From an uncultured Flavobacteriaceae bacterium (GTDB lineage Bacteria > Bacteroidota > Bacteroidia > Flavobacteriales > Flavobacteriaceae), in NCBI GenBank assembly GCA_947501845.1, contig CANMXP010000003.1:248001-312000 (forward strand): a stretch of DNA of 64,000 bases. Reading direction: 5' to 3'. The position numbers and the translations under genes were made by a program. Position 1 is the first letter of the stretch. Each line of letters starts with the position of its first letter. The notes beneath the pieces were generated by a model, which was not told where the DNA came from, made no database searches, and saw only the letters and a list, made by a program, of their open reading frames with translations. Shown here piece after piece: positions 1 through 64,000 of the stretch.

Positions 1-1262
1 AGCAGTATAAAAATGACGAAGCGTTAGGAGATTATTTCCCTAATAATACCAATGCATCAGATGAAGGAGACGTTATTAGAAGACGTTGGTTGGATAATGA
101 TTTTTATGCGCTTGTATATTCTCTTAATTATACAAAAAATAATTTGAATTTATATTTAGGCGGTGGTTACAATACTTACAGGGGTGATCATTTTGGTGAG
201 GTTATTTGGGATTCATTCCCTTCTTCGATACCCATTAGAAGCAACTACTATTTTAGCTATGGTGATAAGGAAGATTTTAATACTTATGTAAAAGCAGAAT
301 ATAGTATTAATAGTAATTTGTTTGCCTTGTTAGATTTGCAATATAGAAGCGTAAATTATGAATCTGTTGGAACAAGTTCAGACCTATTAGATATTAATGT
401 AAAGGAATCGTATAATTTTTTCAATCCTAAATTTGGATTAACGTATACCATAGATAATTATAATAGTGTTTATGGTTCTTATGCCATTGCAAATAGAGAG
501 CCTAATAGGGATGATTTGACCAAAAACCCCGTACGTCCTAAATCGGAACAATTACATGATTTTGAGTTGGGTTATAAATTGAGGAAAGCGAACTATTACG
601 TGACAACCAATCTATATTATATGAATTATAAAGATCAGTTGATTTTAACAGGAGATTTAGATGATGTAGGCGGTCCTATTAGACAAAATGTAGCAAAGAG
701 CTATAGAGCAGGAATAGAATTGCAAGCAGGTTACAAAGTGTCTGATCAGTTTAGAGTGGATGCGAATGCGACGTTTAGTCAGAATAAAATAAAAGCGTTT
801 GATTATATCATTTATGATACGCAATACGACCCAAATACATTTGATAGTGTTTCTTACACTCCTGTAGTCACACAATTTGAAGACACAGATATTTCCTTTT
901 CACCTAATATTATTTTTGGAAGTACTTTAACCTATTCTCCAATAAAAAATGGAAGTATTGCATTATTGTCTAAATATGTTGGTAAGCAATATTTAGATAA
1001 TACCTCTAGTAATACTAAAAGCATTGATGCTTATTTTGTGAATAATTTGAATGTATCTTACAAAATTAAGCCAAAATGGATTAAAGAGATAGGACTTAAT
1101 TTATTGGTGAATAACTTATTTAATTCGGAGTATGTTTCTAATGGTTATACCTATAGCTACTTTTATAGACCCGTAGGTTCGTCTGATGCGCCAATAACCG
1201 AGAATTTTTATTACCCACAAGCAACGACTAACTTTTTGTTAGGAGCGACATTAAAATTCTAA
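1..1262 (+). CDS. TonB-dependent receptor, C-terminal part (5' end outside window)
   Basis: The reading frame is open from base 3 to the stop at 1260-1262, so the gene starts before the window. About 420 residues are visible. They consist of alternating aromatic and polar beta-strands and end in Leu-Lys-Phe, the terminal aromatic residue expected for an outer-membrane beta-barrel. The stretch beginning LNLLVNNLFNSEYVSNGYTY (near base 1099) is the typical last plug-facing strand region of TonB-dependent receptors. The family imports ligands such as siderophores, vitamins or glycans with energy from TonB/ExbBD. The substrate cannot be told because the plug and any carboxypeptidase-like N-terminal domain are missing. 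No SusD-like partner follows; the next gene is convergent. Confidence 0.88.
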   Translation, partial: QYKNDEALGDYFPNNTNASDEGDVIRRRWLDNDFYALVYSLNYTKNNLNLYLGGGYNTYRGDHFGEVIWDSFPSSIPIRSNYYFSYGDKEDFNTYVKAEYSINSNLFALLDLQYRSVNYESVGTSSDLLDINVKESYNFFNPKFGLTYTIDNYNSVYGSYAIANREPNRDDLTKNPVRPKSEQLHDFELGYKLRKANYYVTTNLYYMNYKDQLILTGDLDDVGGPIRQNVAKSYRAGIELQAGYKVSDQFRVDANATFSQNKIKAFDYIIYDTQYDPNTFDSVSYTPVVTQFEDTDISFSPNIIFGSTLTYSPIKNGSIALLSKYVGKQYLDNTSSNTKSIDAYFVNNLNVSYKIKPKWIKEIGLNLLVNNLFNSEYVSNGYTYSYFYRPVGSSDAPITENFYYPQATTNFLLGATLKF

Positions 1263-1301
1263 TAAAGGAAACCCTTTACAATTCCCTCTCCTTTGGAGGA
1301 G

Positions 1302-1730
1302 TTAATTAAATATTAAGAGGTTGTTTCCGTTTTTTTCCACTCTGTAATTTTTCAAACCACAGGGTAAGCTATTACTCCCTAATGGTTGCCCTGTAATTAA
1401 ACTATATTTGTTTTTATCTTCACAACCACAAGTGCCTTCTAGACCAGTAGGCGTAAGTGCAGAACAAGCACTAGGTACATGGTTTGGATCACTGGCATCC
1501 CATGCAAAAAAATCGGCACCTGTACTAGCAACAATAATGCCTGCATTTCCTGCATTTGGAATATATACAGAGTTTCCTGCAAAAGGTAATTGACTATATT
1601 GAGGCAGACTAAGATTTATATTTACGTTTACCCCTAAGTCTAATAAAAATCGACAATTTTCATTGTCTGCAGAATTTTTACTGCAAGACAATAAAGTAAT
1701 AAAAGCGATGTAGCAAAAAATAGATTTCAT
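1302..1730 (-). CDS. Small lipoprotein with degenerate Rieske-like fold
   Basis: A 142-residue protein if translation starts at the ATG at 1728-1730. That start puts a short Lys-containing signal peptide in front of a lipobox (LLSC, then SKNS). An upstream in-frame ATG (1770-1772) would add 14 residues that do not look like a signal peptide. The C-terminal half follows the order of a Rieske domain: a Cys-rich loop CGCEDKNKYSLITGQPLG, a second loop with PCGL, then a YRVEKNGNNLLI strand. The canonical CxH and CxxH ligands are not present: His is replaced (CGCE) and only one Cys is in the second loop. It may have lost the [2Fe-2S] cluster or bind metal differently. It is probably periplasmic or outer-membrane anchored. 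The gene is convergent with the upstream receptor. Confidence 0.6.
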   Translation of the reverse strand: MKSIFCYIAFITLLSCSKNSADNENCRFLLDLGVNVNINLSLPQYSQLPFAGNSVYIPNAGNAGIIVASTGADFFAWDASDPNHVPSACSALTPTGLEGTCGCEDKNKYSLITGQPLGSNSLPCGLKNYRVEKNGNNLLIFN

Positions 1731-1790
1731 AGTAATTTTAAAATTAAAAATGCAATTTACAACAAAAAGCAAATTGAGTTAAATATTTTG

Positions 1791-1798
1791 TATATTTG
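1791..1798 (+). promoter_or_regulatory. Candidate -7 box (TATATTTG) for greA
   Basis: This is an exact match to the Bacteroidota -7 consensus TAnnTTTG, 81 bases before the greA ATG. A TTG lies at 1774-1776, but the spacing of 14 is shorter than usual for the -33 element. It predicts transcription starting about base 1804, immediately before the leader hairpins. Confidence 0.45.
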
Positions 1799-1804
1799 TT
1801 ATAC

Positions 1805-1829
1805 AATCTCGTGTTAGCGGGATTTTTTT
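1805..1829 (+). terminator. Terminator-like hairpin in greA leader
   Basis: A 7-bp stem (AATCTCG pairing with CGGGATT, one G-U pair) with a 6-base loop runs straight into seven T residues. The nearest upstream rightward gene ends at 1262, and a leftward gene lies between. The hairpin therefore sits in the greA leader rather than behind a gene, and could act as an attenuator. Confidence 0.45.
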
Positions 1830-1852
1830 ATGCTGGACCCCGTGTTCAGCAT
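1830..1852. repeat. Palindromic repeat copy, ATGCTG...CAGCAT type
   Basis: An 8-bp inverted repeat (ATGCTGGA pairing with TTCAGCAT, one G-U) with a 7-base loop is followed by CTTTT. A closely similar palindrome is at 33050-33070 after glyS (ATGCTGAA / TTCAGCAT, also followed by CTC). The two look like copies of one dispersed element. Here it lies 26 bases before the greA start. Confidence 0.5.
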
Positions 1853-1878
1853 CTTTTATTAAATAAAACGATGAAGTT

Positions 1879-2352
1879 ATGAGTAAAGTATCGTACTATA
1901 CACCAGAAGGGTTAAAAAAATTAAGAGATGAGTTGCAGCAATTAAAAGATGTAGAGCGTGTAAAAGCTTCTAGAGCTATTGCTGAGGCTAGAGATAAAGG
2001 AGATTTAAGTGAAAATGCTGAATATGATGCTGCTAAAGAAGCACAAGGTATGTTGGAAATGCGTATTTCTAAATTAGAAGATGCTTTGGCAGGAGCACGT
2101 GTTATTGATGAATCACAATTAGATAACTCTAAGATATTGGTATTATCTAAAGTTAAAATAAAGAACCAGACTAATGGTATGGAAATGAATTATACTTTGG
2201 TCGCCGATGGAGAAGCAGATTTGGCTTCAGGTAAAATTTCGGTAAACTCTCCTATAGGGAAAGGGTTGCTTGGGAAATCAGTAGGCGATGTTGCAGAAAT
2301 TCAAGTGCCTAACGGTGTTATGAAATTTGATATTATAGAAATTTCCAGATAA
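1879..2352 (+). CDS. greA: Transcription elongation factor GreA
   Basis: At 157 residues this is the normal length for GreA. The N-terminal two thirds of the first 75 residues form the long antiparallel coiled coil. It carries the conserved tip segment GDLSENAEYDAAK (about residues 41-53), whose acidic residues reach into the RNA polymerase secondary channel. The C-terminal part is the FKBP-like domain (residues about 85-157, with SPIGKGLLGKSVGD). GreA stimulates RNA cleavage by backtracked polymerase. It is a single gene with its own promoter-like box and two leader hairpins. The next gene (HIT) follows after 85 bases on the same strand and may be cotranscribed. Confidence 0.97.
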   Translation: MSKVSYYTPEGLKKLRDELQQLKDVERVKASRAIAEARDKGDLSENAEYDAAKEAQGMLEMRISKLEDALAGARVIDESQLDNSKILVLSKVKIKNQTNGMEMNYTLVADGEADLASGKISVNSPIGKGLLGKSVGDVAEIQVPNGVMKFDIIEISR

Positions 2353-2437
2353 TTATATTATTCCTTTGTGCCACGTTAAACATAGCTCAAGCATGGCAGT
2401 AGATTGGGATATCTCATAAAAATACTTTCAAAATAAT

Positions 2438-2827
2438 ATGGCTTCAATTTTTACAAAAATAGTTAACGGTGAAATTCCTTGTTATAAAGTTGCAGAAACC
2501 GAAGACTTTTTGGCATTTTTGGATATAAACCCTAATAGTAAGGGGCATACGCTTTGTATTCCTAAACAAGAGGTTGATAAAATATTTGATTTAGATGAAG
2601 CTACTTATAATGGTCTAATGCATTTTTCAAGACATGTTGCTTTAGCATTAGAAAAAACAATTTCTTGCGAGCGAGTAGGTATGTCTGTTATAGGTTTAGA
2701 AGTGCCGCATGCACACGTGCATTTAATTCCATTGCATACTATGGAAGATGCGCGTTTTATTCAAAAAGTACAACTTTCAACAGAGGAGTTTCAGAATTTA
2801 GCAGAAGCGATAAAGGGCCAATTATAA
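2438..2827 (+). CDS. HIT family nucleotide hydrolase/transferase
   Basis: A 129-residue histidine-triad protein. The N-terminal segment SIFTKIVNGEIPCYKV is typical of bacterial HinT-like members. The active-site triad HAHVHLIP is at residues 91-98, with the central His acting as nucleophile on nucleoside phosphoramidates or AMP-lysine in characterised relatives. It lacks the C-terminal tail often seen in E. coli HinT. It lies downstream of greA, a common order in flavobacteria. Its stop codon is fused with that of the convergent gene in the hexamer TTATAA (2822-2827). Confidence 0.93.
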   Translation: MASIFTKIVNGEIPCYKVAETEDFLAFLDINPNSKGHTLCIPKQEVDKIFDLDEATYNGLMHFSRHVALALEKTISCERVGMSVIGLEVPHAHVHLIPLHTMEDARFIQKVQLSTEEFQNLAEAIKGQL

Positions 2828-3172
2828 ATTAGGGTATATGGCCAGAAATATTAAAGAAAGGGCTACGATAGCAGCTAAAATAATAGCAAGCCATGATGTT
2901 TTTTTTAAATAAGTCAAGGGCTTTTTAGGAACGAATGCTTTTTTCTGATATTCAAAAACACGTTCAATATCATCAGTCCATTTTACTGGATAAATAACAG
3001 TATTACATATTTTGCAATCGATTTCATGGCTAATTTGAGAAGTAATTGATTTGTAAAACCTAGTGTCAATTATTTTTTGCTTAAAAGTTAAGCGCAAACC
3101 TTCATTGCTGTAACACTCAGGACAGTTGTTTTTTAATACAACTTCTTTTATGGTAACTAGTTTTTCAGACAT
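2822..3172 (-). CDS. Zinc-ribbon membrane protein, function unknown
   Basis: I do not recognise a named family. It is 116 residues from the ATG at 3170-3172, which overlaps the stop of the upstream kinase gene by 8 bases. A longer start at 3184 is possible but less usual. CPEC near residue 16 and CKIC near residue 53 form a probable four-Cys zinc ribbon. One hydrophobic helix (about residues 92-112) near the C-terminus should anchor it in the inner membrane with the ribbon in the cytoplasm. It is translationally coupled to the sensor kinase, so it may act with it; that is inference. Confidence 0.7.
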   Translation of the reverse strand: MSEKLVTIKEVVLKNNCPECYSNEGLRLTFKQKIIDTRFYKSITSQISHEIDCKICNTVIYPVKWTDDIERVFEYQKKAFVPKKPLTYLKKTSWLAIILAAIVALSLIFLAIYPNL

Positions 3173-4328
3173 AATTAGTGGCACGTTTTAAGCTAATTTG
3201 TATAGTAGTTCCTTTTTCTTTTTGAGATTGTAAAACCCTTATTTTACCGTCGTGAAAATCTTCAATAATACGTCTTGTAAGCGATAGTCCTAATCCCCAA
3301 CCACGTTTTTTTGTAGTATATCCTGGGGCAAAAATTTTATTAAAATCTTTTTTGGAGATTCCTTTTCCTGTATCAGTGATGCTAACTTTTACATTATTTT
3401 CTAATTGAGAAATTTCAACTATAAGCTTGCCTCTGCCTTTCATAGCATCGATAGCATTTTTTACCAGATTTTCAATACACCAACTGTATAATTGCTTATT
3501 GAGATTAACAGGAATATCACCTTTAGGGGTTATAATTTCAAAATCTATAAGGTTTGAAGATCGTGTTTTTAAATAATCGTAAGAATCAATGGTTTCTTTA
3601 ATAATATCAGTCTCTTCCAGAGTTGGTAAAGATCCAATTTTACTAAAGCGTTCGGTTATAGTTTTTAGACGGTCTACATCTTTTTCAATTTCGGCAATAT
3701 AATCTGGATTTACATGGTCACTTTTTAAAATTTCTGTCCAACCAATTAAAGAGGATAAAGGTGTGCCTATTTGATGAGCCGTTTCTTTTGCCATACCAGA
3801 CCATAATTTATTTTGTGTAGCATTTTTGTTACTGCTATAAAAAAAGAAAATAACGGCACCGAATAAAAAAACAATGAGCAATAGTGCTAATGGGTAATAT
3901 TTTAATTTGTTTAATAAGGGAGAATTTCCGTAGTAAATAGTACCAGCGATACTATTTCCTATTTTTATAGGTATTGGTCTGTTCTCTTTTTGAAATTTTA
4001 ATATAAGCTTTTTAACATATAAAGAATTGGTGATTTTGGTATCATCTATATTATTATAATTACCAAGACTGCCATCTTCATTAATAACAAGCATTGGAGT
4101 CGTTTTATTGCTATTTAAAACTTGTAGTGTAAGTTCACCTATATTGGCATCAATATCCGAATTGATCAATTCGTTTTGAGCTAAGGACCAATTTTCCATT
4201 TTTATACGCTCTTCTTCTTTAAAATGCTGAAAAAACTCATAGGTTTTCCACAAAATAAGAGAGACAATAATGAAAGATGCAATTATAATAATCCAACGAA
4301 AAGCATTGCCATGTTTTGTAAAAATCAT
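3165..4328 (-). CDS. Sensor histidine kinase (orphan)
   Basis: A 387-residue membrane kinase. TM1 is about residues 12-29 and TM2 about 145-164, framing a small periplasmic sensor domain. The H-box is AHQIGTPLSSLIGW with phospho-acceptor His185. The N-box NLVKNAIDAM (287-296), G1 DTGKGI (319-324) and G2 GWGLGLSL (343-350) are intact, so the kinase should be active. The HQIGTPLSS form of the H-box is frequent in Bacteroidota kinases. No response regulator is adjacent; the only close partner is the overlapping zinc-ribbon protein. The stimulus is unknown. Confidence 0.92.
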   Translation of the reverse strand: MIFTKHGNAFRWIIIIASFIIVSLILWKTYEFFQHFKEEERIKMENWSLAQNELINSDIDANIGELTLQVLNSNKTTPMLVINEDGSLGNYNNIDDTKITNSLYVKKLILKFQKENRPIPIKIGNSIAGTIYYGNSPLLNKLKYYPLALLLIVFLFGAVIFFFYSSNKNATQNKLWSGMAKETAHQIGTPLSSLIGWTEILKSDHVNPDYIAEIEKDVDRLKTITERFSKIGSLPTLEETDIIKETIDSYDYLKTRSSNLIDFEIITPKGDIPVNLNKQLYSWCIENLVKNAIDAMKGRGKLIVEISQLENNVKVSITDTGKGISKKDFNKIFAPGYTTKKRGWGLGLSLTRRIIEDFHDGKIRVLQSQKEKGTTIQISLKRATNYV

Positions 4329-4424
4329 TAATTAATTTAATTAAACTTGTAATATAATGCAAATCTGTTAATATTATTGTTTAAGATGTTAGTAAATTGG
4401 TTTTTAGTTGAACAACATAATAGT

Positions 4425-4432
4425 TACATTTG
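4425..4432 (+). promoter_or_regulatory. Candidate -7 box (TACATTTG) for flavin reductase gene
   Basis: An exact TAnnTTTG match 17 bases before the ATG at 4449. The leader would be only about 10 bases long. Confidence 0.4.
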
Positions 4433-4448
4433 TTAAAACTAAAAAATA

Positions 4449-5318
4449 ATGACATCGTTTGAGCCAAAAAGCTTATCTACCAGCAAATTGCATGGTTATT
4501 TGTTAAGTGCAGTTGCACCAAGACCGATTGCTTTTGCCAGTACTGTGGATGCTGATGGGAATCCGAATTTGTCGCCATTTAGCTTTTTTAATGTGTTTAG
4601 TGCGAATCCGCCTATCATGATATTTTCACCTGCAAGGCGTGTTAGAGATAATACGACAAAGCACACATTACAAAATGTTGAAGCAACAAAAGAAGTGGTT
4701 ATTAATGTGGTGAATTATGATATGGTTCATCAAATGTCGTTAAGTAGTACAGAATATCCTGAAGGGGTGAATGAGTTTGACAAATCGGGGCTAACCATGT
4801 TGGAATCTGATATAGTCAAGCCATTTCGTGTAGCAGAAGCCCCTGTACAGTTTGAATGCAAGGTGAATGATGTTGTTAAATTAGGAACTGAAGGAGGAGC
4901 AGGAAATTTAATCGTTTGTGAGGTTGTTAAGCTTCATATAGATAATGATGTACTTGATGAGAATGGTATTATAAACCAACAAAAGTTAGATTTGGTTGCA
5001 AGAGCAGGTGGTAGTTATTATACACGTGCCAAAAAAGGTTTTTTTGAAATACCAAAACCATTGTCAACATTAGGAATAGGTGTTGATAATTTTCCTGAAC
5101 ATGTTAAGAATAGCATGGTCTTAACAGGAAACGATTTAGGGATGTTGGCTAATATAGAGACGTTACCTACAGAAGAAAGTGTGAAGCTTTTTGTTGAAGA
5201 TTTAGGAGCGAGATATTCTAATATAAAAACGGCTACGCATAGGCAAAAACATAAATTAGCACGTAATTACCTAAGTTTTGGTGATATTGAAAGTGCTTGG
5301 AAAATATTGTTAAGTTAA
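4449..5318 (+). CDS. Flavin reductase-like (FMN-binding split barrel) protein
   Basis: A 289-residue protein. Its first about 190 residues match the flavin-reductase-like FMN-binding split barrel: the APRPIAFASTVDADGNPNLS strand-turn (about residues 23-42), SPFSFFNVFSANPP, then VVINVVNYD. The family contains NAD(P)H:flavin oxidoreductases and FMN-binding proteins of unclear substrate. The C-terminal about 90 residues (after the FFEIPKPLSTLGIGVDN segment) are a helical extension common in Bacteroidota members. A cytoplasmic role in redox or xenobiotic metabolism is likely, but the substrate cannot be inferred. It is followed by the DUF3127 gene after 27 bases, probably in one transcript. Confidence 0.88.
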   Translation: MTSFEPKSLSTSKLHGYLLSAVAPRPIAFASTVDADGNPNLSPFSFFNVFSANPPIMIFSPARRVRDNTTKHTLQNVEATKEVVINVVNYDMVHQMSLSSTEYPEGVNEFDKSGLTMLESDIVKPFRVAEAPVQFECKVNDVVKLGTEGGAGNLIVCEVVKLHIDNDVLDENGIINQQKLDLVARAGGSYYTRAKKGFFEIPKPLSTLGIGVDNFPEHVKNSMVLTGNDLGMLANIETLPTEESVKLFVEDLGARYSNIKTATHRQKHKLARNYLSFGDIESAWKILLS

Positions 5319-5345
5319 ATAAATAATAGATATAAATAATAATTA

Positions 5346-5723
5346 ATGGAAGTTCAAGGTAGAATAAAAATGGTTGGAGAAACTCAAACTTTTGGGAGTA
5401 ATGGGTTTAGAAAAAGAGAGATCGTAGTAACAACAGAAGAGCAGTACCCACAGCACATCATGGTGGAGTTTGTTCAAGACAAAACAGATTTGTTAAATAG
5501 TTACCAGGTAGGACAACAGGTTAAAATTAATATTAACTTAAGAGGTAGAGAATGGGTGAACCCACAAGGAGAGACTAAATATTTTAACTCTATTCAAGGT
5601 TGGAGAATTGAAGCAGTACAATCTGAAGCTTCAGGTGAAAACTTACCGCCTGTACCACCAGCTGATGCTTTCGAACCTGCAGGAGATTTAAAAGAAGATG
5701 ATCATGATGATCTTCCTTTTTAA
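5346..5723 (+). CDS. DUF3127 OB-fold protein with SSB-like acidic tail
   Basis: A 125-residue protein of the DUF3127 family of Bacteroidota. The N-terminal 95 residues are beta-rich (MEVQGRIKMVGETQTFGSNG and VEFVQDKTDLLNSYQVGQQV), compatible with an OB-fold. A proline-rich linker follows. The protein ends in acidic residues plus a hydrophobic tip, DDHDDLPF. This closely resembles the SSB C-terminal peptide (DDDIPF type) that recruits replication and repair proteins. The tail suggests single-strand DNA binding or docking on SSB partners, which is inference; no biochemical role is known to me. It is followed by a good terminator. Confidence 0.82.
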   Translation: MEVQGRIKMVGETQTFGSNGFRKREIVVTTEEQYPQHIMVEFVQDKTDLLNSYQVGQQVKININLRGREWVNPQGETKYFNSIQGWRIEAVQSEASGENLPPVPPADAFEPAGDLKEDDHDDLPF

Positions 5724-5769
5724 TTAAAAGGTTTGTTATTCCCTCGGGGGATGAGAATTTTATAAAAAC

Positions 5770-5808
5770 AACCTCAATGTTTATATTAACGTTGAGGTTC
5801 TTTATTTT
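5770..5808 (+). terminator. Intrinsic terminator after DUF3127 gene
   Basis: A 12-bp stem (AACCTCAATGTT pairing with AACGTTGAGGTT, one G-U) with a 6-base loop is followed by CTTTATTTT. It ends the flavin reductase - DUF3127 transcript just before aat. Confidence 0.75.
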
Positions 5809-5820
5809 ATATAAACTTTA

Positions 5821-6447
5821 ATGCAATACTTAACAGAAAATATATGGTTCCCAGATGTAAGTGAAGCTACTAAAGATGGCTTATTGGCTATAGGAGGTGA
5901 TTTGTCTATAGAACGATTGTTGCTTGCATACAAAAAAGGTGTTTTTCCATGGTTTGAAGTTGAAGAACCTATTTTGTGGTGGTCTCCAGATCCTCGTTTT
6001 GTGCTGTTTCCAGATAAGTTAAAAGTATCTAAAAGTATGAGGCAGATATTGAGAAATAAGAATTATATAGTTACTGTTAATAAGGCTTTTAAAGAAGTGA
6101 TTACTGCATGCTCTGAAATAAAACGTCATGACCAGACCAGCACCTGGATTACCAATAATATGATTGATGCTTACCTGGAGCTTCATGAGTTAGGTTATGC
6201 AAAATCTGTTGAGGTTTGGAAAAATGATGCGCTTGTTGGCGGACTTTATGGTGTCGATTTAGGTAACGATGTATTTTGTGGAGAAAGTATGTTTACCAAA
6301 GAAAGTAATGCCAGTAAAGTCGGTCTTATAACATTTATTCAAAATACCAATTATAAACTTATAGATTGTCAAGTATACACGAGTCATTTGGAAAGTTTGG
6401 GGGCTGAGGAGATTTCCAGAGGTGCTTTTTTAAGATATTTAGAGTAG
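5821..6447 (+). CDS. aat: Leucyl/phenylalanyl-tRNA--protein transferase
   Basis: 208 residues, the usual size. It transfers Leu or Phe from aminoacyl-tRNA to N-terminal Lys or Arg of proteins, making primary N-degrons for ClpS/ClpAP in the cytoplasm. Diagnostic segments are the WFPDVSEAT start, GLLAIGGDLS (20-29), YKKGVFPWF (37-45), WWSPDPRFVLFP (53-64) and the catalytic-core FCGESMF (152-158) followed by SNASK. All are intact. It starts 13 bases after a terminator and stands alone, so its promoter must overlap that terminator. Confidence 0.97.
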   Translation: MQYLTENIWFPDVSEATKDGLLAIGGDLSIERLLLAYKKGVFPWFEVEEPILWWSPDPRFVLFPDKLKVSKSMRQILRNKNYIVTVNKAFKEVITACSEIKRHDQTSTWITNNMIDAYLELHELGYAKSVEVWKNDALVGGLYGVDLGNDVFCGESMFTKESNASKVGLITFIQNTNYKLIDCQVYTSHLESLGAEEISRGAFLRYLE

Positions 6448-6579
6448 CTCAATATGGTAATATTTACGACTAACAATGTTTGAATTTTTACCCCCTTCAA
6501 ATAGCCTCTGTACGGTTTTCAGATTAAAATTGTAACCTGAATCAAATTCTTACCGTCCCATAAGGGAAATAATTATAAC

Positions 6580-8085
6580 ATGAAATCAATACAGGTATTT
6601 AAAATTGGGGTATTAGTTGCCACAATTATTTTAACATTAACCTCTTGTCAACTTAGCTCTAATAAAGCAGACAAAAATCAAAAAGAGTTTAAAAAAAAGA
6701 ATCCACACTTTTCTTCTCAGTTTGAAAACCAAATAAAGAATATATACAAAGAGAAATCACTTTATGGCGATTTTATTTTTGCAGTAGTTGATGAAAACGG
6801 ATTGATATATTCATTTGCTTTGAATAGAAATATTCTTGAAGGGAAAAAATCTACACTTGATAGTGATTCTCCAATTTATATAGCATCTCACACGAAATCA
6901 ATTACAGGTACATTGCTTAAAATTTTAGAAGAAAAAGGGACACTTAACTTAAATAATTCTTTAGCCAATTATCTTCCAGAATTAAATTATAATGATAGTA
7001 TAGATACTAAAGCTATAAACCTCAAATCCTTACTAAATCATACACATGGAACAATTAGTATGCCTTTTATATGGAAAACAGCTTTTTTAGGATATAGCGG
7101 TGAGAATTCCGAATTAATTAATGACCTAAACAATAACTTTAAGTATGATCCATCTCGTAAGTTTAGGTATTCTAATGCAGGTCCAATAATTGCAAGTATG
7201 GTAGTTGATAAGGTGACTGGTAATACTTGGAAAGACGAAATGGAAAAACATATCTTCGAGCCCTTAAAAATGAATAACACAAACGGGTATGTCACGAATT
7301 TTGATTTTAATACAATTCGCCCATCCATAACAGCATCAAAAGAGAGAGGGGTTATTGAAACTGGGTTCTACAAGAAGGATGTCACCATGCATGCCTCTGG
7401 AGGTATCATTTCAACTGTAAACGACCTTTCTAAATGGTTACATGCCAATATTAAACAAGATACACTATTGTTGACAAAAAATTCTTGGGCTGATCTACAT
7501 ACTTCCACTACAGAACAAGATCGAGAATATTTCACATATAAAAGATTTGGTTATAGCTTGGGTTGGGATATTGCCAAATATCAAAATAATACCATTTTAA
7601 CAAGATTTGGTGGATTGGCAGGAATTAGTTTTCATATTTCGTTCTCGCCTGATAAGAATATTGGTATTATTGCTTTTTCCACTGATAACCGCGCAAGCAC
7701 TTTGCCTCATTTAATGGCAAATTATGCCTATAATCAACTAGACTTATTACCTGCCGATAGTATTTTTGAAGTAGAAAAGAAAAGATTCAATGAAGTTTTC
7801 GAGAAAAAAAATGAGAAATCATATTCTAACGAATCTGATCTTTTAGAAAACAACCCTAATAATAATATATTAGGTGTGTACCAAAACAAATTGGGCTGGC
7901 CTAAAATATCCATTACCAAAAAAGACAACTATTATATATTTAGTTGGGGTGTATTGAATGGAAAAATATATAAAACTAAAAATGATCATTTAGTAACTCG
8001 TTTGGGTGTTTTAAATAGAAATTTTAAAATAAAAAACGACACACTTATAACAGGTTCATTAATTTATACAAAAACTGAAAAATAA
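6580..8085 (+). CDS. Serine hydrolase, beta-lactamase/PBP (class C) family lipoprotein
   Basis: 501 residues. The signal peptide ends in the lipobox LTSC (Cys23), so it is a predicted lipoprotein. The beta-lactamase class C / esterase fold is shown by the Ser-x-x-Lys motif SHTK (Ser103, Lys106), the Tyr-Ser-Asn motif at 197-199, and a GG-rich strand (FGGLAGISF, about residue 344) in the position of the KTG box. It has a C-terminal extension of about 90 residues with short beta-repeats. Members include peptidases, esterases and D-aminopeptidases; real beta-lactamase activity is unlikely to be inferred from this. It stands alone between aat and convergent tag. Confidence 0.9.
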   Translation: MKSIQVFKIGVLVATIILTLTSCQLSSNKADKNQKEFKKKNPHFSSQFENQIKNIYKEKSLYGDFIFAVVDENGLIYSFALNRNILEGKKSTLDSDSPIYIASHTKSITGTLLKILEEKGTLNLNNSLANYLPELNYNDSIDTKAINLKSLLNHTHGTISMPFIWKTAFLGYSGENSELINDLNNNFKYDPSRKFRYSNAGPIIASMVVDKVTGNTWKDEMEKHIFEPLKMNNTNGYVTNFDFNTIRPSITASKERGVIETGFYKKDVTMHASGGIISTVNDLSKWLHANIKQDTLLLTKNSWADLHTSTTEQDREYFTYKRFGYSLGWDIAKYQNNTILTRFGGLAGISFHISFSPDKNIGIIAFSTDNRASTLPHLMANYAYNQLDLLPADSIFEVEKKRFNEVFEKKNEKSYSNESDLLENNPNNNILGVYQNKLGWPKISITKKDNYYIFSWGVLNGKIYKTKNDHLVTRLGVLNRNFKIKNDTLITGSLIYTKTEK

Positions 8086-8106
8086 ACGAAGATGGGTTAG
8101 AACAAA

Positions 8107-8673
8107 TTAAACCTCATTATATCTAAAACAACTCACTTCATGGTCATTTACCATACCAGTAGCCTGCATGTGGGCATAAACAACCGTAGTACCAACAAAT
8201 TTAAACCCGCGTTTTTTTAGGTCTTTACTAATGGTGTCACTTAAGGGCGTGTTGGCAGGAACTTCTTTTAGTGTTTTAAAGGCATTTTTTATAGGTTTAC
8301 CATCTACAAAACCCCAAATATATTTACTAAAACTCCCAAATTCTTCCTGAATTTTTATAAAAGCTTGCGCATTAGTAACTGTGGCATTTACTTTTAGTTT
8401 ATTTCTAATAATACCAGCATCTTGAAGTAGCGAATCAATCTTATCTTGTTTGTAGTTGGCAATCTTTTTGTAATCAAAATCATCAAATGCTTTTCTGAAA
8501 TTTTCACGTTTTCGTAAAACGGTAATCCAGCTTAAACCAGCTTGAAATGTTTCCAAAATTAAAAACTCAAAAAGCGAATCATCATCATAAATGGGTTTGC
8601 CCCATTCTTCGTCATGGTAAGCTTCGTATAACGCATCGCCAACACACCAATTGCATCTGTGTTTTGTTTCCAT
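8107..8673 (-). CDS. tag: DNA-3-methyladenine glycosylase I
   Basis: 188 residues. It removes 3-methyladenine from alkylated DNA. The zinc-snap ligands of Tag are all present: Cys7, His20, His178 and Cys182, each three residues later than the E. coli positions. The start RCNWCVGDALYEAYHDEEWG and the segment FEFLILETFQAGLSWITVLRK are diagnostic for TAG. It is monocistronic and convergent with the serine hydrolase gene. Its promoter region (8674-8770) is shared with the divergent thioredoxin-like gene. Confidence 0.97.
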   Translation of the reverse strand: METKHRCNWCVGDALYEAYHDEEWGKPIYDDDSLFEFLILETFQAGLSWITVLRKRENFRKAFDDFDYKKIANYKQDKIDSLLQDAGIIRNKLKVNATVTNAQAFIKIQEEFGSFSKYIWGFVDGKPIKNAFKTLKEVPANTPLSDTISKDLKKRGFKFVGTTVVYAHMQATGMVNDHEVSCFRYNEV

Positions 8674-8740
8674 AAAAAAATCTCGTAAGGTTTAAGGTAA
8701 AAGTATGACAAATATCATCTAAATTAAAAATTCGAGATAC

Positions 8741-8748
8741 TAATTTTG
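8741..8748 (+). promoter_or_regulatory. Candidate -7 box (TAATTTTG)
   Basis: An exact TAnnTTTG match, 22 bases before the ATG of the thioredoxin-like gene at 8771. Confidence 0.42.
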
Positions 8749-8770
8749 TATCGTTCATTAAAAGAATATT

Positions 8771-9388
8771 ATGGATACCATTATAAAAAATAGTTTAAAC
8801 AAAAGTATATCATATCAGGCTTATAGAGATTTGGTAAAGCAATTAGCAATGGAAGGCTCTACAACTGGAAATGAAAAAACGGAAGCCTTGGTTAATTATA
8901 CAAAGCTTAATGATCGACGTATGAAACGTTGGGACAAAACTATAAAAGTAACTGACGAAGCTTTAAATAAAATTAAATCTTTTGAAGAACCTATTACCTG
9001 GTTGGTGCTTACCGAAAGTTGGTGTGGAGATGCAGCACATATATTACCCGTATTAAATAAAGTTTCTGAATTAAATAACAATATTAATTTTAAAGTAGTA
9101 CTTCGTGATGAAAACCCCGAGTTAATGGATACTTTTTTAACCAATGGAGGCAGGGCGATTCCTAAAGTTATTATGATAGATAATAATACTGGAGGTGTTT
9201 TGAACACATACGGCCCAAGACCGAGTGAAGCTACTAATTATGTGAACAGGTTTAAGGCGATGCACGGTAAATTAACTCCAGAGTTTAAAGAGGATTTACA
9301 GCATTGGTATAATACTAATAAAGGCCAAAATATTATAAACGATTTAACAGATATGCTTTGCGAGTTAGAGCCTAGTGTTTGCCTATAA
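8771..9388 (+). CDS. Thioredoxin-like protein with single active-site Cys
   Basis: 205 residues, without a signal peptide, so probably cytoplasmic. The thioredoxin fold is recognisable from the strand ITWLVLTESWCGDAAHILPV (75-94) followed by a RAIPKVIMID cis-Pro strand. The CxxC motif is replaced by Trp-Cys-Gly-Asp-Ala, so only one active-site Cys (Cys85) remains. Such 'Thioredoxin_9'-type proteins are common in Bacteroidota and their function is unproven. The single Cys could support a monothiol or reductase-coupled reaction. The 3' end overlaps the convergent TonB-like gene by 17 bases. Confidence 0.82.
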   Translation: MDTIIKNSLNKSISYQAYRDLVKQLAMEGSTTGNEKTEALVNYTKLNDRRMKRWDKTIKVTDEALNKIKSFEEPITWLVLTESWCGDAAHILPVLNKVSELNNNINFKVVLRDENPELMDTFLTNGGRAIPKVIMIDNNTGGVLNTYGPRPSEATNYVNRFKAMHGKLTPEFKEDLQHWYNTNKGQNIINDLTDMLCELEPSVCL

Positions 9389-10085
9389 AGTAAAACGTAA
9401 TAGACCCTAATTGGGTTTTCTTGGTAGATGCACTAAACTGGGAATCTTTGGCATACTCTAAAGCATGTTCTATAAGGCATTCATTATTTGAAGTTGAAGA
9501 CGTATTTACATAAGCATCTATAACATTACCATTCTCATTAACAGTAATGTTTACAACTATTTTACCATCAACTTCACATAGATAAACAGGAATTGGTATA
9601 TACATTTTTGTTCTATCTACCAGAGAAAAACTAATCGTACTTTTTGAATTAGCACTGCCTTCTTGTTGTTTTTTCAATAAATCATTCACTTTACTAAATG
9701 ATGATAATTCATCCTTATTTACTTTTGTGACAGTAGAAGCATCATACTCCTTACTAAAAGTCTCAGTACTTTCCGAGGTGTTGTTAGATCTTGGAACATA
9801 ATCTTGAGGAGGTGCGATAGGCTTAAAAGCTTCAGCGAAATGTTTATTTTTACTGGTTTCGTTAAACGCCTTATTCGTCTCTGCTTTGCTTGCATTTAAT
9901 TTCTCTAAAGCTTCCAAAACCTTGATTTCTTCTTCGGTTAACTCTTCTTCAGGCTCTATCTCATAATAGCTTTCCGAAGCAAATTCATCTTGTTTTTTCA
10001 AGCTTAAATTAAATACAGACATGATTACTGTTCCCGAAATCAGGAAGGTAATTAGTAGGGCTTTATGTTGATTCGATAGGCGCAA
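9372..10085 (-). CDS. TonB-like energy transducer protein
   Basis: 237 residues. A single N-terminal TM segment (about 11-28) is followed by an acidic periplasmic stretch (EPEEELTEEEIKVLEALEKL), then a Ser/Thr/Asn-rich linker. The C-terminal about 75 residues resemble a TonB/TolA C-terminal domain (GKIVVNITVNENGNVIDAYV, then paired strands and LGSITFYFIG). Classical TonB binds TonB-box receptors. This protein lacks a Pro-rich spacer and may be one of the many Bacteroidota TonB paralogues. It lies at the 3' end of the leftward uppP-truB cluster, 58 bases after an outer-membrane protein gene. Confidence 0.72.
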   Translation of the reverse strand: MRLSNQHKALLITFLISGTVIMSVFNLSLKKQDEFASESYYEIEPEEELTEEEIKVLEALEKLNASKAETNKAFNETSKNKHFAEAFKPIAPPQDYVPRSNNTSESTETFSKEYDASTVTKVNKDELSSFSKVNDLLKKQQEGSANSKSTISFSLVDRTKMYIPIPVYLCEVDGKIVVNITVNENGNVIDAYVNTSSTSNNECLIEHALEYAKDSQFSASTKKTQLGSITFYFIGKH

Positions 10086-10143
10086 ATCCTGTTTATTTTG
10101 AGAGCATTATTTGCTTAATATACGGTAATATACACTAAAAAGT

Positions 10144-10692
10144 TTAAAATAACATAAATTCTAAAAAAATTGAAACACTTGATAGCCCTTCCAAAGTTCG
10201 ATATCCAAACCGCTTTCTTGTAAAATCTACCCCTATTAAAATAGAGTTTCTGTAGTCATCGTCAAAAATTTGAACACCCGTACCAATCTTATACAAATTA
10301 CCCTTTTCAAAGTCTCTGCTTAACCCTAAAAGTGTTCCATAACCAAACCTGACAAAAACATTATCATCATCTGCAATAACATTATGTTGAAAATTTAAAT
10401 ATGCAGGTAAAAAGTGAAGTCCTTGCTGTGAGTGGTAATCATATTCAAGATTTAACCCTAGCATAGTCCGTTTATCAAATTGATAACCAACAGTATTATT
10501 AAAAAAAAATGCACTTGGATTTAAAAGTGTTTCATCGTCATCAGTATTAATAGTATAGTTTTCATTAACTGTCAATGTAGTAGCCAATGATATTTTGTAA
10601 AAAAGACCATTTGTTTTTTCTTCACGGATCTGTGAGTAACATAAATGAGATAAAGAAAATAATAGACAAAATAAAAGATAGAAATGCTTCAT
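10144..10692 (-). CDS. Predicted secreted outer-membrane beta-barrel protein
   Basis: 182 residues. A Sec signal peptide of about 20 residues (MKHFYLLFCLLFSLSHLCYS, cleavage before QIREE). The rest is a series of amphipathic beta-strands (NNTVGYQFDKRTMLGLNLEYDY, NVFVRFGYGTLLGL, SILIGVDFTRKRFG) ending in Phe. The pattern fits a small outer-membrane barrel. I do not recognise a specific family. It is placed between truB and the TonB-like gene, with 37-base and 58-base gaps. Confidence 0.7.
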   Translation of the reverse strand: MKHFYLLFCLLFSLSHLCYSQIREEKTNGLFYKISLATTLTVNENYTINTDDDETLLNPSAFFFNNTVGYQFDKRTMLGLNLEYDYHSQQGLHFLPAYLNFQHNVIADDDNVFVRFGYGTLLGLSRDFEKGNLYKIGTGVQIFDDDYRNSILIGVDFTRKRFGYRTLEGLSSVSIFLEFMLF

Positions 10693-10729
10693 AGATAATT
10701 ATGATTTAATAAAGCAGTTTTATCAATAA

Positions 10730-11473
10730 CTATTCCATGTGAAGATTTTTGATGAAACTTTCAATTGTAATTGAATTATCAACATAAAAGTCTCCTATTT
10801 TAGTACGTCTTAATGCAGAAAGATGTGCTCCAGAATTTAATGCTTTACCAAAATCGTTTGCCAAAGAGCGGATATAAGTACCTTTACTGCAAACCACTCT
10901 AAAGTCGACATGTATTGAGCCTTTGCTGAGCGCAGTCGAAGAACTTGTACTGAGCGTAGTCGAAGTATCAATTTTTGTAATTTCAAACTCAGAAATGTGT
11001 ACAGTTCGTGGTTTTATTTCAACACTTTCACCAGCCCTAGCAAATTCGTATAGTCGTTTGCCATCTTTTTTTAATGCTGAAAAAACAGGTGGATATTGTT
11101 GGATATCTCCAATAAACTGTTTTGTAGCCTCAGTAATTAATGTTTCGTTAATATGATTGGTAGGGAATGTTTCATTGATTTCAGTTTCCAAATCATAGGA
11201 TGGTGTTGTACTCCCTAGCACAAGAGTCCCGGTATATTCTTTTATTTGTCCTTGAAACGTGTCTATTTGCTTGGTCATTTTACCTGTGCAAATAACAAGT
11301 AGCCCTGTTGCCAGAGGGTCCAATGTACCAGCATGCCCTACTTTTATCTTTTTAATGTTGAATGCCTGACGGATTTCCCAGCGGAGTTTGTTAACCACTT
11401 GAAAAGAAGTCCAATTTAAAGGCTTGTCTATTAACAAGACTTGACCAGAAAGATAGTCCTCTTTCAGCATCAT
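10730..11473 (-). CDS. truB: tRNA pseudouridine(55) synthase with repeat-derived insertion
   Basis: 247 residues. It makes pseudouridine 55 in the T-loop of tRNAs. The catalytic motif GHAGTLDPLATG is at residues 46-57 with Asp52. RTVHI and CSKGTYIRSL are typical later motifs. Residues about 169-186 (TSTTLSTSSSTALSKG) are not part of the family pattern. They are encoded by two tandem 16-base units of a dispersed repeat (10926-10941 and 10950-10965) inserted without breaking the frame, between the strand FEITKI and the strand VDFRVVCSKG. The insertion lies in a surface loop by position, so activity is probably kept. The start is one base after the uppP stop, indicating coupling. Confidence 0.95.
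   Translation of the reverse strand: MMLKEDYLSGQVLLIDKPLNWTSFQVVNKLRWEIRQAFNIKKIKVGHAGTLDPLATGLLVICTGKMTKQIDTFQGQIKEYTGTLVLGSTTPSYDLETEINETFPTNHINETLITEATKQFIGDIQQYPPVFSALKKDGKRLYEFARAGESVEIKPRTVHISEFEITKIDTSTTLSTSSSTALSKGSIHVDFRVVCSKGTYIRSLANDFGKALNSGAHLSALRRTKIGDFYVDNSITIESFIKNLHME
10926..10965. repeat. Tandem dispersed-repeat units inside truB
   Basis: CTGAGCGCAGTCGAAG (10926-10941) and CTGAGCGTAGTCGAAG (10950-10965) differ at one base and have a period of 24 bases, exactly eight codons. The unit also matches the GAGCGCAATCGAAG core of a repeat inside leuS (15757-15770). It adds about 18 residues to TruB. Confidence 0.85.
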
Positions 11474-11474
11474 T

Positions 11475-12272
11475 TTAAGCGTTTAATGATGAAAATACGA
11501 CGGCAATAATGCCTACGATAATGCAATAGAAAGCAAAATAGCTTAGCTTGCTCTTTTTTACCAAGGCTATCATCCAAGTACAGGCAAATAATCCAGCAAT
11601 AAAGGCAGCTATAAAACCAATGGATAGTGACATGAAATTTTGACTGTCATAAGTCAAATCACCACTCATAATATCCTTCGCTATTTTTCCAAAAATTAAA
11701 GGAACCACCATTAAGAATGAAAATCGAGCTGCTTTCGTTTTATCGTTCCCCAATAAAACAGACGTTGAAATGGTTGCTCCAGAACGAGAAATACCAGGTA
11801 ACATAGCAATAGCTTGAGAAATTCCAATAATAAAAGCGTTTTTAAAAGATACTTTTTTATTAGTATTTTTAGCTTTATCTGCTAAAAAAAGTAAAATGGC
11901 CGTAATAATTAGCATCCATCCTACCAGTAAAATATTGCCTCCAAAAAGTTGTTCTAATTGTTCTTCAAAAAATACACCTATAACAACAGCAGGAATCATG
12001 GAAAGTGCAATTTTAGAAACAAATTGTAAATCTTCGTTCCATTTAAATTTCAGAATGCCTTTGATAATATCTAAAATATCTTTTCTAAAAATAACGATGG
12101 TACTTAAAGCTGTAGCAAAGTGGAGTACCACTGTAAATAATAAACTTTCTTCGGGTATTGAGTTGTCTCCAAGAATAGCTTTGCCAAGCTCTAAATGACC
12201 GCTTGATGATACAGGTAAAAATTCGGTGAGGCCTTGAATAATACCTAAAATAATTGCATCGATTATATCCAT
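11475..12272 (-). CDS. uppP: Undecaprenyl-diphosphatase
   Basis: 265 residues, a polytopic inner-membrane protein of the BacA/UppP family. It dephosphorylates undecaprenyl diphosphate to recycle the lipid carrier for peptidoglycan and other envelope polymers. Both signature motifs are present: EFLPVSSSGHLELG (17-30), containing the catalytic Glu/Ser/His region, and PGISRSGAT (about 159-167) with the key Arg. It lies in a leftward operon: DUF3098 gene, 49-base gap, uppP, 1-base gap, truB. This ftsX-DUF3098-uppP-truB order is usual in flavobacteria. Confidence 0.97.
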   Translation of the reverse strand: MDIIDAIILGIIQGLTEFLPVSSSGHLELGKAILGDNSIPEESLLFTVVLHFATALSTIVIFRKDILDIIKGILKFKWNEDLQFVSKIALSMIPAVVIGVFFEEQLEQLFGGNILLVGWMLIITAILLFLADKAKNTNKKVSFKNAFIIGISQAIAMLPGISRSGATISTSVLLGNDKTKAARFSFLMVVPLIFGKIAKDIMSGDLTYDSQNFMSLSIGFIAAFIAGLFACTWMIALVKKSKLSYFAFYCIIVGIIAVVFSSLNA

Positions 12273-12321
12273 GGCGCAAAAATATTAAAATAGATATACC
12301 GAAACTTAGAAAGTTTTGATT

Positions 12322-12573
12322 TTATTTATCAGGATTTAATAAAATAGCATAAATTTCAATGCCAAATCCAATTAAAATTATGGCAGGGGCAAGTCTTATG
12401 CGTCTCCAATGAAAGATTTCAGGATTGAAAACATTAGGATCGTCGCTACCGCCTCCAGACATTAAAATAAAGCCTAAAGCGATACAAGCTAAGCCAATAA
12501 ACATAAACTTGTAGTTTTTCTTTCCAAAAATAAAGATGTCTTTAGTGTCTTCTTTTCGTTTTTTTTCTCCCAT
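12322..12573 (-). CDS. DUF3098 small membrane protein
   Basis: 83 residues with two hydrophobic helices (about 27-41 and 62-77) separated by a loop containing GGGSDDPNVFNPEIFHWRR. It belongs to DUF3098, a Bacteroidota family found between ftsX and uppP. The N-terminus is strongly charged (GEKKRKEDTKD). Its function is unknown; location suggests a role near the division or envelope machinery. Two bases separate it from the upstream gene. Confidence 0.88.
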   Translation of the reverse strand: MGEKKRKEDTKDIFIFGKKNYKFMFIGLACIALGFILMSGGGSDDPNVFNPEIFHWRRIRLAPAIILIGFGIEIYAILLNPDK

Positions 12574-12575
12574 AA

Positions 12576-12938
12576 CTAGTTAAATTCAGTGTAAACAATA
12601 ACTCCATCAACGGCCAATTGCGAAATATGTTCGGAAGTTGCTAAACCTCCAAGGACTTTTGCCAAGTGCAAAGTAACGGTTTTATTTAAAACTTTTGCGT
12701 TAAGAGAATCTAAATTTAATCCACGTTCAAGTCCTCTGTTAATATAATAATAATCACTTTGGGCATCTTTGAAAACAATATCGTGCGACGTGCCTTCAGA
12801 GATACTAACAATGGTTTTCGTTTCAATGACATCAGATGATTCACTCGTAGGGTTTTCAATGACAAATGCAGATAATGCGGCATAGCCAATAACTGCTAGT
12901 AATAGTAAAGAACTTAAAATGATTATTGCTTTTTTCAT
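12576..12938 (-). CDS. Small membrane-anchored protein, function unknown
   Basis: 120 residues with one N-terminal hydrophobic segment (about 4-27), either an uncleaved anchor or a signal peptide. A periplasmic domain follows, containing SISEGTSHDIVFKDAQSDYYYINRG and a short alpha/beta ending VDGVIVYTEF. I do not recognise a family. It is 15 bases downstream of ftsX and 2 bases upstream of the DUF3098 gene, so almost certainly in the same operon. Confidence 0.8.
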   Translation of the reverse strand: MKKAIIILSSLLLLAVIGYAALSAFVIENPTSESSDVIETKTIVSISEGTSHDIVFKDAQSDYYYINRGLERGLNLDSLNAKVLNKTVTLHLAKVLGGLATSEHISQLAVDGVIVYTEFN

Positions 12939-12953
12939 TTGTATGTAATTATA

Positions 12954-13829
12954 TTAATATAGTTGATCGGTCTTTAAATTCAAGAAACGTTGTGTTGCAA
13001 AATGTGTACTTATCCATGTAATAACAATACCCAAAGCAAAAACAAAAACAAATAGGAAAGTCATTAAAACAGGGTTACTCAATAATTCTAACTCTAAAAA
13101 TGTTTTATTAAGATAATACAAAACAATAGCCATGCCTATGAGTGCCAATATAGCTCCAATCATTCCCAACCGTACACTTTGCCAAACGAAAGGGCGTCTA
13201 ATAAATTGTTTTGTGGCACCTACCATTTGCATGGTTTTAATAGTAAAGCGTTTAGAATAAACAGCCAACCTTATAGAACTATTAATAAGTAAAACGGCAA
13301 TTAAAGTAAAAATACTACTTATAATAAGTACCCAAAAACTAATCTTCTTAACATTATCATTCATTAAGTTAACCAAATCGTTATCGTAGTTAACCTCGTC
13401 TACAAAGTTTTTGTTCAATGCTTCATTAGAAATTTTTTCTAAATGTTCGGAGGTTACAAAATCTGCTTTCAAATGCACATCGATTGAGTTTTGTAGCGGA
13501 TTATACCCAACAAAATCCATGAAATCTTCACCGTTTTCAGCTTTCATAAATTCGGCAGCCTGATCTTTAGAAACATATTCGGTAGATTTTACATAATCTG
13601 CCATAGCCAGGCTTTTTTCAAGCTGTTTCGTTTCTACTTCTTTAGCAGAATCTTTTAAATAAATGGTTACAACCACCTGTTCTTTAAAATGATCGGATAC
13701 CTTTTTAGCATTTAGAATGAGCATGCCCAGTAAACCCAATAAAAAAAGCACCAAAGCAATACTTAATACCACTGAGAAGTAAGATGAGATAAGTCTGCGT
13801 TTTTGATGTTTTTCAAATGATGAGCTCAT
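12954..13829 (-). CDS. ftsX: Cell division protein FtsX
   Basis: 291 residues. The FtsX/MacB-type permease topology is visible: one N-terminal TM (about 17-38), a periplasmic domain of about 130 residues with the FtsX signature (QVVVTIYLKDSAK, then SKDQAAEFMK), and three C-terminal TM helices. FtsX works with the ATPase FtsE to regulate peptidoglycan hydrolases at the septum. The conserved coupling segment IKTMQMVGATKQFIRRPFVW lies in the cytoplasmic loop before TM3. ftsE is not in this window. It is the first gene of the leftward operon to truB. Confidence 0.95.
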   Translation of the reverse strand: MSSSFEKHQKRRLISSYFSVVLSIALVLFLLGLLGMLILNAKKVSDHFKEQVVVTIYLKDSAKEVETKQLEKSLAMADYVKSTEYVSKDQAAEFMKAENGEDFMDFVGYNPLQNSIDVHLKADFVTSEHLEKISNEALNKNFVDEVNYDNDLVNLMNDNVKKISFWVLIISSIFTLIAVLLINSSIRLAVYSKRFTIKTMQMVGATKQFIRRPFVWQSVRLGMIGAILALIGMAIVLYYLNKTFLELELLSNPVLMTFLFVFVFALGIVITWISTHFATQRFLNLKTDQLY

Positions 13830-13880
13830 AAAGTATATAGATTGATAGTGTAAAAATAATAAAGTATATGAAAAGAAACT

Positions 13881-13902
13881 TCAAAAGATTTAAGTCTTTT
13901 GA
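13881..13902. promoter_or_regulatory. Inverted repeat upstream of ftsX and leuS
   Basis: An 8-bp perfect inverted repeat (TCAAAAGA / TCTTTTGA, 6-base spacer) in the 276-base divergent region between ftsX and leuS. It could be an operator or a hairpin; the sequence does not decide. The rest of the region is AT-rich without an ORF. Confidence 0.3.
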
Positions 13903-14035
13903 TTTCAAATAAAATGTCTTTTTGCGGAAAAGGCGTGTTTTTTCGAATTGAAATCTAAGGTAAATCGAAAATAAAGTAAACTTTTAAGCTTTTATAATTA
14001 GAACGTTTAAACTTTCAACATTGTTATAATAAGTT

Positions 14036-14043
14036 TAAATTTG
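14036..14043 (+). promoter_or_regulatory. Candidate -7 box (TAAATTTG) for leuS
   Basis: An exact TAnnTTTG match followed by a leader of about 55 bases to the leuS ATG at 14106. Confidence 0.45.
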
Positions 14044-14105
14044 CGCCTTAATTAAGTAGGTAGTAAACAGTCTTTAGTTGGCCGTTTTATGAAAATAAGA
14101 ATTAG

Positions 14106-16970
14106 ATGAAATACCATTTCAACGAAATAGAAGCCAAATGGCAAAAGTATTGGGCAGAAAACCAAACGTTTAAAGCAGTTAATAATAGCGAAAAACCAAA
14201 ATACTATGTTTTGGATATGTTCCCTTATCCAAGTGGAGCGGGATTACACGTTGGACATCCACTAGGATATATAGCTTCAGATATTTATGCACGCTACAAA
14301 CGTCATCAAGGGTTTAATGTATTGCATCCACAAGGGTATGATAGTTTTGGTTTACCAGCCGAGCAGTATGCTATTCAAACTGGGCAACATCCAGCAATAA
14401 CGACTGCCGAAAATATAAAAACATATCGCAGACAGTTAGACCAAATAGGCTTTTCGTTCGATTGGTCTCGTGAAGTTAGAACATCAGATCCAAGCTATTA
14501 CAAATGGACACAGTGGATTTTTATCCAATTGTTTGAATCTTGGTATAATAATGCTACTAATAAAGCTGAAGATATTTCGAAGTTGGTCGCCATTTTTGAA
14601 GCAGAAGGAAACATAAATGTGAATGCATGTTGTGATGACGATGTTAAAACATTTTCTGCAGAAGAATGGCAAGGGTTTTCATCTGAAAAACAGCAAAAAA
14701 TATTACTACAATACAGGCTTACTTATTTAGCCGAAACGGAAGTAAACTGGTGCCCAGCATTAGGAACCGTTTTGGCGAATGATGAAATTATAAATGGTGT
14801 TTCAGAACGTGGCGGACATCCTGTAATTCGTAAAAAAATGACCCAGTGGAGCATGCGTATTTCTGCCTATGCGGAACGTTTGCTTCAAGGATTAGATAAG
14901 ATTGATTGGACAGACTCACTAAAGGAAAGCCAACGAAATTGGATTGGAAAATCTGTTGGGGCGTCTGTTTCTTTCAAGATTATTGCCGAAGGCAATAATC
15001 TTGAAAGAAACATTGAAGTGTTTACAACAAGACCCGATACCATTTTTGGAGTTTCATTCATGACCCTAGCACCAGAACATGAATTGGTATCACAAATAAC
15101 CACACCAGAACAAAAAGAAGCAGTAAACGCTTATATTCTAGCAACAGCAAAGCGTAGTGAGCGTGATAGAATGGCCGATGTAAAAACCATTTCGGGTGTA
15201 TTTACGGGTGCCTATGTAGAACACCCATTTACAAAAGAACCGATTCCTATTTGGATTGGCGACTATGTACTAGCGGGTTATGGCACAGGAGCGGTGATGT
15301 CGGTACCTTGTGGGGACCAACGTGATTACGATTTTGCAAAACATTTTGGTATTCCGATTCCGAATATTTTTGAAGGGGTCGATATATCTGAGGAAGCTTT
15401 TGCCGATAAAGAAAAAACGATCATAACCAATAGTGATTTCATTAACGGCATGAGCTATAAAAAAGCAACCAAACGTGTTATTTTCGAACTGGAACAGTTG
15501 GGACAAGGCCAAGGTAAAACCAATTATAGATTGCGTGATGCTGTATTTAGCAGGCAGCGTTATTGGGGAGAGCCATTTCCAGTATATTACGTTAATGGGA
15601 TGCCTCAAATGATCGTCAAAGAACATTTACCAATAAAATTACCAGAAGTTGAAAAATATTTACCAACCGAAACTGGAGAGCCACCATTAGGAAACGCTAC
15701 AGTTTGGGCTTGGGATACAAATACGAATCAAGTGGTAAGCAATGATCTTGTCACCCAGAGCGCAATCGAAGGGTCTCAGGATAACGGGATCTATCCACTT
15801 GAACTAAACACCATGCCAGGCTGGGCAGGAAGCTCATTTTATTTCAACAGGTACATGGATCCTGAAAATGATAATGAAATGGCATCTAAAGAAGCTTTAG
15901 ATTACTGGCAGGATGTCGATTTATATATAGGCGGAAGCGAGCATGCTACGGGACATTTATTATACTCTCGTTTTTGGCAAAAATTCTTGTTCGATAAAGA
16001 TGTTGTACCTGTTGACGAGTATGCTAAAAAGTTAATTAATCAAGGGATGATTTTGGGGACTAGTGCTATTGTATATCGCATTTCAGGAACTAATAAATAT
16101 GTTTCTAAAGGATTAAAAGATAGTTATGATGTTGAAGAAATAAGAGTTGATGTTAATATGGTTAATGCTTCAGATGAAATTAATATAGAAGCATTAAAAA
16201 ATTGGCAGCCACAATTTAGTGATGCTGAATTTATTTTGGAAGGAGATAATTATATCGTTGGTAGAGAAGTTGAAAAAATGTCTAAACGTTGGTTTAATGT
16301 TGTCAACCCAGACAATATTTGCGAGCAGTATGGAGCAGACAGCTTAAGACTTTACGAAATGTTCTTAGGTCCTTTAGAGCAATACAAACCCTGGAATACA
16401 TCAGGTATTACAGGGGTACATTCATTCTTGAAAAAACTTTGGAAACTTTACCATCAAGGAGAAAATGGAGCTTTTTACGTAACGAGTTCCACTCCTTCGG
16501 AGGGGCTAGGGGAGGCTCTTAAAACCCTTCATAAAACGATTAAAAAGGTACAAGAAGATATAGAGAATTTCTCGTTTAATACGTCCGTATCTACTTTTAT
16601 GATTGCTGTTAATGAGTTAACGGCTCAAAAATGTACAAGTAAAGCCATTCTTGAACCGCTATTAATTTTAATTTCACCTTATGCACCACATATTGCAGAA
16701 GAATTATGGAATCAATTGGGGCATGATGAATCTATTTCAACGGCAGAATTTCCAAAATTTGATGGTAGCCATTTAGTAGAAAGCAGTAAAAACTACCCCA
16801 TTTCATTCAATGGAAAAATGCGTTTTACACTAGAACTACCATTAGATATGAGCAAAGATGATATAGAAAAAACAGTTTTAGAACACGAAAAAACGAAAGA
16901 ACAATTACAGGGACGTGAACCTAAAAAAGTCATTGTAGTTCCAGGAAAAATAGTCAATATTGTTGGGTAA
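14106..16970 (+). CDS. leuS: Leucyl-tRNA synthetase with three repeat-derived insertions
   Basis: 954 residues. A class I synthetase that charges tRNA-Leu. The HIGH-type motif HVGH is at 48-51 (after MFPYPSGAGL) and KMSKR at 724-728. The editing domain is marked by TTRPDTIFGVSFM. Three short stretches depart from the family pattern. The one near residues 287-303 comes from a perfect hairpin (14966-15012). The one near 548-560 (LVTQSAIEGSQDN) comes from a dispersed repeat. The one near 794-804 (SSTPSEGLGEA) comes from a CTCCTTCGGAGGGG-type repeat. All keep the frame and avoid catalytic motifs. Flavobacterial LeuRS is long anyway, so the length alone is not diagnostic. It is followed after 38 bases by a DUF302 gene. 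Confidence 0.97.
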   Translation: MKYHFNEIEAKWQKYWAENQTFKAVNNSEKPKYYVLDMFPYPSGAGLHVGHPLGYIASDIYARYKRHQGFNVLHPQGYDSFGLPAEQYAIQTGQHPAITTAENIKTYRRQLDQIGFSFDWSREVRTSDPSYYKWTQWIFIQLFESWYNNATNKAEDISKLVAIFEAEGNINVNACCDDDVKTFSAEEWQGFSSEKQQKILLQYRLTYLAETEVNWCPALGTVLANDEIINGVSERGGHPVIRKKMTQWSMRISAYAERLLQGLDKIDWTDSLKESQRNWIGKSVGASVSFKIIAEGNNLERNIEVFTTRPDTIFGVSFMTLAPEHELVSQITTPEQKEAVNAYILATAKRSERDRMADVKTISGVFTGAYVEHPFTKEPIPIWIGDYVLAGYGTGAVMSVPCGDQRDYDFAKHFGIPIPNIFEGVDISEEAFADKEKTIITNSDFINGMSYKKATKRVIFELEQLGQGQGKTNYRLRDAVFSRQRYWGEPFPVYYVNGMPQMIVKEHLPIKLPEVEKYLPTETGEPPLGNATVWAWDTNTNQVVSNDLVTQSAIEGSQDNGIYPLELNTMPGWAGSSFYFNRYMDPENDNEMASKEALDYWQDVDLYIGGSEHATGHLLYSRFWQKFLFDKDVVPVDEYAKKLINQGMILGTSAIVYRISGTNKYVSKGLKDSYDVEEIRVDVNMVNASDEINIEALKNWQPQFSDAEFILEGDNYIVGREVEKMSKRWFNVVNPDNICEQYGADSLRLYEMFLGPLEQYKPWNTSGITGVHSFLKKLWKLYHQGENGAFYVTSSTPSEGLGEALKTLHKTIKKVQEDIENFSFNTSVSTFMIAVNELTAQKCTSKAILEPLLILISPYAPHIAEELWNQLGHDESISTAEFPKFDGSHLVESSKNYPISFNGKMRFTLELPLDMSKDDIEKTVLEHEKTKEQLQGREPKKVIVVPGKIVNIVG
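14966..15012. repeat. Perfect 22-bp-arm palindrome inside leuS
   Basis: Left arm 14966-14987 and right arm 14991-15012 are exact reverse complements with a 3-base loop (GAA). The centre reads ATTATTGCC-GAA-GGCAATAAT. It encodes VSFKIIAEGNNLERN at the start of the editing-domain insertion. Coding DNA rarely holds such a long perfect palindrome by chance. Confidence 0.95.
15748..15776. repeat. Dispersed repeat inside leuS
   Basis: TTGTCACCCAGAGCG followed by CAATCGAAGGGTCT contains the core GAGCGCAATCGAAG, which matches the tandem units in truB at 13 of 14 positions. ACCC and GGGT form short inverted ends. It encodes LVTQSAIEGS. Confidence 0.65.
16488..16517. repeat. GC-rich palindromic repeat inside leuS
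   Basis: CTCCTTCGGAGGGG, then CTAGGGGAGGCTC. CTCC-TTCG-GAGG forms a tight hairpin with a UUCG-like loop. The composition is much richer in G+C than the surrounding gene. A related but weaker CTCCTTTGGAGG lies after the TonB receptor gene (about 1285-1298). Confidence 0.65.
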
Positions 16971-17008
16971 TGTGATTTTTGGAGACTAAGAGGTCTGAAC
17001 GAATTATT

Positions 17009-17407
17009 ATGAATGAATCTGGAATTATCTCAAAAATAAGTCATCAAGATTTTGATACAACTTATCAAAAATTAAAGGATGTTATTGAACACAATCCAAA
17101 CTTAAAAATTATAGCAGAGTTAAACCATCAAGGGAATGCTTCTTCTGTAGGTTTAGAGTTAAACCCAACACGAATCATCATGTTTGGAAATCCTAATTTA
17201 GGAACACCTTTGATGCAGAATGCTCAAACAATTGGTTTGGATTTACCGCAGAAAGTATTAGTTTATCAAAATGCAGAAGGCGTTGTAAAAGTAGCGTATA
17301 ACGATCCTTTATACTTAAAGGATAGGCATGGAGTTACTAATAAAGAAGAAATATTGAATAAGATAGCAGGCGCATTAGATAAAATTACAAATGCTGCCAT
17401 AGTATGA
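17009..17407 (+). CDS. DUF302 family protein
   Basis: 132 residues from the ATG at 17009. An in-frame TTG at 16979 would add ten residues but is a less likely start. The DUF302 pattern is clear: a ferredoxin-like domain with ISHQDFDTTYQKLKDVI at the N-terminus, PTRIIMFGNPNLGTPLMQ in the middle and KVLVYQNAEGVVKVAYNDP toward the end. The family is small and cytoplasmic or exported depending on the member. No signal peptide is visible here. The biochemical role is unknown. It is 38 bases downstream of leuS on the same strand. Confidence 0.88.
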   Translation: MNESGIISKISHQDFDTTYQKLKDVIEHNPNLKIIAELNHQGNASSVGLELNPTRIIMFGNPNLGTPLMQNAQTIGLDLPQKVLVYQNAEGVVKVAYNDPLYLKDRHGVTNKEEILNKIAGALDKITNAAIV

Positions 17408-17622
17408 TTTTATAGAAATAATCAATTTATTGTCTCTATACTTGCTATACAGTTTTAAGCATGAGCGCTTATTTTAGTCATGTCGAAATAAAGAATGATT
17501 GAGACATCACATTATGCTATTGTGAATGCACTTTATAAATTTATGCGATTTCTCCTTTTGTCAGAAATGACTATTTGTTGCCGTTTTGACCAAGGGAGAA
17601 CATGTTTTTTTAATAATAGTTA
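17408..17622. repeat. Intergenic stretch with decayed repeat-like sequence
   Basis: No gene was seen. The stretch contains TAGTCATGTCGAAATAAAG and, further on, GCGATTTCTCC, AGAAATGACTATTTG, and TTTTGACCAAGGGAGAA. These resemble the stem sequences of GTCATTTCGA / GGGAGAAATC-type repeats of flavobacteria, but they are degenerate and no full stem can be drawn with confidence. Confidence 0.35.
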
Positions 17623-17883
17623 ATGGATTATATAGAAATCATTGGTTTTATAGCAGCAGTTTTAACCACAGCAGCATTCTTACCGCAAGTATATAAAACA
17701 TGGAAGACCAAAGATGTTTCTAGCCTATCTTTGCCTATGCTGCTTTTATTCTTTATCGGTATTGTTTCATGGTTAGTCTACGGGTTTCTAAAAAACAGTC
17801 CTTCTATGATTTTCGCCAATAGTATTACCGTAGTATCTTCATTTTTGCTGGTTTATTTCAAAATTAAATACAAGAAAAAATAA
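17623..17883 (+). CDS. SemiSWEET family sugar transporter
   Basis: 86 residues, three TM helices (about 4-20, 36-56 and 62-80), the size of bacterial SemiSWEETs. The PQ-loop motif is LPQVYKTWKTKDVSSLSL (20-37), with the conserved Pro-Gln followed by the Ser-Ser-Leu-Ser turn. SemiSWEETs dimerise to form a passive sugar uniporter in the inner membrane. The transported sugar is unknown. It stands alone, downstream of the repeat-containing spacer. Confidence 0.9.
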   Translation: MDYIEIIGFIAAVLTTAAFLPQVYKTWKTKDVSSLSLPMLLLFFIGIVSWLVYGFLKNSPSMIFANSITVVSSFLLVYFKIKYKKK

Positions 17884-18094
17884 ATCAACTTAATAATTTC
17901 GGGGGGGTATTTTTAGTCCAAATTTCCTATTTCATAAAATAATATTTCCATTTTATAGAAATCGATAAAAATGTGTCAGCTTTAGTTAAAAGGCTAATAT
18001 TTTGTCTTTTTCGTTGTAATTTTAACAAACAAATTAACCTAAATATTGTCTATGTTAATTACTTCAGACAATTAATTAAAAATTAGAATAAAAG

Positions 18095-19195
18095 ATGAAA
18101 ATTGGTGTCCCAAAAGAAATTAAAAACAATGAAAATAGAGTGGGTATGACCCCTGCTGGCGTTTTTGAACTTACAAAAAGAAATCATACAGTTTACATAC
18201 AAACTAGTGCTGGTTTTGGTAGTGGTTTTTTTGATGAAGATTATCAAGAAGCTGGTGCGATTATTTTAAATACTATCGAGGAAGTTTATGCTACCAGTGA
18301 TATGATTGTAAAAGTAAAAGAACCGATACAAGAGGAGTATCAATTAATAAAACCTGATCAAGTTGTTTTTACCTATTTTCATTTTGCATCGAGTGAAGCA
18401 CTAACAAAGGCTATGATAGTTAGTGGAGCAATCTGTATTGCTTATGAAACTGTTGAGGAGGCCGATGGTTCTTTGCCATTGTTAATTCCAATGTCTGAAG
18501 TCGCTGGTCGCATGTCTATACAGCAAGGCGCTAAATATTTGGAAAAACCTATTAAAGGACGTGGTGTTTTATTAGGAGGAGTACCAGGAGTCGCACCAGG
18601 AAAGGTTTTGGTTTTAGGAGCAGGTATTGTAGGAATTCAAGCAGCTAAAATGGCTGCAGGATTAGGGGCTCATGTAATCATTATGGATATTAATATGAAA
18701 CAATTGCGTTATGTAAATGATGTGATGCCAAATCATGTAGTAACCGAGTTTTCAAACGAATACAATATTAGAAAACGCATTAAAGAATCTGATTTAATTA
18801 TTGGAGGTGTTTTAATAAAAGGAGCAAAGGCGCCTAAATTAATTACTAAAGATATGCTGAAAGATATGCGACCAGGTACTGTAATTGTGGATGTTGCGGT
18901 AGATCAAGGTGGGTGTTTTGAAACGACTAAAGCAACCACGCATGAAGATCCAACTTATATTATAAACGATGTCGTGCACTATAGTGTTGCTAATATGCCA
19001 GGAGCAGTACCATATACGTCTACTGTGGCTCTAACCAATGTAACCTTGCCCTACATTATTAAATTGGCAAACGAAGGTTGGGAAAAAGCATGTGAAAATA
19101 ATATACCTTTATCAAAAGGATTAAATATTGTTAAAGGTCAAGTGGTTTATAAAGAAATAGCAGAAGCCTTTAATTGGGAAACCGAAATTGTTTAA
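18095..19195 (+). CDS. ald: Alanine dehydrogenase
   Basis: 366 residues. NAD-dependent oxidative deamination of L-alanine to pyruvate and ammonium, cytoplasmic. The start MKIGVPKEIKNNENRVGMTP is diagnostic of the AlaDH/PNT family and Lys and Arg substrate residues lie there. The Rossmann motif GAGIVG is near residue 175. The C-terminal NDVVHYSVANMPGAVPYTST segment is the conserved AlaDH motif. Length is normal. It stands alone with a 211-base AT-rich upstream region. A long run GGGGGGG lies at about 17901-17907 in that region. Confidence 0.97.
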   Translation: MKIGVPKEIKNNENRVGMTPAGVFELTKRNHTVYIQTSAGFGSGFFDEDYQEAGAIILNTIEEVYATSDMIVKVKEPIQEEYQLIKPDQVVFTYFHFASSEALTKAMIVSGAICIAYETVEEADGSLPLLIPMSEVAGRMSIQQGAKYLEKPIKGRGVLLGGVPGVAPGKVLVLGAGIVGIQAAKMAAGLGAHVIIMDINMKQLRYVNDVMPNHVVTEFSNEYNIRKRIKESDLIIGGVLIKGAKAPKLITKDMLKDMRPGTVIVDVAVDQGGCFETTKATTHEDPTYIINDVVHYSVANMPGAVPYTSTVALTNVTLPYIIKLANEGWEKACENNIPLSKGLNIVKGQVVYKEIAEAFNWETEIV

Positions 19196-19269
19196 AACTG
19201 ACAAACTTTCAGACTTATAAATTGGCTTTATTTTTGCTATATATAATGTATAATTAAAAATAGAAGGCG

Positions 19270-19968
19270 ATGTTAGAATATTATATATTAATAGGAGGTA
19301 TAGCTTTAGTAAGCTGGTTGGTGAGTAGTACCTTAAAAAGAAAGTTTGAAAAATACTCGAAAGTGCAGTTGCGTAATGGTATGAGCGGTGCCGAAATTGC
19401 AGAAAAAATGTTAGCAGACCATGGTATTAGAGATGTTGAGGTGATTTCGACTCCTGGACGTCTTACCGATCATTATAATCCAAAAAATAAAACCGTTAAT
19501 TTAAGCGAAGCTGTTTACAATCAGCGTAACGCAGCCGCTGCGGCAGTTGCAGCGCACGAATGTGGTCATGCAGTACAGCATGCACAAGCGTATAGCTGGT
19601 TGCAAATGCGTTCTGCTTTAGTACCAGTAGTGAGTGTGTCTTCGGGAATGTCACATTGGTTAATCATGGGAGGGTTGATACTTGGTGCCGCTGCAGGAGT
19701 TGGTATAGGCTGGTGGGCCGCCGCTGCAGGTGTTGTGCTTATGGGCTTTGCCACATTGTTTAGTTTTATAACCTTACCTGTAGAATATGATGCCAGTAAT
19801 AGGGCTTTGGCTTGGTTGAAAAATAAAAACATGGTGTCTCAAGAAGAATATGAAGGATCTAAAGATGCACTTAAATGGGCTGCAAGAACCTATTTGGTAG
19901 CAGCTATTGGTGCTTTAGCGACGTTGTTATATTGGGCGCTTCAAATATTTGGAGGGTCAAGAGATTAA
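19270..19968 (+). CDS. Membrane zinc metallopeptidase (YugP/DUF2268-like)
   Basis: 232 residues. The HExxH motif appears as HECGH (about residues 96-100) after a long Ala-rich helix (NQRNAAAAAVAAHECGHA). An N-terminal TM (about 3-20) and two to three further hydrophobic helices place it in the inner membrane. The third zinc ligand is probably the Glu in LPVEYDASNRAL. It matches the YugP-type neutral zinc metallopeptidase family, of unknown substrates. It follows ald by 74 bases and is closed by a strong terminator. Confidence 0.92.
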   Translation: MLEYYILIGGIALVSWLVSSTLKRKFEKYSKVQLRNGMSGAEIAEKMLADHGIRDVEVISTPGRLTDHYNPKNKTVNLSEAVYNQRNAAAAAVAAHECGHAVQHAQAYSWLQMRSALVPVVSVSSGMSHWLIMGGLILGAAAGVGIGWWAAAAGVVLMGFATLFSFITLPVEYDASNRALAWLKNKNMVSQEEYEGSKDALKWAARTYLVAAIGALATLLYWALQIFGGSRD

Positions 19969-19975
19969 ATAAAAG

Positions 19976-20021
19976 GAAACTGAATTTTTCACTAAAACAG
20001 AAGAATTCAGTTTCTTTTTTT
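19976..20021 (+). terminator. Intrinsic terminator after metallopeptidase gene
   Basis: An 11-bp perfect stem (GAAACTGAATT / AATTCAGTTTC), 17-base loop, followed by a run of seven T. Confidence 0.75.
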
Positions 20022-20060
20022 AGTACATTTAAATTTTAAACCAATTAACAAATTCATATT

Positions 20061-20765
20061 ATGGAAGATATACAAAATGATAAGCTATTAATTAGTCATG
20101 TCTCTGATTTAGACCGTGTGGCATTTTATAAAAAAACCTATGCACATGTGGCAGGAGGCGTTTTGGTATTTATCCTTTTTGAATATTTGTTGCTTCAAAG
20201 TAGTGCTATTGTTGAATTTGCATTGTCAATGACCGAAGGCTACAGATGGCTAATCATGTTAGGTGGTTTTATGTTTATTACAAATTATGCAGAACGTATG
20301 GCTTTAAAAACGCCAGATAAAAACAAACAGTATTTGGCTTATGGTTTATATATTCTAGCGGAAGCTTTTATTTTTGTTCCGCTTATTTATATTGCTGCAT
20401 TTTACATGGAAACAGGACCAGAAATTTTAAATCAAGCAGCCATAGTTACATTAGCATTATTTTCAGGATTAACAGCTGTTGTTTTTCTTACTAAAAAAGA
20501 TTTTTCTTTTTTAAGAACAGGACTTACAATTGGATTCTTTATTGCGATAGGACTTATTATTGCAGGTGCTCTTTTTGGTTTTAATTTAGGTCTGTGGTTT
20601 TCTGTTGCTATGTGCTTATTGGCAGGTGGTTCCATATTGTATCAAACTTCTAATTTAGTAAATAAATACACTACCGAGGATTACATTCCAGCAGCATTGG
20701 GCTTATTTGCGTCTTTAATGTTACTGTTTTGGTATATACTTAGTATTTTTATGTCACGAGATTAA
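20061..20765 (+). CDS. Bax inhibitor-1 / YccA family membrane protein
   Basis: 234 residues with seven predicted TM helices, as in the BI-1 family. The N-terminal segment FYKKTYAHVAGGVLVF and the C-terminal ASLMLLFWYILSIF are characteristic. The family includes calcium-leak channels (YetJ) and FtsH regulators (YccA). Whether this one does either cannot be seen. It is flanked by terminators on both sides, so it is probably a single-gene transcript. Confidence 0.9.
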   Translation: MEDIQNDKLLISHVSDLDRVAFYKKTYAHVAGGVLVFILFEYLLLQSSAIVEFALSMTEGYRWLIMLGGFMFITNYAERMALKTPDKNKQYLAYGLYILAEAFIFVPLIYIAAFYMETGPEILNQAAIVTLALFSGLTAVVFLTKKDFSFLRTGLTIGFFIAIGLIIAGALFGFNLGLWFSVAMCLLAGGSILYQTSNLVNKYTTEDYIPAALGLFASLMLLFWYILSIFMSRD

Positions 20766-20785
20766 AAAGAATAACATATAAATTT

Positions 20786-20815
20786 AAAGCTCTGAAACGC
20801 CTCAGAGCTTTTTTG
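20786..20815 (+). terminator. Intrinsic terminator after Bax inhibitor-1-like gene
   Basis: A 10-bp perfect stem (AAAGCTCTGA / TCAGAGCTTT), 6-base loop, then TTTTTG. Confidence 0.8.
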
Positions 20816-20868
20816 TTTCTCAATTTGAAAAATTCCTCGATGCGATGCTTAGAGGTCATTTATGAAAT

Positions 20869-20896
20869 TGTCATTCTCGGTAATGCGGGAATTTAA
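20869..20896. repeat. Palindromic repeat before the MutS-like gene
   Basis: GTCATTCTCGGTAATGCGGGAAT forms a 7-bp stem (ATTCTCG / CGGGAAT, one G-U). It resembles GTCATTCCCGC...GCGGGAAT repeats seen in many bacteria. An open frame runs through it, but the ATG at 20910 just after it is the better start. Confidence 0.45.
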
Positions 20897-20909
20897 ATTA
20901 AAATTTAAG

Positions 20910-22679
20910 ATGGATAGTCCGATACCATATTATAAAGAACACTTAGAAAAATACCAATCTGAAGCCCAAAGGTTGTTCAAAAAAATGACGGCCTTGAGTA
21001 TGTTAAGACTATCTGTGTTTTTGATAACAGGATTTGGTGTCTATTTCACATTTCAGTATTGGCAAGTTGCTATGGTTCTTGCTATTATTGGTATTGCCGT
21101 ATTTGTTTTTTTATTGTCGAAATACACCGATATAAAAGGGCAAAGAAATTTTAATAAAGCTTTGGTCAAAATAAACGAAGAAGAAATTAAAATAGCTTCT
21201 GGCGATTTTCATGAACGAGATAAAGGTTTGCAGTTTCAAGACCCTACGCATTTTTATAGTTTGGATATTGATTTGTTTGGTCGCGGTTCTTTTTTTCAAT
21301 TTATTAATAGAACGACCATCAATGAAGGTAGCCAAAAGTTAGCAGATGCTTTAAAAGCAAATCATATTGACGCTATTGAGTTGCGCCAAGAGGCTATAAA
21401 AGAATTGAGCTCTAAACCAAAATGGCGACAATACTATTCGGCTACATCGAGTTTAGTTACCGTTGAAACACCTGCTAAAAATATTATAAGCTGGTTGCAA
21501 AGCTATCAATCCTTTTTGCCTAAAGTGATGCAATGGTTACCAATAACATTTGTTGTATGTTCAATCCTTATATTGGGCTTAACAGTTTTAAACTTTGTAA
21601 ACCCAGAATTTATAGGGTATTGGCTGCTTTTGGGACTAGGTATTACAGGTGTTTATGTTAAAAAAACTAATGTTTTGTCTTCAAATACAGATAGGGTTAA
21701 AGATACCTTTCGTCAATATGCACTGCTATTAGATTTAATAGAAAACGAAACCTTTACTTCAGAATTATTACAAGAAAAGCAACAGCAGATTCAATTAGAT
21801 ACAGAAAAAGCATCCCACATTTTTAAGAAGCTTTCAAAATCGTTAGACGCTTTAGATAATAGAAATAATATTATAGGTGCTATTTTTGGGAATGGGTTAT
21901 TTCTAACGGACATAAAAAACGGTTATAACATCGAAAAATGGATTGAACAATATCATGCTAAGGTTGCCGATTGGTTTGAAATTGTATCGTTTTTTGATGC
22001 CTATAATTCACTGGGGAATTTTGCTTTTAATCGTCCAGAATTTATATACCCAGAAATACAGGAAAAAGGAGCTGTTATTAGTGCCAATAGTTTAGGGCAT
22101 CCTTTATTAGATAAAAGTAAACGAGTCGATAGTGATTTAACAATAAAAAATGAGCAATTCTTTATTGTAACAGGAGCAAATATGGCAGGAAAAAGCACCT
22201 TTTTACGTACCGTGTCTTTACATATTGTTATGGCTAATGTTGGTCTTCCTATCTGTGCTAAATCAAGTAAATATTCGCCAGTAAAATTAATTACCAGCAT
22301 GCGAACAACAGATTCTCTAACAGATGACAGTTCGTATTTCTTTTCAGAATTAACCCGTCTAAAATATATAGTGGATGCTATTCAAAAAGAACCTTATTTT
22401 ATTGTTTTAGATGAAATTTTGAAAGGAACAAATAGTACCGACAAAGCTATCGGTTCCAGGAAATTTGTAGAGAAACTGGTAGCTTCGAATGCCACTGGTA
22501 TCATTGCGACTCACGATTTGAGTTTATGTGAAATTGAACAAGAACTTGAAGATGTGAAAAACTACTATTTTGATGCCGAAATTATTAATGATGAGCTTCA
22601 TTTCGATTATAAACTAAAAGTTGGGATTTGTCAAAATATGAATGCTTCTTTTCTTTTAAAGAAGATGGATATTGTTTAG
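20910..22679 (+). CDS. Membrane-anchored MutS-like ATPase
   Basis: 589 residues from the ATG at 20910. An upstream ATG (20862) would add 16 residues encoded by a repeat. The C-terminal half is a MutS-type ATPase: Walker A GANMAGKSTFLRT (about 421-433), the MutS motif MRTTDSLTDDSSYFFSEL, Walker B FIVLDEILKGTNS (about 510) and ATHDLSLCE. The N-terminal half lacks mismatch-recognition and clamp domains. Instead it has two paired hydrophobic segments (about 36-75 and 205-250), so the ATPase should sit on the inner membrane. Such MutS-like proteins are widespread in Bacteroidota and their role is unknown; a mismatch repair role is doubtful. Confidence 0.88.
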   Translation: MDSPIPYYKEHLEKYQSEAQRLFKKMTALSMLRLSVFLITGFGVYFTFQYWQVAMVLAIIGIAVFVFLLSKYTDIKGQRNFNKALVKINEEEIKIASGDFHERDKGLQFQDPTHFYSLDIDLFGRGSFFQFINRTTINEGSQKLADALKANHIDAIELRQEAIKELSSKPKWRQYYSATSSLVTVETPAKNIISWLQSYQSFLPKVMQWLPITFVVCSILILGLTVLNFVNPEFIGYWLLLGLGITGVYVKKTNVLSSNTDRVKDTFRQYALLLDLIENETFTSELLQEKQQQIQLDTEKASHIFKKLSKSLDALDNRNNIIGAIFGNGLFLTDIKNGYNIEKWIEQYHAKVADWFEIVSFFDAYNSLGNFAFNRPEFIYPEIQEKGAVISANSLGHPLLDKSKRVDSDLTIKNEQFFIVTGANMAGKSTFLRTVSLHIVMANVGLPICAKSSKYSPVKLITSMRTTDSLTDDSSYFFSELTRLKYIVDAIQKEPYFIVLDEILKGTNSTDKAIGSRKFVEKLVASNATGIIATHDLSLCEIEQELEDVKNYYFDAEIINDELHFDYKLKVGICQNMNASFLLKKMDIV

Positions 22680-22688
22680 TTATCTACC

Positions 22689-22740
22689 GTCACTTCGAGT
22701 AAATTTGAGAAGTGAAACGGAACAAATTTGTATCGAGAAG
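22689..22740. repeat. Repeat copy A1, upstream of the GIY-YIG gene
   Basis: Begins GTCACTTCGAGTAAATTT and ends AAATTTGTATCGAGAAG; an imperfect palindrome of 52 bases. It matches copy A2 at 23126-23176. The end GTATCGAGA (22730-22738) is the exact reverse complement of TCTCGATAC at 23049-23057, on the other side of the gene. Confidence 0.8.
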
Positions 22741-22754
22741 TCAATTCTTAAATT

Positions 22755-23048
22755 ATGAAAGCATATTATGTTTATATTTTAAAATGTTCTGACGGTACTT
22801 ATTATACTGGGTTTACTTCAAATTTAGAACAACGTTTTATAGCTCACAAAGGAGGAAAACATAAGGATAGTTATACTTATTCAAGAAGACCCTTGTCTTT
22901 GGCTTATTATGCTGAATTTACTGATCCAGGCCTGGGAATTGCAACCGAAAAGCAAATAAAAAAATGGTCTAAGAAGAAAAAGGAAGCTTTGATAAACAAT
23001 GCGTATGAAAAATTACCAAACCTTTCAAAGAAAAATTTCAAAAAATAG
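22755..23048 (+). CDS. Small GIY-YIG endonuclease family protein
   Basis: 97 residues, the minimal single-domain GIY-YIG fold. Tyr-Val-Tyr (5-7) and Tyr-Tyr-Thr-Gly (16-19) stand for the GIY...YIG signature. The catalytic Arg is Arg27 (EQRFIAHK) and the metal-binding Glu is Glu65 (IATEKQIKKW). A Lys-rich C-terminus (WSKKKKEALI to SKKNFKK) may bind nucleic acid. These small proteins (often called UPF0213/YhbQ-like) have no settled role. Here the gene is framed by 9-bp inverted repeats that begin directly after the stop codon and end 16 bases before the start. That suggests the nuclease acts on, or moves with, these repeats. Confidence 0.9.
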   Translation: MKAYYVYILKCSDGTYYTGFTSNLEQRFIAHKGGKHKDSYTYSRRPLSLAYYAEFTDPGLGIATEKQIKKWSKKKKEALINNAYEKLPNLSKKNFKK

Positions 23049-23088
23049 GTCTCGATACTATTCTGTAAAAAAACAGAATCACTCGACC
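23046..23088. repeat. Repeat hairpin B at the end of the GIY-YIG gene
   Basis: AGGTCTCGATACTATTCTGT, a six-A loop, ACAGAATCACTCGACCT. The inner stem ATTCTGT/ACAGAAT is perfect and the outer stem is imperfect. It starts within the stop codon of the GIY-YIG gene. It carries TCTCGATAC in the opposite orientation to the GTATCGAGA of copies A1 and A2. Confidence 0.75.
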
Positions 23089-23125
23089 TGACAACCTAGT
23101 TCGTAATTTGGTTTAGAGTTTTATT

Positions 23126-23176
23126 GTCACTTCGAGTAATTTTATTGAGTGAGCGAAATTAAATTGTATCGAGAAG
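23126..23176. repeat. Repeat copy A2, downstream of the GIY-YIG gene
   Basis: Begins GTCACTTCGAGTAATTTT and ends AAATTGTATCGAGAAG. It has the same orientation, ends and length as copy A1 (22689-22740), with differences mainly in the centre. It stops two bases before the stop codon of the convergent gene. Confidence 0.8.
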
Positions 23177-23178
23177 GC

Positions 23179-24072
23179 TTATTTCCTCTCTAATCTCACT
23201 TTTTCAATCATATTAACAGTATTTTCATCATCAGGTTTTATACTTAGTGCTTTGTAATAGTTTTTAAGAGCATCTATATAATTTTTAGTCATAAAATAAG
23301 CTTCTCCCAAGCTATCATATGTATTATACTTATAAGGAAAAATCTTTGTGTTTAAATCAAAAATATATAAGGCCTTTTTGGTTTGCTTAGAACTTAAAAG
23401 CGAATAGCCATACGTGTTAAGTTCTTTACTTCCTTTTACAAGCTCTGCTAACTTAGAAACTAATTTGGGTTCTTCTAATTTTAAATTACTTATGGATTTG
23501 GAGTTGAGTAAATTATCTATATAATTAACACCCATATAATTTGAAGTATATGTTTCATTAGAAACAATCTTAAGAATATCACGTTCTAAAGTTTCCTTGG
23601 GAGACTCTACAATTCGATTAATTTCTTTACCATCTTTATAAAAAATAAAAGTGGGCACGCGATGTATATTTAAGCCTTTTTCTTCATGATTCGGGCTTTG
23701 TTTATAAGCTTCATCAGTTCTGTTAACTGCGATGGCTTTTAATTGAATTTCTGGAAAATTGGCAGCATCTAAAACTTTATAAAATCTAGGAACTTCTCGT
23801 TTGCTATCACGACACCAGGTTCCTAAAAACACCTTGATTTCATAATCTTTTAATGAGGTTTTTAATAGCTTCACAACTTTTTTATTAACCAAGTAATCCT
23901 TGTAGTTTTTATAAAACCATTTATTAAAGCTGTTTTTTGTTAATCCGTTTCTGTTTATTTCACCAAGTAAAAGGGGGGTGCCCTTCTCATCTAAAGAAAG
24001 ATTGTTTAATGTTTGAGAAAATCCTAAGTGTAGTGTAAATAAAAGGGTCAAGCAGATAATTGTTTGTTTCAT
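23179..24072 (-). CDS. Secreted thioredoxin-like protein with TPR domain
   Basis: 297 residues. A Sec signal peptide (MKQTIICLTLLFTLHLGFSQ, cleavage near residue 20) directs it to the periplasm. A thioredoxin fold follows, with FLGTWCRDSKREVPRF (near residue 80) in place of CxxC. Only one Cys remains, so disulfide chemistry is altered. The C-terminal about 90 residues contain tetratricopeptide repeats (AYFMTKNYIDALKNYYKALS). It may be a periplasmic scaffold or monothiol protein. The gene is divergent from the sensor kinase gene, and its 3' end abuts a repeat copy. Confidence 0.85.
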   Translation of the reverse strand: MKQTIICLTLLFTLHLGFSQTLNNLSLDEKGTPLLLGEINRNGLTKNSFNKWFYKNYKDYLVNKKVVKLLKTSLKDYEIKVFLGTWCRDSKREVPRFYKVLDAANFPEIQLKAIAVNRTDEAYKQSPNHEEKGLNIHRVPTFIFYKDGKEINRIVESPKETLERDILKIVSNETYTSNYMGVNYIDNLLNSKSISNLKLEEPKLVSKLAELVKGSKELNTYGYSLLSSKQTKKALYIFDLNTKIFPYKYNTYDSLGEAYFMTKNYIDALKNYYKALSIKPDDENTVNMIEKVRLERK

Positions 24073-24268
24073 AATTTTGATTGTTTACCCCAAAAATAGA
24101 TGGTTATGCTATGCAACTCCAGAAAAAAGGATAGCTTACTTATTTAATAATGCGAATGTTTATGACTTGTTTACAAACGACATTTTTGACGTTGGTAACT
24201 ACAAAACTGATTTTTGTACATATTCTTTGATAGTTAAGGCTTTTCTGTTTACTTTTCATCTAGATAAT

Positions 24269-25249
24269 ATGACTTTTATAAAAAAACATAGCTCACAAAT
24301 TTTGGTACATATCCTGTTTTGGATGTTGTTCGTATTTGTGTCCTTGTTTTTGTTTTCAGATTTTTATTGGAAACAAAACCCTTTTCTTCAGTACCTCACT
24401 CTTTTGGTCATCATCGTATATGGAAACAATGTATTACTGCTCCCTTTTTTTGTTAAGAAGAAAATGTACATACTTTACACTTTTGTATTTGCAGCTATTT
24501 CATTTTTGGCAACCCAATTATATTGCTATGCGTTTGCTAAATGTGGGTGTACTATTTTTAAGTGCTTGAGTGATTATTTATGGCAATCGTTAGTGCCACT
24601 AATTTTCTTTTCTTTTATATGGATGTTATACCGTTTTATTGATAAAGAAAATGAAGTTGAAACCATTAAAAAAGAGCATGTTGAAATGGAACTGAAGTTT
24701 TTAAAATCACAGATAAATCCTCATGTATTATTTAATAATTTGAATACAATCTATTCGTATTCATTAGAAAAACCTAACGAAGTACCAGAGATGATTTTAA
24801 TGCTGTCAGACAATTTGAAGCATGTTTTATATGAAAGTAATTCTAAAACCATTTCTTTAGAAAAAGAGATACAATTTATAGATAACTATATAAAATTTCA
24901 AGAAATTAGAACGGAAGGTGTTAAGCAAATTCATTACAAAAAAGAAATAGATGCTAATAAGTATCAAATAGCGCCACTGCTCTTAATAACCATTATAGAA
25001 AATGCGTTTAAGCATAGTACCTTACATAGTGATATTTCAATTTCGATTAAAGTTGCAAATGATACTTTAGAATGTGTTTGTGAAAACGACTATGATAAAG
25101 AAAAAGTAAGCCCCGCCGATTTTAGAATCGGGTTACAAAATTTAGAGAAGAGACTCGAACTTATTTATAAGGATACTTATGAATTTAGAATTGATAAAAA
25201 CGATACATTTAAGGTTTACTTAAGACTCAATTTTCTAATAGATAATTAA
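24269..25249 (+). CDS. LytS-type sensor histidine kinase
   Basis: 326 residues from the ATG at 24269. The open frame extends to 24077, but that part is not protein-like and overlaps the divergent promoter region. Four hydrophobic helices occupy residues about 8-120. The His_kinase (LytS) domain has INPHVLFNNLNTIYSYS (His about 152). The usual NPHFLFN is slightly changed (Val for Phe). The C-terminal HATPase has ENAFKHS and GLQNLEKRLELIY. The signal is unknown. It forms a pair with the LytTR regulator, only 3 bases downstream. Confidence 0.92.
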   Translation: MTFIKKHSSQILVHILFWMLFVFVSLFLFSDFYWKQNPFLQYLTLLVIIVYGNNVLLLPFFVKKKMYILYTFVFAAISFLATQLYCYAFAKCGCTIFKCLSDYLWQSLVPLIFFSFIWMLYRFIDKENEVETIKKEHVEMELKFLKSQINPHVLFNNLNTIYSYSLEKPNEVPEMILMLSDNLKHVLYESNSKTISLEKEIQFIDNYIKFQEIRTEGVKQIHYKKEIDANKYQIAPLLLITIIENAFKHSTLHSDISISIKVANDTLECVCENDYDKEKVSPADFRIGLQNLEKRLELIYKDTYEFRIDKNDTFKVYLRLNFLIDN

Positions 25250-25252
25250 AAG

Positions 25253-25945
25253 ATGAATTGTATTATTATAGAAGATGAAATTCCAGCTCAAAAAATTTTA
25301 AAGAGCTTTATTAGCAAAATACCAAGTATTATATTGGTGGACACCTTTAAAGCTGCTATTGAAGCTAATTCGTTTTTAAATAATAATAATGTTGATGTTG
25401 TTTTTCTAGATATTAATCTACCAGATATGTCTGGACTGGATTTTATAAAAACAATTAAAAATCCACCAGCAATTATAATGACTACAGCCTATCCAGAGTA
25501 CGCCGTTAACAGTTTTGAGTTGGATACTATTGTTGATTATTTGGTAAAGCCTTTTTCGTTCGACCGTTTTTTAAAAGCTATTAATAAAGCAAAGGACAGG
25601 ATAGAAGTTCCCGAAAACACTTTAGAAGAAAACAATGACAATACTATTTTTTTAAATGTAGATAAAACACTTCATAAGCTTGTTTTGAGCTCCATATTGT
25701 ACATCGAATCCGATAGAAATTACATAACAGTGGTGACCGAAACCCAAAAATTATCATATATAGATTCATTAAAAAACTGGACAGCAAAACTTCCGGAAAC
25801 CCAATTCATTCAAGTCCATAAATCGTATATCATAAACAGTAAGTTTGTAGATAAGATTTCTGGAAATACCCTTTTTATAAAAGCGAATAAAATTCCTATT
25901 GGCAGAACCTATAAGCAAGAATTATTAAAAGCTCTGGGAGTATAA
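25253..25945 (+). CDS. LytTR response regulator
   Basis: 230 residues. The receiver domain (1-120) has the acidic pocket EDE at 7-9 and the phospho-acceptor Asp in VFLDINLPDMSG (about residue 54), and the Lys in LVKPFSF. A LytTR DNA-binding domain occupies about residues 128-230 (ILYIESDRNYITV, FIQVHKSYIINSKFV, IPIGRTYK). It is 3 bases downstream of its cognate kinase, so they are translationally coupled. LytTR regulators bind direct repeats upstream of target genes; no obvious one was found here. Confidence 0.95.
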   Translation: MNCIIIEDEIPAQKILKSFISKIPSIILVDTFKAAIEANSFLNNNNVDVVFLDINLPDMSGLDFIKTIKNPPAIIMTTAYPEYAVNSFELDTIVDYLVKPFSFDRFLKAINKAKDRIEVPENTLEENNDNTIFLNVDKTLHKLVLSSILYIESDRNYITVVTETQKLSYIDSLKNWTAKLPETQFIQVHKSYIINSKFVDKISGNTLFIKANKIPIGRTYKQELLKALGV

Positions 25946-26040
25946 ACTTTGTACGTTCTTATAAGCATTCACTTCTTTTTCGTCTCTATAATTTTGTAAG
26001 TTGTTATATTTACATAAGGTAATTATTGAAAATTGAGTGT

Positions 26041-26493
26041 ATGAAATTTAGAAAAGCCACCAAAGAAGATATTCCGATTATTGTAGAGATGATTGCAGAT
26101 GATGAGCTTGGAAAGCAAAGAGAAAATTTTAAAATACCGTTACCCACTGAATACCTGCGAGCATTTGATAAAATTGATTCCGATGAAAATCAGGAACTCA
26201 TTGTTGTAGAGGATGAAACCTCTCAAATTATTGGGACTTTGCAACTTAGTTTTATTCAATACCTCACCTATCGTGGAGGTATTAGAGCTCAAATTGAGGC
26301 CGTTCGAATTAAAAAAGATAAAAGAGGGCTAGGTATAGGGAAAATAATGTTCGAATGGGCCATTAAAAGAGCGAAAGCACGAAAAGCACATGTATTGCAA
26401 CTAACTACCGATAAAAAAAGGCCAAAAGCAATTAAGTTTTATAACGATTTAGGGTTTATTCAATCTCATGAAGGTATGAAGATGCATTTTTGA
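26041..26493 (+). CDS. GNAT family N-acetyltransferase
   Basis: 150 residues from the ATG at 26041. An earlier in-frame codon (26026) adds only five residues. Acetyl-CoA-binding motif A is IKKDKRGLGIGKIMFEWAI (R/Q-x-x-G-x-G/A pattern), followed by QLTTDKKRPKAIKFYNDLGF. The substrate cannot be inferred. Its stop overlaps the possible TTG start of the aminotransferase, but the better start there is 26520, 26 bases downstream. Confidence 0.9.
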   Translation: MKFRKATKEDIPIIVEMIADDELGKQRENFKIPLPTEYLRAFDKIDSDENQELIVVEDETSQIIGTLQLSFIQYLTYRGGIRAQIEAVRIKKDKRGLGIGKIMFEWAIKRAKARKAHVLQLTTDKKRPKAIKFYNDLGFIQSHEGMKMHF

Positions 26494-26519
26494 AACAAAT
26501 TAATTTTTTAAGACACTCT

Positions 26520-27662
26520 ATGCAGCATCAATCTAAGCTTCCTAATGTAGGGACTACTATTTTCTCAATTATGAGTAAGTTGTCTAATGAGCATAATGCC
26601 ATTAACTTATCTCAAGGGTTTCCAAATTTTGAAAGCGACCAAAAATTAACCGATCTGGTTAGTAAGGCCATGAATTCTGGGTATAACCATTATGCGCCCA
26701 TGGCAGGAAATGTAGAGTTGAGGGAAGCCATTGCAAAAAAAATAACGTCGTTGTATCATACCAGTTATCATCCTGAAAACGAAATAACCGTAACTGCTGG
26801 TGCAACACAGGCTATTTTTACCATTATTACAACATTTATAAGCCAAGGAGATGAGGTTATCATTTTTAGACCAGCTTACGATAGTTATGAGCCTGCCATA
26901 ACACTTAATGGCGGAAAAGCAGTTTCAATTCAATTGGAAGCACCAAGTTTTAGTATTGATTGGAGTACTGTAGAAGCTAAAATTAACGGTCGGACTAAAA
27001 TGATAATTATAAATACGCCGCATAACCCTACTGGTACGGTATTCTCTAAGGAGGATATGCAGCAATTAGAAAAAATAACAAGAGATACAAACATCATTGT
27101 ATTGAGTGATGAGGTTTATGAGCATATGATTTTTGATGGCGAAAAGCATCAAAGTGCCTGCTTATTTCCCGATTTAAAATCTCGAAGTTTTGTAGTCGCT
27201 TCTTTTTGTAAAACGTTTCATAATACTGGGTGGCGAATAGGGTATTGTTGTGCGCCAAAAACGCTTATGGAGGAATTTATAAAAGTGCATCAGTTTAATG
27301 TTTTTTGCATTCACCATCCAACACAAAAAGGCATTGCAGATTATATGCAAGAACCTAATCATTATTTAGATTTGCCTACTTTTTATCAACGAAAAAGAGA
27401 TTTGTTTCTAAGCCTTATAAAAGATTCCAGATTTAAGTTTACACCATCAAAAGGTACTTATTTTCAAGTATTGGATTATTCAGAAATCACAGAAGAATAT
27501 GATGTGGATTTTGCGAAACGATTAACGATTGAATCTGGAATAGCTTCCATACCATTATCGGTTTTTAATAGTAATAATTTAGATAATAGGGTGCTTCGGT
27601 TTTGTTTCGCGAAAGAAGATGATACTTTAAAAAGAGCAGCAGATGTTTTGAATGGTATTTAA
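26520..27662 (+). CDS. Methionine-type / kynurenine-type aminotransferase (YbdL-like)
   Basis: 380 residues from the ATG at 26520. An earlier TTG at 26490 is possible, but homologues begin near SKLPNVGTTIFSIMSKL. Class I PLP-dependent fold: NLSQGFPNF substrate segment, TVTAGATQAIF, the NTPHNPTG motif, LSDEVYEHMIFDG, and PLP lysine in SFCKTFHNTGWRIGY. This matches the YbdL/KAT III group, which transaminates methionine and glutamine. The omega-amidase gene downstream (28146) fits a glutamine transaminase plus omega-amidase cycle. The substrate preference is inferred from the family and its neighbour. Confidence 0.92.
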   Translation: MQHQSKLPNVGTTIFSIMSKLSNEHNAINLSQGFPNFESDQKLTDLVSKAMNSGYNHYAPMAGNVELREAIAKKITSLYHTSYHPENEITVTAGATQAIFTIITTFISQGDEVIIFRPAYDSYEPAITLNGGKAVSIQLEAPSFSIDWSTVEAKINGRTKMIIINTPHNPTGTVFSKEDMQQLEKITRDTNIIVLSDEVYEHMIFDGEKHQSACLFPDLKSRSFVVASFCKTFHNTGWRIGYCCAPKTLMEEFIKVHQFNVFCIHHPTQKGIADYMQEPNHYLDLPTFYQRKRDLFLSLIKDSRFKFTPSKGTYFQVLDYSEITEEYDVDFAKRLTIESGIASIPLSVFNSNNLDNRVLRFCFAKEDDTLKRAADVLNGI

Positions 27663-27717
27663 GTGACTTTTTAATTGATATATGGTCTAAATCATATAAC
27701 GATTTAAAGAAAATATT

Positions 27718-28167
27718 ATGAAATTATTTGCAGTATTATTGTTTTTAGTTGCGTCATTAACCATACAAGCGCAGGAAGTTAATTTAAATGGAGCTACTTA
27801 TACGGTTAAAGGGAAAGCTGTTTTGAAAGATAATATAGATATAACAAGTAAGTTGTCTGTTGAAGAAAAAAAAGAAATTTTAGAGGCTCTAAAAGAGCAA
27901 AAAGCTTTAAAAGTTGAACGTGCAAAGGCTGATAAAAGGGCAAAAAAGGCTGAAAAAGCTTTAAAAAAGAAAGAAAAAGCGCAATCTAATTTTGATAAAT
28001 CTAGTAGTAGATATAATAAAGCTGTAGCTAAATACGAAAGCTTAAAAAAAAGAGGTAGACTATCGCCAGTTAAAGAGGCTAAATGGATTGAAAAAGTTGA
28101 AAAACTAAGGTATAAAAGAGATAAACTTGAAGTTAAATTAAATAAATGCAAGATCAACTTAAAATAG
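27718..28167 (+). CDS. Secreted Lys-rich coiled-coil protein, function unknown
   Basis: 149 residues. A Sec signal peptide (MKLFAVLLFLVASLTIQAQ) is followed by a small segment and then a long, highly charged helix rich in Lys, Ala and Glu (about residues 48-149). It is predicted to form a coiled coil. I do not recognise a family. It lies between the aminotransferase and the omega-amidase and overlaps the latter by 22 bases. Despite this coupling, its secreted nature makes a direct role in amino acid metabolism unlikely. Confidence 0.75.
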   Translation: MKLFAVLLFLVASLTIQAQEVNLNGATYTVKGKAVLKDNIDITSKLSVEEKKEILEALKEQKALKVERAKADKRAKKAEKALKKKEKAQSNFDKSSSRYNKAVAKYESLKKRGRLSPVKEAKWIEKVEKLRYKRDKLEVKLNKCKINLK

Positions 28168-28925
28168 CGTTAATTCAGTCTGATTTAATTTGGGAAAACC
28201 TGAAACAGAATTTTGAGAATTTTTCTGAAAAAATAGACCGTATTTCAGAGGATGTAGATTTAATAATACTCCCAGAAATGTTTACTACTGGTTTTACTAT
28301 GAATGCAAAAGATGTAGCGGAAACTATGGATGGAGAAACTGTTAAATGGATGAAATCTAAAGCTTTAAGCATAAATGCTGCTATAGTTGGTAGTTTTGTT
28401 GTTTTGGAAGCGAATAACTATTACAATCGATTGCTCTTCGTTGAGCCATCAGGAACAATTAGATACTACGATAAGCGACATACTTTTACATTGGTAGGTG
28501 AAGACAAAATATATACGGCAGGAGCTAAAAAACTAATCGTTGATTACAAAGGGTGGAAGATTTGTCCGTTAATTTGTTATGACTTACGTTTCCCAGTTTG
28601 GGCAAGAAATACCGAAAATTACGATGTGTTATTATATGTTGCCAACTGGCCTAAGCCAAGAATACCTGCTTGGGATGCTTTATTGAAAGCACGTGCTATT
28701 GAGAATATGAGTTATTGCATTGGTGTAAATCGTGTTGGCGTGGATGGTATTAATAGTGAATACTCAGGACATTCTGCAGCTTATGATGTGCTGGGGAATT
28801 TAATCACTTCTATTGAGCCTGAAAAAGAACAAACCCAAATAGCTATCTTAGAAAGAAGGCATATAGAAGCTTACAGGAATAAGCTTAAGTTTTTAGACGA
28901 TAGAGATCTATTTACTCTGAAGTAA
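28146..28925 (+). CDS. Omega-amidase of the nitrilase family (YafV/Nit2-like)
   Basis: 259 residues. The nitrilase catalytic triad is intact: Glu44 (LPEMFTTGF), Lys110 (YYDKRHTF) and Cys144 (PLICYDLRFP). The sequence follows the YafV/Nit2 group that hydrolyses alpha-ketoglutaramate or alpha-ketosuccinamate to alpha-ketoglutarate or oxaloacetate plus ammonia. The nearby YbdL-like aminotransferase supports this: glutamine transamination yields alpha-ketoglutaramate. The start overlaps the preceding gene by 22 bases. Its 3' end overlaps the convergent Ig-like lipoprotein gene by 14 bases. Confidence 0.92.
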   Translation: MQDQLKIALIQSDLIWENLKQNFENFSEKIDRISEDVDLIILPEMFTTGFTMNAKDVAETMDGETVKWMKSKALSINAAIVGSFVVLEANNYYNRLLFVEPSGTIRYYDKRHTFTLVGEDKIYTAGAKKLIVDYKGWKICPLICYDLRFPVWARNTENYDVLLYVANWPKPRIPAWDALLKARAIENMSYCIGVNRVGVDGINSEYSGHSAAYDVLGNLITSIEPEKEQTQIAILERRHIEAYRNKLKFLDDRDLFTLK

Positions 28926-30519
28926 ACTGAAGCGTTTCCGAGATCCCCCAATCTGCCCTAATTTCTATTTCCTTAAAATGGCTAACATGTTCAGGCTGCA
29001 TCTTTTTAAGATAATTTCCTGGATCGTATTTTCCATTGCCATTGGTGTCGTGTATTACACGAATTTGATAAACGCTAGGGTTTAAATTTGTGAAATCTAC
29101 AGGAGCAGCGTTCTCAACAAATTGCTCAAATTCTACATCCCCATTTTTATTGGTTAATTGTATAATAAGAGGAAATTGGGCATTTACTAATGTGAATCGT
29201 GCATAGCCATAATCGGAAGCTTTTTTGGTATTGACATAATAATTTAAAGTGTCATTTTTATTGTCAAAAAAGTCTACAAAAGCTTCAGGGAAGATTTGCA
29301 GATTGTATGCATTATCTTCTTTTTTGTCAAAGTAGAATGCATAGGTATTCATTATGGTGTCAAAATCGGTTGTAAATTCAATTTGAGTAGAATCTTTATC
29401 GATTAGTTTAATTTTAGAAGTATCCATACTAATAAAGGGAGTACTAGCAGAAATTCTAAATGGCTCTTCGTAACGAATGTTACCAGATGGCAATGCTTCA
29501 ATTGTTAGAGAGTCTCTTTCTTGTTTGCTAATTCGTACGGTATGGTCTGTTTCTTGTGTAGGATGACTGACTTTAAAAACAAGTGAATCCACTTCAAGGC
29601 GGGGCTTATACCAGTAGTTAAGACTATCTGTTTTTTTGTCTTTTGTTATGCGGTATTCAAATTCAGGAGGTGTTTCAGATTGAATCTCAATAGCCATGCC
29701 CTCATAATCACCTTCATAGCCGAAAGCGATTTTTTCGCCAGATAATAATTTAGGTCTTGTGGAGTTAAAATCTAAGGCCTCCGAAAATAACTTTAAGGTA
29801 TACAGTGAATCTGTAGGTACCTCAATAAAATCTTTATAAAATGCAATCTGATCTGTTTTTTGTTGAAACTTATTATCCCCATTATTATCTTTTAAGGCAA
29901 CAAGCATATATTTTCCCTCTTTAATATTTTCGATAGAGAATGTTGTCAGGCTATCGAGTGTATTAGTAATATATCTGGGGGTTTCCTTGTAAATAATGGA
30001 GTCGTTGAAAGTAGAATCAACTTCGTATAAAGATACCGAAACAAAGGTTTCAGGTTGTTTTTTTAAGGCATCTACAATAATACCATTTACACTAAGAGAG
30101 TCTATATAATCACCTGTTGATAGTACGTATCTATAATACGGATACGGATTTCCTTCATTATTATCGGCAATACTGTTTCCAAAGTTAAAGGCATAAGTCG
30201 TATTGGGTTGTAAGGTATCGTGAATTTTAATGGTAATATATTTACTTGCACCTCCCAAAGGTGTAACTTCAGGTTGTGTAGTCATAGGAGGTGAAATAAT
30301 GAGTTGCTTTTGCAGGTCTTTAATTTTAACATATTCGTCAAAATATACTCTTATTTCATTACCAGTAAAATTGGTTGAATAATTTTCTGGATCAGATCTA
30401 ATAATAACAGGAGGTGTTTCATCTTTTGGCCCTCCGCCAGGGGTACCACGGTTAGCACAGTTTATAAAAAATAAGCTCAAAAAAATGATTAAAATAAAAT
30501 TTGAAAGAGTTTTGTTCAT
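28912..30519 (-). CDS. Ig-like (Big_5) domain lipoprotein
   Basis: 535 residues from the ATG at 30519, which puts a signal peptide and lipobox (LFFINC) at the N-terminus; an upstream GTG at 30540 is unlikely. After a Gly-rich linker (ANRGTPGGGPKDETPP) comes a Big_5 Ig-like domain (PPVIIRSDPENYSTNFTGNE, about 100 residues). A long beta-rich stretch follows, ending with a segment NGNGKYDPGNYLKK typical of SdrD-like B or DUF-type repeats. It is a predicted outer-membrane or surface lipoprotein found in most flavobacteria. The role is unknown. Confidence 0.85.
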   Translation of the reverse strand: MNKTLSNFILIIFLSLFFINCANRGTPGGGPKDETPPVIIRSDPENYSTNFTGNEIRVYFDEYVKIKDLQKQLIISPPMTTQPEVTPLGGASKYITIKIHDTLQPNTTYAFNFGNSIADNNEGNPYPYYRYVLSTGDYIDSLSVNGIIVDALKKQPETFVSVSLYEVDSTFNDSIIYKETPRYITNTLDSLTTFSIENIKEGKYMLVALKDNNGDNKFQQKTDQIAFYKDFIEVPTDSLYTLKLFSEALDFNSTRPKLLSGEKIAFGYEGDYEGMAIEIQSETPPEFEYRITKDKKTDSLNYWYKPRLEVDSLVFKVSHPTQETDHTVRISKQERDSLTIEALPSGNIRYEEPFRISASTPFISMDTSKIKLIDKDSTQIEFTTDFDTIMNTYAFYFDKKEDNAYNLQIFPEAFVDFFDNKNDTLNYYVNTKKASDYGYARFTLVNAQFPLIIQLTNKNGDVEFEQFVENAAPVDFTNLNPSVYQIRVIHDTNGNGKYDPGNYLKKMQPEHVSHFKEIEIRADWGISETLQFTSE

Positions 30520-30577
30520 TACCAATTTTAAATTTTGCACAAACCTACGTAATTTTAAAGATATAACGGATAACTCA

Positions 30578-31255
30578 TTATGCTATTGCCATGGTGGCGA
30601 TACTTATTTTTATATTTTTTGCTTGGTTTAACACGGCTATACAAGCCTCTAAAGTAGCACCCGTAGTAATGATGTCGTCTACCAACAAGATATGTTTGTT
30701 TTCGATATATTTAGAATCTACAAGCGTAAACAATTCGTCACTATTATTCCAACGCGCTAATCGCTTTTTGTTCACCTGAGATTTAGAAGCAGTTATTTTT
30801 AAAAGAGCATCGGCTTTATAATCAGCGTTTAAAGCTTTAGCAATTTGCTGACCGAATTTTGCAGTTTGATTGTATCCTCTTTTTTTTAATTTCTTTTTAT
30901 GAAGAGGTACAGGAATCACTATATCTATAGATTTATAAGGTACGAGGTTTTTCAATTCGCCTCCCAACCAATCTCCAAGAAACGAACCAATGTTTTCATA
31001 ACCTTTATATTTCAATCTATGAATGAGTTGTTGGACAATACTCTTTTTTTCAAATCGGAAAAGAGCCGTTCCATTTTCAATTTTTGCACGTCCATAAAGT
31101 ACTTTTTCTACTGTATCATCATGGTTAAAATGAAAATTCGTAACAGGTAAGTTATGTCGGCAATCTATACAGATCGTCTTTTCATTATCACTCAATAAAT
31201 TAAGACATGCGTAACATACTTCGGGAAAGAATAAGTTGACTATGGATTTGAACAT
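30578..31255 (-). CDS. comF: ComF family phosphoribosyltransferase-like protein
   Basis: 225 residues. The N-terminal zinc finger has CYAC (about 15-18) and CIDC (about 32-35). The C-terminal type I PRTase-like domain has the PRPP-binding motif ILLVDDIITTGAT (about 191-203) and KKLKKRGYNQTAKFG. ComF proteins support uptake of transforming DNA, where DNA passes into the cytoplasm in competent bacteria. The gene stands alone. It is not followed by other competence genes. It is divergent from glyS. Confidence 0.93.
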   Translation of the reverse strand: MFKSIVNLFFPEVCYACLNLLSDNEKTICIDCRHNLPVTNFHFNHDDTVEKVLYGRAKIENGTALFRFEKKSIVQQLIHRLKYKGYENIGSFLGDWLGGELKNLVPYKSIDIVIPVPLHKKKLKKRGYNQTAKFGQQIAKALNADYKADALLKITASKSQVNKKRLARWNNSDELFTLVDSKYIENKHILLVDDIITTGATLEACIAVLNQAKNIKISIATMAIA

Positions 31256-31479
31256 TTCTTAAAATGGATATGATCAAATATAATGAGTTTTTTAAAAATA
31301 AAGAATTGTCTTACGTATCAAAGTGTTTTCTTTAAAGCGTTTAAGTCTAGCCAATATCACAATCTTGATTTCTAAGCTTCAATACTTCTTATTTTAATTA
31401 GCACACCACCAACAGCTAAAAAAAATGCACATCTCTTGTTATTTTTCAATAAACAAGATGTTAGTTTAAAGCGGTTTTT

Positions 31480-31487
31480 TATTTTTG
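31480..31487 (+). promoter_or_regulatory. Candidate -7 box (TATTTTTG) for glyS
   Basis: An exact TAnnTTTG match only 4 bases before the glyS ATG at 31492. If used, transcription would start at or very near the A of the start codon, giving a leaderless mRNA. Confidence 0.4.
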
Positions 31488-31491
31488 CACC

Positions 31492-33033
31492 ATGGCAAAT
31501 CAAGACGATCAATTTAAGAAGGTTATTTCGCATGCAAAGGAGTACGGTTATGTATTTCAAAGTAGCGAAATTTATGATGGATTAAGTGCAGTTTACGACT
31601 ATGCGCAGAATGGTGCAGAGTTAAAGAAAAATATACGCGATTACTGGTGGAAAGCAATGGTGCAAATGCATGAAAATATTGTAGGCATAGACGCTGCAAT
31701 TTTTATGCACCCTACCACTTGGAAAGCCTCTGGGCATGTAGATGCGTTTAATGATCCGTTGATAGATAACAAAGACTCCAAAAAACGTTATCGCGCCGAT
31801 GTTTTAATTGAGGATTATTGTGCTAAAATTGAAGCAAAAATAGATAAGGAAGTTACTAAAGCAGCGAAGCGTTTTGGAGATGCTTTTAACAAAGAAGAAT
31901 TTGTTTCTACAAACGGACGTGTTTTAGGCTATCAGGAAAAAATAAATACAACGCTTTCGCGGATGGCTAAATCTCTTGAAAATGAAGATTTGGCTGATGT
32001 TAAAGCACTTATAGAGGAACTCGGAATTGCAGACCCATTAACGGGAAGTAAAAACTGGACAGATGTTAAGCAGTTTAACCTCATGTTTGGTACTAAGTTA
32101 GGTGCTTCTGCAGATAGTGCCATGGATTTATATTTACGTCCAGAAACAGCACAGGGTATTTTTGTAAACTTTTTAAATGTTCAGAAAACGGGACGTATGA
32201 AGATTCCGTTTGGAATTGCACAAACAGGAAAAGCTTTTAGAAATGAAATTGTAGCAAGGCAGTTTATTTTTAGAATGCGTGAGTTTGAACAAATGGAAAT
32301 GCAGTTTTTTATAAAACCTGGTACCCAAAAAGAATGGTACGAACACTGGAAAGAAACCAGATTAAAGTGGCATTTATCTCTAGGTATGGGAGCAGATAAT
32401 TATCGTTTTCACGATCATGAAAAGTTGGCGCATTATGCGGATGCTGCAGCCGATATTGAATTTAAATTCCCATTTGGTTTTAAAGAATTAGAAGGGATTC
32501 ATTCACGTACAGATTTCGATTTAAAGGCGCATGAAGAATATTCGGGAAAAAAATTACAGTATTTCGATCACGAAGATAATGCCAGTTATACACCGTATGT
32601 TTTAGAAACGTCTATTGGTTTAGATCGTATGTTTTTAGCTGTGTTTTCTAATTCGTTGCAGGAAGAAGCATTAGAAAATGGAACAACACGTACTGTTTTA
32701 AAATTACCAAGCGTTTTGGCGCCAGTAAAAGCTGCTATTTTACCATTAGTTAAAAAAGATGGTTTGCCAGATATAGCTCGTAAAATTGTAGACGATTTAA
32801 AATGGGATTTCAATGTGATTTATGATGAAAAAGATGCTGTTGGAAGACGTTACAGAAGGCAAGATGCCAATGGAACACCGTTTTGTATTACTGTAGATCA
32901 TGATACTTTAGAAGATAACACGGTGACCATTAGACATAGAGATACTATGGAACAGCAACGTGTTAAAATTGAAGATTTAAGGGACATTATTAAACAAGAA
33001 GTCGATGTACGCTCTTGGTTAATGAAAATGTGA
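31492..33033 (+). CDS. glyS: Glycyl-tRNA synthetase (single-subunit, alpha2 type)
   Basis: 513 residues. Eukaryote-type, single-chain class II synthetase of the alpha2 form, usual in Bacteroidota (not the tetrameric GlyQ/GlyS). Motif 2 segment KAFRNEIVARQFIFRMREFEQ, and motif 3 IGLDRMFLAV (class II ATP-binding Arg) are intact. The N-terminus FKKVISHAKEYGYVFQSSEIYDGL is diagnostic. The C-terminal anticodon-binding domain contains PVKAAILPLVKKDGL and YRRQDANGTPF. It charges tRNA-Gly in the cytoplasm. Monocistronic by context. A palindromic repeat (33050-33070) follows the stop. Confidence 0.97.
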   Translation: MANQDDQFKKVISHAKEYGYVFQSSEIYDGLSAVYDYAQNGAELKKNIRDYWWKAMVQMHENIVGIDAAIFMHPTTWKASGHVDAFNDPLIDNKDSKKRYRADVLIEDYCAKIEAKIDKEVTKAAKRFGDAFNKEEFVSTNGRVLGYQEKINTTLSRMAKSLENEDLADVKALIEELGIADPLTGSKNWTDVKQFNLMFGTKLGASADSAMDLYLRPETAQGIFVNFLNVQKTGRMKIPFGIAQTGKAFRNEIVARQFIFRMREFEQMEMQFFIKPGTQKEWYEHWKETRLKWHLSLGMGADNYRFHDHEKLAHYADAAADIEFKFPFGFKELEGIHSRTDFDLKAHEEYSGKKLQYFDHEDNASYTPYVLETSIGLDRMFLAVFSNSLQEEALENGTTRTVLKLPSVLAPVKAAILPLVKKDGLPDIARKIVDDLKWDFNVIYDEKDAVGRRYRRQDANGTPFCITVDHDTLEDNTVTIRHRDTMEQQRVKIEDLRDIIKQEVDVRSWLMKM

Positions 33034-33049
33034 AACACCAAAGCGTTTT

Positions 33050-33070
33050 ATGCTGAACTCGTTTCAGCAT
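33050..33070. repeat. Palindromic repeat copy, ATGCTGAA / TTCAGCAT type
   Basis: An 8-bp perfect inverted repeat with a 5-base loop, just after glyS. It is followed by CTCAT. It closely matches the greA-leader palindrome at 1830-1852. There is no clear U-run behind it, so it is better explained as a dispersed repeat than a terminator. Confidence 0.6.
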
Positions 33071-33097
33071 CTCATAAAATATAAATCGGTCTAAAAA

Positions 33098-33427
33098 TCA
33101 CCTGTTTTTTTCAAGAACTATTGCTACTGAAAACAATTTTCTTTCAATAGAGAATTTTATTTTTTTATTGTTTAATCTAGATTTTACATAGTTAACAATT
33201 TTCTCGTCTTCAGGTTTAACGTCCAAAACATTAATTTTTTTGTCATCATCTATTTTAAAAGTGATTTTTGTGCGAACGTTCTCTTTAATGATAATGTCTG
33301 GATCTTCAAGGAGTGTAGCAATTTTTGATCTTAATTTTCGCTCGGGGTCATCATAATCTAATCCATTACTAATAAATGGTGTGTTAGAGTTTAGAGACAA
33401 AAGAAATAATAAGATTATTTTCTTCAT
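33098..33427 (-). CDS. Small exported protein, function unknown
   Basis: 109 residues. A hydrophobic N-terminus (MKKIILLFLLSLNSNTPFIS) looks like a Sec signal peptide. The mature part is short and mixed alpha/beta (KIATLLEDPDIIIKENVRTK, then ITFKIDDDKKINVLDV) resembling a TonB-like C-terminal fold, but without enough length to be sure. I do not recognise a family. A -7-like box lies just upstream on the same strand (33461-33468). It is convergent with glyS. Confidence 0.65.
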   Translation of the reverse strand: MKKIILLFLLSLNSNTPFISNGLDYDDPERKLRSKIATLLEDPDIIIKENVRTKITFKIDDDKKINVLDVKPEDEKIVNYVKSRLNNKKIKFSIERKLFSVAIVLEKNR

Positions 33428-33745
33428 GGTAGGTTAATTTTAAGGTTGATTTAGGGCTAGCAAATATATTTTTAAAAACCATTAATACGTATCACGACAT
33501 GTTATTAGATTGTAACATTTTTGTGACTAATGCGTTAAATTAACTTACAATTAAAATGATTTGTATTACTTTTTTAAGTTAAAAAAACAGAAAAGCTTAC
33601 ATTGTTTTTTGGGATTTTTAAAGCGAAGAGTATGGTGTGGATATTTGTGATACTCTGAAATAGTATCGCTAGATATCAAATTTAAAATCTCAGATAGTAT
33701 GGTATAGATAAGAAGTCTGAAATCAAATCATAAATAGCTTATGTA
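33428..33745. other. 318-base stretch without genes
   Basis: AT-rich; no gene was seen. It holds a -7-like box on the minus strand (33461-33468) for the gene at 33098-33427. It also has a 6-bp inverted repeat (GATACT / AGTATC at 33649-33667). No clear terminator for the Lrp gene was seen. Confidence 0.6.
33461..33468 (-). promoter_or_regulatory. Candidate -7 box (TATATTTG on minus strand)
   Basis: CAAATATA on the plus strand is TATATTTG on the minus strand, 33 bases before the start of the small exported protein gene at 33427. Confidence 0.4.
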
Positions 33746-34216
33746 TTATATACGTATCTGTCTATTAATTTGTTGGTCTAAAGAAATAATAGATTCCGTT
33801 CTTAAAACACCAACAATGGTTTGAATCTTGTTATTTAATAATAGCATTAAATGATTGTTGTTATAAGCCAGCATTTTGATAAAGAGATTCCAGTCACCAG
33901 TTGTATAGTGACATTCTAGGACTTCAGGAATTTTTTTTAAGGCTCTAATAACATCTTCGGTATTTACGGCTTTTTCAAGGTGAATCCCAACAAAAGTCAT
34001 GGTTGAATAGCCCAAAACCTTAGGGTCGATTACAAACTGCGAACCAGAAATAAGCTTCGATTTTTCTAGTTTTCGTAGGCGTTGGTGAATAGCAGCACCA
34101 GAAATACCAACATTACGGGCAATCTCTAAAATAGGTGTTCTGGCATCTTCAGTTAATGCACGCAGTATTTTTTTATCAATCCCATCTATTATTATGGGCT
34201 TGTTTTTAGACTTCAT
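33746..34216 (-). CDS. Lrp/AsnC family transcriptional regulator
   Basis: 156 residues. An N-terminal HTH (DKKILRALTEDARTPILEIA, then GISGAAIHQRLRKLEK) and a C-terminal RAM (ligand-binding) domain (STMTFVGIHLEKA, then HYTTGDWNLFIKMLAYNNNH). These proteins bind amino acids as octamers. It is 98 bases downstream of the saccharopine dehydrogenase gene on the same strand, so it may sense lysine or a related amino acid; that is inferred from position only. Confidence 0.95.
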   Translation of the reverse strand: MKSKNKPIIIDGIDKKILRALTEDARTPILEIARNVGISGAAIHQRLRKLEKSKLISGSQFVIDPKVLGYSTMTFVGIHLEKAVNTEDVIRALKKIPEVLECHYTTGDWNLFIKMLAYNNNHLMLLLNNKIQTIVGVLRTESIISLDQQINRQIRI

Positions 34217-34314
34217 TAGTTAGATTTTAAAACATAAAAATAGCCATTTGATTTCAAATTGAAACTATTTTGTGCTTTAAGAATTGACAAACCACCATAA
34301 AAATACACAATAGA

Positions 34315-35679
34315 TCAATTATTTAAAGGATTGTAACCCAAGTAAGGGATTTCTTTTTCGTGAAAAGTCACACCAAAAGTTTCTAGTTCTTTTAAAATAG
34401 GTTCGTAAACTTCTTTGGTAATAGGAATTTGAACGCCAGGGGTTGTAATTTTTTTATTAAGAATGGCTAAAGTAGCCATAGCAACAGGTAAGCCTACCGT
34501 TTTTGCCATAGCTGTATATGTTTGATCTTCACCTAAAACAACCATATTCGCATCTATTTGATATGTTTCACCATCTTTTTCATAACCAAATTTATGGTAC
34601 ATAACAATCATGTCTTTATCATAGGGATTAAGTGTCCAACTATCCATGAGTATTTTTTGAAGTATTTGGGCAGGGGTAGCTTTTTTAAGTTCTACTTTTT
34701 TATGAGGGTTAAAAATATCTAACTCTGTAAGCTTATCCCAAACAATATCATCCTGATCAATTTTAAGAGCATGCCTTAATTTTAATTCTACAGAATCTGT
34801 AGGGCTGTAGGTTAAAAAGGCATTTATAAAATCGCGATAGCTCATATTTTCACTATCATCTATAGTGTAGCTATCATCAGTCATTCCTAGTATAACGAAA
34901 ATGTTCCATGCACGACTAAAACCAACACGTCTCATAGTACCTCTATAGAGTGTTTTAACATTATCGAGTCCGTAAACACTTTGGTATTTTAGAGAATCTC
35001 TATTTGCATAAGCTTCAAAGCGTCCAAAACCATCAATATCTAAAAATTCGGTACGTCTAAATAAACGATGATAAGGAATGTACTTATAAGTGCCTTCCTG
35101 TAAAAACTTGGCAGCCCCTCCTTGTCCTGCAGTTACTACGTTTCTAGGGTTCCATGTGAATTTATAATTCCATAAATTCGTATCGCTTTCGGGAGCCACT
35201 AAACCACCTGTAAACGATTCGAATAAAATTATTTTTCCACCATTGTTACGTATGCGATCTAAAACCTGCATGGCACTCATATGATCGATACCAGGATCGA
35301 CACCAATTTCATTCATCAGTACTAATCCTTTGGTCTTTGCTTCATCGTTTAAAGCTTGCATTTCTGGACTTACATAAGAGGCCGTAACCATATGTTTTCC
35401 ATATAAAATACAATCTTTAGCAGCTTCTATGTGAAAACGGGCAGGCAGCATAGATACTACAATATCTGTATTTTTTATAGCATCAGTACGAGATGTTTCA
35501 TCGAAAATATCCAACAAAATGGCTTTTGCATTTTTATGATTGCCAATTAGTTTTTTTGCTGCATCTAGATTTAAATCACCAACTGTAATGAAAAGATTTT
35601 CTGAAACCGATTTATCTAACAAATATTTTAGAAGACTAGAAGCCGATTTCCCCGAACCAATGACTAAAATTTTTCGCAT
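34315..35679 (-). CDS. Saccharopine dehydrogenase family protein (Lys9-like)
   Basis: 454 residues. The N-terminal Rossmann fold starts MRKILVIGSGKSASSLLKYL (GxGxxxxxxxxL). The substrate part has VSMLPARFHIEAAKDCI, GVDPGIDHMSAMQV and ESFTGGLVAPESDTN, matching saccharopine reductases/dehydrogenases (LYS9 group). In lysine catabolism, saccharopine is split to 2-aminoadipate semialdehyde and glutamate by such an enzyme. The adjacent Lrp regulator and the glutaryl-CoA dehydrogenase at 62.6 kb fit lysine breakdown. A second step (lysine-ketoglutarate reductase) is not seen in the window. Confidence 0.93.
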   Translation of the reverse strand: MRKILVIGSGKSASSLLKYLLDKSVSENLFITVGDLNLDAAKKLIGNHKNAKAILLDIFDETSRTDAIKNTDIVVSMLPARFHIEAAKDCILYGKHMVTASYVSPEMQALNDEAKTKGLVLMNEIGVDPGIDHMSAMQVLDRIRNNGGKIILFESFTGGLVAPESDTNLWNYKFTWNPRNVVTAGQGGAAKFLQEGTYKYIPYHRLFRRTEFLDIDGFGRFEAYANRDSLKYQSVYGLDNVKTLYRGTMRRVGFSRAWNIFVILGMTDDSYTIDDSENMSYRDFINAFLTYSPTDSVELKLRHALKIDQDDIVWDKLTELDIFNPHKKVELKKATPAQILQKILMDSWTLNPYDKDMIVMYHKFGYEKDGETYQIDANMVVLGEDQTYTAMAKTVGLPVAMATLAILNKKITTPGVQIPITKEVYEPILKELETFGVTFHEKEIPYLGYNPLNN

Positions 35680-35695
35680 AGTAAGAATAGTTAAC

Positions 35696-35703
35696 TAGTT
35701 TTG
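35696..35703 (+). promoter_or_regulatory. Candidate -7 box (TAGTTTTG) for DUF423 gene
   Basis: An exact TAnnTTTG match. Transcription would begin about 35709, after the possible upstream ATG at 35706, which supports the later start at 35760 for the DUF423 gene. Confidence 0.38.
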
Positions 35704-35759
35704 TAATGACGAATTTAATAAATACAATAGGTTTTAGTGGCTATAACGAAACACATATT

Positions 35760-36158
35760 ATGAACAAAAAAATATTAATTACGGCATCAATCTTTGGTTT
35801 AATGGCTGTTGTATTAGGAGCATTTGGGGCTCATGCGTTAAAAGAATTAATTACAGTTGAAGCTCAGCAAACTTTCGAGACAGGTGTGAGATATCAGATG
35901 TATCATGCTATTTTACTATTGTTTGTAGGGAGTACAACTTATATACAACAAAAAACAAAGAAAGTATTATACTATTTAATCTTATTAGGAATCGTTTTAT
36001 TTTCAGGGTCTATTTACGGGCTGGCAACAAATTTGTTAACAACTTTTGATTTTAAAATTATTGGTTTTATAACTCCAATAGGTGGATTGTTTCTAATTTT
36101 AGCATGGGGAGTAATGATTGTGAATTTCTTAAAAAACCAATCTAAAAACGATAGTTAA
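35760..36158 (+). CDS. DUF423 membrane protein
   Basis: 132 residues from the ATG at 35760. The open frame starts at 35706, but those 18 residues lack the family pattern. Four TM helices; the DUF423 signature is the start ILITASIFGLMAVVLGAFGA followed by HALKELI and YQMYHAILLLFVG. The family (YgdD-like) has no established function. Sixty bases upstream of pckA on the same strand, but the -7 box before pckA suggests separate transcription. Confidence 0.92.
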   Translation: MNKKILITASIFGLMAVVLGAFGAHALKELITVEAQQTFETGVRYQMYHAILLLFVGSTTYIQQKTKKVLYYLILLGIVLFSGSIYGLATNLLTTFDFKIIGFITPIGGLFLILAWGVMIVNFLKNQSKNDS

Positions 36159-36184
36159 TAATAAATAGTTTAAAATAATTGTTT

Positions 36185-36192
36185 TAATTTTG
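36185..36192 (+). promoter_or_regulatory. Candidate -7 box (TAATTTTG) for pckA
   Basis: An exact TAnnTTTG match 26 bases before the pckA ATG at 36219. Confidence 0.42.
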
Positions 36193-36218
36193 CGCAATAA
36201 ATAATTTTATAACGAATT

Positions 36219-37835
36219 ATGGTAAATGACAATCAAGTTACGAAAACGATTTCGTTGGAAGCATACGGAATAAAAAATGCCAATGTTAAGTATCAACTTT
36301 CCCCAGAAGAACTTCATAAAATTGCTATTGAAAAGGGCTTGGGTTTAGAAGCTTCATCTGGAGCTTTAGCTGTTAATACAGGTGAGTTTACAGGACGCTC
36401 TCCAAAAGATCGTTTTATTGTTAAGGATGATATAACGCGAGACCGAATTTGGTGGGGTGATATCAATATTCCGTTTGATGCAGATAAGTTTGATACGCTT
36501 TATAATAAGGTTGTTGATTATTTATCTGGTAAGGAGGTTTTTGTGAGAGACAGTTATGCTTGTGCAGATGATGATTATAGGTTGAATATTCGTGTTATTA
36601 ATGAGTACCCTTGGAGCAATCAATTTGCTTATAATATGTTTTTACGCCCTACAGATGATGAGTTAAAAGGCTTTGACCCAGAATGGACAGTGGTTAATGC
36701 ACCAGGTTTTATGGCAATCCCTGAAGTAGATGGTACGCGCCAACATAATTTTGCGATTTTAAATTTTTCTAAAAAAATAGCATTAATTGGAGGTACAGGC
36801 TATACAGGTGAAATTAAAAAGGGTATTTTTTCTGCTCTTAATTTTATACTTCCAGTATTTAAAAACACGTTGCCAATGCATTGTAGTGCTAATGTTGGTA
36901 AGGAAGGTGATACAGCTATTTTCTTTGGATTATCAGGTACGGGAAAAACAACCTTGTCAACAGATCCCAATAGAAGCTTAATTGGAGATGATGAACATGG
37001 TTGGACCGCAGAAAATTCGGTGTTTAATTTTGAAGGGGGCTGTTATGCTAAAGTTATTAACCTTTCAAGAGATAATGAGCCAGAAATATACGATGCTATT
37101 AAAAAGGGCGCTATTCTGGAAAATGTGATTTTAGATGCAGATGGGCATGTGAATTTTGAAGACACCTCGATTACTCAAAATACAAGAGTTAGTTACCCTA
37201 TAGAACATATTGAAAATATTCAAGTGCCTTCTATGGGTAAAAACCCAAAAAATATTTTCTTTTTAACGGCAGACGCCTTTGGAGTGTTGCCTCCAATTTC
37301 TAAGTTAACACCTAGTCAGGCGGCATATCACTTTATTTCTGGTTATACGGCGAAAGTTGCTGGAACTGAAGCTGGAGTTGTAGAGCCTCAGCCTTCTTTT
37401 TCTGCATGTTTTGGCGCGCCATTTATGCCCTTACATCCTGCAAAATATGCCGAAATGCTAAGCGAAAAGATGATAACTTCTGGAGTTAATGTATGGTTGG
37501 TAAATACAGGTTGGACTGGTGGCCCTTATGGTATTGGAACAAGAATGAAACTAAAATATACACGGGCCATGATTAATGCCGTGCTAGATGGTAAGCTAGG
37601 CTTGTATAATTACGATGATTACCATATCCATTCTGTTTTTGGAGTCGCACAGCCTAGAGAATGTCCAGGCGTGCCAACAAGCGTTTTAAGTCCTAGGGCT
37701 ACTTGGAATGATGATGAAAAGTATTATAAAACAGCTTTTAAACTAACTAATGCATTTCGAGAAAATTTCAAAAAATTCGAAGCCCATTGTAATGAAGAAA
37801 TCAGACGTGGCGGTCCACAACGTTATGCGTTTTAA
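36219..37835 (+). CDS. pckA: Phosphoenolpyruvate carboxykinase (ATP)
   Basis: 538 residues. It converts oxaloacetate plus ATP to PEP, CO2 and ADP in the cytoplasm, the first committed step of gluconeogenesis. Motifs of ATP-type PEPCK are intact: the substrate Arg segment TGRSPKDRF, GGTGYTGEIKKGIFS with the metal-binding Lys, the P-loop GLSGTGKTTLS (about 240-250) and GDDEHGW with metal ligands. The length is normal. A strong bidirectional terminator follows. A second, unrelated PEPCK of the PPi type is encoded at 59.0-62.5 kb. Confidence 0.98.
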   Translation: MVNDNQVTKTISLEAYGIKNANVKYQLSPEELHKIAIEKGLGLEASSGALAVNTGEFTGRSPKDRFIVKDDITRDRIWWGDINIPFDADKFDTLYNKVVDYLSGKEVFVRDSYACADDDYRLNIRVINEYPWSNQFAYNMFLRPTDDELKGFDPEWTVVNAPGFMAIPEVDGTRQHNFAILNFSKKIALIGGTGYTGEIKKGIFSALNFILPVFKNTLPMHCSANVGKEGDTAIFFGLSGTGKTTLSTDPNRSLIGDDEHGWTAENSVFNFEGGCYAKVINLSRDNEPEIYDAIKKGAILENVILDADGHVNFEDTSITQNTRVSYPIEHIENIQVPSMGKNPKNIFFLTADAFGVLPPISKLTPSQAAYHFISGYTAKVAGTEAGVVEPQPSFSACFGAPFMPLHPAKYAEMLSEKMITSGVNVWLVNTGWTGGPYGIGTRMKLKYTRAMINAVLDGKLGLYNYDDYHIHSVFGVAQPRECPGVPTSVLSPRATWNDDEKYYKTAFKLTNAFRENFKKFEAHCNEEIRRGGPQRYAF

Positions 37836-37841
37836 GTCAAA

Positions 37842-37880
37842 TAAAAAAGGGATGATTTTACTAAAATCATCCCTTTTTTA
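37842..37880. terminator. Bidirectional terminator between pckA and hemD
   Basis: An 18-bp perfect stem (TAAAAAAGGGATGATTTT and its reverse complement) with a 3-base loop (ACT). A- and T-runs at the two ends suit termination from both sides, as needed by the convergent pckA and hemD genes. Confidence 0.88.
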
Positions 37881-37897
37881 TTTATAATTATATAACG

Positions 37898-38647
37898 TTA
37901 TTTTCCTTTATTAACTTTATCAATATATTTTTGTAAAGCCATTGTCATAGATGGTGTTTCAGGTGTTGGTGCAGATATGTCTACTCGTAACCCTTTTTCT
38001 TCTACAGCTTTTATGGTCGTATTTCCAAAAACGGCAATTCGTGTATCGTTTTGTTTGAAATCTGGAAAATTTTGAAATAATGATTCTATTCCAGAAGGAC
38101 TAAAAAATACTAAAACATCATAATAAACATTGGCCAGATCTGATAAGTCACTAACCACTGTTTTGTAAAAAGTCGCTTGTTTCCAATTAACACCTAAAGC
38201 ATCTAGGGTTTCAGGAACTGCTGGTTTTACTTTATCTGTATTTGGTAGTAAGAATGTTTCATCCTTATATTTTTTAATTAACGGAGATAATTCTGCAAAC
38301 GTACGTTTACCAACGTAAATTTTACGCTTTCTATATACTACGTATTTTTGAAGGTAGAAAGCAACAGCTTCAGACTGACAAAAATATTTCATAGTGTCTG
38401 GTACTTTGAATCTCATCTCTTCAGCAATTCTAAAAAAGTGATCTACAGCATTCCTACTTGTTAAAATAATAGCCGTGTAATTTTTTAAATCAACTTTTTG
38501 TTGTCTAATTTCTTTTGCAGATACACCTTCAACATGAATAAAGGGTCTGAAATCTATTTTTACTTTTTGCTTTTCTTGTAAATCAAAGTAGGGTGAGTTC
38601 TCTATTTTAGGTTCTGGTTGAGATACTAAAATTGTCTTTACTTTCAT
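37898..38647 (-). CDS. hemD: Uroporphyrinogen-III synthase
   Basis: 249 residues. It closes hydroxymethylbilane with inversion of ring D for haem, sirohaem and cobalamin. The family is weakly conserved; the evidence is the two Rossmann-like halves with TAIILTSRNAVDHFF (first half) and VLVFFSPSGIESLFQNFP plus IAVFGNTTIKAVEEKGLRV (second half). The conserved Ser-Pro-Ser-Gly and Thr in GNTT are present. The gene is 18 bases from the DUF4271 gene upstream. That pairing is usual in flavobacteria. Confidence 0.9.
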   Translation of the reverse strand: MKVKTILVSQPEPKIENSPYFDLQEKQKVKIDFRPFIHVEGVSAKEIRQQKVDLKNYTAIILTSRNAVDHFFRIAEEMRFKVPDTMKYFCQSEAVAFYLQKYVVYRKRKIYVGKRTFAELSPLIKKYKDETFLLPNTDKVKPAVPETLDALGVNWKQATFYKTVVSDLSDLANVYYDVLVFFSPSGIESLFQNFPDFKQNDTRIAVFGNTTIKAVEEKGLRVDISAPTPETPSMTMALQKYIDKVNKGK

Positions 38648-38665
38648 ACTTGTAAGTAGTTTGTT

Positions 38666-39316
38666 CTAATTATTTGGCAAAAACACCTTGTATAAAATGA
38701 TATAAGGTGAGATTTCGAGTGTGCAAAGATACAAAATAAAATAAAAATAATGTGATTTTATTAAACTTTGATGTGTTTTAAAAGAAGTTATAAGGCCAAT
38801 AATATTTACAATTAACAATAAAATAATTATTAAATAGATAATAGATAGGGTTGGAGTAAAACTAAATAATAATAAAGCATTTATAGGAAGCAATAAAATA
38901 CCTAAGTAATTTTTATAGGTTATTTTCTGAAAAAGATATTGATCGAGAAGTTTCTCAATTCCCAAAAAACTACCAATAAGTCGTTCAACAAGAACCTTTA
39001 TCAAAATTAAAATAGCGATACTAAAAGATAGTTTTAATTTGAGACCTACAGAAAGAACCTCGCCACCTGTTAAAAACTGGTAAGAAATAAAGATAAAAAC
39101 GGATATGGCAATAATTAAGTTAGCAAATAGCAAAGCATCAAATTTGTCCAAGAATTTTTGCTCTCTAGAATAGATTTTAAGGTATTTAGAATTTCCCAAA
39201 ACAAATATGAAATCATCAAAACGTTTAGGGGAAACCAATTTTGCAATCGCCACTATGAGCAATCCTGTAACCAATAAAATGGTATATAATTCATTTGATA
39301 TAATATCCCGAAGCAT
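38666..39316 (-). CDS. DUF4271 membrane protein
   Basis: 216 residues, six or so TM helices. It matches the DUF4271 family, encoded next to hemD in many Bacteroidota. The N-terminal segment contains SPKRFDDFIFVLGNSKYL; the middle has LLLPINALLLFSF. The function is unknown. It probably shares a transcript with hemD (18-base gap). It is divergent from the mannosyltransferase gene. Confidence 0.88.
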   Translation of the reverse strand: MLRDIISNELYTILLVTGLLIVAIAKLVSPKRFDDFIFVLGNSKYLKIYSREQKFLDKFDALLFANLIIAISVFIFISYQFLTGGEVLSVGLKLKLSFSIAILILIKVLVERLIGSFLGIEKLLDQYLFQKITYKNYLGILLLPINALLLFSFTPTLSIIYLIIILLLIVNIIGLITSFKTHQSLIKSHYFYFILYLCTLEISPYIILYKVFLPNN

Positions 39317-39395
39317 GCCATAAAATTATTATAATTATTAACACTATACTCATAATTATTAAGTAATATTTAAAAAAAATAAACAGTTATTGATG

Positions 39396-39403
39396 TACAT
39401 TTG
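39396..39403 (+). promoter_or_regulatory. Candidate -7 box (TACATTTG)
   Basis: An exact TAnnTTTG match 25 bases before the ATG of the polyprenol mannosyltransferase gene at 39429. Confidence 0.42.
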
Positions 39404-39428
39404 CTAAAATTTTAATTGAAGTTAGAGA

Positions 39429-40151
39429 ATGAAAGATACGGTTGTTATCATTCCAACATATAACGAGATAGAAAATATTGAAGCGATTGTAAAGACTGTA
39501 TTCTCTCAATCGGATAGTATTCATGTACTTGTTGTTGACGATAATTCACCCGATCTAACAGCTTTGAAAGTGAAAGAACTTCAAACGGATTTTCCCGATA
39601 GGCTATTTTTAGAGACACGAAAAGAAAAATCGGGGCTGGGAACTGCTTATATACATGGTTTTAAATGGTGTTTGGATAAAGCTTATAAGTATATTTTTGA
39701 AATGGATGCAGACTTTTCGCATGATCCAAAGGACTTAATAAAACTCCATAACGCTTGTCATGTAGATGGTGCGGACTTATCTATAGGTTCCAGATATGTA
39801 AAAGGTGTAAATGTTGTTAATTGGCCCATGAGTCGTGTGCTTATGTCTTATTTTGCATCCAGATATGTGCGTATTGTTACTGGAATGAGAATTCATGATA
39901 CTACAGCTGGTTATGTTTGTTATAAGCGGCATGTGCTTGAGGCTATAAATTTAGATGCTATAAAATTTATTGGCTATGCGTTTCAAATTGAAATGAAATT
40001 TAAGGCTTATTTGAAGAAATTTAAAATTGCTGAAGTGCCAGTTATCTTTACAGATAGAACAAAAGGTGAATCAAAATTAAGTTCGGGTATTATTTCTGAA
40101 GCTATTTTTGGAGTTATTTCTATGAAACTGAAAAGCCTTTTTAAAAAATAA
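39429..40151 (+). CDS. Polyprenol-phosphate mannosyltransferase-like GT2 enzyme
   Basis: 240 residues, family GT2, dolichol-phosphate-mannose-synthase group. The start IIPTYNEIENIEAIVKTVF, the nucleotide-binding VLVVDDNSPDLT (about 35-46), the DAD metal site in FEMDADFSHDPKDL (about 93-106) and SRYVKG are diagnostic. It moves a sugar from a nucleotide donor to a polyprenyl phosphate. It lacks C-terminal TM helices, so it is soluble or peripheral. First gene of the operon with dihydroorotase (6-base gap) and the DUF4296 protein. Confidence 0.94.
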   Translation: MKDTVVIIPTYNEIENIEAIVKTVFSQSDSIHVLVVDDNSPDLTALKVKELQTDFPDRLFLETRKEKSGLGTAYIHGFKWCLDKAYKYIFEMDADFSHDPKDLIKLHNACHVDGADLSIGSRYVKGVNVVNWPMSRVLMSYFASRYVRIVTGMRIHDTTAGYVCYKRHVLEAINLDAIKFIGYAFQIEMKFKAYLKKFKIAEVPVIFTDRTKGESKLSSGIISEAIFGVISMKLKSLFKK

Positions 40152-40157
40152 AACGAT

Positions 40158-41504
40158 ATGAAACTAAAATCAACACTTATTAAAAATGCGAATATTGTAA
40201 ATGAAGGCGTGATTTTTAATGGAGATATATTAATTGAAGGAGAATACATTAAAAAGATAAGTGATTCAATAAGTGTAAAATCTGCCGATGTACTTGTTGT
40301 AGATGCCGAAGGAAAGTATTTATTACCTGGAGCTATTGATGATCAGGTTCATTTTAGAGAACCAGGATTGACTCATAAAGGTGATATAGAAACAGAATCT
40401 AGAGCAGCTATAGCTGGAGGGATAACCTCATTTATAGAAATGCCAAATACAACCCCTCAAACGACTACTATTGAGAAGTTGGAAGAAAAATTTGAAATAG
40501 CTTCTAAAACATCGTCTGCTAATTATTCGTTTATGTTTGGTGGGACTAATGATAATTTGGATGAAATTTTGAAGTTAGATGTAAATCAAGCTGCTGGTCT
40601 AAAATTATTTTTAGGATCTTCAACTGGTAATATGTTGGTTGACGATCTGGAGGTATTGGAAAAAATTTTCAAAAGTACCAATATGCTTATTTCTGTTCAT
40701 TGTGAAGATGAATCAACTATAAAAAAGAATTTTCAAAAGCATATTGAAACTTATGGAGATGACATACCCATTAAATGTCATCCTATTATAAGAAGTGAAG
40801 AAGCTTGCTATTTATCATCTTCCAGAGCTATAGCGTTGGCAAAAAAAACAGGGGCAAGACTTCATGTGTTTCATCTTTCAACAGGGAAAGAAACTAATTT
40901 GTTTAGCAACAAAATTCCTTTAAAGGAAAAAAGAATTACATCTGAAGTTTGTATACATCATCTGTGGTTTAGTGACGAAGATTATGATAATAAGGGGACT
41001 TTTATAAAGTGGAACCCAGCAGTGAAAACCAAAGAGGATAGAGCCCAATTATGGGATGCTTTATTAGATGATAGGATAGATATTATAGCTACAGACCATG
41101 CGCCACATACTTTAGAGGAAAAGGAAAACGTTTATACTAAAGCACCATCTGGAGGTCCATTGGTACAACATGCGTTACCTGCCATGTTGGAGATGTACCA
41201 TAAGGGTAAAATTTCTGTAGAAAAAGTAGTTGAAAAAATGTGTCATAACCCAGCCATTTTGTTTCAAGTTGCACGAAGAGGTTATATAAAAGAAGGCTAT
41301 TATGCAGATTTGGTGTTAGTAGATTTAAATAGTCCTTGGACTGTAAATAAAGAGAATATTTTATATAAATGTGGGTGGTCCCCTTTTGAAGGTGCTACTT
41401 TTAAATCTAGAATTACACATACATTTTTAAACGGTAGTTTAGTGTATCAAAACTCTAAATTTAACAATATAAAAGCTGCTAAACGATTAACTTTTAATAG
41501 ATGA
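40158..41504 (+). CDS. pyrC: Dihydroorotase
   Basis: 448 residues. A type I (AllB/PyrC-like) amidohydrolase: zinc site DQVHFREPGLTHKGD (about 59-73), SVHCEDE, HVFHLSTG and the DHAPHT motif with the catalytic Asp. It catalyses the cyclisation of carbamoyl-aspartate to dihydroorotate in pyrimidine synthesis. The other amidohydrolases in this family (hydantoinase, allantoinase) are possible alternatives, but the HFREPG and IEMPNT pattern favours dihydroorotase. Cotranscribed with the mannosyltransferase gene. It overlaps the next gene by 4 bases. Confidence 0.93.
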   Translation: MKLKSTLIKNANIVNEGVIFNGDILIEGEYIKKISDSISVKSADVLVVDAEGKYLLPGAIDDQVHFREPGLTHKGDIETESRAAIAGGITSFIEMPNTTPQTTTIEKLEEKFEIASKTSSANYSFMFGGTNDNLDEILKLDVNQAAGLKLFLGSSTGNMLVDDLEVLEKIFKSTNMLISVHCEDESTIKKNFQKHIETYGDDIPIKCHPIIRSEEACYLSSSRAIALAKKTGARLHVFHLSTGKETNLFSNKIPLKEKRITSEVCIHHLWFSDEDYDNKGTFIKWNPAVKTKEDRAQLWDALLDDRIDIIATDHAPHTLEEKENVYTKAPSGGPLVQHALPAMLEMYHKGKISVEKVVEKMCHNPAILFQVARRGYIKEGYYADLVLVDLNSPWTVNKENILYKCGWSPFEGATFKSRITHTFLNGSLVYQNSKFNNIKAAKRLTFNR

Positions 41505-42073
41505 TTTTATTAAGACGACTTACCATATATTTAAGCATTATTATAGCCGTTTTAGCCTGCTATGATATAGAAAAGCCAAAAAAACCTGATAATTTGATCT
41601 CCAAGGAGAAAATGGTCGGTATTTTGATTGATGCTAAAATAATAGCATCGGCAAGTTCTGCAAATAGAAAAATAATGGAAGATCGTGGGGTTAAATTAAA
41701 TACATATGTATACACGAAGCACCAGATAGATAGCTTACAGTTTGCATTAAGTAATGATTATTATGCATTTCATGTAAAAGAGTATGAAGAGATTTATGAA
41801 AAGGTTAAGGACAGCTTAGGAAAACTTCTGGTCAAGGCTAAAGAAGAGGAGGAAGAAGAGAGAAAAGAGAAAGAAAAGAGAAGGGAGGACTCGCTTAGAG
41901 TTGTCTTTAAAGAAAAGGATTCTTTAAGTTTGTTCAGAATTAGAGATTCATTAAAGGTACAGGCTATAAAGGATTCAATAACTTATATGTTAATAGATAA
42001 CAGGCTCGAAGAATTAAGGAAATTAATAAAAGAAGAGCCTATTTCTTCAGATAAAGAAGACCAACAGAAGTAA
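41501..42073 (+). CDS. DUF4296 lipoprotein
   Basis: 190 residues. A short signal peptide ends at the lipobox VLAC (about residue 20). The DUF4296 domain follows (PDNLISKEKMVGILIDAKII, then HQIDSLQFALSNDYYAFHVK), about 100 residues. The rest is an extreme Glu/Lys/Arg-rich helix (from KEEEEEERKEKEKRREDSL). The family is found in Bacteroidota behind pyrC and has no known function. The start overlaps the stop of pyrC (ATGA-type). The 3' end overlaps the convergent epimerase gene by 35 bases. Confidence 0.88.
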   Translation: MILLRRLTIYLSIIIAVLACYDIEKPKKPDNLISKEKMVGILIDAKIIASASSANRKIMEDRGVKLNTYVYTKHQIDSLQFALSNDYYAFHVKEYEEIYEKVKDSLGKLLVKAKEEEEEERKEKEKRREDSLRVVFKEKDSLSLFRIRDSLKVQAIKDSITYMLIDNRLEELRKLIKEEPISSDKEDQQK

Positions 42074-43043
42074 TGGTTTCATCTATAGATTTAAACTTAT
42101 AATTTAAAGCTGTTTTAATTTTTTTATTACTATAATTTTTTTCTGTCGATAAAGATGTCACAATATGCTTGGTTAATTGTCTTCGTTTGCCTGTTAATTT
42201 AGTTTTTAACCAGTCCAGTTTCCAAGCCAGCTTTAATAACGAGTTACTAGCCATTTTTTCTGGAGGTTTTACATGAACAGATTTAGATAAAGTCTGTAAA
42301 AATTGTTTATAAGTCCAGTTTTCGGCAACTAACAAAAAACGCTCGTTTATAATATCACTTTTAGTAAGTGCTATCATGATTGAAACAACATCCTCAACAG
42401 CTATAAGAGCAATGGTTCCTGATGTGAAATATTTGAAACCCTTATGCGCCTTTTTAAAAAAACTGCCAGTTCCGTAGCGCCAAATACCTGCACCTAAGAT
42501 AACGCTAGGGTTAACAATTACAACATTAAGACCTTCTTGGGTAGCACGCCAAACTTCCATTTCTGCACCATATTTTGTAATGGCGTAAACGCTATTGTCA
42601 TCTTCAGGATTCCATATGGTTTCTTCTGTAATTTCTTCATTATTAATAGGACTTCCTATAGTGGCAATAGAACTTACATAGCAAAGTTTGCTAATTGTAT
42701 TTGACAAACAGAGATTAACAATGTTTGCAGTTCCTTCAATATTTGTTTTTCGTAATGTCTGATATTTATCTGGTTCAAAAGACACAAATGCAGCACAATG
42801 GTATACGTGGGTAATTCCTATAAACGCTTCAGACAAAGAAGGGATATCTAAAAGATCTGCCTGCACCCATTCAATAGCTTTAAAAAGAGATTCATAGTTA
42901 GACGTATAGGTAGAAAAAACAGATTTTACATTAGCAAGTTTACGTTCTGTTCTATAGATAGCTCTAACTTTTTCATTATCACTTACAAGTTTATAAAGTA
43001 AATGAGAACCAACTAAACCAGTACTTCCTGTTACTAAAATCAT
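42039..43043 (-). CDS. NAD-dependent epimerase/dehydratase family protein
   Basis: 334 residues, extended SDR. Rossmann motif TGSTGLVGSHLLYKL (about 5-19), the catalytic YAITKYGAE (Tyr-x-x-x-Lys, about 178-186) and NPSVILGAGIW. It resembles the dihydroflavonol-4-reductase-like/3beta-HSD group rather than a UDP-sugar epimerase. The substrate is unknown. Its 3' end overlaps the DUF4296 gene by 35 bases, so antisense pairing of the two mRNAs is possible. Confidence 0.9.
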   Translation of the reverse strand: MILVTGSTGLVGSHLLYKLVSDNEKVRAIYRTERKLANVKSVFSTYTSNYESLFKAIEWVQADLLDIPSLSEAFIGITHVYHCAAFVSFEPDKYQTLRKTNIEGTANIVNLCLSNTISKLCYVSSIATIGSPINNEEITEETIWNPEDDNSVYAITKYGAEMEVWRATQEGLNVVIVNPSVILGAGIWRYGTGSFFKKAHKGFKYFTSGTIALIAVEDVVSIMIALTKSDIINERFLLVAENWTYKQFLQTLSKSVHVKPPEKMASNSLLKLAWKLDWLKTKLTGKRRQLTKHIVTSLSTEKNYSNKKIKTALNYKFKSIDETITSVGLLYLKK

Positions 43044-43156
43044 GCAACGAAAGTAATAAATATTTTAAGAGTACTTAGGTTCAAATAATATCTATATGAA
43101 TTTTTATTCTTCGTTTTCTTAATTTCTGCTGAAGCCAAACCGAAAGAAGATAATGA

Positions 43157-43174
43157 CAATTTCAATTGAAATTG
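43157..43174. promoter_or_regulatory. 18-base perfect palindrome, possible operator
   Basis: CAATTTCAATTGAAATTG is its own reverse complement. It is in the region between two divergent genes, about 120 bases from the epimerase start and 150 bases from the tyrS start. Confidence 0.3.
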
Positions 43175-43294
43175 AGAATGTATAAAAGTACATAGATGTC
43201 CGTTCGAGCCATAGTCTAGAGTTATTTTTGTGCATCTTCATATTTTTCGAATAAAGAATTATTCATAATACCTAAGTAATTATACATTGATTTT

Positions 43295-43302
43295 TATCTT
43301 TG
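43295..43302 (+). promoter_or_regulatory. Candidate -7 box (TATCTTTG) for tyrS
   Basis: An exact TAnnTTTG match 20 bases before the tyrS ATG at 43323. Confidence 0.45.
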
Positions 43303-43322
43303 CATAGTTTTGTAAAAATTGA

Positions 43323-44624
43323 ATGATAATGATAAAGAATTTTGTTGAAGAATTAACATGGAGAGGTATGATACATACCGTAATGCCTGGAGCAGAAGAG
43401 CATTTAATGGAGCGTATGCGTAGTGCTTATGTGGGTTTTGATCCTACAGCTGATTCTTTACATATTGGAAATCTGGTTCCAATTATGCTTTTGGCACATT
43501 ACCAACGTTGTGGACATAGACCAGTTGCTTTAGTTGGAGGTGCTACAGGAATGATTGGAGACCCATCAGGTAAATCCAATGAACGTAATTTGTTAGATGA
43601 AAAAACATTACGACATAATCAAGAAGCCATTAAAAATCAGTTGTCACATTTTCTGGATTTTGAAAGTAATGCTGAAAATGCAGCACTTTTAGTGAATAAT
43701 TACGATTGGATGAAAGATTTTTCATTTCTTGAATTTATTCGTGATGTGGGTAAACACATTACTGTAAACTATATGATGGCAAAAGATTCTGTGAAAAACA
43801 GAATTTCATCTGAGTCGTCTGAAGGTATGAGTTTTACCGAGTTTACGTACCAATTAGTTCAAGGGTATGATTTTCTTCATTTATATAAAGAAAGTGATTG
43901 CTCAATACAAATGGGTGGAAGCGACCAATGGGGAAATATTACAACGGGTACAGAGTTAATTAGAAGGATAGACAGCGGAAAAGGGTTTGCTATTACCTGC
44001 CCATTAATCACAAAATCTGATGGTTCTAAGTTTGGGAAATCGGAAGGAGGGAATGTCTGGTTAGATGCCAACAGAACATCACCTTATAAATTCTATCAAT
44101 ATTGGTTGAACTCTAGTGATGAAGATGCTGAAAAGTATATTAAGATTTTTACTTTTTTGACTCAAGAAGAAATTAGTGGGTTAACAGAGACACATAAAGA
44201 AGCACCTCATTTGCGTGTTTTACAAAAGCGTTTAGCAGAAGAGATTACAATGATGGTACATTCTAAAGACGATTTAGAAAATGCCATAAAAGCCAGTAAT
44301 ATTCTTTTTGGAAAATCTACTAGTAATGATTTAAAGGAACTAAATGAGCAAACATTTTTAGATGTGTTCGATGGTGTGCCACAAACGGCAATACCTCAGT
44401 CGGATATAGACGATGGCTTAGATATTATTGCTGCTTTAGCAGAAAAAGGAGGGTTTTTAAAATCTAACGGCGAAGCTAGGAGAGCCCTTAAAGAAAACTC
44501 CATTTCTGTAAATAAAGAGAAAGTAAGGGATGATTATCGCATTACTTCAAAAGATCTAATTAATGATAAGTTCATATTATTACAGCGAGGTAAGAAAAAT
44601 TATTTCGTTTTACGAATTAAATAA
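43323..44624 (+). CDS. tyrS: Tyrosyl-tRNA synthetase
   Basis: 433 residues. Class I synthetase. HIGH-type motif HIGN (about 47-50), tyrosine-specific region [18 protein letters not shown], the [10 protein letters not shown] motif and the KFGKS version of KMSKS (about 240). A C-terminal S4 RNA-binding domain ([20 protein letters not shown]). The start could be either ATG at 43323 or 43329. Transcription is closed by a palindromic terminator. It charges tRNA-Tyr. Confidence 0.97.
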
Positions 44625-44630
44625 AACTAG

Positions 44631-44657
44631 CAAAGCCTGATTTTAAATCAGGCTTTG
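44631..44657 (+). terminator. Terminator-like hairpin after tyrS
   Basis: At least 10 bp of perfect stem (CAAAGCCTGA / TCAGGCTTTG) around an AT-only centre. The U-run after it is weak (TATTTAA). Confidence 0.6.
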
Positions 44658-44775
44658 TATTTAACCAACCAACTAAAAACTAATTTTTCTTTTTCTTAGC
44701 TGGTAATTTTGTCGTAGCTATTTTAAATAACTTACACAAAGATTAAATTATTTTGAATAAGCTTGTAGCTAGCAA

Positions 44776-45756
44776 TTAAAGCACCATAAGATTGCACCCA
44801 CGAATATCCGAATTGTCAAACCTGCCAATAACTTCAAACGTACCATCATCATTAACGCGCCCTAAATCTTGAGTGGCAATAAAAGAACAAGAATTGATAT
44901 TTGCCAGATCAATAATATTGATGCCGCCCGTTTTACCTGTTGCTTGTATGGAAAGAGGGTCCTCGGTGTCTCGTGTTAAAATACGCATCCAATTAGGGGA
45001 ATTAAAAAGACCGTGACCTTTAGAGTAACCTTGACTTAAAAGCTCAGTCATACCATATTCGCTATGAATCGAGCTAACTCCGAAACCTGTTTTCAATTTT
45101 GTATGCAAATCTTCCCTAATAAGTTCTTTCCTTCTGCCCTTCATGCCACCAGTTTCCATAATAATGGTATGGTTTAAATTAAACTGATAAGCTTCAACCA
45201 AGTCTAATAGAGCAAAAGACACCCCTATTAATAAGGTTTTTTTTCCATCTGAATCCAGCCTTTTTAACGTATCTTTTAATTCCGCATAGTTATTTAAATA
45301 AAAGCCACTTTCTGTATATTTTGATTGTTTAATCATGGCATCTACCATATATATTAATGAAGAGCCTTCCCGTTCTAAATAAGCTGGTAGTAATGCCAGA
45401 ACGACAAATTCTTCAATAGGACCATAGAATTGCTGAAATCCTTTAGTGAAACTTTGGGTGTAAATATCTAAATCTGTTACATGATGTTTGCTAGTAATAT
45501 TTCCAGTAGTGCCAGAGCTTGAAAAAGTGGTTTTAATGGCATCTTTGGAACTCAGTATGTCATGAGATTTAAAGAACTGAATAGGTAAAAAAGGAATGTC
45601 CTTTACGTTTTTTACACCGCTGGGATGTACATATAGTAAATCGCAAAAAGAACGATAAATACGATTGTTTTCAAATTGAAATTTGAAAATATTCAGAGCT
45701 AAATCTTCAAACTCTGTTTGATTATCAATATTGAAAATAGAATTAGTGTCAATCAT
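44776..45756 (-). CDS. LuxE-like acyl-protein synthetase / acyltransferase
   Basis: 326 residues of the LuxE / acyl-protein synthetase type. The adenylate-forming signature FSSSGTTGNITSKHHV (near residue 82) and the LYVHPSGVKNVKDIPFLPIQF N-terminal pattern support it. It activates a carboxylic acid as acyl-AMP. In luminescent bacteria LuxE makes fatty aldehyde with LuxC and LuxD, but none of these are here. In Bacteroidota such proteins occur alone or in polysaccharide or lipid clusters. The substrate is unknown. It stands alone. Confidence 0.85.
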   Translation of the reverse strand: MIDTNSIFNIDNQTEFEDLALNIFKFQFENNRIYRSFCDLLYVHPSGVKNVKDIPFLPIQFFKSHDILSSKDAIKTTFSSSGTTGNITSKHHVTDLDIYTQSFTKGFQQFYGPIEEFVVLALLPAYLEREGSSLIYMVDAMIKQSKYTESGFYLNNYAELKDTLKRLDSDGKKTLLIGVSFALLDLVEAYQFNLNHTIIMETGGMKGRRKELIREDLHTKLKTGFGVSSIHSEYGMTELLSQGYSKGHGLFNSPNWMRILTRDTEDPLSIQATGKTGGINIIDLANINSCSFIATQDLGRVNDDGTFEVIGRFDNSDIRGCNLMVL

Positions 45757-45842
45757 AATTAATCGAAAAGAATCCCTCTAGATTTTATCTTAAGAATAGT
45801 CTTTAAGAAGTTTTTTATTAGAAAGACAAAAGTATGTAAAAT

Positions 45843-45872
45843 AAAAAAGCGCTACCATTGGTAACGCTTTTA
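45843..45872 (-). terminator. Intrinsic terminator after the T9SS-domain gene
   Basis: A 12-bp stem with one mismatch (AAAAGCGCTACC / GGTAACGCTTTT), 3-base loop. Read on the minus strand it is followed by a T-rich run. Confidence 0.72.
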
Positions 45873-45891
45873 AAATTTATGAATTGTGATA

Positions 45892-46233
45892 TTACTTGAT
45901 CACTAATTTTCTTGTTTCGCTAATTTCATTTTCGGTAATCTTCAAAATATAAACACCTTTACGCAAATTTGAAATCTTTAACTCTCTGCCAGTTAAAATC
46001 GTAGAATAAACTTTTTTACCTAAAACGTCAAAGAACTCAATTTTTTTAGTCAAATTACGTTTTGATGTTAAATATACGAATGTTCTATTGCTGCTAGCAG
46101 GGTTCGGGTATATAGATAAGCCTTCTATATTTTGACCAATAGCAACCTTATCAACATTGCTTTGAGCGAACCCGTATTGAGTTGCTGATAGTGTTAATGC
46201 TAAAAATAAAATGAATAAGTAGTTTTTTTTCAT
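45892..46233 (-). CDS. Minimal protein: signal peptide plus T9SS type A sorting domain
   Basis: 113 residues. A signal peptide (about 24 residues, ending in AQS) is followed after only about 15 residues by a complete T9SS type A sorting domain (SIYPNPASSNRTFVYL, KKIEFFDVLGKKVYS, ISNLRKGVYILKI, TRKLVIK). There is essentially no cargo domain between. It should be exported by the type IX system to the cell surface or medium. Possible explanations are a truncated gene or a real small surface protein. It has its own terminator. The gene is divergent from the response regulator. Confidence 0.88.
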   Translation of the reverse strand: MKKNYLFILFLALTLSATQYGFAQSNVDKVAIGQNIEGLSIYPNPASSNRTFVYLTSKRNLTKKIEFFDVLGKKVYSTILTGRELKISNLRKGVYILKITENEISETRKLVIK

Positions 46234-46437
46234 ACGTTTTATTCGGTACCATAAAGGTAATAAATTACTACAAAAGTGATGCCAAAAAAGTGTTAAAGAT
46301 TTCGTTATTTGGTCGAAAGTTTAATTTACTGTATCTTGTTTGTTACGTTAATGTTATTAATTTTGAAATATCAATAAAACGGTATTATTTAGTTTTATCT
46401 TTACTTTAAGAAATAAATTATAATTTGTTATTTAAGT

Positions 46438-47118
46438 ATGAAAAAGAATGATATTAAAATATTATTAGTTGATGATGAGCCTGATATTTTAGAAATTGTA
46501 GGATATAATTTGTCAAGTGAAGGTTATCAGGTTATTACTGCGGAGAATGGTCATGAAGGCGTTAAAAAAGCAAAGAAGGAGCTACCGCAATTAATCATTC
46601 TAGATGTCATGATGCCAGAAATGGATGGTATTGAAGCTTGTGAATTAATTCGGAAAAGTCCAGATTTAAAAAATAGTATAATTACTTTTTTAACAGCAAG
46701 AGGAGAAGATTATTCTCAGGTTGCTGGTTTTGATGCAGGTGCAGATGACTACATAACAAAGCCAATAAAACCTAAAGTTTTAGTTAGTAAAGTAAAAGCA
46801 CTTTTAAGACGTTTTAAAGAAGAAGATGTAACAGATACTGTTAAAATAGGGAGCTTGGTAATAAATAGAGATGAGTATAAGATCATTTCAAAAGGAGAAG
46901 AAATCGTTTTACCAAGAAAAGAATTTGAATTACTATCTTTATTGGCATCAAAACCAGGGAAAGTTTTTAAAAGAGATGAGATTCTTGATGCCGTTTGGGG
47001 TAACGAGGTTGTTGTTGGAGGTAGAACAATCGATGTACACATTCGTAAATTGAGAGAAAAATTAGGAGATAAAAGTTTTAAAACCATAAAAGGAGTAGGC
47101 TACAAGTTTGTAGAATAA
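46438..47118 (+). CDS. OmpR/PhoB-type response regulator
   Basis: 226 residues. A receiver domain (1-120): acidic pair DDE at 11-13, phospho-acceptor Asp in IILDVMMPEMDG (about residue 54), Thr in FLTARGED and Lys in ITKPIKPK. A winged-helix Trans_reg_C domain (about 130-226) with GGRTIDVHIRKLREKLGD. Its stop is directly followed by the ATG of the kinase gene. The pair resembles PhoB-PhoR in arrangement, but no phosphate genes are close, so the regulon is not assigned. Confidence 0.96.
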   Translation: MKKNDIKILLVDDEPDILEIVGYNLSSEGYQVITAENGHEGVKKAKKELPQLIILDVMMPEMDGIEACELIRKSPDLKNSIITFLTARGEDYSQVAGFDAGADDYITKPIKPKVLVSKVKALLRRFKEEDVTDTVKIGSLVINRDEYKIISKGEEIVLPRKEFELLSLLASKPGKVFKRDEILDAVWGNEVVVGGRTIDVHIRKLREKLGDKSFKTIKGVGYKFVE

Positions 47119-48162
47119 ATGCAGACAAAATTTAAAAGATCATATAGGTTTTCTATAAAAACGTCACTATATATAACCTTATATACAACGCTCTTAATGA
47201 GTGTTTTTTTATATTATTTATATGAGTTTAAGTGGCTTCATTTACTTGCCTTTGCTGTAAGTGTTTATGTTTTTTCTTTTGTTGTAATTCAGTTTAGTGT
47301 TGAACGGTTTATATATAAACGTGTTAAAAAAATATACGATGATTTAACACTTTTAGAATCGGCTAGTTTAAACAAGGGACCTATTACGACAGATATGCGA
47401 ACATTAACCCAAGAGATTGACAAGTTTGCAAAAGATAAAAAGATTGAAATAGAGACTTTAAAAGTTCGTGAAAAGTATAGGAAAGAGTTTTTAGGAAACG
47501 TGTCTCATGAACTAAAAACACCATTATTTACAGTACAGGGATATGTTCTTACATTACTGGATGGCGCTATGAATGATGAAAGATTACGGGGGAAATATTT
47601 AGAAAGAGCAAGCAAAGGTATTGAACGATTAGGTTACATTATCAAAGATTTAGATATGATCACTAAATTAGAAGTTGGTGATTTAAGTTTGAATATAGAA
47701 GAATTTGACATTGTAGAATTGGTTAAAAATGTATTCGAAATGTTGGAGATGAAAGCCAGTAAAAAAAGAATCACACTTACTTTTGATACCGAATACAAAG
47801 AAAAAGTGTTGGTTAAAGCTGATAAAGAACGCATACAGCAAGTATTGGCAAACCTTATAGTTAACTCTTTAAAATACGGAAGAGAAAAAGGTACTACAGA
47901 AGTTAGTATCGAAAACTTAATAAAGAACAAGGTTATTGTTCGTGTTACAGATAATGGTGAGGGGATTGGAAAAATGCATCTACCTCGTTTATTTGAGCGT
48001 TTCTATAGAGTAGACAAAAGTGGTTCTCGTAAAGAGGGGGGATCTGGATTAGGACTTTCCATTGTAAAACATATTATTGAAGCTCATGACGAAAAAATAT
48101 ATGTGGAAAGTGAGTTTGGAGTAGGTAGCGAGTTCTCATTCACTCTCGAAAAGGTGGAATAG
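47119..48162 (+). CDS. Sensor histidine kinase paired with the OmpR-type regulator
   Basis: 347 residues. Two TM helices (about 15-32 and 38-58) with almost no periplasmic loop. H-box LGNVSHELKTPLFTVQGY with His130; N-box VLANLIVNSLKYG; G1 DNGEGIG; F-box LFERFYRVDKSG; G2 EGGSGLGLSIVKH. All are intact. With no sensor domain outside the membrane, signal input may come from the membrane or from partner proteins. Zero spacing from the regulator gene indicates coupled translation. The 3' end overlaps the convergent glycosyltransferase gene by 27 bases. Confidence 0.95.
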   Translation: MQTKFKRSYRFSIKTSLYITLYTTLLMSVFLYYLYEFKWLHLLAFAVSVYVFSFVVIQFSVERFIYKRVKKIYDDLTLLESASLNKGPITTDMRTLTQEIDKFAKDKKIEIETLKVREKYRKEFLGNVSHELKTPLFTVQGYVLTLLDGAMNDERLRGKYLERASKGIERLGYIIKDLDMITKLEVGDLSLNIEEFDIVELVKNVFEMLEMKASKKRITLTFDTEYKEKVLVKADKERIQQVLANLIVNSLKYGREKGTTEVSIENLIKNKVIVRVTDNGEGIGKMHLPRLFERFYRVDKSGSRKEGGSGLGLSIVKHIIEAHDEKIYVESEFGVGSEFSFTLEKVE

Positions 48163-49191
48163 TTTTTTGAAATTGACACGACGATTAAACGCGCTTAAGC
48201 CTTTAAAAGATGTAATGTTTTTTAATTTATTCAATGTAAAATCATCTTGTTTACAACTTGGAACTAATTTTAAGTCTTCTAGTTTTTTTGCCAAATATTC
48301 TTGCTCAAATTGCCCTGGAGTCGGAATGAAAAAAGCTTTTTTGTTAAGTTTTGCTAAATCCATAATGGTTGTATAACCAGATCTGGACAAAATCAACCCA
48401 CTCTGATTAATGGTTTTTTCTAATAAATTAGAGGTCATAAAATTATAGATCGTCATATTTCCTATAATCTGAATAGTTTGTTCTCTATCCATAACGCCTT
48501 TAACAAAAACAATTTTCCCCGTATAATTTTTTAGCTCTAAAAGTAAGGTTTCTTCAAGTAGCGTGCGTTGTGGTTCTGGACCAGAAAGCAACACCATTAA
48601 ATCGTTTACAATATTTAAATGCTTCTTTTCAAACCTACTCAAAGGTCCGATATACTTTGTAGGTATTTCAAAATTATCAGTATGCCCAAGTTTTCCACTT
48701 AAATTAATAGCGCCCTCGGTATCAGGAACCCAGCATTCATTAAATTTTTTAATGATTTTTTGATGCATTTTAGTGCTTAGCCATGTTGTGCTGCCTGTTA
48801 AAACATTTAATTGATGCGTTATAAAAACCGATGGTACTTTCTTGCTATAAACCCCCAGTCGGTTATCGGAAATAATACCTTTAATATTATGGGTTTCTAC
48901 AATAAACTTTGTTACTTTTTTCTCGGCTTTAATAGCTTTAAGGAGTTTAGGAGAGTCTTTAATCATTTTTAATTTAAAGTGCTTTCCTTTTTTGGCATAG
49001 GTAATATTGTAAGATGGTAGCTCTATAGACGAAAGACTAGGGAATTCTTTTTGTAAAAGCGTTAATGCTACGCCATCACTAGCAATAATAGGCTGAAAGC
49101 CATGTTTTATTAACTCATAAATAATAGGGATACATCTTGTGGCATGCCCTAGTCCCCAATTTAAAGGCGCGACTAAAATTCTTTTTTTCAT
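48136..49191 (-). CDS. GT-B glycosyltransferase (MurG/UGT-like)
   Basis: 351 residues. The start RILVAPLNWGLGHATRCIPI is the GT-B donor-side glycine-rich loop of MurG-like or UDP-glucosyltransferase-like enzymes, and the C-terminal segment ILSRSGYTTIMDLAKLNKKAFFIPTPGQFEQEY corresponds to the nucleotide-sugar-binding motif. The substrate is unknown. The true murG should be in the division and cell wall cluster, so this is a paralogue. Cytoplasmic or membrane-associated. Convergent with the kinase gene. Confidence 0.87.
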   Translation of the reverse strand: MKKRILVAPLNWGLGHATRCIPIIYELIKHGFQPIIASDGVALTLLQKEFPSLSSIELPSYNITYAKKGKHFKLKMIKDSPKLLKAIKAEKKVTKFIVETHNIKGIISDNRLGVYSKKVPSVFITHQLNVLTGSTTWLSTKMHQKIIKKFNECWVPDTEGAINLSGKLGHTDNFEIPTKYIGPLSRFEKKHLNIVNDLMVLLSGPEPQRTLLEETLLLELKNYTGKIVFVKGVMDREQTIQIIGNMTIYNFMTSNLLEKTINQSGLILSRSGYTTIMDLAKLNKKAFFIPTPGQFEQEYLAKKLEDLKLVPSCKQDDFTLNKLKNITSFKGLSAFNRRVNFKKLFHLFESE

Positions 49192-49378
49192 AAATAGTTG
49201 AGGCGTGTCTTTTTGTAAAAAGCCAAGATTTTAGCTAAATCTTCTATCTAATTTAAGTATAAACTAAATCAAAAAAAGATATGGATGCAACCTTTCACGC
49301 AAGTTTTCAGTAAAATCAAAGATAAGCATATTAACACTCTCGTATATTTCCTTAATTTTACCAAAATTTTAAATAATA

Positions 49379-50056
49379 GTGGGAAGTAAAAACAAACTCA
49401 GAAGATTTAAAGAAAATGAAACCTTTTCAAACGTATTTCAGCCAACAAGGCATGAATTGGTTGAAGAAGGGTATGAGTTAAGAGCTAAGTGGAGAGCATC
49501 TGTATTTAAAAATGAAAACCCATTAGTATTAGAGCTGGGTTGCGGAAAAGGAGAATATGCTGTAGCGTTGGCAAAAAAATATCCCAATAAGAATTTTATA
49601 GGAATAGATATTAAAGGGGCGCGTTTTTGGAGAGGTGCTAAAACTGCTATAGAAGAAGGTATTCCAAATGTGGCTTTTTTAAGAACTCAAATCGAATTAA
49701 TAGACTATGCTTTTGCAGAAAATGAAGTCGATGAAATTTGGATAACTTTTCCAGATCCGCAAATAAAATATAAGCGGACTAAACATAGGATGACTAATGA
49801 AGCCTTTTTAAAACGCTATAAAAAAATATTGAAAACAGAAGGTGTTGTCAATCTAAAAACCGATAGTGAATTTATGCATGGATACACGCTTGGTTTATTA
49901 CATGGGGCAGGGCATGAAGTACTTTATGCCAATCATAATGTATACAAACAAGAAGGCAGCCCAGAAGAGGTAACAAGCATTCAAACGTTCTACGAATCGC
50001 AATATTTAGAACAAAACAAACCAATTACGTATATTCGATTTAAAATTAAGCATTAG
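49379..50056 (+). CDS. trmB: tRNA (guanine-N7)-methyltransferase
   Basis: 225 residues with a GTG start. It methylates G46 in tRNA variable loops. The SAM motif LELGCGKGEYAVALAKKYP (about 51-69), the DIKGARFWRGAKTA stretch and the signature ITFPDPQIKYKRTKHRM with key Asp and Lys/Arg residues are intact. It overlaps the next gene by one base (TAGTG), so it is cotranscribed with it. Confidence 0.96.
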   Translation: MGSKNKLRRFKENETFSNVFQPTRHELVEEGYELRAKWRASVFKNENPLVLELGCGKGEYAVALAKKYPNKNFIGIDIKGARFWRGAKTAIEEGIPNVAFLRTQIELIDYAFAENEVDEIWITFPDPQIKYKRTKHRMTNEAFLKRYKKILKTEGVVNLKTDSEFMHGYTLGLLHGAGHEVLYANHNVYKQEGSPEEVTSIQTFYESQYLEQNKPITYIRFKIKH

Positions 50057-50685
50057 TGAACATAACTTTTATCTTTATTTTAGGTTTATTTATCGCTCTA
50101 ATAGGTGTTATTCCACCAGGTTTGCTGAACATGACGGCGGCTAAAATAAGCTTAAAAGAAGGACACGCAAGAGGTGTTGTGTTTTCAATAGGTGTCTGTG
50201 TTGTTGTACTACTTCAAACTTATGTTGCTGCAGTTTTTGCAAGATATTTAAGTAAACATTTAGAAGTTGTAGACATTTTACAGCGTGTAGCATTCGTTAT
50301 TTTTGTATTAATAACAGTCTATTTTTTGCTTATAGCAAAATCAAAACACAAACAACAAATTAAGCCTCAAATACGTAGTAAGCATAGTCGGTTTTTCCAA
50401 GGGATATTTCTCTCGGCAATAAACGTATTTCCTATTCCTTACCAAGCATATATGACCATTACTTTGGCATCTTTTGGGTGGATGTCTTTTGATCAAATTA
50501 GTATTATATCATATATGGCAGGAGCAGCTATGGGAACTTTTGTTATGCTGTACATGTACATTTTCTTTTTTGATAAAATAAAGGGAAAGTCGTTTACATC
50601 TCAAAAAAACATGAATTATGTTATTGGAGGTATTACAGCAGTTATTTCTGTTATTACGCTAATTAACATTATCAAAGAAATGTAG
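50056..50685 (+). CDS. LysE family translocator
   Basis: 209 residues with a GTG start overlapping the trmB stop. Six predicted TM helices. The LysE/RhtB family signature GVIPPGLLNMTAAKISLKEGHARG is at about 17-40. These proteins export amino acids or related compounds. Substrate unknown. It is 3 bases upstream of the ATL gene. Confidence 0.88.
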   Translation: MNITFIFILGLFIALIGVIPPGLLNMTAAKISLKEGHARGVVFSIGVCVVVLLQTYVAAVFARYLSKHLEVVDILQRVAFVIFVLITVYFLLIAKSKHKQQIKPQIRSKHSRFFQGIFLSAINVFPIPYQAYMTITLASFGWMSFDQISIISYMAGAAMGTFVMLYMYIFFFDKIKGKSFTSQKNMNYVIGGITAVISVITLINIIKEM

Positions 50686-50688
50686 GCT

Positions 50689-51018
50689 ATGAAACCAGAA
50701 ACTTTAAATTTCTTTGATAAAGTTTATGAGGTTGCGAAACTGATTCCATATGGTAGGGTAACCAGTTATGGTGCCATTGCTAACTATCTGGGTGCGGTAA
50801 GAAGTGCACGTATGGTTGGTTATGCCATGAATGGCTCTGGTGGGAAAGATGTTCCTGCACATCGTGTAGTTAATAGAAAAGGGCTATTAACAGGCAAGCA
50901 TCATTTTGATGGAACTAACCTCATGCAACAATTATTAGAAAGCGAAGGCATAGAGGTGGTAGAAAATCAGATTCAGAATTTGGATGAAGTATTTTGGGAT
51001 CCTTCAAAAGAATTATAA
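50689..51018 (+). CDS. Alkyltransferase-like protein (ATL; MGMT without catalytic Cys)
   Basis: 109 residues, the DNA-binding domain of O6-alkylguanine-DNA alkyltransferase. The helix IPYGRVTSYGAIANYLG (about 19-35), the Arg finger region SARMVGYAMN and the VVNRKG segment are present. The active-site PCHR motif is PAHR (56-59): the alkyl-accepting Cys is replaced by Ala57. Such alkyltransferase-like proteins bind O6-alkylguanine and channel it to nucleotide excision repair in characterised members. Direct repair activity is not possible. It is closely linked to LysE and trmB. Confidence 0.9.
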   Translation: MKPETLNFFDKVYEVAKLIPYGRVTSYGAIANYLGAVRSARMVGYAMNGSGGKDVPAHRVVNRKGLLTGKHHFDGTNLMQQLLESEGIEVVENQIQNLDEVFWDPSKEL

Positions 51019-51135
51019 TTATTTCCTGATTTTCATAAAATTCACAAATAATAGCATATTGGTTTCCTATAAGTAAACTGAATGTTTGTATAAATCATTT
51101 CAATTAAATGCCTTTAAAATCTAAACAATTCACTG

Positions 51136-51143
51136 TATATTTG
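51136..51143 (+). promoter_or_regulatory. Candidate -7 box (TATATTTG) for mrp
   Basis: An exact TAnnTTTG match. It predicts a leader of about 70 bases that contains an inverted repeat AATCCC / GGGATT (51175-51197). Confidence 0.42.
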
Positions 51144-51219
51144 CATTTTAGAATGATTCTTAATTAGTTGAACTAATCCCTATTTTATATCGGGATTTCG
51201 CAAGTATAATTTTTAGTTA

Positions 51220-52356
51220 ATGAAGCTTAATAAACAGGATATATTAAAAGCACTTGAATCTATAACTGTACCAGGTGAAGGGCAAAACATGATTGAAAGC
51301 GGTGCCGTAAAAAATGTCATCACCTTTGGAGATGAGGTTATTGTAGATATTACTATAAAAAACCCTAGCTTACAGGCAAAAAAACGTACCGAGGTAGATA
51401 TTTTAAAAACGATTCATGAGCAGGTTTATGAAAAAGCTAAAATAACAGTAAATGTAAAAGTTGAAGCGCCAGCTAAGCCAAAGGCAAATGTGATTAAAGG
51501 AAAACCTATCCCAGGTATTCAAAATATTGTGGCTGTAGCTTCTGGTAAAGGCGGTGTAGGTAAATCTACTGTAACAGCAAACTTAGCAGTAACTTTAACT
51601 AAAATGGGTTTTAAGGTAGGTGTTTTAGATGCCGATATTTATGGGCCGTCTATTCCTATTATGTTTGATGTAGAAGCTGAAAAACCTTTAGCGGTAAACA
51701 TTGGTGGGAAATCAAAAATGAAACCTATTGAAAATTATGGCGTTAAGGTATTATCTATTGGGTTTTTTACACAGCCTAATCAGGCAGTGGTTTGGAGAGG
51801 TCCTATGGCAGCAAAAGCGTTAAATCAAATGATTTTTGATGCGCATTGGGGAGAACTAGACTTTTTACTTCTGGATTTGCCACCAGGAACAGGTGATATT
51901 CACTTAAGTATTATGCAATCACTTCCAATAACGGGTGCTGTTGTGGTAAGTACGCCTCAAAACGTGGCATTAGCTGATGCTAAGAAAGGAGTAGCGATGT
52001 TTCAACAAGAAAGCATAAATGTACCTGTATTAGGAATTATAGAGAATATGGCTTACTTTACACCAGAAGAGTTGCCAGATAATAAATATTATATCTTTGG
52101 AAAAGAAGGCGCTAAAAATTTATCTGAAGATTTAAAAGTGCCATTTTTAGGAGAATTGCCCTTAGTGCAAAGTATTAGAGAAGCAGGTGATATTGGTCGT
52201 CCAGCAGCTTTACAAACAGCTACTGCATTGGAACAAGCTTTTGAAAAACTGACTCAAAATGTGGTGCAAGAAGTAGTAAGACGAAATGACGATCTGCCTC
52301 CTACCGAAGCAATTAAAATAACAACAATGGCTGGGTGTTCAGCAGTTAAAAAGTAA
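51220..52356 (+). CDS. mrp: Mrp/NBP35 family P-loop ATPase (Fe-S cluster carrier)
   Basis: 378 residues. An N-terminal MIP18/DUF59 domain (about 1-90) is fused to the Mrp ATPase. The deviant Walker A VASGKGGVGKST is near residues 106-117. DADIYGPSIP, DLPPGTGDIHLS and STPQNVALADAKKG follow. The CxxC cluster motif usual near the C-terminal end is not obvious; a single CSAVKK ends the protein. The role is Fe-S cluster transfer or assembly in the cytoplasm. Followed 3 bases later by the NifU-domain gene. Confidence 0.94.
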   Translation: MKLNKQDILKALESITVPGEGQNMIESGAVKNVITFGDEVIVDITIKNPSLQAKKRTEVDILKTIHEQVYEKAKITVNVKVEAPAKPKANVIKGKPIPGIQNIVAVASGKGGVGKSTVTANLAVTLTKMGFKVGVLDADIYGPSIPIMFDVEAEKPLAVNIGGKSKMKPIENYGVKVLSIGFFTQPNQAVVWRGPMAAKALNQMIFDAHWGELDFLLLDLPPGTGDIHLSIMQSLPITGAVVVSTPQNVALADAKKGVAMFQQESINVPVLGIIENMAYFTPEELPDNKYYIFGKEGAKNLSEDLKVPFLGELPLVQSIREAGDIGRPAALQTATALEQAFEKLTQNVVQEVVRRNDDLPPTEAIKITTMAGCSAVKK

Positions 52357-52359
52357 CAG

Positions 52360-52602
52360 ATGACTTCAGAAGAACTTAAAATAAATGTTGAGAAAGCCTT
52401 AGATGAGATCCGTCCGTTTTTACAAAGTGATGGCGGTGATATTTCTTTGCTATCCATAGAAAATGACAATTTAGTTAAGGTGCAATTACAAGGGGCTTGT
52501 GTTGGTTGTAGTGTTAATCAAATGACCTTAAAGTCTGGAGTAGAAATGACCATTAAAAAGTACGCACCTCAAATAGAACAGGTTATTAATATTGAAATTT
52601 AA
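52360..52602 (+). CDS. NifU C-terminal domain (Nfu-type) Fe-S scaffold protein
   Basis: 80 residues. The Nfu domain with the cluster-binding CxxC motif GACVGCSVNQMTLKSGVE (Cys47, Cys50). LQSDGGDISL is the conserved N-terminal segment. It carries or transfers [4Fe-4S]/[2Fe-2S] clusters. Three bases behind mrp, so it is cotranscribed; the two act in the same process. Confidence 0.95.
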   Translation: MTSEELKINVEKALDEIRPFLQSDGGDISLLSIENDNLVKVQLQGACVGCSVNQMTLKSGVEMTIKKYAPQIEQVINIEI

Positions 52603-52666
52603 TCTCTTTTTTCTAATTCCTACTAAAATAATAGGAAAAACTTACCTTCAAATAATTCAGAAAGTT

Positions 52667-52674
52667 TAAATTTG
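52667..52674 (+). promoter_or_regulatory. Candidate -7 box (TAAATTTG) for ferredoxin gene
   Basis: An exact TAnnTTTG match 48 bases before the ATG at 52723. It lies in the 120-base gap after the NifU gene. Confidence 0.42.
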
Positions 52675-52722
52675 CGGCACGAATTGTGAAATGCTTTTAA
52701 CTAAAAGTATAAAAATTTAACA

Positions 52723-53052
52723 ATGGAAGACATTAATATAAAAATAACAGATAGAGATGGTGTGACTCACGATATAGTAGCACCAACAGATATGGCAATG
52801 AACCTTATGGAAGTTGTAAGGTCTTATGAACTAGCTCCAGAAGGTACCATTGGTGTTTGCGGAGGTATGGCTATGTGTGCGTCCTGTCAATGTTATGTGT
52901 TAAGTGAAACTGAATTGCCAGAAATGAGCGACGATGAAGAAGCTATGCTATCTGAAGCTTTTGATGTAAAAGACAATAGCCGCTTAGGTTGCCAGATCCA
53001 AATGACTCCAGATATGGAGGGGCTTGAAGTCGAGTTGGCTCCAGAAAGTTAA
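52723..53052 (+). CDS. 2Fe-2S ferredoxin (adrenodoxin-like)
   Basis: 109 residues. The ligand pattern C-x5-C-x2-C is at Cys46, Cys52 and Cys55 and the fourth Cys is Cys90, the spacing of adrenodoxin-type ferredoxins. Cys57 is an extra residue beside the cluster. Acidic helix EMSDDEEAMLSEAF lies between, as in Isc-type ferredoxins. It transfers electrons, probably for Fe-S cluster synthesis or a P450-type enzyme. Its place behind mrp and nfu supports the former. Confidence 0.94.
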   Translation: MEDINIKITDRDGVTHDIVAPTDMAMNLMEVVRSYELAPEGTIGVCGGMAMCASCQCYVLSETELPEMSDDEEAMLSEAFDVKDNSRLGCQIQMTPDMEGLEVELAPES

Positions 53053-53071
53053 TACTTTAAAATTTCTAGCT

Positions 53072-53425
53072 ATGAGAAAGACCATTTTTTTAGCATTATC
53101 ACTGTTTTTATGTTTGTCTTTTGCACCTCATATTGATAAACTTATTGGTAAATGGCATGTTGAAAAGGTTATTTTGGAAGACGGAAAGGAAACCGAAGGG
53201 TTTAAGTTTTTAGAGTTTTTAAAAGATGGAAGCATACAAGGAGGGACTATAGGGAAAAAAGCTTCAAAGTTTGGTAAATGGAGTTATGATGAAGAGGATA
53301 ATATATTGACTTTAAGCTCTGAAAAAGAAAGAGGAGATGATGGAGATTATAAGGTATTAAAGTTGACAGATAGTTTATTGATTATAGAAAAAGATATGGT
53401 AGAAATTCATTTGAAAAAGAGTTGA
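53072..53425 (+). CDS. Lipocalin-like secreted protein
   Basis: 117 residues from the ATG at 53072, which follows the ferredoxin stop by 19 bases; an upstream frame start (53024) would overlap the ferredoxin. Signal peptide MRKTIFLALSLFLCLSFAPH. The mature part is a short set of beta-strands beginning DKLIGKWHVEKVILEDGKE, the lipocalin-like start (G-x-W), with EIHLKK at the end. The function is unknown; periplasmic or surface. Confidence 0.75.
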   Translation: MRKTIFLALSLFLCLSFAPHIDKLIGKWHVEKVILEDGKETEGFKFLEFLKDGSIQGGTIGKKASKFGKWSYDEEDNILTLSSEKERGDDGDYKVLKLTDSLLIIEKDMVEIHLKKS

Positions 53426-53485
53426 GTAATAAATACACCTAGTTGAAGTGCCTTTGTGCTAGTTTCTACATATTTAAAGGCGTAA

Positions 53486-54280
53486 TTACCACCAAACCAA
53501 GAATATTTTTTTCAATTCACCATTTCTTAATTTCACCCAACAAAGCGGAGAAAATTGCTGTTTAAAATAGTCTTCAGCAACAATTTTAAATTCGTCGGAG
53601 TTTAACCACTTTACATTTGTATATGGAATTATAAGCCAATCTTTCTTTTGCGGGATGCAAAATTTACAATCATTAAATTGGTCTAGCTGATTTTTGTTGA
53701 TATAGAAACCAGTAATACAATCGTTATTTAGAGTTTTAAGTTGTATGTCTCGATTTGTAAGAGGTACAAATAACTGCGCTTTAAAGTAGACCTCTTGCGA
53801 AATATCTTGAGCCTTTAGATTGAAGTTGTTTAGATAATCTTTACATTCTAACGCATGTAAAAGAGGCAATTGTTTATCTTTTAATTTAGTAATTTTTTCT
53901 TTTAAAGAATCTTTTCTGTTGGGGCCAATAAAATGTTCAATTTCAGTTTCTCCAATTGAGGCATCGTATACATAGAATTTATAAACAACCTCTAAATGAA
54001 TGGGTTTGTTATTTTTAAGAAGTAAGCAGTCAAGTTCTCCTAAAGTTACTTTGTTATTTTGAATTTGGATATTTTCTACTAAAATGGAAATGTTTTTATG
54101 TTGTTCTAATTCAAAGGAAACAAGTCGCTCAACGTATTTTCCTAAGCGTAGTTTTTCATCAATACTGATGTCAATTTTGTCGGATTTAGATATGATTTCA
54201 AACGAGTTTAAATTACAAACGACATTATCTTTCCATAAAGAAGGCGTATTTAAAAAGCCTTCATATCGTTTTTGAAGCAT
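53486..54280 (-). CDS. DUF1853 family protein
   Basis: 264 residues of the DUF1853 family. The conserved part is KYVERLVSFELEQHKNI, then VTLGELDCLLLKNNKPIHLEVVYKF. The Asp...Glu-x-x-x-Lys arrangement resembles a PD-(D/E)XK nuclease core. HFIGPNRKDSLKEKITKLKD follows. The family has no demonstrated function; a nuclease-like role is possible. It lies 20 bases downstream of the metallophosphoesterase gene on the same strand, so the two may be cotranscribed. Confidence 0.85.
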   Translation of the reverse strand: MLQKRYEGFLNTPSLWKDNVVCNLNSFEIISKSDKIDISIDEKLRLGKYVERLVSFELEQHKNISILVENIQIQNNKVTLGELDCLLLKNNKPIHLEVVYKFYVYDASIGETEIEHFIGPNRKDSLKEKITKLKDKQLPLLHALECKDYLNNFNLKAQDISQEVYFKAQLFVPLTNRDIQLKTLNNDCITGFYINKNQLDQFNDCKFCIPQKKDWLIIPYTNVKWLNSDEFKIVAEDYFKQQFSPLCWVKLRNGELKKIFLVWW

Positions 54281-54300
54281 TGGTATAAATCGTGAAATAG

Positions 54301-55200
54301 TTATTCGGTTTTATAATCAATCAATTTTCTAGGATCTTCAAGTACTGTTCTAATAATTTGAAGTGTACCATTTTCTCTAGTCGCGATATGCCATTTTATC
54401 AAAGAAATAGAACCATTTTCAATTTCAATACCCGTAATACTTCTGGGGTGTACGCAGCTGCCATCATTAAAAAAAGCAATATCCCCAGGTTCTGGAAAGC
54501 GGGGTCTATGCGTATGCCCAACAATGGTTAATAAATTGTTATTTTCAGAAATCCACTTTTTGGTTCGACGCTCAACTTTGATGAGTTCTTTATAGTTTTT
54601 GGCAGGGCTTGTGGGATCTGCAATTCCCATAACATTTAGAGGTTTCCAAAGTATACGGACCATAAACCGACTCCATTTCCAAAACAAAAAATTCCACCAA
54701 TCTGCCTGATGGCCATGGGTTAAAAAAAGTTCTTGTTGTGTTTCGGAATGTTTTAAAACAATAGCTTCGTTGTATGTAATATCCCCAAAAAGTTCTACAT
54801 CTTCACCAACTTTCGGGTCAAAATAAGAAGATAAATGTTTTTTTACATAATTTGGATTTCTGTACACCATATCATGGTTGCCCCAAATCATATGTAATTT
54901 ACGCTCTTTATGAAATTGTTTCATAAGCATAAACACATTTTTGTGTGCATTTAAAATAGATGCAAACGAAATGTTTTCCCAAAGTTCGTCGCCATCTCCC
55001 AATTCACAATACTGAAAACCTTCTTTGTAATAATGCTTCAATGCATGAAAGTAGATATTTCGGTTATTAGCAAAATCATCTGCAAAGCTATTGTCCCCAC
55101 GATGACAATCACTAAATAGGATGAACTTACTATTGTTATTAAATTCAACAACTTTAGCATTTTTATAAGCGCGGTCTAATCGTTTTTTTGATGAAAACAT
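54301..55200 (-). CDS. Metallophosphoesterase
   Basis: 299 residues. The calcineurin-like phosphoesterase motifs are in order: SDCHRGD (D-x-H, about residue 30), ELGDGDELWEN (GD-x-x-D), WGNHDM (GNHD), THGHQADWW and VGHTHRP (GHTH). The metal site is complete. The substrate is unknown; it resembles UDP-2,3-diacylglucosamine pyrophosphatase only loosely. Cytoplasmic, as no signal peptide is visible. It begins a leftward pair with the DUF1853 gene. Confidence 0.9.
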   Translation of the reverse strand: MFSSKKRLDRAYKNAKVVEFNNNSKFILFSDCHRGDNSFADDFANNRNIYFHALKHYYKEGFQYCELGDGDELWENISFASILNAHKNVFMLMKQFHKERKLHMIWGNHDMVYRNPNYVKKHLSSYFDPKVGEDVELFGDITYNEAIVLKHSETQQELFLTHGHQADWWNFLFWKWSRFMVRILWKPLNVMGIADPTSPAKNYKELIKVERRTKKWISENNNLLTIVGHTHRPRFPEPGDIAFFNDGSCVHPRSITGIEIENGSISLIKWHIATRENGTLQIIRTVLEDPRKLIDYKTE

Positions 55201-55215
55201 GAAGTAAAAGTAAAC

Positions 55216-55246
55216 AAAAAAGCGTTTCTGTATGAAACGCTTTTTA
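55216..55246 (-). terminator. Intrinsic terminator after the SDR gene
   Basis: A 12-bp perfect stem (AAAAAGCGTTTC / GAAACGCTTTTT), 5-base loop, with T-rich sequence on the minus strand. It ends the leftward transcript of the SDR gene. Confidence 0.82.
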
Positions 55247-55302
55247 AAATCATATAATTTTAAGAATGACGCGATGTTGTTATTCCACTGGGTCAGTCAT
55301 AA

Positions 55303-56022
55303 TTAGGGGTTTGTAGACCATAAAGCGGCACTTTTAAGCATGGCTCTTCTTGGAAGTTTTAAGCCAGCAAGTATTAATTCTGCAAAATCTTCTGGTTGCA
55401 GTACGTTGTCTTGTGATCCTTTATTTGCGATACCTAATTCAATGGTCATATCAGATTCTATGGTGCTTGGTGTTAATGTATTCACTCTAATGTTGTTTTT
55501 ACGAACTTCCTTCATTAGAGATTCAGACATGCCTATAACGGCGAACTTTGATGCCGAATAAGCAGATATGTTGGCATTTCCATTTAATCCTGCTGTAGAA
55601 GACACATTAATAATATCACCTTCATTTTTGCTTATTAAGTGCGGTAAAACTTCTTTAGTCACATAATACATTCCCATAACATTGGTTTGAATCATTTCGC
55701 TCCATTGTTCTACTGGCATATCATTAAAAGAGCCAATAGCTGCAATCCCTGCATTATTTACTAAAATATCTACACCATCTAAGGTGCTGATGATATTTTT
55801 AATATTACTTTTTACTTCCTCGTAATTTCCAACATCAAATACAGCATAAGTAACATTTACACCAAATACCTCTAATTCTGCAACAGTTTCTTTTAAAACC
55901 TTTTCATTTCTACCTGTTATGGCAATATCTATTCCTTCTTTAGCGAATGCTATGGCTGTTGCTTTTCCTAAGCCTCTACTACCTCCAGTAATAATGGCTT
56001 TTTTATGTTTTAAATTGCTCAT
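55303..56022 (-). CDS. Short-chain dehydrogenase (3-ketoacyl-ACP reductase-like)
   Basis: 239 residues, classical SDR. The cofactor motif ITGGSRGLGKATAIAFA (about 10-26), NNAGIAA and the catalytic Ser and Tyr-x-x-x-Lys in NVSSTAGLNGN and AYSASKFA are intact. It is usually annotated as FabG-like, but the real substrate is uncertain. The C-terminus LWSTNP is typical of the flavobacterial branch. It lies 27 bases downstream of the propeller-Dabb gene. Confidence 0.9.
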   Translation of the reverse strand: MSNLKHKKAIITGGSRGLGKATAIAFAKEGIDIAITGRNEKVLKETVAELEVFGVNVTYAVFDVGNYEEVKSNIKNIISTLDGVDILVNNAGIAAIGSFNDMPVEQWSEMIQTNVMGMYYVTKEVLPHLISKNEGDIINVSSTAGLNGNANISAYSASKFAVIGMSESLMKEVRKNNIRVNTLTPSTIESDMTIELGIANKGSQDNVLQPEDFAELILAGLKLPRRAMLKSAALWSTNP

Positions 56023-56049
56023 TTATTCTTGTTCTTTAGAAATTCAAAA

Positions 56050-57564
56050 TTACTTTTTTGTCCAATAATCCATTACTAAAACACCACCAATAATGGGGCC
56101 TACTTTACTAATAAGGTCTAAATGTGCTTTGTGAAATAAGTAAATTTCTCTGGCATGTTCGTCATTAAAGGTTAAGGTAAAACAATGTGTAAAACCATCA
56201 CTATGTCCTTCAGTACTATCATTTACTCCCCATTCTATATTGGCTATTTCTGGGATTTGTTTTTTAAGATCCAAAAATGTTTTAATTGCTTCATCTATTT
56301 GCTCTTGGGTAGCTTCTTCTTTATATTTTAGGTTTACTATGTGTCTTAAAACTTTTCCGTCTCTATTTATTTTAGGAGCTATTTTATAGGTAGCTACCTT
56401 TCCAAAATCAAACCTAAAAGAACCTGCAATTAAGAAATTTTCGCCATCTATTTCATGAGATCTTAAACCATAATAAATAGAGAAACCAGTTTCTAAATAG
56501 TTTATAGGTGTTAAGATACCTTCTTTACTTAATTTACATAATTGTATGCTTTCATCATCTCTGGTGCCTACTGCTATTATTGCTTCGTTATCATTTACAG
56601 AAACCACTTCTATTCTAGTTTGCCCTTGAAGTTTTGTGGTTTCATCATCTTTTAAAACAGAATGAGGTACTAAAGCCCCTTTGTTATTCGCTTTAAAAAC
56701 ACTTACAGCATCACCGTGATACACAAAATCTGTCTTTTTAATAAAACCACCTCGTTTATAATATTTATGGTGTCTATGCCCAACAATTACATAGTTGTTG
56801 TCGCCTATAGTAATCCCATTTACTGGATAAGCCCCTGTTAAGAATCTATCTTTGGTGTTATCACTTATATTGTTCACGTTTTTAAACGTACCATTGTTGT
56901 AAATTCTAAAGCTACTAACGCCGCTATCTTGAAACCCGCTTGTATATAAAAACGTTTTACCTTTAATTTTATGTACATACATACCAATAATGCCATCTGT
57001 ATGAAGCTTATCATCATCTTTCATGGATTGTACATGCGTTAGCTTACCATCGTCATGTATTTTAAAACAGCTTAATCCAGGTGTTTCTTCTAAACCTCCA
57101 ATAAATAAGTAAGATGCATTTTTCATATGAACTACCTGAAGTGTAATAGCAACAGCAAGATGAGTATCTTCTGTATCCTCTACTAAAGCAACACGTTCTA
57201 TAGATCCGTTATCTAAAATTTTAAAGGTTTCAATAACGTTCCCATATTTATTGGCTACAAATAAAAAATCTGTACCATTAATATTATCAGCTACCATACC
57301 TCTTGCAGGCCCTTTTTGCTTGTATAATTCATGGTTGCTAATAGGCGTAAGAACGCCTTTTTTGTCTAGACTATACACATCAATGTTTCCAAAACCTCCA
57401 ACATACACATAATCTGAACCTCCTTTTTTATAGCTGGTTACGGTTACTGTATTTTTTGCTGAAATGTTCTTGAAATCTTTGCGGTAAAGCATTAAATCAT
57501 CAGAGGTCTGAGCGAGACAAGCGTGAGATAAAAACAATGCTAAAATGAAAAGTGCTTTTTTCAT
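56050..57564 (-). CDS. Secreted beta-propeller protein with C-terminal Dabb domain
   Basis: 504 residues from the ATG at 57564, which begins a clear signal peptide (MKKALFILALFLSHACLAQ). Residues about 25-395 show repeated blades of a beta-propeller (VYVGGFGNIDVYSLDKKGVL, FLFVANKYGNVIETF and similar). The last about 100 residues are a Dabb (stress-responsive A/B barrel) domain (RHIVNLKYKEEATQEQIDEA, then GHSDGFTHCFTLTFNDEHAR). Fusion of the two is unusual. Cytoplasmic or exported roles of Dabb proteins are poorly known. 30 bases downstream of the GlcG gene; probably cotranscribed. Confidence 0.85.
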   Translation of the reverse strand: MKKALFILALFLSHACLAQTSDDLMLYRKDFKNISAKNTVTVTSYKKGGSDYVYVGGFGNIDVYSLDKKGVLTPISNHELYKQKGPARGMVADNINGTDFLFVANKYGNVIETFKILDNGSIERVALVEDTEDTHLAVAITLQVVHMKNASYLFIGGLEETPGLSCFKIHDDGKLTHVQSMKDDDKLHTDGIIGMYVHKIKGKTFLYTSGFQDSGVSSFRIYNNGTFKNVNNISDNTKDRFLTGAYPVNGITIGDNNYVIVGHRHHKYYKRGGFIKKTDFVYHGDAVSVFKANNKGALVPHSVLKDDETTKLQGQTRIEVVSVNDNEAIIAVGTRDDESIQLCKLSKEGILTPINYLETGFSIYYGLRSHEIDGENFLIAGSFRFDFGKVATYKIAPKINRDGKVLRHIVNLKYKEEATQEQIDEAIKTFLDLKKQIPEIANIEWGVNDSTEGHSDGFTHCFTLTFNDEHAREIYLFHKAHLDLISKVGPIIGGVLVMDYWTKK

Positions 57565-57594
57565 GAGTTTAAATATTTTATGTTTCAAATTTAA

Positions 57595-58089
57595 TTAATC
57601 TATAATTGATTTTGCTCCCGCTGTGGCAATAGCTCTATCTTGTTCTATAGTGCCACCACTTACTCCAATGGCTCCAATAATTTTGCCGTCTTTGTTTTTA
57701 ATGGGTAAGCCACCAGGAAAAGTAATTAAACCATCATTTGAATGTTCTATATTGTAAATAATGCCTCCAGGTTGTGTTAGTTCTCCCAATTTTCCAGTAT
57801 CGATGTTAAAATATCTTGCGGTTTTGGCTTTTTTAATGGCTACATCTATGCTTCCTAAAAAAGACTCATCCATCCTTATAAATGCTTTTAAGTTAGCTCC
57901 AGCGTCTACAATTGCTATATTGACCAATACTTTTGAATCTTCAGCTTTTTTTTTAGCAGCTAGAAGTGCTTTAAAAGCTTCGTCATGTGTAATCTCGTTA
58001 GTTATTTGGGCATGTGTTGCATTTGATAGCAATGTTAGTGTAAATGTAATGATACAAATACAAGTTTTTGAATACTTAAGTAAGTTCAT
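57595..58089 (-). CDS. GlcG/HbpS-like haem-binding domain protein
   Basis: 164 residues. A signal peptide (about 27 residues, ending THAQ) precedes a GlcG/HbpS domain (ALLAAKKKAEDSKVLVNIAIVDAGANLKAFI, then GGLPIKNKDGKIIGAIGVSG). Secreted HbpS binds haem in Streptomyces. The role here is unknown, but a periplasmic or extracellular location is likely. First gene of a leftward group with the propeller-Dabb protein and the SDR. A palindrome lies 53 bases upstream. Confidence 0.9.
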   Translation of the reverse strand: MNLLKYSKTCICIITFTLTLLSNATHAQITNEITHDEAFKALLAAKKKAEDSKVLVNIAIVDAGANLKAFIRMDESFLGSIDVAIKKAKTARYFNIDTGKLGELTQPGGIIYNIEHSNDGLITFPGGLPIKNKDGKIIGAIGVSGGTIEQDRAIATAGAKSIID

Positions 58090-58141
58090 AGTTATGTTTA
58101 TAATTTGATACTACAAAAATTATAAACCATCGTTAGAAAAT

Positions 58142-58159
58142 AGTTGAACAAGTTCAACT
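58142..58159. promoter_or_regulatory. Candidate operator palindrome AGTTGAAC-AA-GTTCAACT
   Basis: A perfect 8-bp inverted repeat with a 2-base spacer. It lies in the 91-base gap between the GlcG start (58089) and the stop of the Crp-family gene (58181). Its size suits a Crp/Fnr dimer site and its distance suits an activator site in front of the GlcG gene. Confidence 0.45.
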
Positions 58160-58180
58160 TGATAATATTTTTCAACGGAT

Positions 58181-58753
58181 TTAAGACTGCTTTTTAATTT
58201 TACTTAAAAATTCGTGAGTAATCCCTAAATAGCTGGCAATTTGTTTGTCTGTGAGCTTGGATGCAATATTGGGGTAGGTGGTTGCAAAGTAATGGTAACG
58301 TTCTTTTGCTGTTTCACAATGATTTCTAATTAAACGGCGTTGCCATGCAACTAATGCTTTTTGAGACATCACTCTAAATAGCTTCTCGACTATAGGGACA
58401 GATTCGTAAAGTGCTAGTTTGTCGGTTCTGTTAATTAAAAGGACTTTGCTGTCTTCTAATGCTTGGATATTTAAATTTGAGGGCGTTTGATTCATGAAAC
58501 TATCAATATCCATTAACCACCAATCTTTAGCAGCAAAATACAACGTGTTTTCATTGCCTTTTTTGTCGATTGTAAAAATTCTGAAACAACCTTCTAATAC
58601 GAAACCTTCAAATTTGCATAGTTCACCTTGGGTTAGTAGAAAATCCTTTTTTTTAATAGACTCAGGATAGAAGTGTTTACAGATTTCTTCTAATTCTGAA
58701 TTAGAAAGTTGGGCATTTTTCTTTATATTTTGTTTTAATAAATCGTTAATCAT
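58181..58753 (-). CDS. Crp/Fnr family transcriptional regulator
   Basis: 190 residues. A cNMP-binding beta-roll (KKKDFLLTQGELCKFEGFVLEG, then LYFAAKDWWLMDI) is followed by a C-terminal HTH (KLTDKQIASYLGITHEFLSKI). The HTH is short, a variant common in Bacteroidota. No Cys cluster for FNR-type oxygen sensing. It is upstream of, and on the same strand as, the GlcG-propeller-SDR group. It probably controls it through the palindrome at 58142; that is inference. Confidence 0.92.
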   Translation of the reverse strand: MINDLLKQNIKKNAQLSNSELEEICKHFYPESIKKKDFLLTQGELCKFEGFVLEGCFRIFTIDKKGNENTLYFAAKDWWLMDIDSFMNQTPSNLNIQALEDSKVLLINRTDKLALYESVPIVEKLFRVMSQKALVAWQRRLIRNHCETAKERYHYFATTYPNIASKLTDKQIASYLGITHEFLSKIKKQS

Positions 58754-58872
58754 TGATGTAAATAAGCATTGAAAACTCGATGGGAGGGAATTTACTAATT
58801 TTTAAACGATCGAAGCATATTATTCTATATTTATAATATAGTTGAATTAAGATAAAATATTATAGAGTGAGC

Positions 58873-58905
58873 AGACCTGATAGGTTTTTAAAACCTGTCA
58901 GGTCT
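58873..58905. repeat. Palindromic repeat AGACCTGATAGG / CCTGTCAGGTCT
   Basis: A 16-bp stem with one G-U (AGACCTGATAGGTTTT / AAAACCTGTCAGGTCT). There is no U-run behind it. Palindromes built on AGACCTG...CAGGTCT are frequent in flavobacterial intergenic regions; a dispersed repeat is the likeliest explanation. Confidence 0.65.
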
Positions 58906-58961
58906 CTTAAACACAAATGTAGATTATGTAAATTATTATGATTTAGCTATATTAATATAAA

Positions 58962-59000
58962 AAGAGATCTGAAAATTAAAAATAACTTCTCAGACCTCTT
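58962..59000 (-). terminator. Terminator-like hairpin after PPi-PEPCK gene
   Basis: An 11-bp stem with one mismatch/G-U (AAGAGATCTGA / TCAGACCTCTT), 17-base loop, with T-rich sequence on the minus strand, 27 bases after the stop. Confidence 0.6.
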
Positions 59001-59026
59001 CGAAAAACGCAATTTAAAATATTGTA

Positions 59027-62000
59027 CTACTTCTTGTATAAAGGATCAGCTCCAATAGTACCAACTAGGCTGTTTAGGTAAGTTTCGGTTTTTGCTGTTT
59101 CAAATAATTCTTTAACAGCGTCTAATTTATCATTAATGTTCATTTCAGTGACTAATAAACTGTTGTTAGGTTCAGCGATAAATGATTCTAAATAGTCCAT
59201 TTGAGATTTGTAAAACTGAATGTCTTTTTGTTGCTTTAATTTCAGGCGTTCTTTGTACCAATCACTATTTAATACATAGGCTCTATCAAAATATTTACGT
59301 AATTCAGGGTCACTAATATTTTTGCCTTCATATTCGCCATATGCCATAATATGTAATAATATTTTTAAAGGTGGTATGGCAGATGTTACACTTCCGTCTT
59401 CAAAATAGTTAAGTGCTACTTTTTGTTGTGCCTCAATTATATTGTTAATACCATCTACATAATCTTCCATGCCTTGAAGTTCTGGTTTTAACATACGTTC
59501 GCTAAATACAGCTGTAGGTTCATCGAATATACGGTTTAGGCATAATAGGTCGAATTTCCGAGTAATTCTGTAACCTAATCTACTTGCCAAAACTTTTTGT
59601 CCTTCGTACTCGAAATCCTCAAGTTTTTCTAAAGAACCATTAGCTATGAGGTTTTTGGGGTCTCTGTCTTCGGGAGTCATTCTCGCCCAAATCTCAGGAA
59701 TTAGTAAACTAACGTCATGGTCTATTTTGTTTTCTGCACCCACATAACCTGCCGCAGTGCTAAATCCGTTAGACTCCGTTAAAATATGAGATAATAAAGC
59801 ATTATTTAAGTCTGTTGTTGGTGTTAACATATTAAATGGTGCTTTAGTAAGTGCACCTTCAGATCCTGCACCTGTTGTAGATGGCGATTTGCCAGTTAAG
59901 CTACAAACAAAATCCATAAACAATTCAGGGGTTTCTTGATAGTGAATCGGGTTATAAACCGCTAATGGTCTAATACCTGCTTCTCTATCTACTGGGTTGT
60001 TTCTTCTACCTGGAAGAACAGCATTCACGACATGAATTACAGGATCTTCGGGCTTGATTTTTCTACATAAACGTACGCCTATATCAGAGATGTAAGAAGC
60101 TTCGGTTTCATTGTAAAATCTGTTTGGTTCTAAATAGCGTGGGTTTTTAGTTGGTAAACCATCTTCAATAATTCTTGGATGTGACGGTAATACAAACTGT
60201 TCGTCATCATTTTTACTATTAATAATTTCAAGTATAAAGTCTTTAACTGGTTGTGTGTACTTGTCAAAATTGATAGTGTCTTCATAGATGGCAACGGCAT
60301 CTTCTTTACTTAGCATTTCATAGTTGGTTAAGAATCTGCCATCTGAAATAATATCCAATTCAGCATTTTTATCATAACCTCTTACAATAGCCTCATCTGG
60401 TCTTTGGAATAAATGTGCTTCACAGTTAATTAATACTTTTACACTAGGATTATTGAACTCTGGGTTTAAGTTTTTAAACTGGTTTCTAGGAAGTGTAATA
60501 GATGCTGAAATATCATCTTCGGTTTGAATTTTTTCACTTGCTGAAAAATCTGAACGCAGTTTGTTGAGCATCCAGTTACCATTTTGATTAAAACCTATAC
60601 GGACATAACTACCAACAACTGGGTTATTGTTGTAAATTAGTGAAGTCCCTTTAACGCCGTTAATAATTTCAACAGACATCATGTCTTTCCAATTAAGGTT
60701 GGCACCATGAGCTTGTCTGAATAAACGCTTAACAAAAAGTACTAAGGAACGTATATGTACGGGGATGTTTTTTAGAAATTCATTGAATTCATCTGAGTTT
60801 TCTTCAGAGGGCGTTAACAATTTTACAACCGATCCTAAAGTTCTTTTTTCACTTAAGAACGACCTAGACTTAGGTCTGTTAGGGTCTTTTACTTTCCATC
60901 TTGTTGAATAATCGAATTCAATAATTTCATCAGCTTTTTTAAAATCCTCTTCTATATCATGAATATTGAATGTACCATAGGTAATAGCATTTTGCATGGA
61001 CTTTGAAATCTCCGATTTACCACCTCCAGATACTGTACAGGGTTTATGGCAAAATATGCCTTCTGGGAATGTTTCTACCATTCTCCATAAATTGATGGAA
61101 GGGTGTTTTTCTAATCGCAGCTTATTCCCCGACGGGTGTACATACGTTTTAAAGGGCGACAGTGTTAATTTTTGCTTTTCACCATTATAATCCCATGTAA
61201 TGCTATTGGTATTAATGTTGAAGTATGCAGATTCTGGAATATAAACAACGTTAGGATATTTTTTGTCAACTGCATAATTTTCTGGTTTGATATCAATTCT
61301 GTCGGCTAGTAAGGTCTTAACATTTTCAAAGGTGTGGTCTAGGCCATAACTTCTAGAATAATCTTTGCCATTTACGGTGTCGCCCATAATACGTCTAGCA
61401 TAAGCAATAGCACCACCTGCATGTTCTTCTTCTACTAAACCAAATAAATTTGCAGAGTAGCTTATTTGTGTTTTAATTTCTTTTTTAGAGTAACCATAGT
61501 AGTTATCTGCAATTAGGGTAATCACTACACCGCGTTCATCTCTACAGGTTATTTTAAAAGCACCACCATCATTATAGAGTTCATTTTCATCCTTCCAACA
61601 CATGCCATCTTTTCTTTGGCGTTCTGTAGCATCATCATAATGAGGTAGTCCAACATCTTTCTTTTTTAAAGTTTTTAGTTGGGGAGCCAGTATAATACAA
61701 CCCGTATGACCTGTCCAATGCTCAGTATCTAAAGCGGCATCATTTTGAGATAGATTTGGATTGCCTGCATTACCAAAAATATTTTCAACAAAATCTAAAT
61801 TACTCACTAAATTCCCTGGTACAAAAAAGCGAACTTCTAAAGATTTTTCTTTAATAACACCCTTTACTTCAGGACAGACGGTGGGTCTGAGTAACATAGA
61901 TACCATTACTTTTGCTTTCTCTTCTTGTTTTGAAGTAAATGGTAGAATTTTTAAATCTTCTGGCGGATTAAACGCTGCGTTTAAAAAATGTGCAAATGCG

Positions 62001-62479
62001 ATTTTTGGTACTTCTTTTTTATCTAAAGGAATGGGTAAATCACCTTCTACCATATGAAAGGTTCCTTTGGTAGTCCTTTTGTCATGTAACGGGTTATTTA
62101 AAATACCTTGCTTAAGTCTTTTAGAAGTCACTAAATCACTTTTAAAAGCATTACCATTTGGCGGTAAACTTACCTCTCTAGCTTGTCCTTTTTTTGATAA
62201 AATGAGTGTGTTGTTTGGTAGAATGTAAGACTTGTTAAAAGGAACATCCTTTAAATAATCATTAATGAAATTTTGTATTCTGGAGTCAGCAGGTGATTGA
62301 TGATTGGCCAGAAGCCTTGATTTTTCTCGAATGCTCTTTATTAATCCGTTGGTTAATGCTTCAAACTTAGGATCGCAAAATGTTTCTTTGCTGCCTGCTT
62401 CATCTTTAAAGGTTGGTTGTCCAATAGATGCTAGCTTTAAGTTGATAGATTGAACAATGTCTTTTCTTAATTTTTCCAT
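59027..62479 (-). CDS. PPi-type phosphoenolpyruvate carboxykinase (PEP carboxytransphosphorylase)
   Basis: 1150 residues, the size of PPi-PEPCKs first identified in Propionibacterium and Entamoeba. They interconvert PEP, CO2 and Pi with oxaloacetate and PPi. The PEPCK core is recognisable. YYGYSKKEIKTQISYSANL (about 327-345) followed by EEEHAGGAI matches the GTP-PEPCK lysine/arginine region. VSGGGKSEISKS (about 481-492) is a P-loop relative. HWTGHTG, PHYDDATERQRKDG and GKSPSTTGAGSEGALTKAPF (about 862-881) are diagnostic of the family. The assignment rests on recognition, not on a search. A -7-like box (minus strand) lies at 62526-62533. It is unrelated in sequence to the ATP-type pckA at 36.2 kb. 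Confidence 0.8.
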   Translation of the reverse strand: MEKLRKDIVQSINLKLASIGQPTFKDEAGSKETFCDPKFEALTNGLIKSIREKSRLLANHQSPADSRIQNFINDYLKDVPFNKSYILPNNTLILSKKGQAREVSLPPNGNAFKSDLVTSKRLKQGILNNPLHDKRTTKGTFHMVEGDLPIPLDKKEVPKIAFAHFLNAAFNPPEDLKILPFTSKQEEKAKVMVSMLLRPTVCPEVKGVIKEKSLEVRFFVPGNLVSNLDFVENIFGNAGNPNLSQNDAALDTEHWTGHTGCIILAPQLKTLKKKDVGLPHYDDATERQRKDGMCWKDENELYNDGGAFKITCRDERGVVITLIADNYYGYSKKEIKTQISYSANLFGLVEEEHAGGAIAYARRIMGDTVNGKDYSRSYGLDHTFENVKTLLADRIDIKPENYAVDKKYPNVVYIPESAYFNINTNSITWDYNGEKQKLTLSPFKTYVHPSGNKLRLEKHPSINLWRMVETFPEGIFCHKPCTVSGGGKSEISKSMQNAITYGTFNIHDIEEDFKKADEIIEFDYSTRWKVKDPNRPKSRSFLSEKRTLGSVVKLLTPSEENSDEFNEFLKNIPVHIRSLVLFVKRLFRQAHGANLNWKDMMSVEIINGVKGTSLIYNNNPVVGSYVRIGFNQNGNWMLNKLRSDFSASEKIQTEDDISASITLPRNQFKNLNPEFNNPSVKVLINCEAHLFQRPDEAIVRGYDKNAELDIISDGRFLTNYEMLSKEDAVAIYEDTINFDKYTQPVKDFILEIINSKNDDEQFVLPSHPRIIEDGLPTKNPRYLEPNRFYNETEASYISDIGVRLCRKIKPEDPVIHVVNAVLPGRRNNPVDREAGIRPLAVYNPIHYQETPELFMDFVCSLTGKSPSTTGAGSEGALTKAPFNMLTPTTDLNNALLSHILTESNGFSTAAGYVGAENKIDHDVSLLIPEIWARMTPEDRDPKNLIANGSLEKLEDFEYEGQKVLASRLGYRITRKFDLLCLNRIFDEPTAVFSERMLKPELQGMEDYVDGINNIIEAQQKVALNYFEDGSVTSAIPPLKILLHIMAYGEYEGKNISDPELRKYFDRAYVLNSDWYKERLKLKQQKDIQFYKSQMDYLESFIAEPNNSLLVTEMNINDKLDAVKELFETAKTETYLNSLVGTIGADPLYKK

Positions 62480-62525
62480 AGGTTCTAACTTTGCTGACTA
62501 TTTTATAGTTCATTATTATTCATAA

Positions 62526-62533
62526 CAAAGTTA
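62526..62533 (-). promoter_or_regulatory. Candidate -7 box (TAACTTTG on minus strand)
   Basis: CAAAGTTA on the plus strand is TAACTTTG on the minus strand, an exact TAnnTTTG match, 47 bases before the start of the PPi-PEPCK gene. Confidence 0.42.
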
Positions 62534-62638
62534 GATTTAGGATATCTTAAAAAAGCTGTCAAAAGTCATGTTGCCCACATATTTTTACTAAAACGATGTA
62601 GTAAAATCAGTGAGTTTTATAAGGGAGAAAAAAGGATT

Positions 62639-63817
62639 TTACTTAAAAGCATTCAATCCCGTAATATCTAAACCTGTAATAAGTAAGTGAATATCATGCG
62701 TGCCTTCGTAAGTAATAACACTTTCTAGGTTCATAGCGTGGCGCATAATACTGTATTCTCCTGTAATGCCCATGCCTCCCAGTATTTGTCTGGCTTCTCG
62801 TGCAATGTTAATAGCCATATCTACATTATTGCGTTTTGCCATAGATATTTGTGCCGAGGTGGCTTTACCATCGTTGCGTAAAACACCAAGTCGCCAGGTT
62901 AAAAGTTGTGCTTTAGTGATTTCGGTAATCATTTCGGCCAATTTTTTTTGTTGTAATTGAAACTGGCCAATAGGTTTTCCAAATTGCATACGTTCTTTAC
63001 TATACTGAAGTGCCGTATCGTAACAATCCATGGCAGCTCCAATAGCCCCCCAGGCAATCCCATATCTCGCAGAGTCTAAGCAACCAAGAGGCGCGCCTAA
63101 ACCAGATTTATTGGGTAATAAATTTTCTTTTGGTACTTTGACATTATCAAAAATAAGCTCGCCAGTTGCCGAAGCACGTAACGACCATTTGTTATGGGTT
63201 TCTGGAGTAGTAAAACCTTCCATGCCGCGCTCAACAATTAAACCGTATATACGCCCTTCTTCATTTTTTGCCCAAACCACTGCCACTTGGGCAAATGGCG
63301 CATTACTAATCCACATTTTGGCACCATTTAAAAGGTAATGGTCGCCCATATCTTTAAAGTTTGTAACCATGCCTCCTGGGTTACTTCCATGGTCGGGCTC
63401 TGTTAAACCAAAGCAGCCAATCCATTCGCCACTGGCTAATTTTGGTAAATATTTTTGACGTTGTTCTTCGTTGCCATATTTCCAGATAGGGTACATAACC
63501 AAAGAAGACTGTACCGAAGCTGTGCTTCTAACCCCAGAGTCTCCACGTTCTATTTCCTGCATAATCAAACCATAAGAAATCTGATCTAATCCAGCACCAC
63601 CATATTCCATAGGGATATAAGGACCAAAAGCTCCTATTTCTGCCAACCCACTAATAATCTGTGTTGGGAACTCAGCCTTTTGCGCATAGTCTTCAATAAT
63701 TGGGGAGACTTCACGTTTTACCCATTCGCGGGCAGCATCACGTACTAATTTATGTTCGTCTGTTAGTAACTCATCAAGGTTATAATAATCTGGAGCTTCG
63801 AATAAGTCTGGTCGCAT
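62639..63817 (-). CDS. Glutaryl-CoA dehydrogenase-type acyl-CoA dehydrogenase
   Basis: 392 residues, acyl-CoA dehydrogenase fold with FAD. RGDSGVRSTASVQSSLVMYPI and CFGLTEPDHGSNPGGM match glutaryl-CoA dehydrogenases. The catalytic Glu is in YEGTHDIHLL (about residue 371), at the GCDH position rather than the short-chain position. It should oxidise and decarboxylate glutaryl-CoA to crotonyl-CoA in lysine and tryptophan breakdown. The saccharopine dehydrogenase and Lrp genes at 34 kb fit the pathway. Confidence 0.92.
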   Translation of the reverse strand: MRPDLFEAPDYYNLDELLTDEHKLVRDAAREWVKREVSPIIEDYAQKAEFPTQIISGLAEIGAFGPYIPMEYGGAGLDQISYGLIMQEIERGDSGVRSTASVQSSLVMYPIWKYGNEEQRQKYLPKLASGEWIGCFGLTEPDHGSNPGGMVTNFKDMGDHYLLNGAKMWISNAPFAQVAVVWAKNEEGRIYGLIVERGMEGFTTPETHNKWSLRASATGELIFDNVKVPKENLLPNKSGLGAPLGCLDSARYGIAWGAIGAAMDCYDTALQYSKERMQFGKPIGQFQLQQKKLAEMITEITKAQLLTWRLGVLRNDGKATSAQISMAKRNNVDMAINIAREARQILGGMGITGEYSIMRHAMNLESVITYEGTHDIHLLITGLDITGLNAFK

Positions 63818-63926
63818 AAAAACTAAGTTTAAGTATGTTTTAAAATAAAATTATTAATAAAAAAGCTGTTTTTTTATTAAATCAATATTTTAAAGACTCA
63901 AATTTAATTAATTCCTATCGATTCGA

Positions 63927-64000
63927 TTACATTTTTAGGTAAAAATCTTTAGTAAGATTTATATAATCTTCGGTGTACTGATGCCTTGATGTTTCAATAA
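63927..64000 (-). CDS. C-terminal end of an unidentified protein (5' end outside window)
   Basis: On the minus strand an open frame enters from the window edge and ends at a stop at 63927-63929. The 23 visible residues (ending RHQYTEDYINLTKDFYLKM) look like the amphipathic C-terminus of a real protein. Too little is visible to name it. The frame and the composition favour a gene. Confidence 0.4.
   Translation of the reverse strand, partial: IETSRHQYTEDYINLTKDFYLKM

Follow-up and report, generated by a model that had tools for sequence, protein, structure and literature searches.

A small GIY-YIG nuclease gene framed by inverted copies of a tagged palindromic repeat, a candidate enzyme partner for REP-like elements

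REPs carrying a CGTC or TGTC tag were reported in 2013 as apparently without a dedicated transposase (Di Nocera 2013, PMC3733652). The accessible part of that paper includes dRS3 of Neisseria and RPE-4 and RPE-6 of Rickettsia in this class, and gives as its features an unpaired CGTC or TGTC at one end, a stem of 8 to 9 bp and a short tail. It also states that REPtrons may be absent from species with GTAG REPs (PMC3733652). Three small COG2827 genes have been described in Caulobacter, questions about which are left open in the available portion of the source (PMC1839093). A literature search, with most subscription journals outside its reach, returned no paper linking GIY-YIG genes with dispersed palindromes. 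In the text available for PMC12306157 and PMC6006769, a term search found no occurrence of 'GIY'; the excerpts of PMC12455944 and PMC11404850 mention GIY-YIG in other contexts.

The window, a 64,000-nucleotide stretch of DNA from an uncultured Flavobacteriaceae bacterium, contains an ORF of 97 codons plus stop whose sole Pfam match is PF01541 (GIY-YIG; E 1.9e-15), at the coordinates proposed in the initial annotation and with the catalytic Tyr, Arg and Glu reported there. NCBIfam assigned no family to the protein, which is probably a small, active GIY-YIG endonuclease. Elements A1 and A2 (51-52 nt, AT-rich, with a bulged stem) lie exactly where they had been placed and are direct copies of a GTCA-tagged palindrome, the tag reading TGTC at A2. 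The outer arms of A1 are CTTCGAGT and GTATCGAGAAG and its inner stem is variable; GTATCGAGA was found at 22730-22738, as described. The matching TCTCGATAC is present 3' of the gene, at 23050-23058 instead of the proposed 23049-23057, so that one base (G) separates it from the stop codon. A second hairpin type, B, had been regarded as separate from TCTCGATAC, an assignment that we revise: both are parts of a third A-family copy, which is inverted and whose reverse complement begins GTCAGGTCGAGTG and finishes GTATCGAGA. Its outer ends are identical to those of A1 and A2 and its inner stem is different. Thus, the gene sits between A1 and the inverted A copy, with A2 outside. Feature coordinates are collected in Table 1.

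Table 1. Features of the nuclease locus and its surroundings in the window.
Feature	Position	Strand	Remarks
MutS-domain-V protein gene	20862..22679	+	Upstream edge of the site compared for presence/absence
A1, tagged palindromic element upstream of GIY-YIG gene	22689..22740	+	CGTC tag, using the C at 22688
GIY-YIG endonuclease gene, 97 aa	22755..23048	+	ORF and Pfam; Y7, Y17, G19, R27, H31 and E65 present
Inverted A copy, 3' of GIY-YIG gene	23050..23092	-	Hairpin 'B' of the initial annotation
A2, outer direct copy of A1	23126..23176	+	Ends just short of the convergent gene's stop codon
Thioredoxin/TPR protein gene	23179..24072	-	Stop codon 23179-23181; downstream edge of the compared site in this genome

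Folded singly, A1 and A2 performed no better than shuffled sequences (z -1.0 and -0.2, respectively), and comparative pairing was therefore used instead; positions 23049-23090, nearly the whole inverted A copy, did fold better than shuffles (z -3.8). The evidence for the predicted hairpin in element A is accordingly comparative. Elsewhere in the window, a perfect 22-nt inverted repeat with a 3-nt loop lies at 14966-15012 inside a leucyl-tRNA synthetase ORF (14106-16970), and a second with a 1-nt spacer, at 37839-37883, could be a bidirectional terminator.

Small GIY-YIG matches were present in all 12 genomes of the genus (G000, the genome of the window, to G011), at 3 to 14 per genome; the genus set discussed below comprises 32 of the 92 listed places, those with loci extracted. 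Window-class orthologs, 69-88% identical, were identified in G001, G003, G004, G006, G007 and G011. All six possess a class-A element upstream, so the orthologs in the genus do have the repeats. In five of these six intact orthologs an inverted class-A copy follows one base 3' of the stop codon; the exception, G004, has a diverged downstream hairpin without the class-A outer motif.

Class-A copies were counted genome-wide with the pattern TTCGAGT-N(4,34)-GTATCGAGAA. The reversed pattern gave no match in any of the 12 genomes, indicating that the copies are not chance occurrences. The genomes with an intact gene (G000, G001, G003, G004, G006, G007 and G011) contain 6, 23, 10, 11, 8, 9 and 9 copies, and those without one (G002, G005, G008, G009 and G010) contain 1, 2, 3, 3 and 2. 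This separation is complete (6-23, n=7, versus 1-3, n=5; exact p 0.0013) and is retained when gene-adjacent copies are removed (4-21 versus 0-3, p 0.0027), both values being uncorrected for shared ancestry. G002, with its single copy, encodes an 88-aa version of the gene carrying the substitutions G19S and R27H. The element is dispersed, as had been claimed, though its dispersal in the window's own genome is modest, the pattern matching 6 times in 5.4 Mb (3 times in a stricter form).

The 55 distinct class-A elements fall into 12 groups according to the inner arm. Among 12 representatives, 5.5 of the inner six positions pair within an element, versus 3.0 when arms are re-paired between elements, a level of pairing reached by none of 20000 shuffles. 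Judged by this comparison, the putative inner stem turns over yet stays paired; the outer motif is fixed because the search pattern demands it. In three places, G008:C12:62661-63941, G009:C9:151779-152611 and G076:C86:45030-46143, three GIY-YIG matches lie in a row, some of them with an internal stop.

Used as a query against its own genome, the window protein gave eight matches at seven places, and the flanks of each were read. At five of the seven, the gene lies between inverted palindromes tagged with GTC or GTCA, each of a different class; the window class is itself rare in this genome. The gene on C1 is flanked by a short inverted pair that lacks a clear tag, and that on C10 (L008, G000:C10:113815-114060) lies beside a tRNA-Leu gene without inverted tagged framing. 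A small GIY-YIG gene of G010 (L029, C1, match 124047-124268) similarly adjoins a tRNA-Arg gene. At both tRNA loci a partial copy of the 5' part of the tRNA, broken by a CCTGCC-type palindrome, lies upstream, an arrangement that looks like a cassette targeting tRNA genes. When ORFs in 1.65 Mb of the genome were ranked by repeated 13-mers on both sides, three of the seven GIY-YIG genes were equalled by just 7-9 of 1329 other ORFs, while the other four had no repeated 13-mers on at least one side; this ranking overlooks low-copy repeat classes.

Framing of this kind extends well beyond the genus. A wider set of 88 loci was assembled from the best 80 of at least 561 confirmed relatives, obtained by profile search of genome contigs, together with eight plasmid-collection loci; the best 80 derive from Bacteroidota, Pseudomonadota, Patescibacteria, Planctomycetota, Chloroflexota, Spirochaetota and others. 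An inverted pair was defined as an inverted match scoring at least 24 between the 200-nt flanks. Such a pair was found at 72 of the 87 small GIY-YIG loci with enough flank, versus 49 of the 810 remaining ORFs at these loci (Fisher 6.6e-58); the repeats are thus not equally near all genes. It could be argued that dispensable small genes and palindromes simply gather in tolerant intergenic regions with no functional link, given that both are intergenic and that 36 of the 146 loci scored across all sets have no identity-detectable pair. Against this stand stricter controls, flanked on each side by 80 nt or more of non-ORF sequence, of which 17 of 209 have an inverted pair (5e-37 versus 72/87), as do 3 of 57 when such controls are limited to at most 150 aa. 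The coupling of protein to repeat class described below is also unexpected under hitch-hiking, which we disfavour as highly improbable.

Outward-facing YGTCA tags on both sides characterise 71% of GIY-YIG loci versus 9.8% of controls, and the excess of inward-facing tags is smaller (55% and 44% on the two sides, versus 30%). Direct-orientation flank matches are frequent too (53/87 versus 64/810 controls), since palindromes and multiple copies would yield them; hence finding the repeat on each side of the gene says more than its inversion does. With all sets pooled, 110 of 146 loci pass, as do 55 of the 78 representatives left after clustering at 70% protein identity; by set, the figures are 72/87 for the wider set, 18/32 for the genus and 20/28 for a Bacteroidota sample. 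The 146 were drawn from 149 loci, leaving out L100 (a fused ORF) and two with less than 100 nt of flank; the Bacteroidota sample comprises 29 loci, with L187 short of flank and L159 omitted as the same locus as L005. The identity score underrates pairs with compensating stem changes, the window itself scoring 23.

[CT]GTC occurs at both outer ends of 52 of 111 pairs (54 upstream, 59 downstream), the chance per end being 11%. The downstream element often begins a short way past the stop codon (median 16 nt). Residues Y7, Y17, G19, R27, H31 and E65 are retained in 133-134 of the 135 proteins without internal stops. At two loci, L045 (base 1492, + strand) and L046 (base 1492 of the reverse complement, match on the - strand), the GIY-YIG frame continues to 426-458 aa through a linker peptide, VTERSRS, that resembles a translated repeat element. 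We take the remainder of this long frame to resemble a GHMP kinase; in L045, Pfam detects GIY-YIG alone. Planktothrix agardhii has a small GIY-YIG gene (L051, 2992-3276) whose neighbours are an MmeI-type restriction gene on one side and the DISARM gene drmA on the other.

The relationship between enzyme and repeat was assessed by scoring repeat sharing (score of at least 30) between loci in non-homologous surroundings. Sharing rose over six bins of protein identity, from <30% to >70%, as 1, 1, 3, 12, 29 and 79%, kinship being ignored, and the observed protein-repeat correlation was reached by none of 1000 permutations, in which shared ancestry was unmodelled. Pairs from different genera, with genus labels assigned by hand, gave 0, 5, 12, 28 and 77% over five bins, again ignoring kinship. 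The contrast is less marked among Bradyrhizobium loci, where a repeat is shared by 14 of 17 pairs whose proteins are at least 70% identical and by 24 of 55 pairs below 65%. By and large, each GIY-YIG lineage is paired with a repeat class of its own, and several such pairs are possible in one genome.

The coupling has exceptions. We surveyed 296 Bacteroidota genomes for the pattern GTCATNCC-N(4,16)-GGNATCC and for small GIY-YIG genes at E 1e-8; a small GIY-YIG gene was present in 32 of the 36 genomes with at least eight pattern copies versus 153 of the 260 others (Fisher 3.6e-4; the 36 counted by hand). The four exceptions, G282, G143, G089 and G239, all of one Bacteroidota family, contain 13-124 pattern copies, and their GIY-YIG genes are all UvrC-sized. 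In G282 (13% contamination), two of the 124 copies fell in the stretches read, both of the GTCATTCCGAGCG type; the stretches read in G143 and G089 contained no pattern copy. A further genome, G170, has 243 copies, of which the five read are of the GTCATTCCTGC type, and its single small GIY-YIG gene is framed by another class, of the GTCATTCTGAACG type. From these four exceptions and G170, it follows that repeats can exist, even in large numbers, without a matching gene.

Presence and absence of the gene were compared at fixed sites. Within the genus, the window-class gene occupies two unrelated sites, accompanied at both by the element class that belongs to it. At site I, which follows the MutS-like gene (760 nt, judged by eye), G000, G004 and G006 have the gene, G002 and G003 have relics of the gene end and the inverted element, and G001 and G007 have a lone class-A element. 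No class-A element was found there in G005, G008, G009, G010 or G011, some of which contain other repeat classes. At site II, upstream of a transporter-like gene, the gene is intact in G001, G003, G007 and G011, decayed in G002 and absent from the other seven genomes. Relatives thus have sites without the gene and repeats, and the reading put forward by the initial annotation, of a nuclease that would process or move its own flanking palindromes, is supported.

Beyond the genus, Azospirillum lipoferum 4B has a gene between sufB and sufC flanked by two pairs of inverted CGTC elements. Eleven other Azospirillum rows (H81-H91), among the matches listed with both query halves, cover 67-70% of the query with the middle missing, and in the four that were read the sufB-sufC gap is 55-129 bp; this comparison points to a gain of the suf cassette in A. 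lipoferum. The same suf junction is also occupied in Shinella sp. PSBB067, in a part of the record that carries no annotation; the GIY-YIG gene there differs visibly in sequence and its repeats are of another CGTC class, which suggests a separate event. Sinorhizobium K101 is without the cassette of S. meliloti Ak57; the flanks are 95-96% identical and one fused palindrome remains, a difference that a deletion between 9-bp direct repeats could also have produced. No target-site duplication was readable at site I, site II, or the Sinorhizobium or Azospirillum sites.

These sites bear on the possibility that the enzyme is domesticated, trimming or resolving repeat cruciforms or acting on repeat RNA for the host, with the framing serving autoregulation. 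Such a role would suit the proximity of the downstream element to the stop codon, the proposal, in the accessible part of its source, that REPs also act as RNA elements (PMC3733652), and the SOS box reported, in the portion available, at one of the three Caulobacter COG2827 genes (PMC1839093). The varying number of paralogs per genome, the decayed copies and relics, and the insertion within a suf operon look selfish and not like housekeeping, and we consider domestication improbable.

GIY-YIG is a classic homing endonuclease fold, and free-standing GIY-YIG homing endonucleases are selfish-looking and patchily distributed. The small nucleases might therefore be homing-type selfish genes that cut palindromes spread by some other process, land there and so end up between copies. 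The occurrence of repeats without a small GIY-YIG gene would fit this account, as would the gene-less site of Sinorhizobium K101 with its one fused palindrome. It is less easily reconciled with the prediction of repeat class from protein similarity at unrelated sites, with the tracking of gene integrity by copy number in the genus, or with flanks that, read by eye (uncounted), are mostly complete hairpins and not split halves. On balance we think homing rather unlikely.

The best explanation, and one that we hold to be fairly probable, is that the nuclease is a dedicated partner of its flanking palindrome, cutting its own repeat and spreading it. The elements share a YGTC tag and a short stem that pairs despite base changes, and some classes have a GA/TCGA asymmetry. 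The anatomy of the locus, the enrichment of repeats around the genes, the enzyme-repeat coupling, the stem covariation of the window's class, the conserved active site and the differing presence of cassettes among relatives are demonstrated here. We infer that the form of its own element most likely recognised by the enzyme would be an extruded hairpin or cruciform, which it would cut beside the YGTC tag, the break then being repaired from, or copied into, other sites. The element would spread as a result and, less often, so would the whole cassette of element, gene and inverted element. What RAYTs do for GTAG REPs, GIY-YIG nucleases probably do for these repeats, acting on them and spreading them.

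The recurrence of an enzyme with a matching repeat in many phyla suggests the missing partner of a widespread repeat class. A candidate enzyme has now been located between CGTC repeats, including in Azospirillum lipoferum, Sinorhizobium meliloti and Novosphingobium aromaticivorans, species named in the accessible part of PMC3733652. More broadly, small GIY-YIG proteins may be the mobilising enzymes of CGTC/TGTC and related repeats in many phyla, a second, independently evolved REP system whose lineages co-evolve each with its own hairpin class; we regard the case for this wider proposal as evenly poised. If true, it would extend REP biology to a second enzyme class and assign a function to many small genes annotated just as 'GIY-YIG nuclease family protein' or 'excinuclease ABC subunit C'. 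A single protein and a handful of oligonucleotides would now be enough to test the question of the enzyme.

Among known proteins, the closest by sequence profile are the small GIY-YIG proteins of UPF0213/COG2827, to which the window family is homologous: a search of profile A3 against PDB sequences gave two matches at E ≤0.001, both UPF0213 (1zg2, 6.8e-16; 1ywl, 7.1e-11). A link of UPF0213/COG2827 to repeats was absent from the papers found. With free-standing GIY-YIG homing endonucleases, the genes described here share the catalytic fold and a selfish-looking, patchy distribution; they differ in being framed by their own dispersed repeat and not embedded in one conserved target gene. Four loci examined by eye (L005, L047, L048 and L049) have elements with the unpaired tag, 8-9 bp stem and short, mostly CCA-like tail of CGTC/TGTC REPs, L047-L049 coming from species named in the accessible part of PMC3733652. 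The window's A element, in contrast, is longer, AT-rich and bulged, and is therefore at most a relative of these REPs. The comparison with REPs and RAYTs drawn in the initial annotation is apt and reaches far past the genus. The enzyme here is a GIY-YIG nuclease whereas RAYT is a Y1 HUH transposase, and the tag is YGTC, elements read by eye starting with GTC, unlike that of GTAG REPs. As in the REP/REPIN-RAYT system (REPtrons, as described in the accessible part of PMC3733652), tagged imperfect palindromes accompany an enzyme gene framed by its own repeat class, several enzyme-repeat pairs can occur in one genome, and the repeats outnumber the genes.
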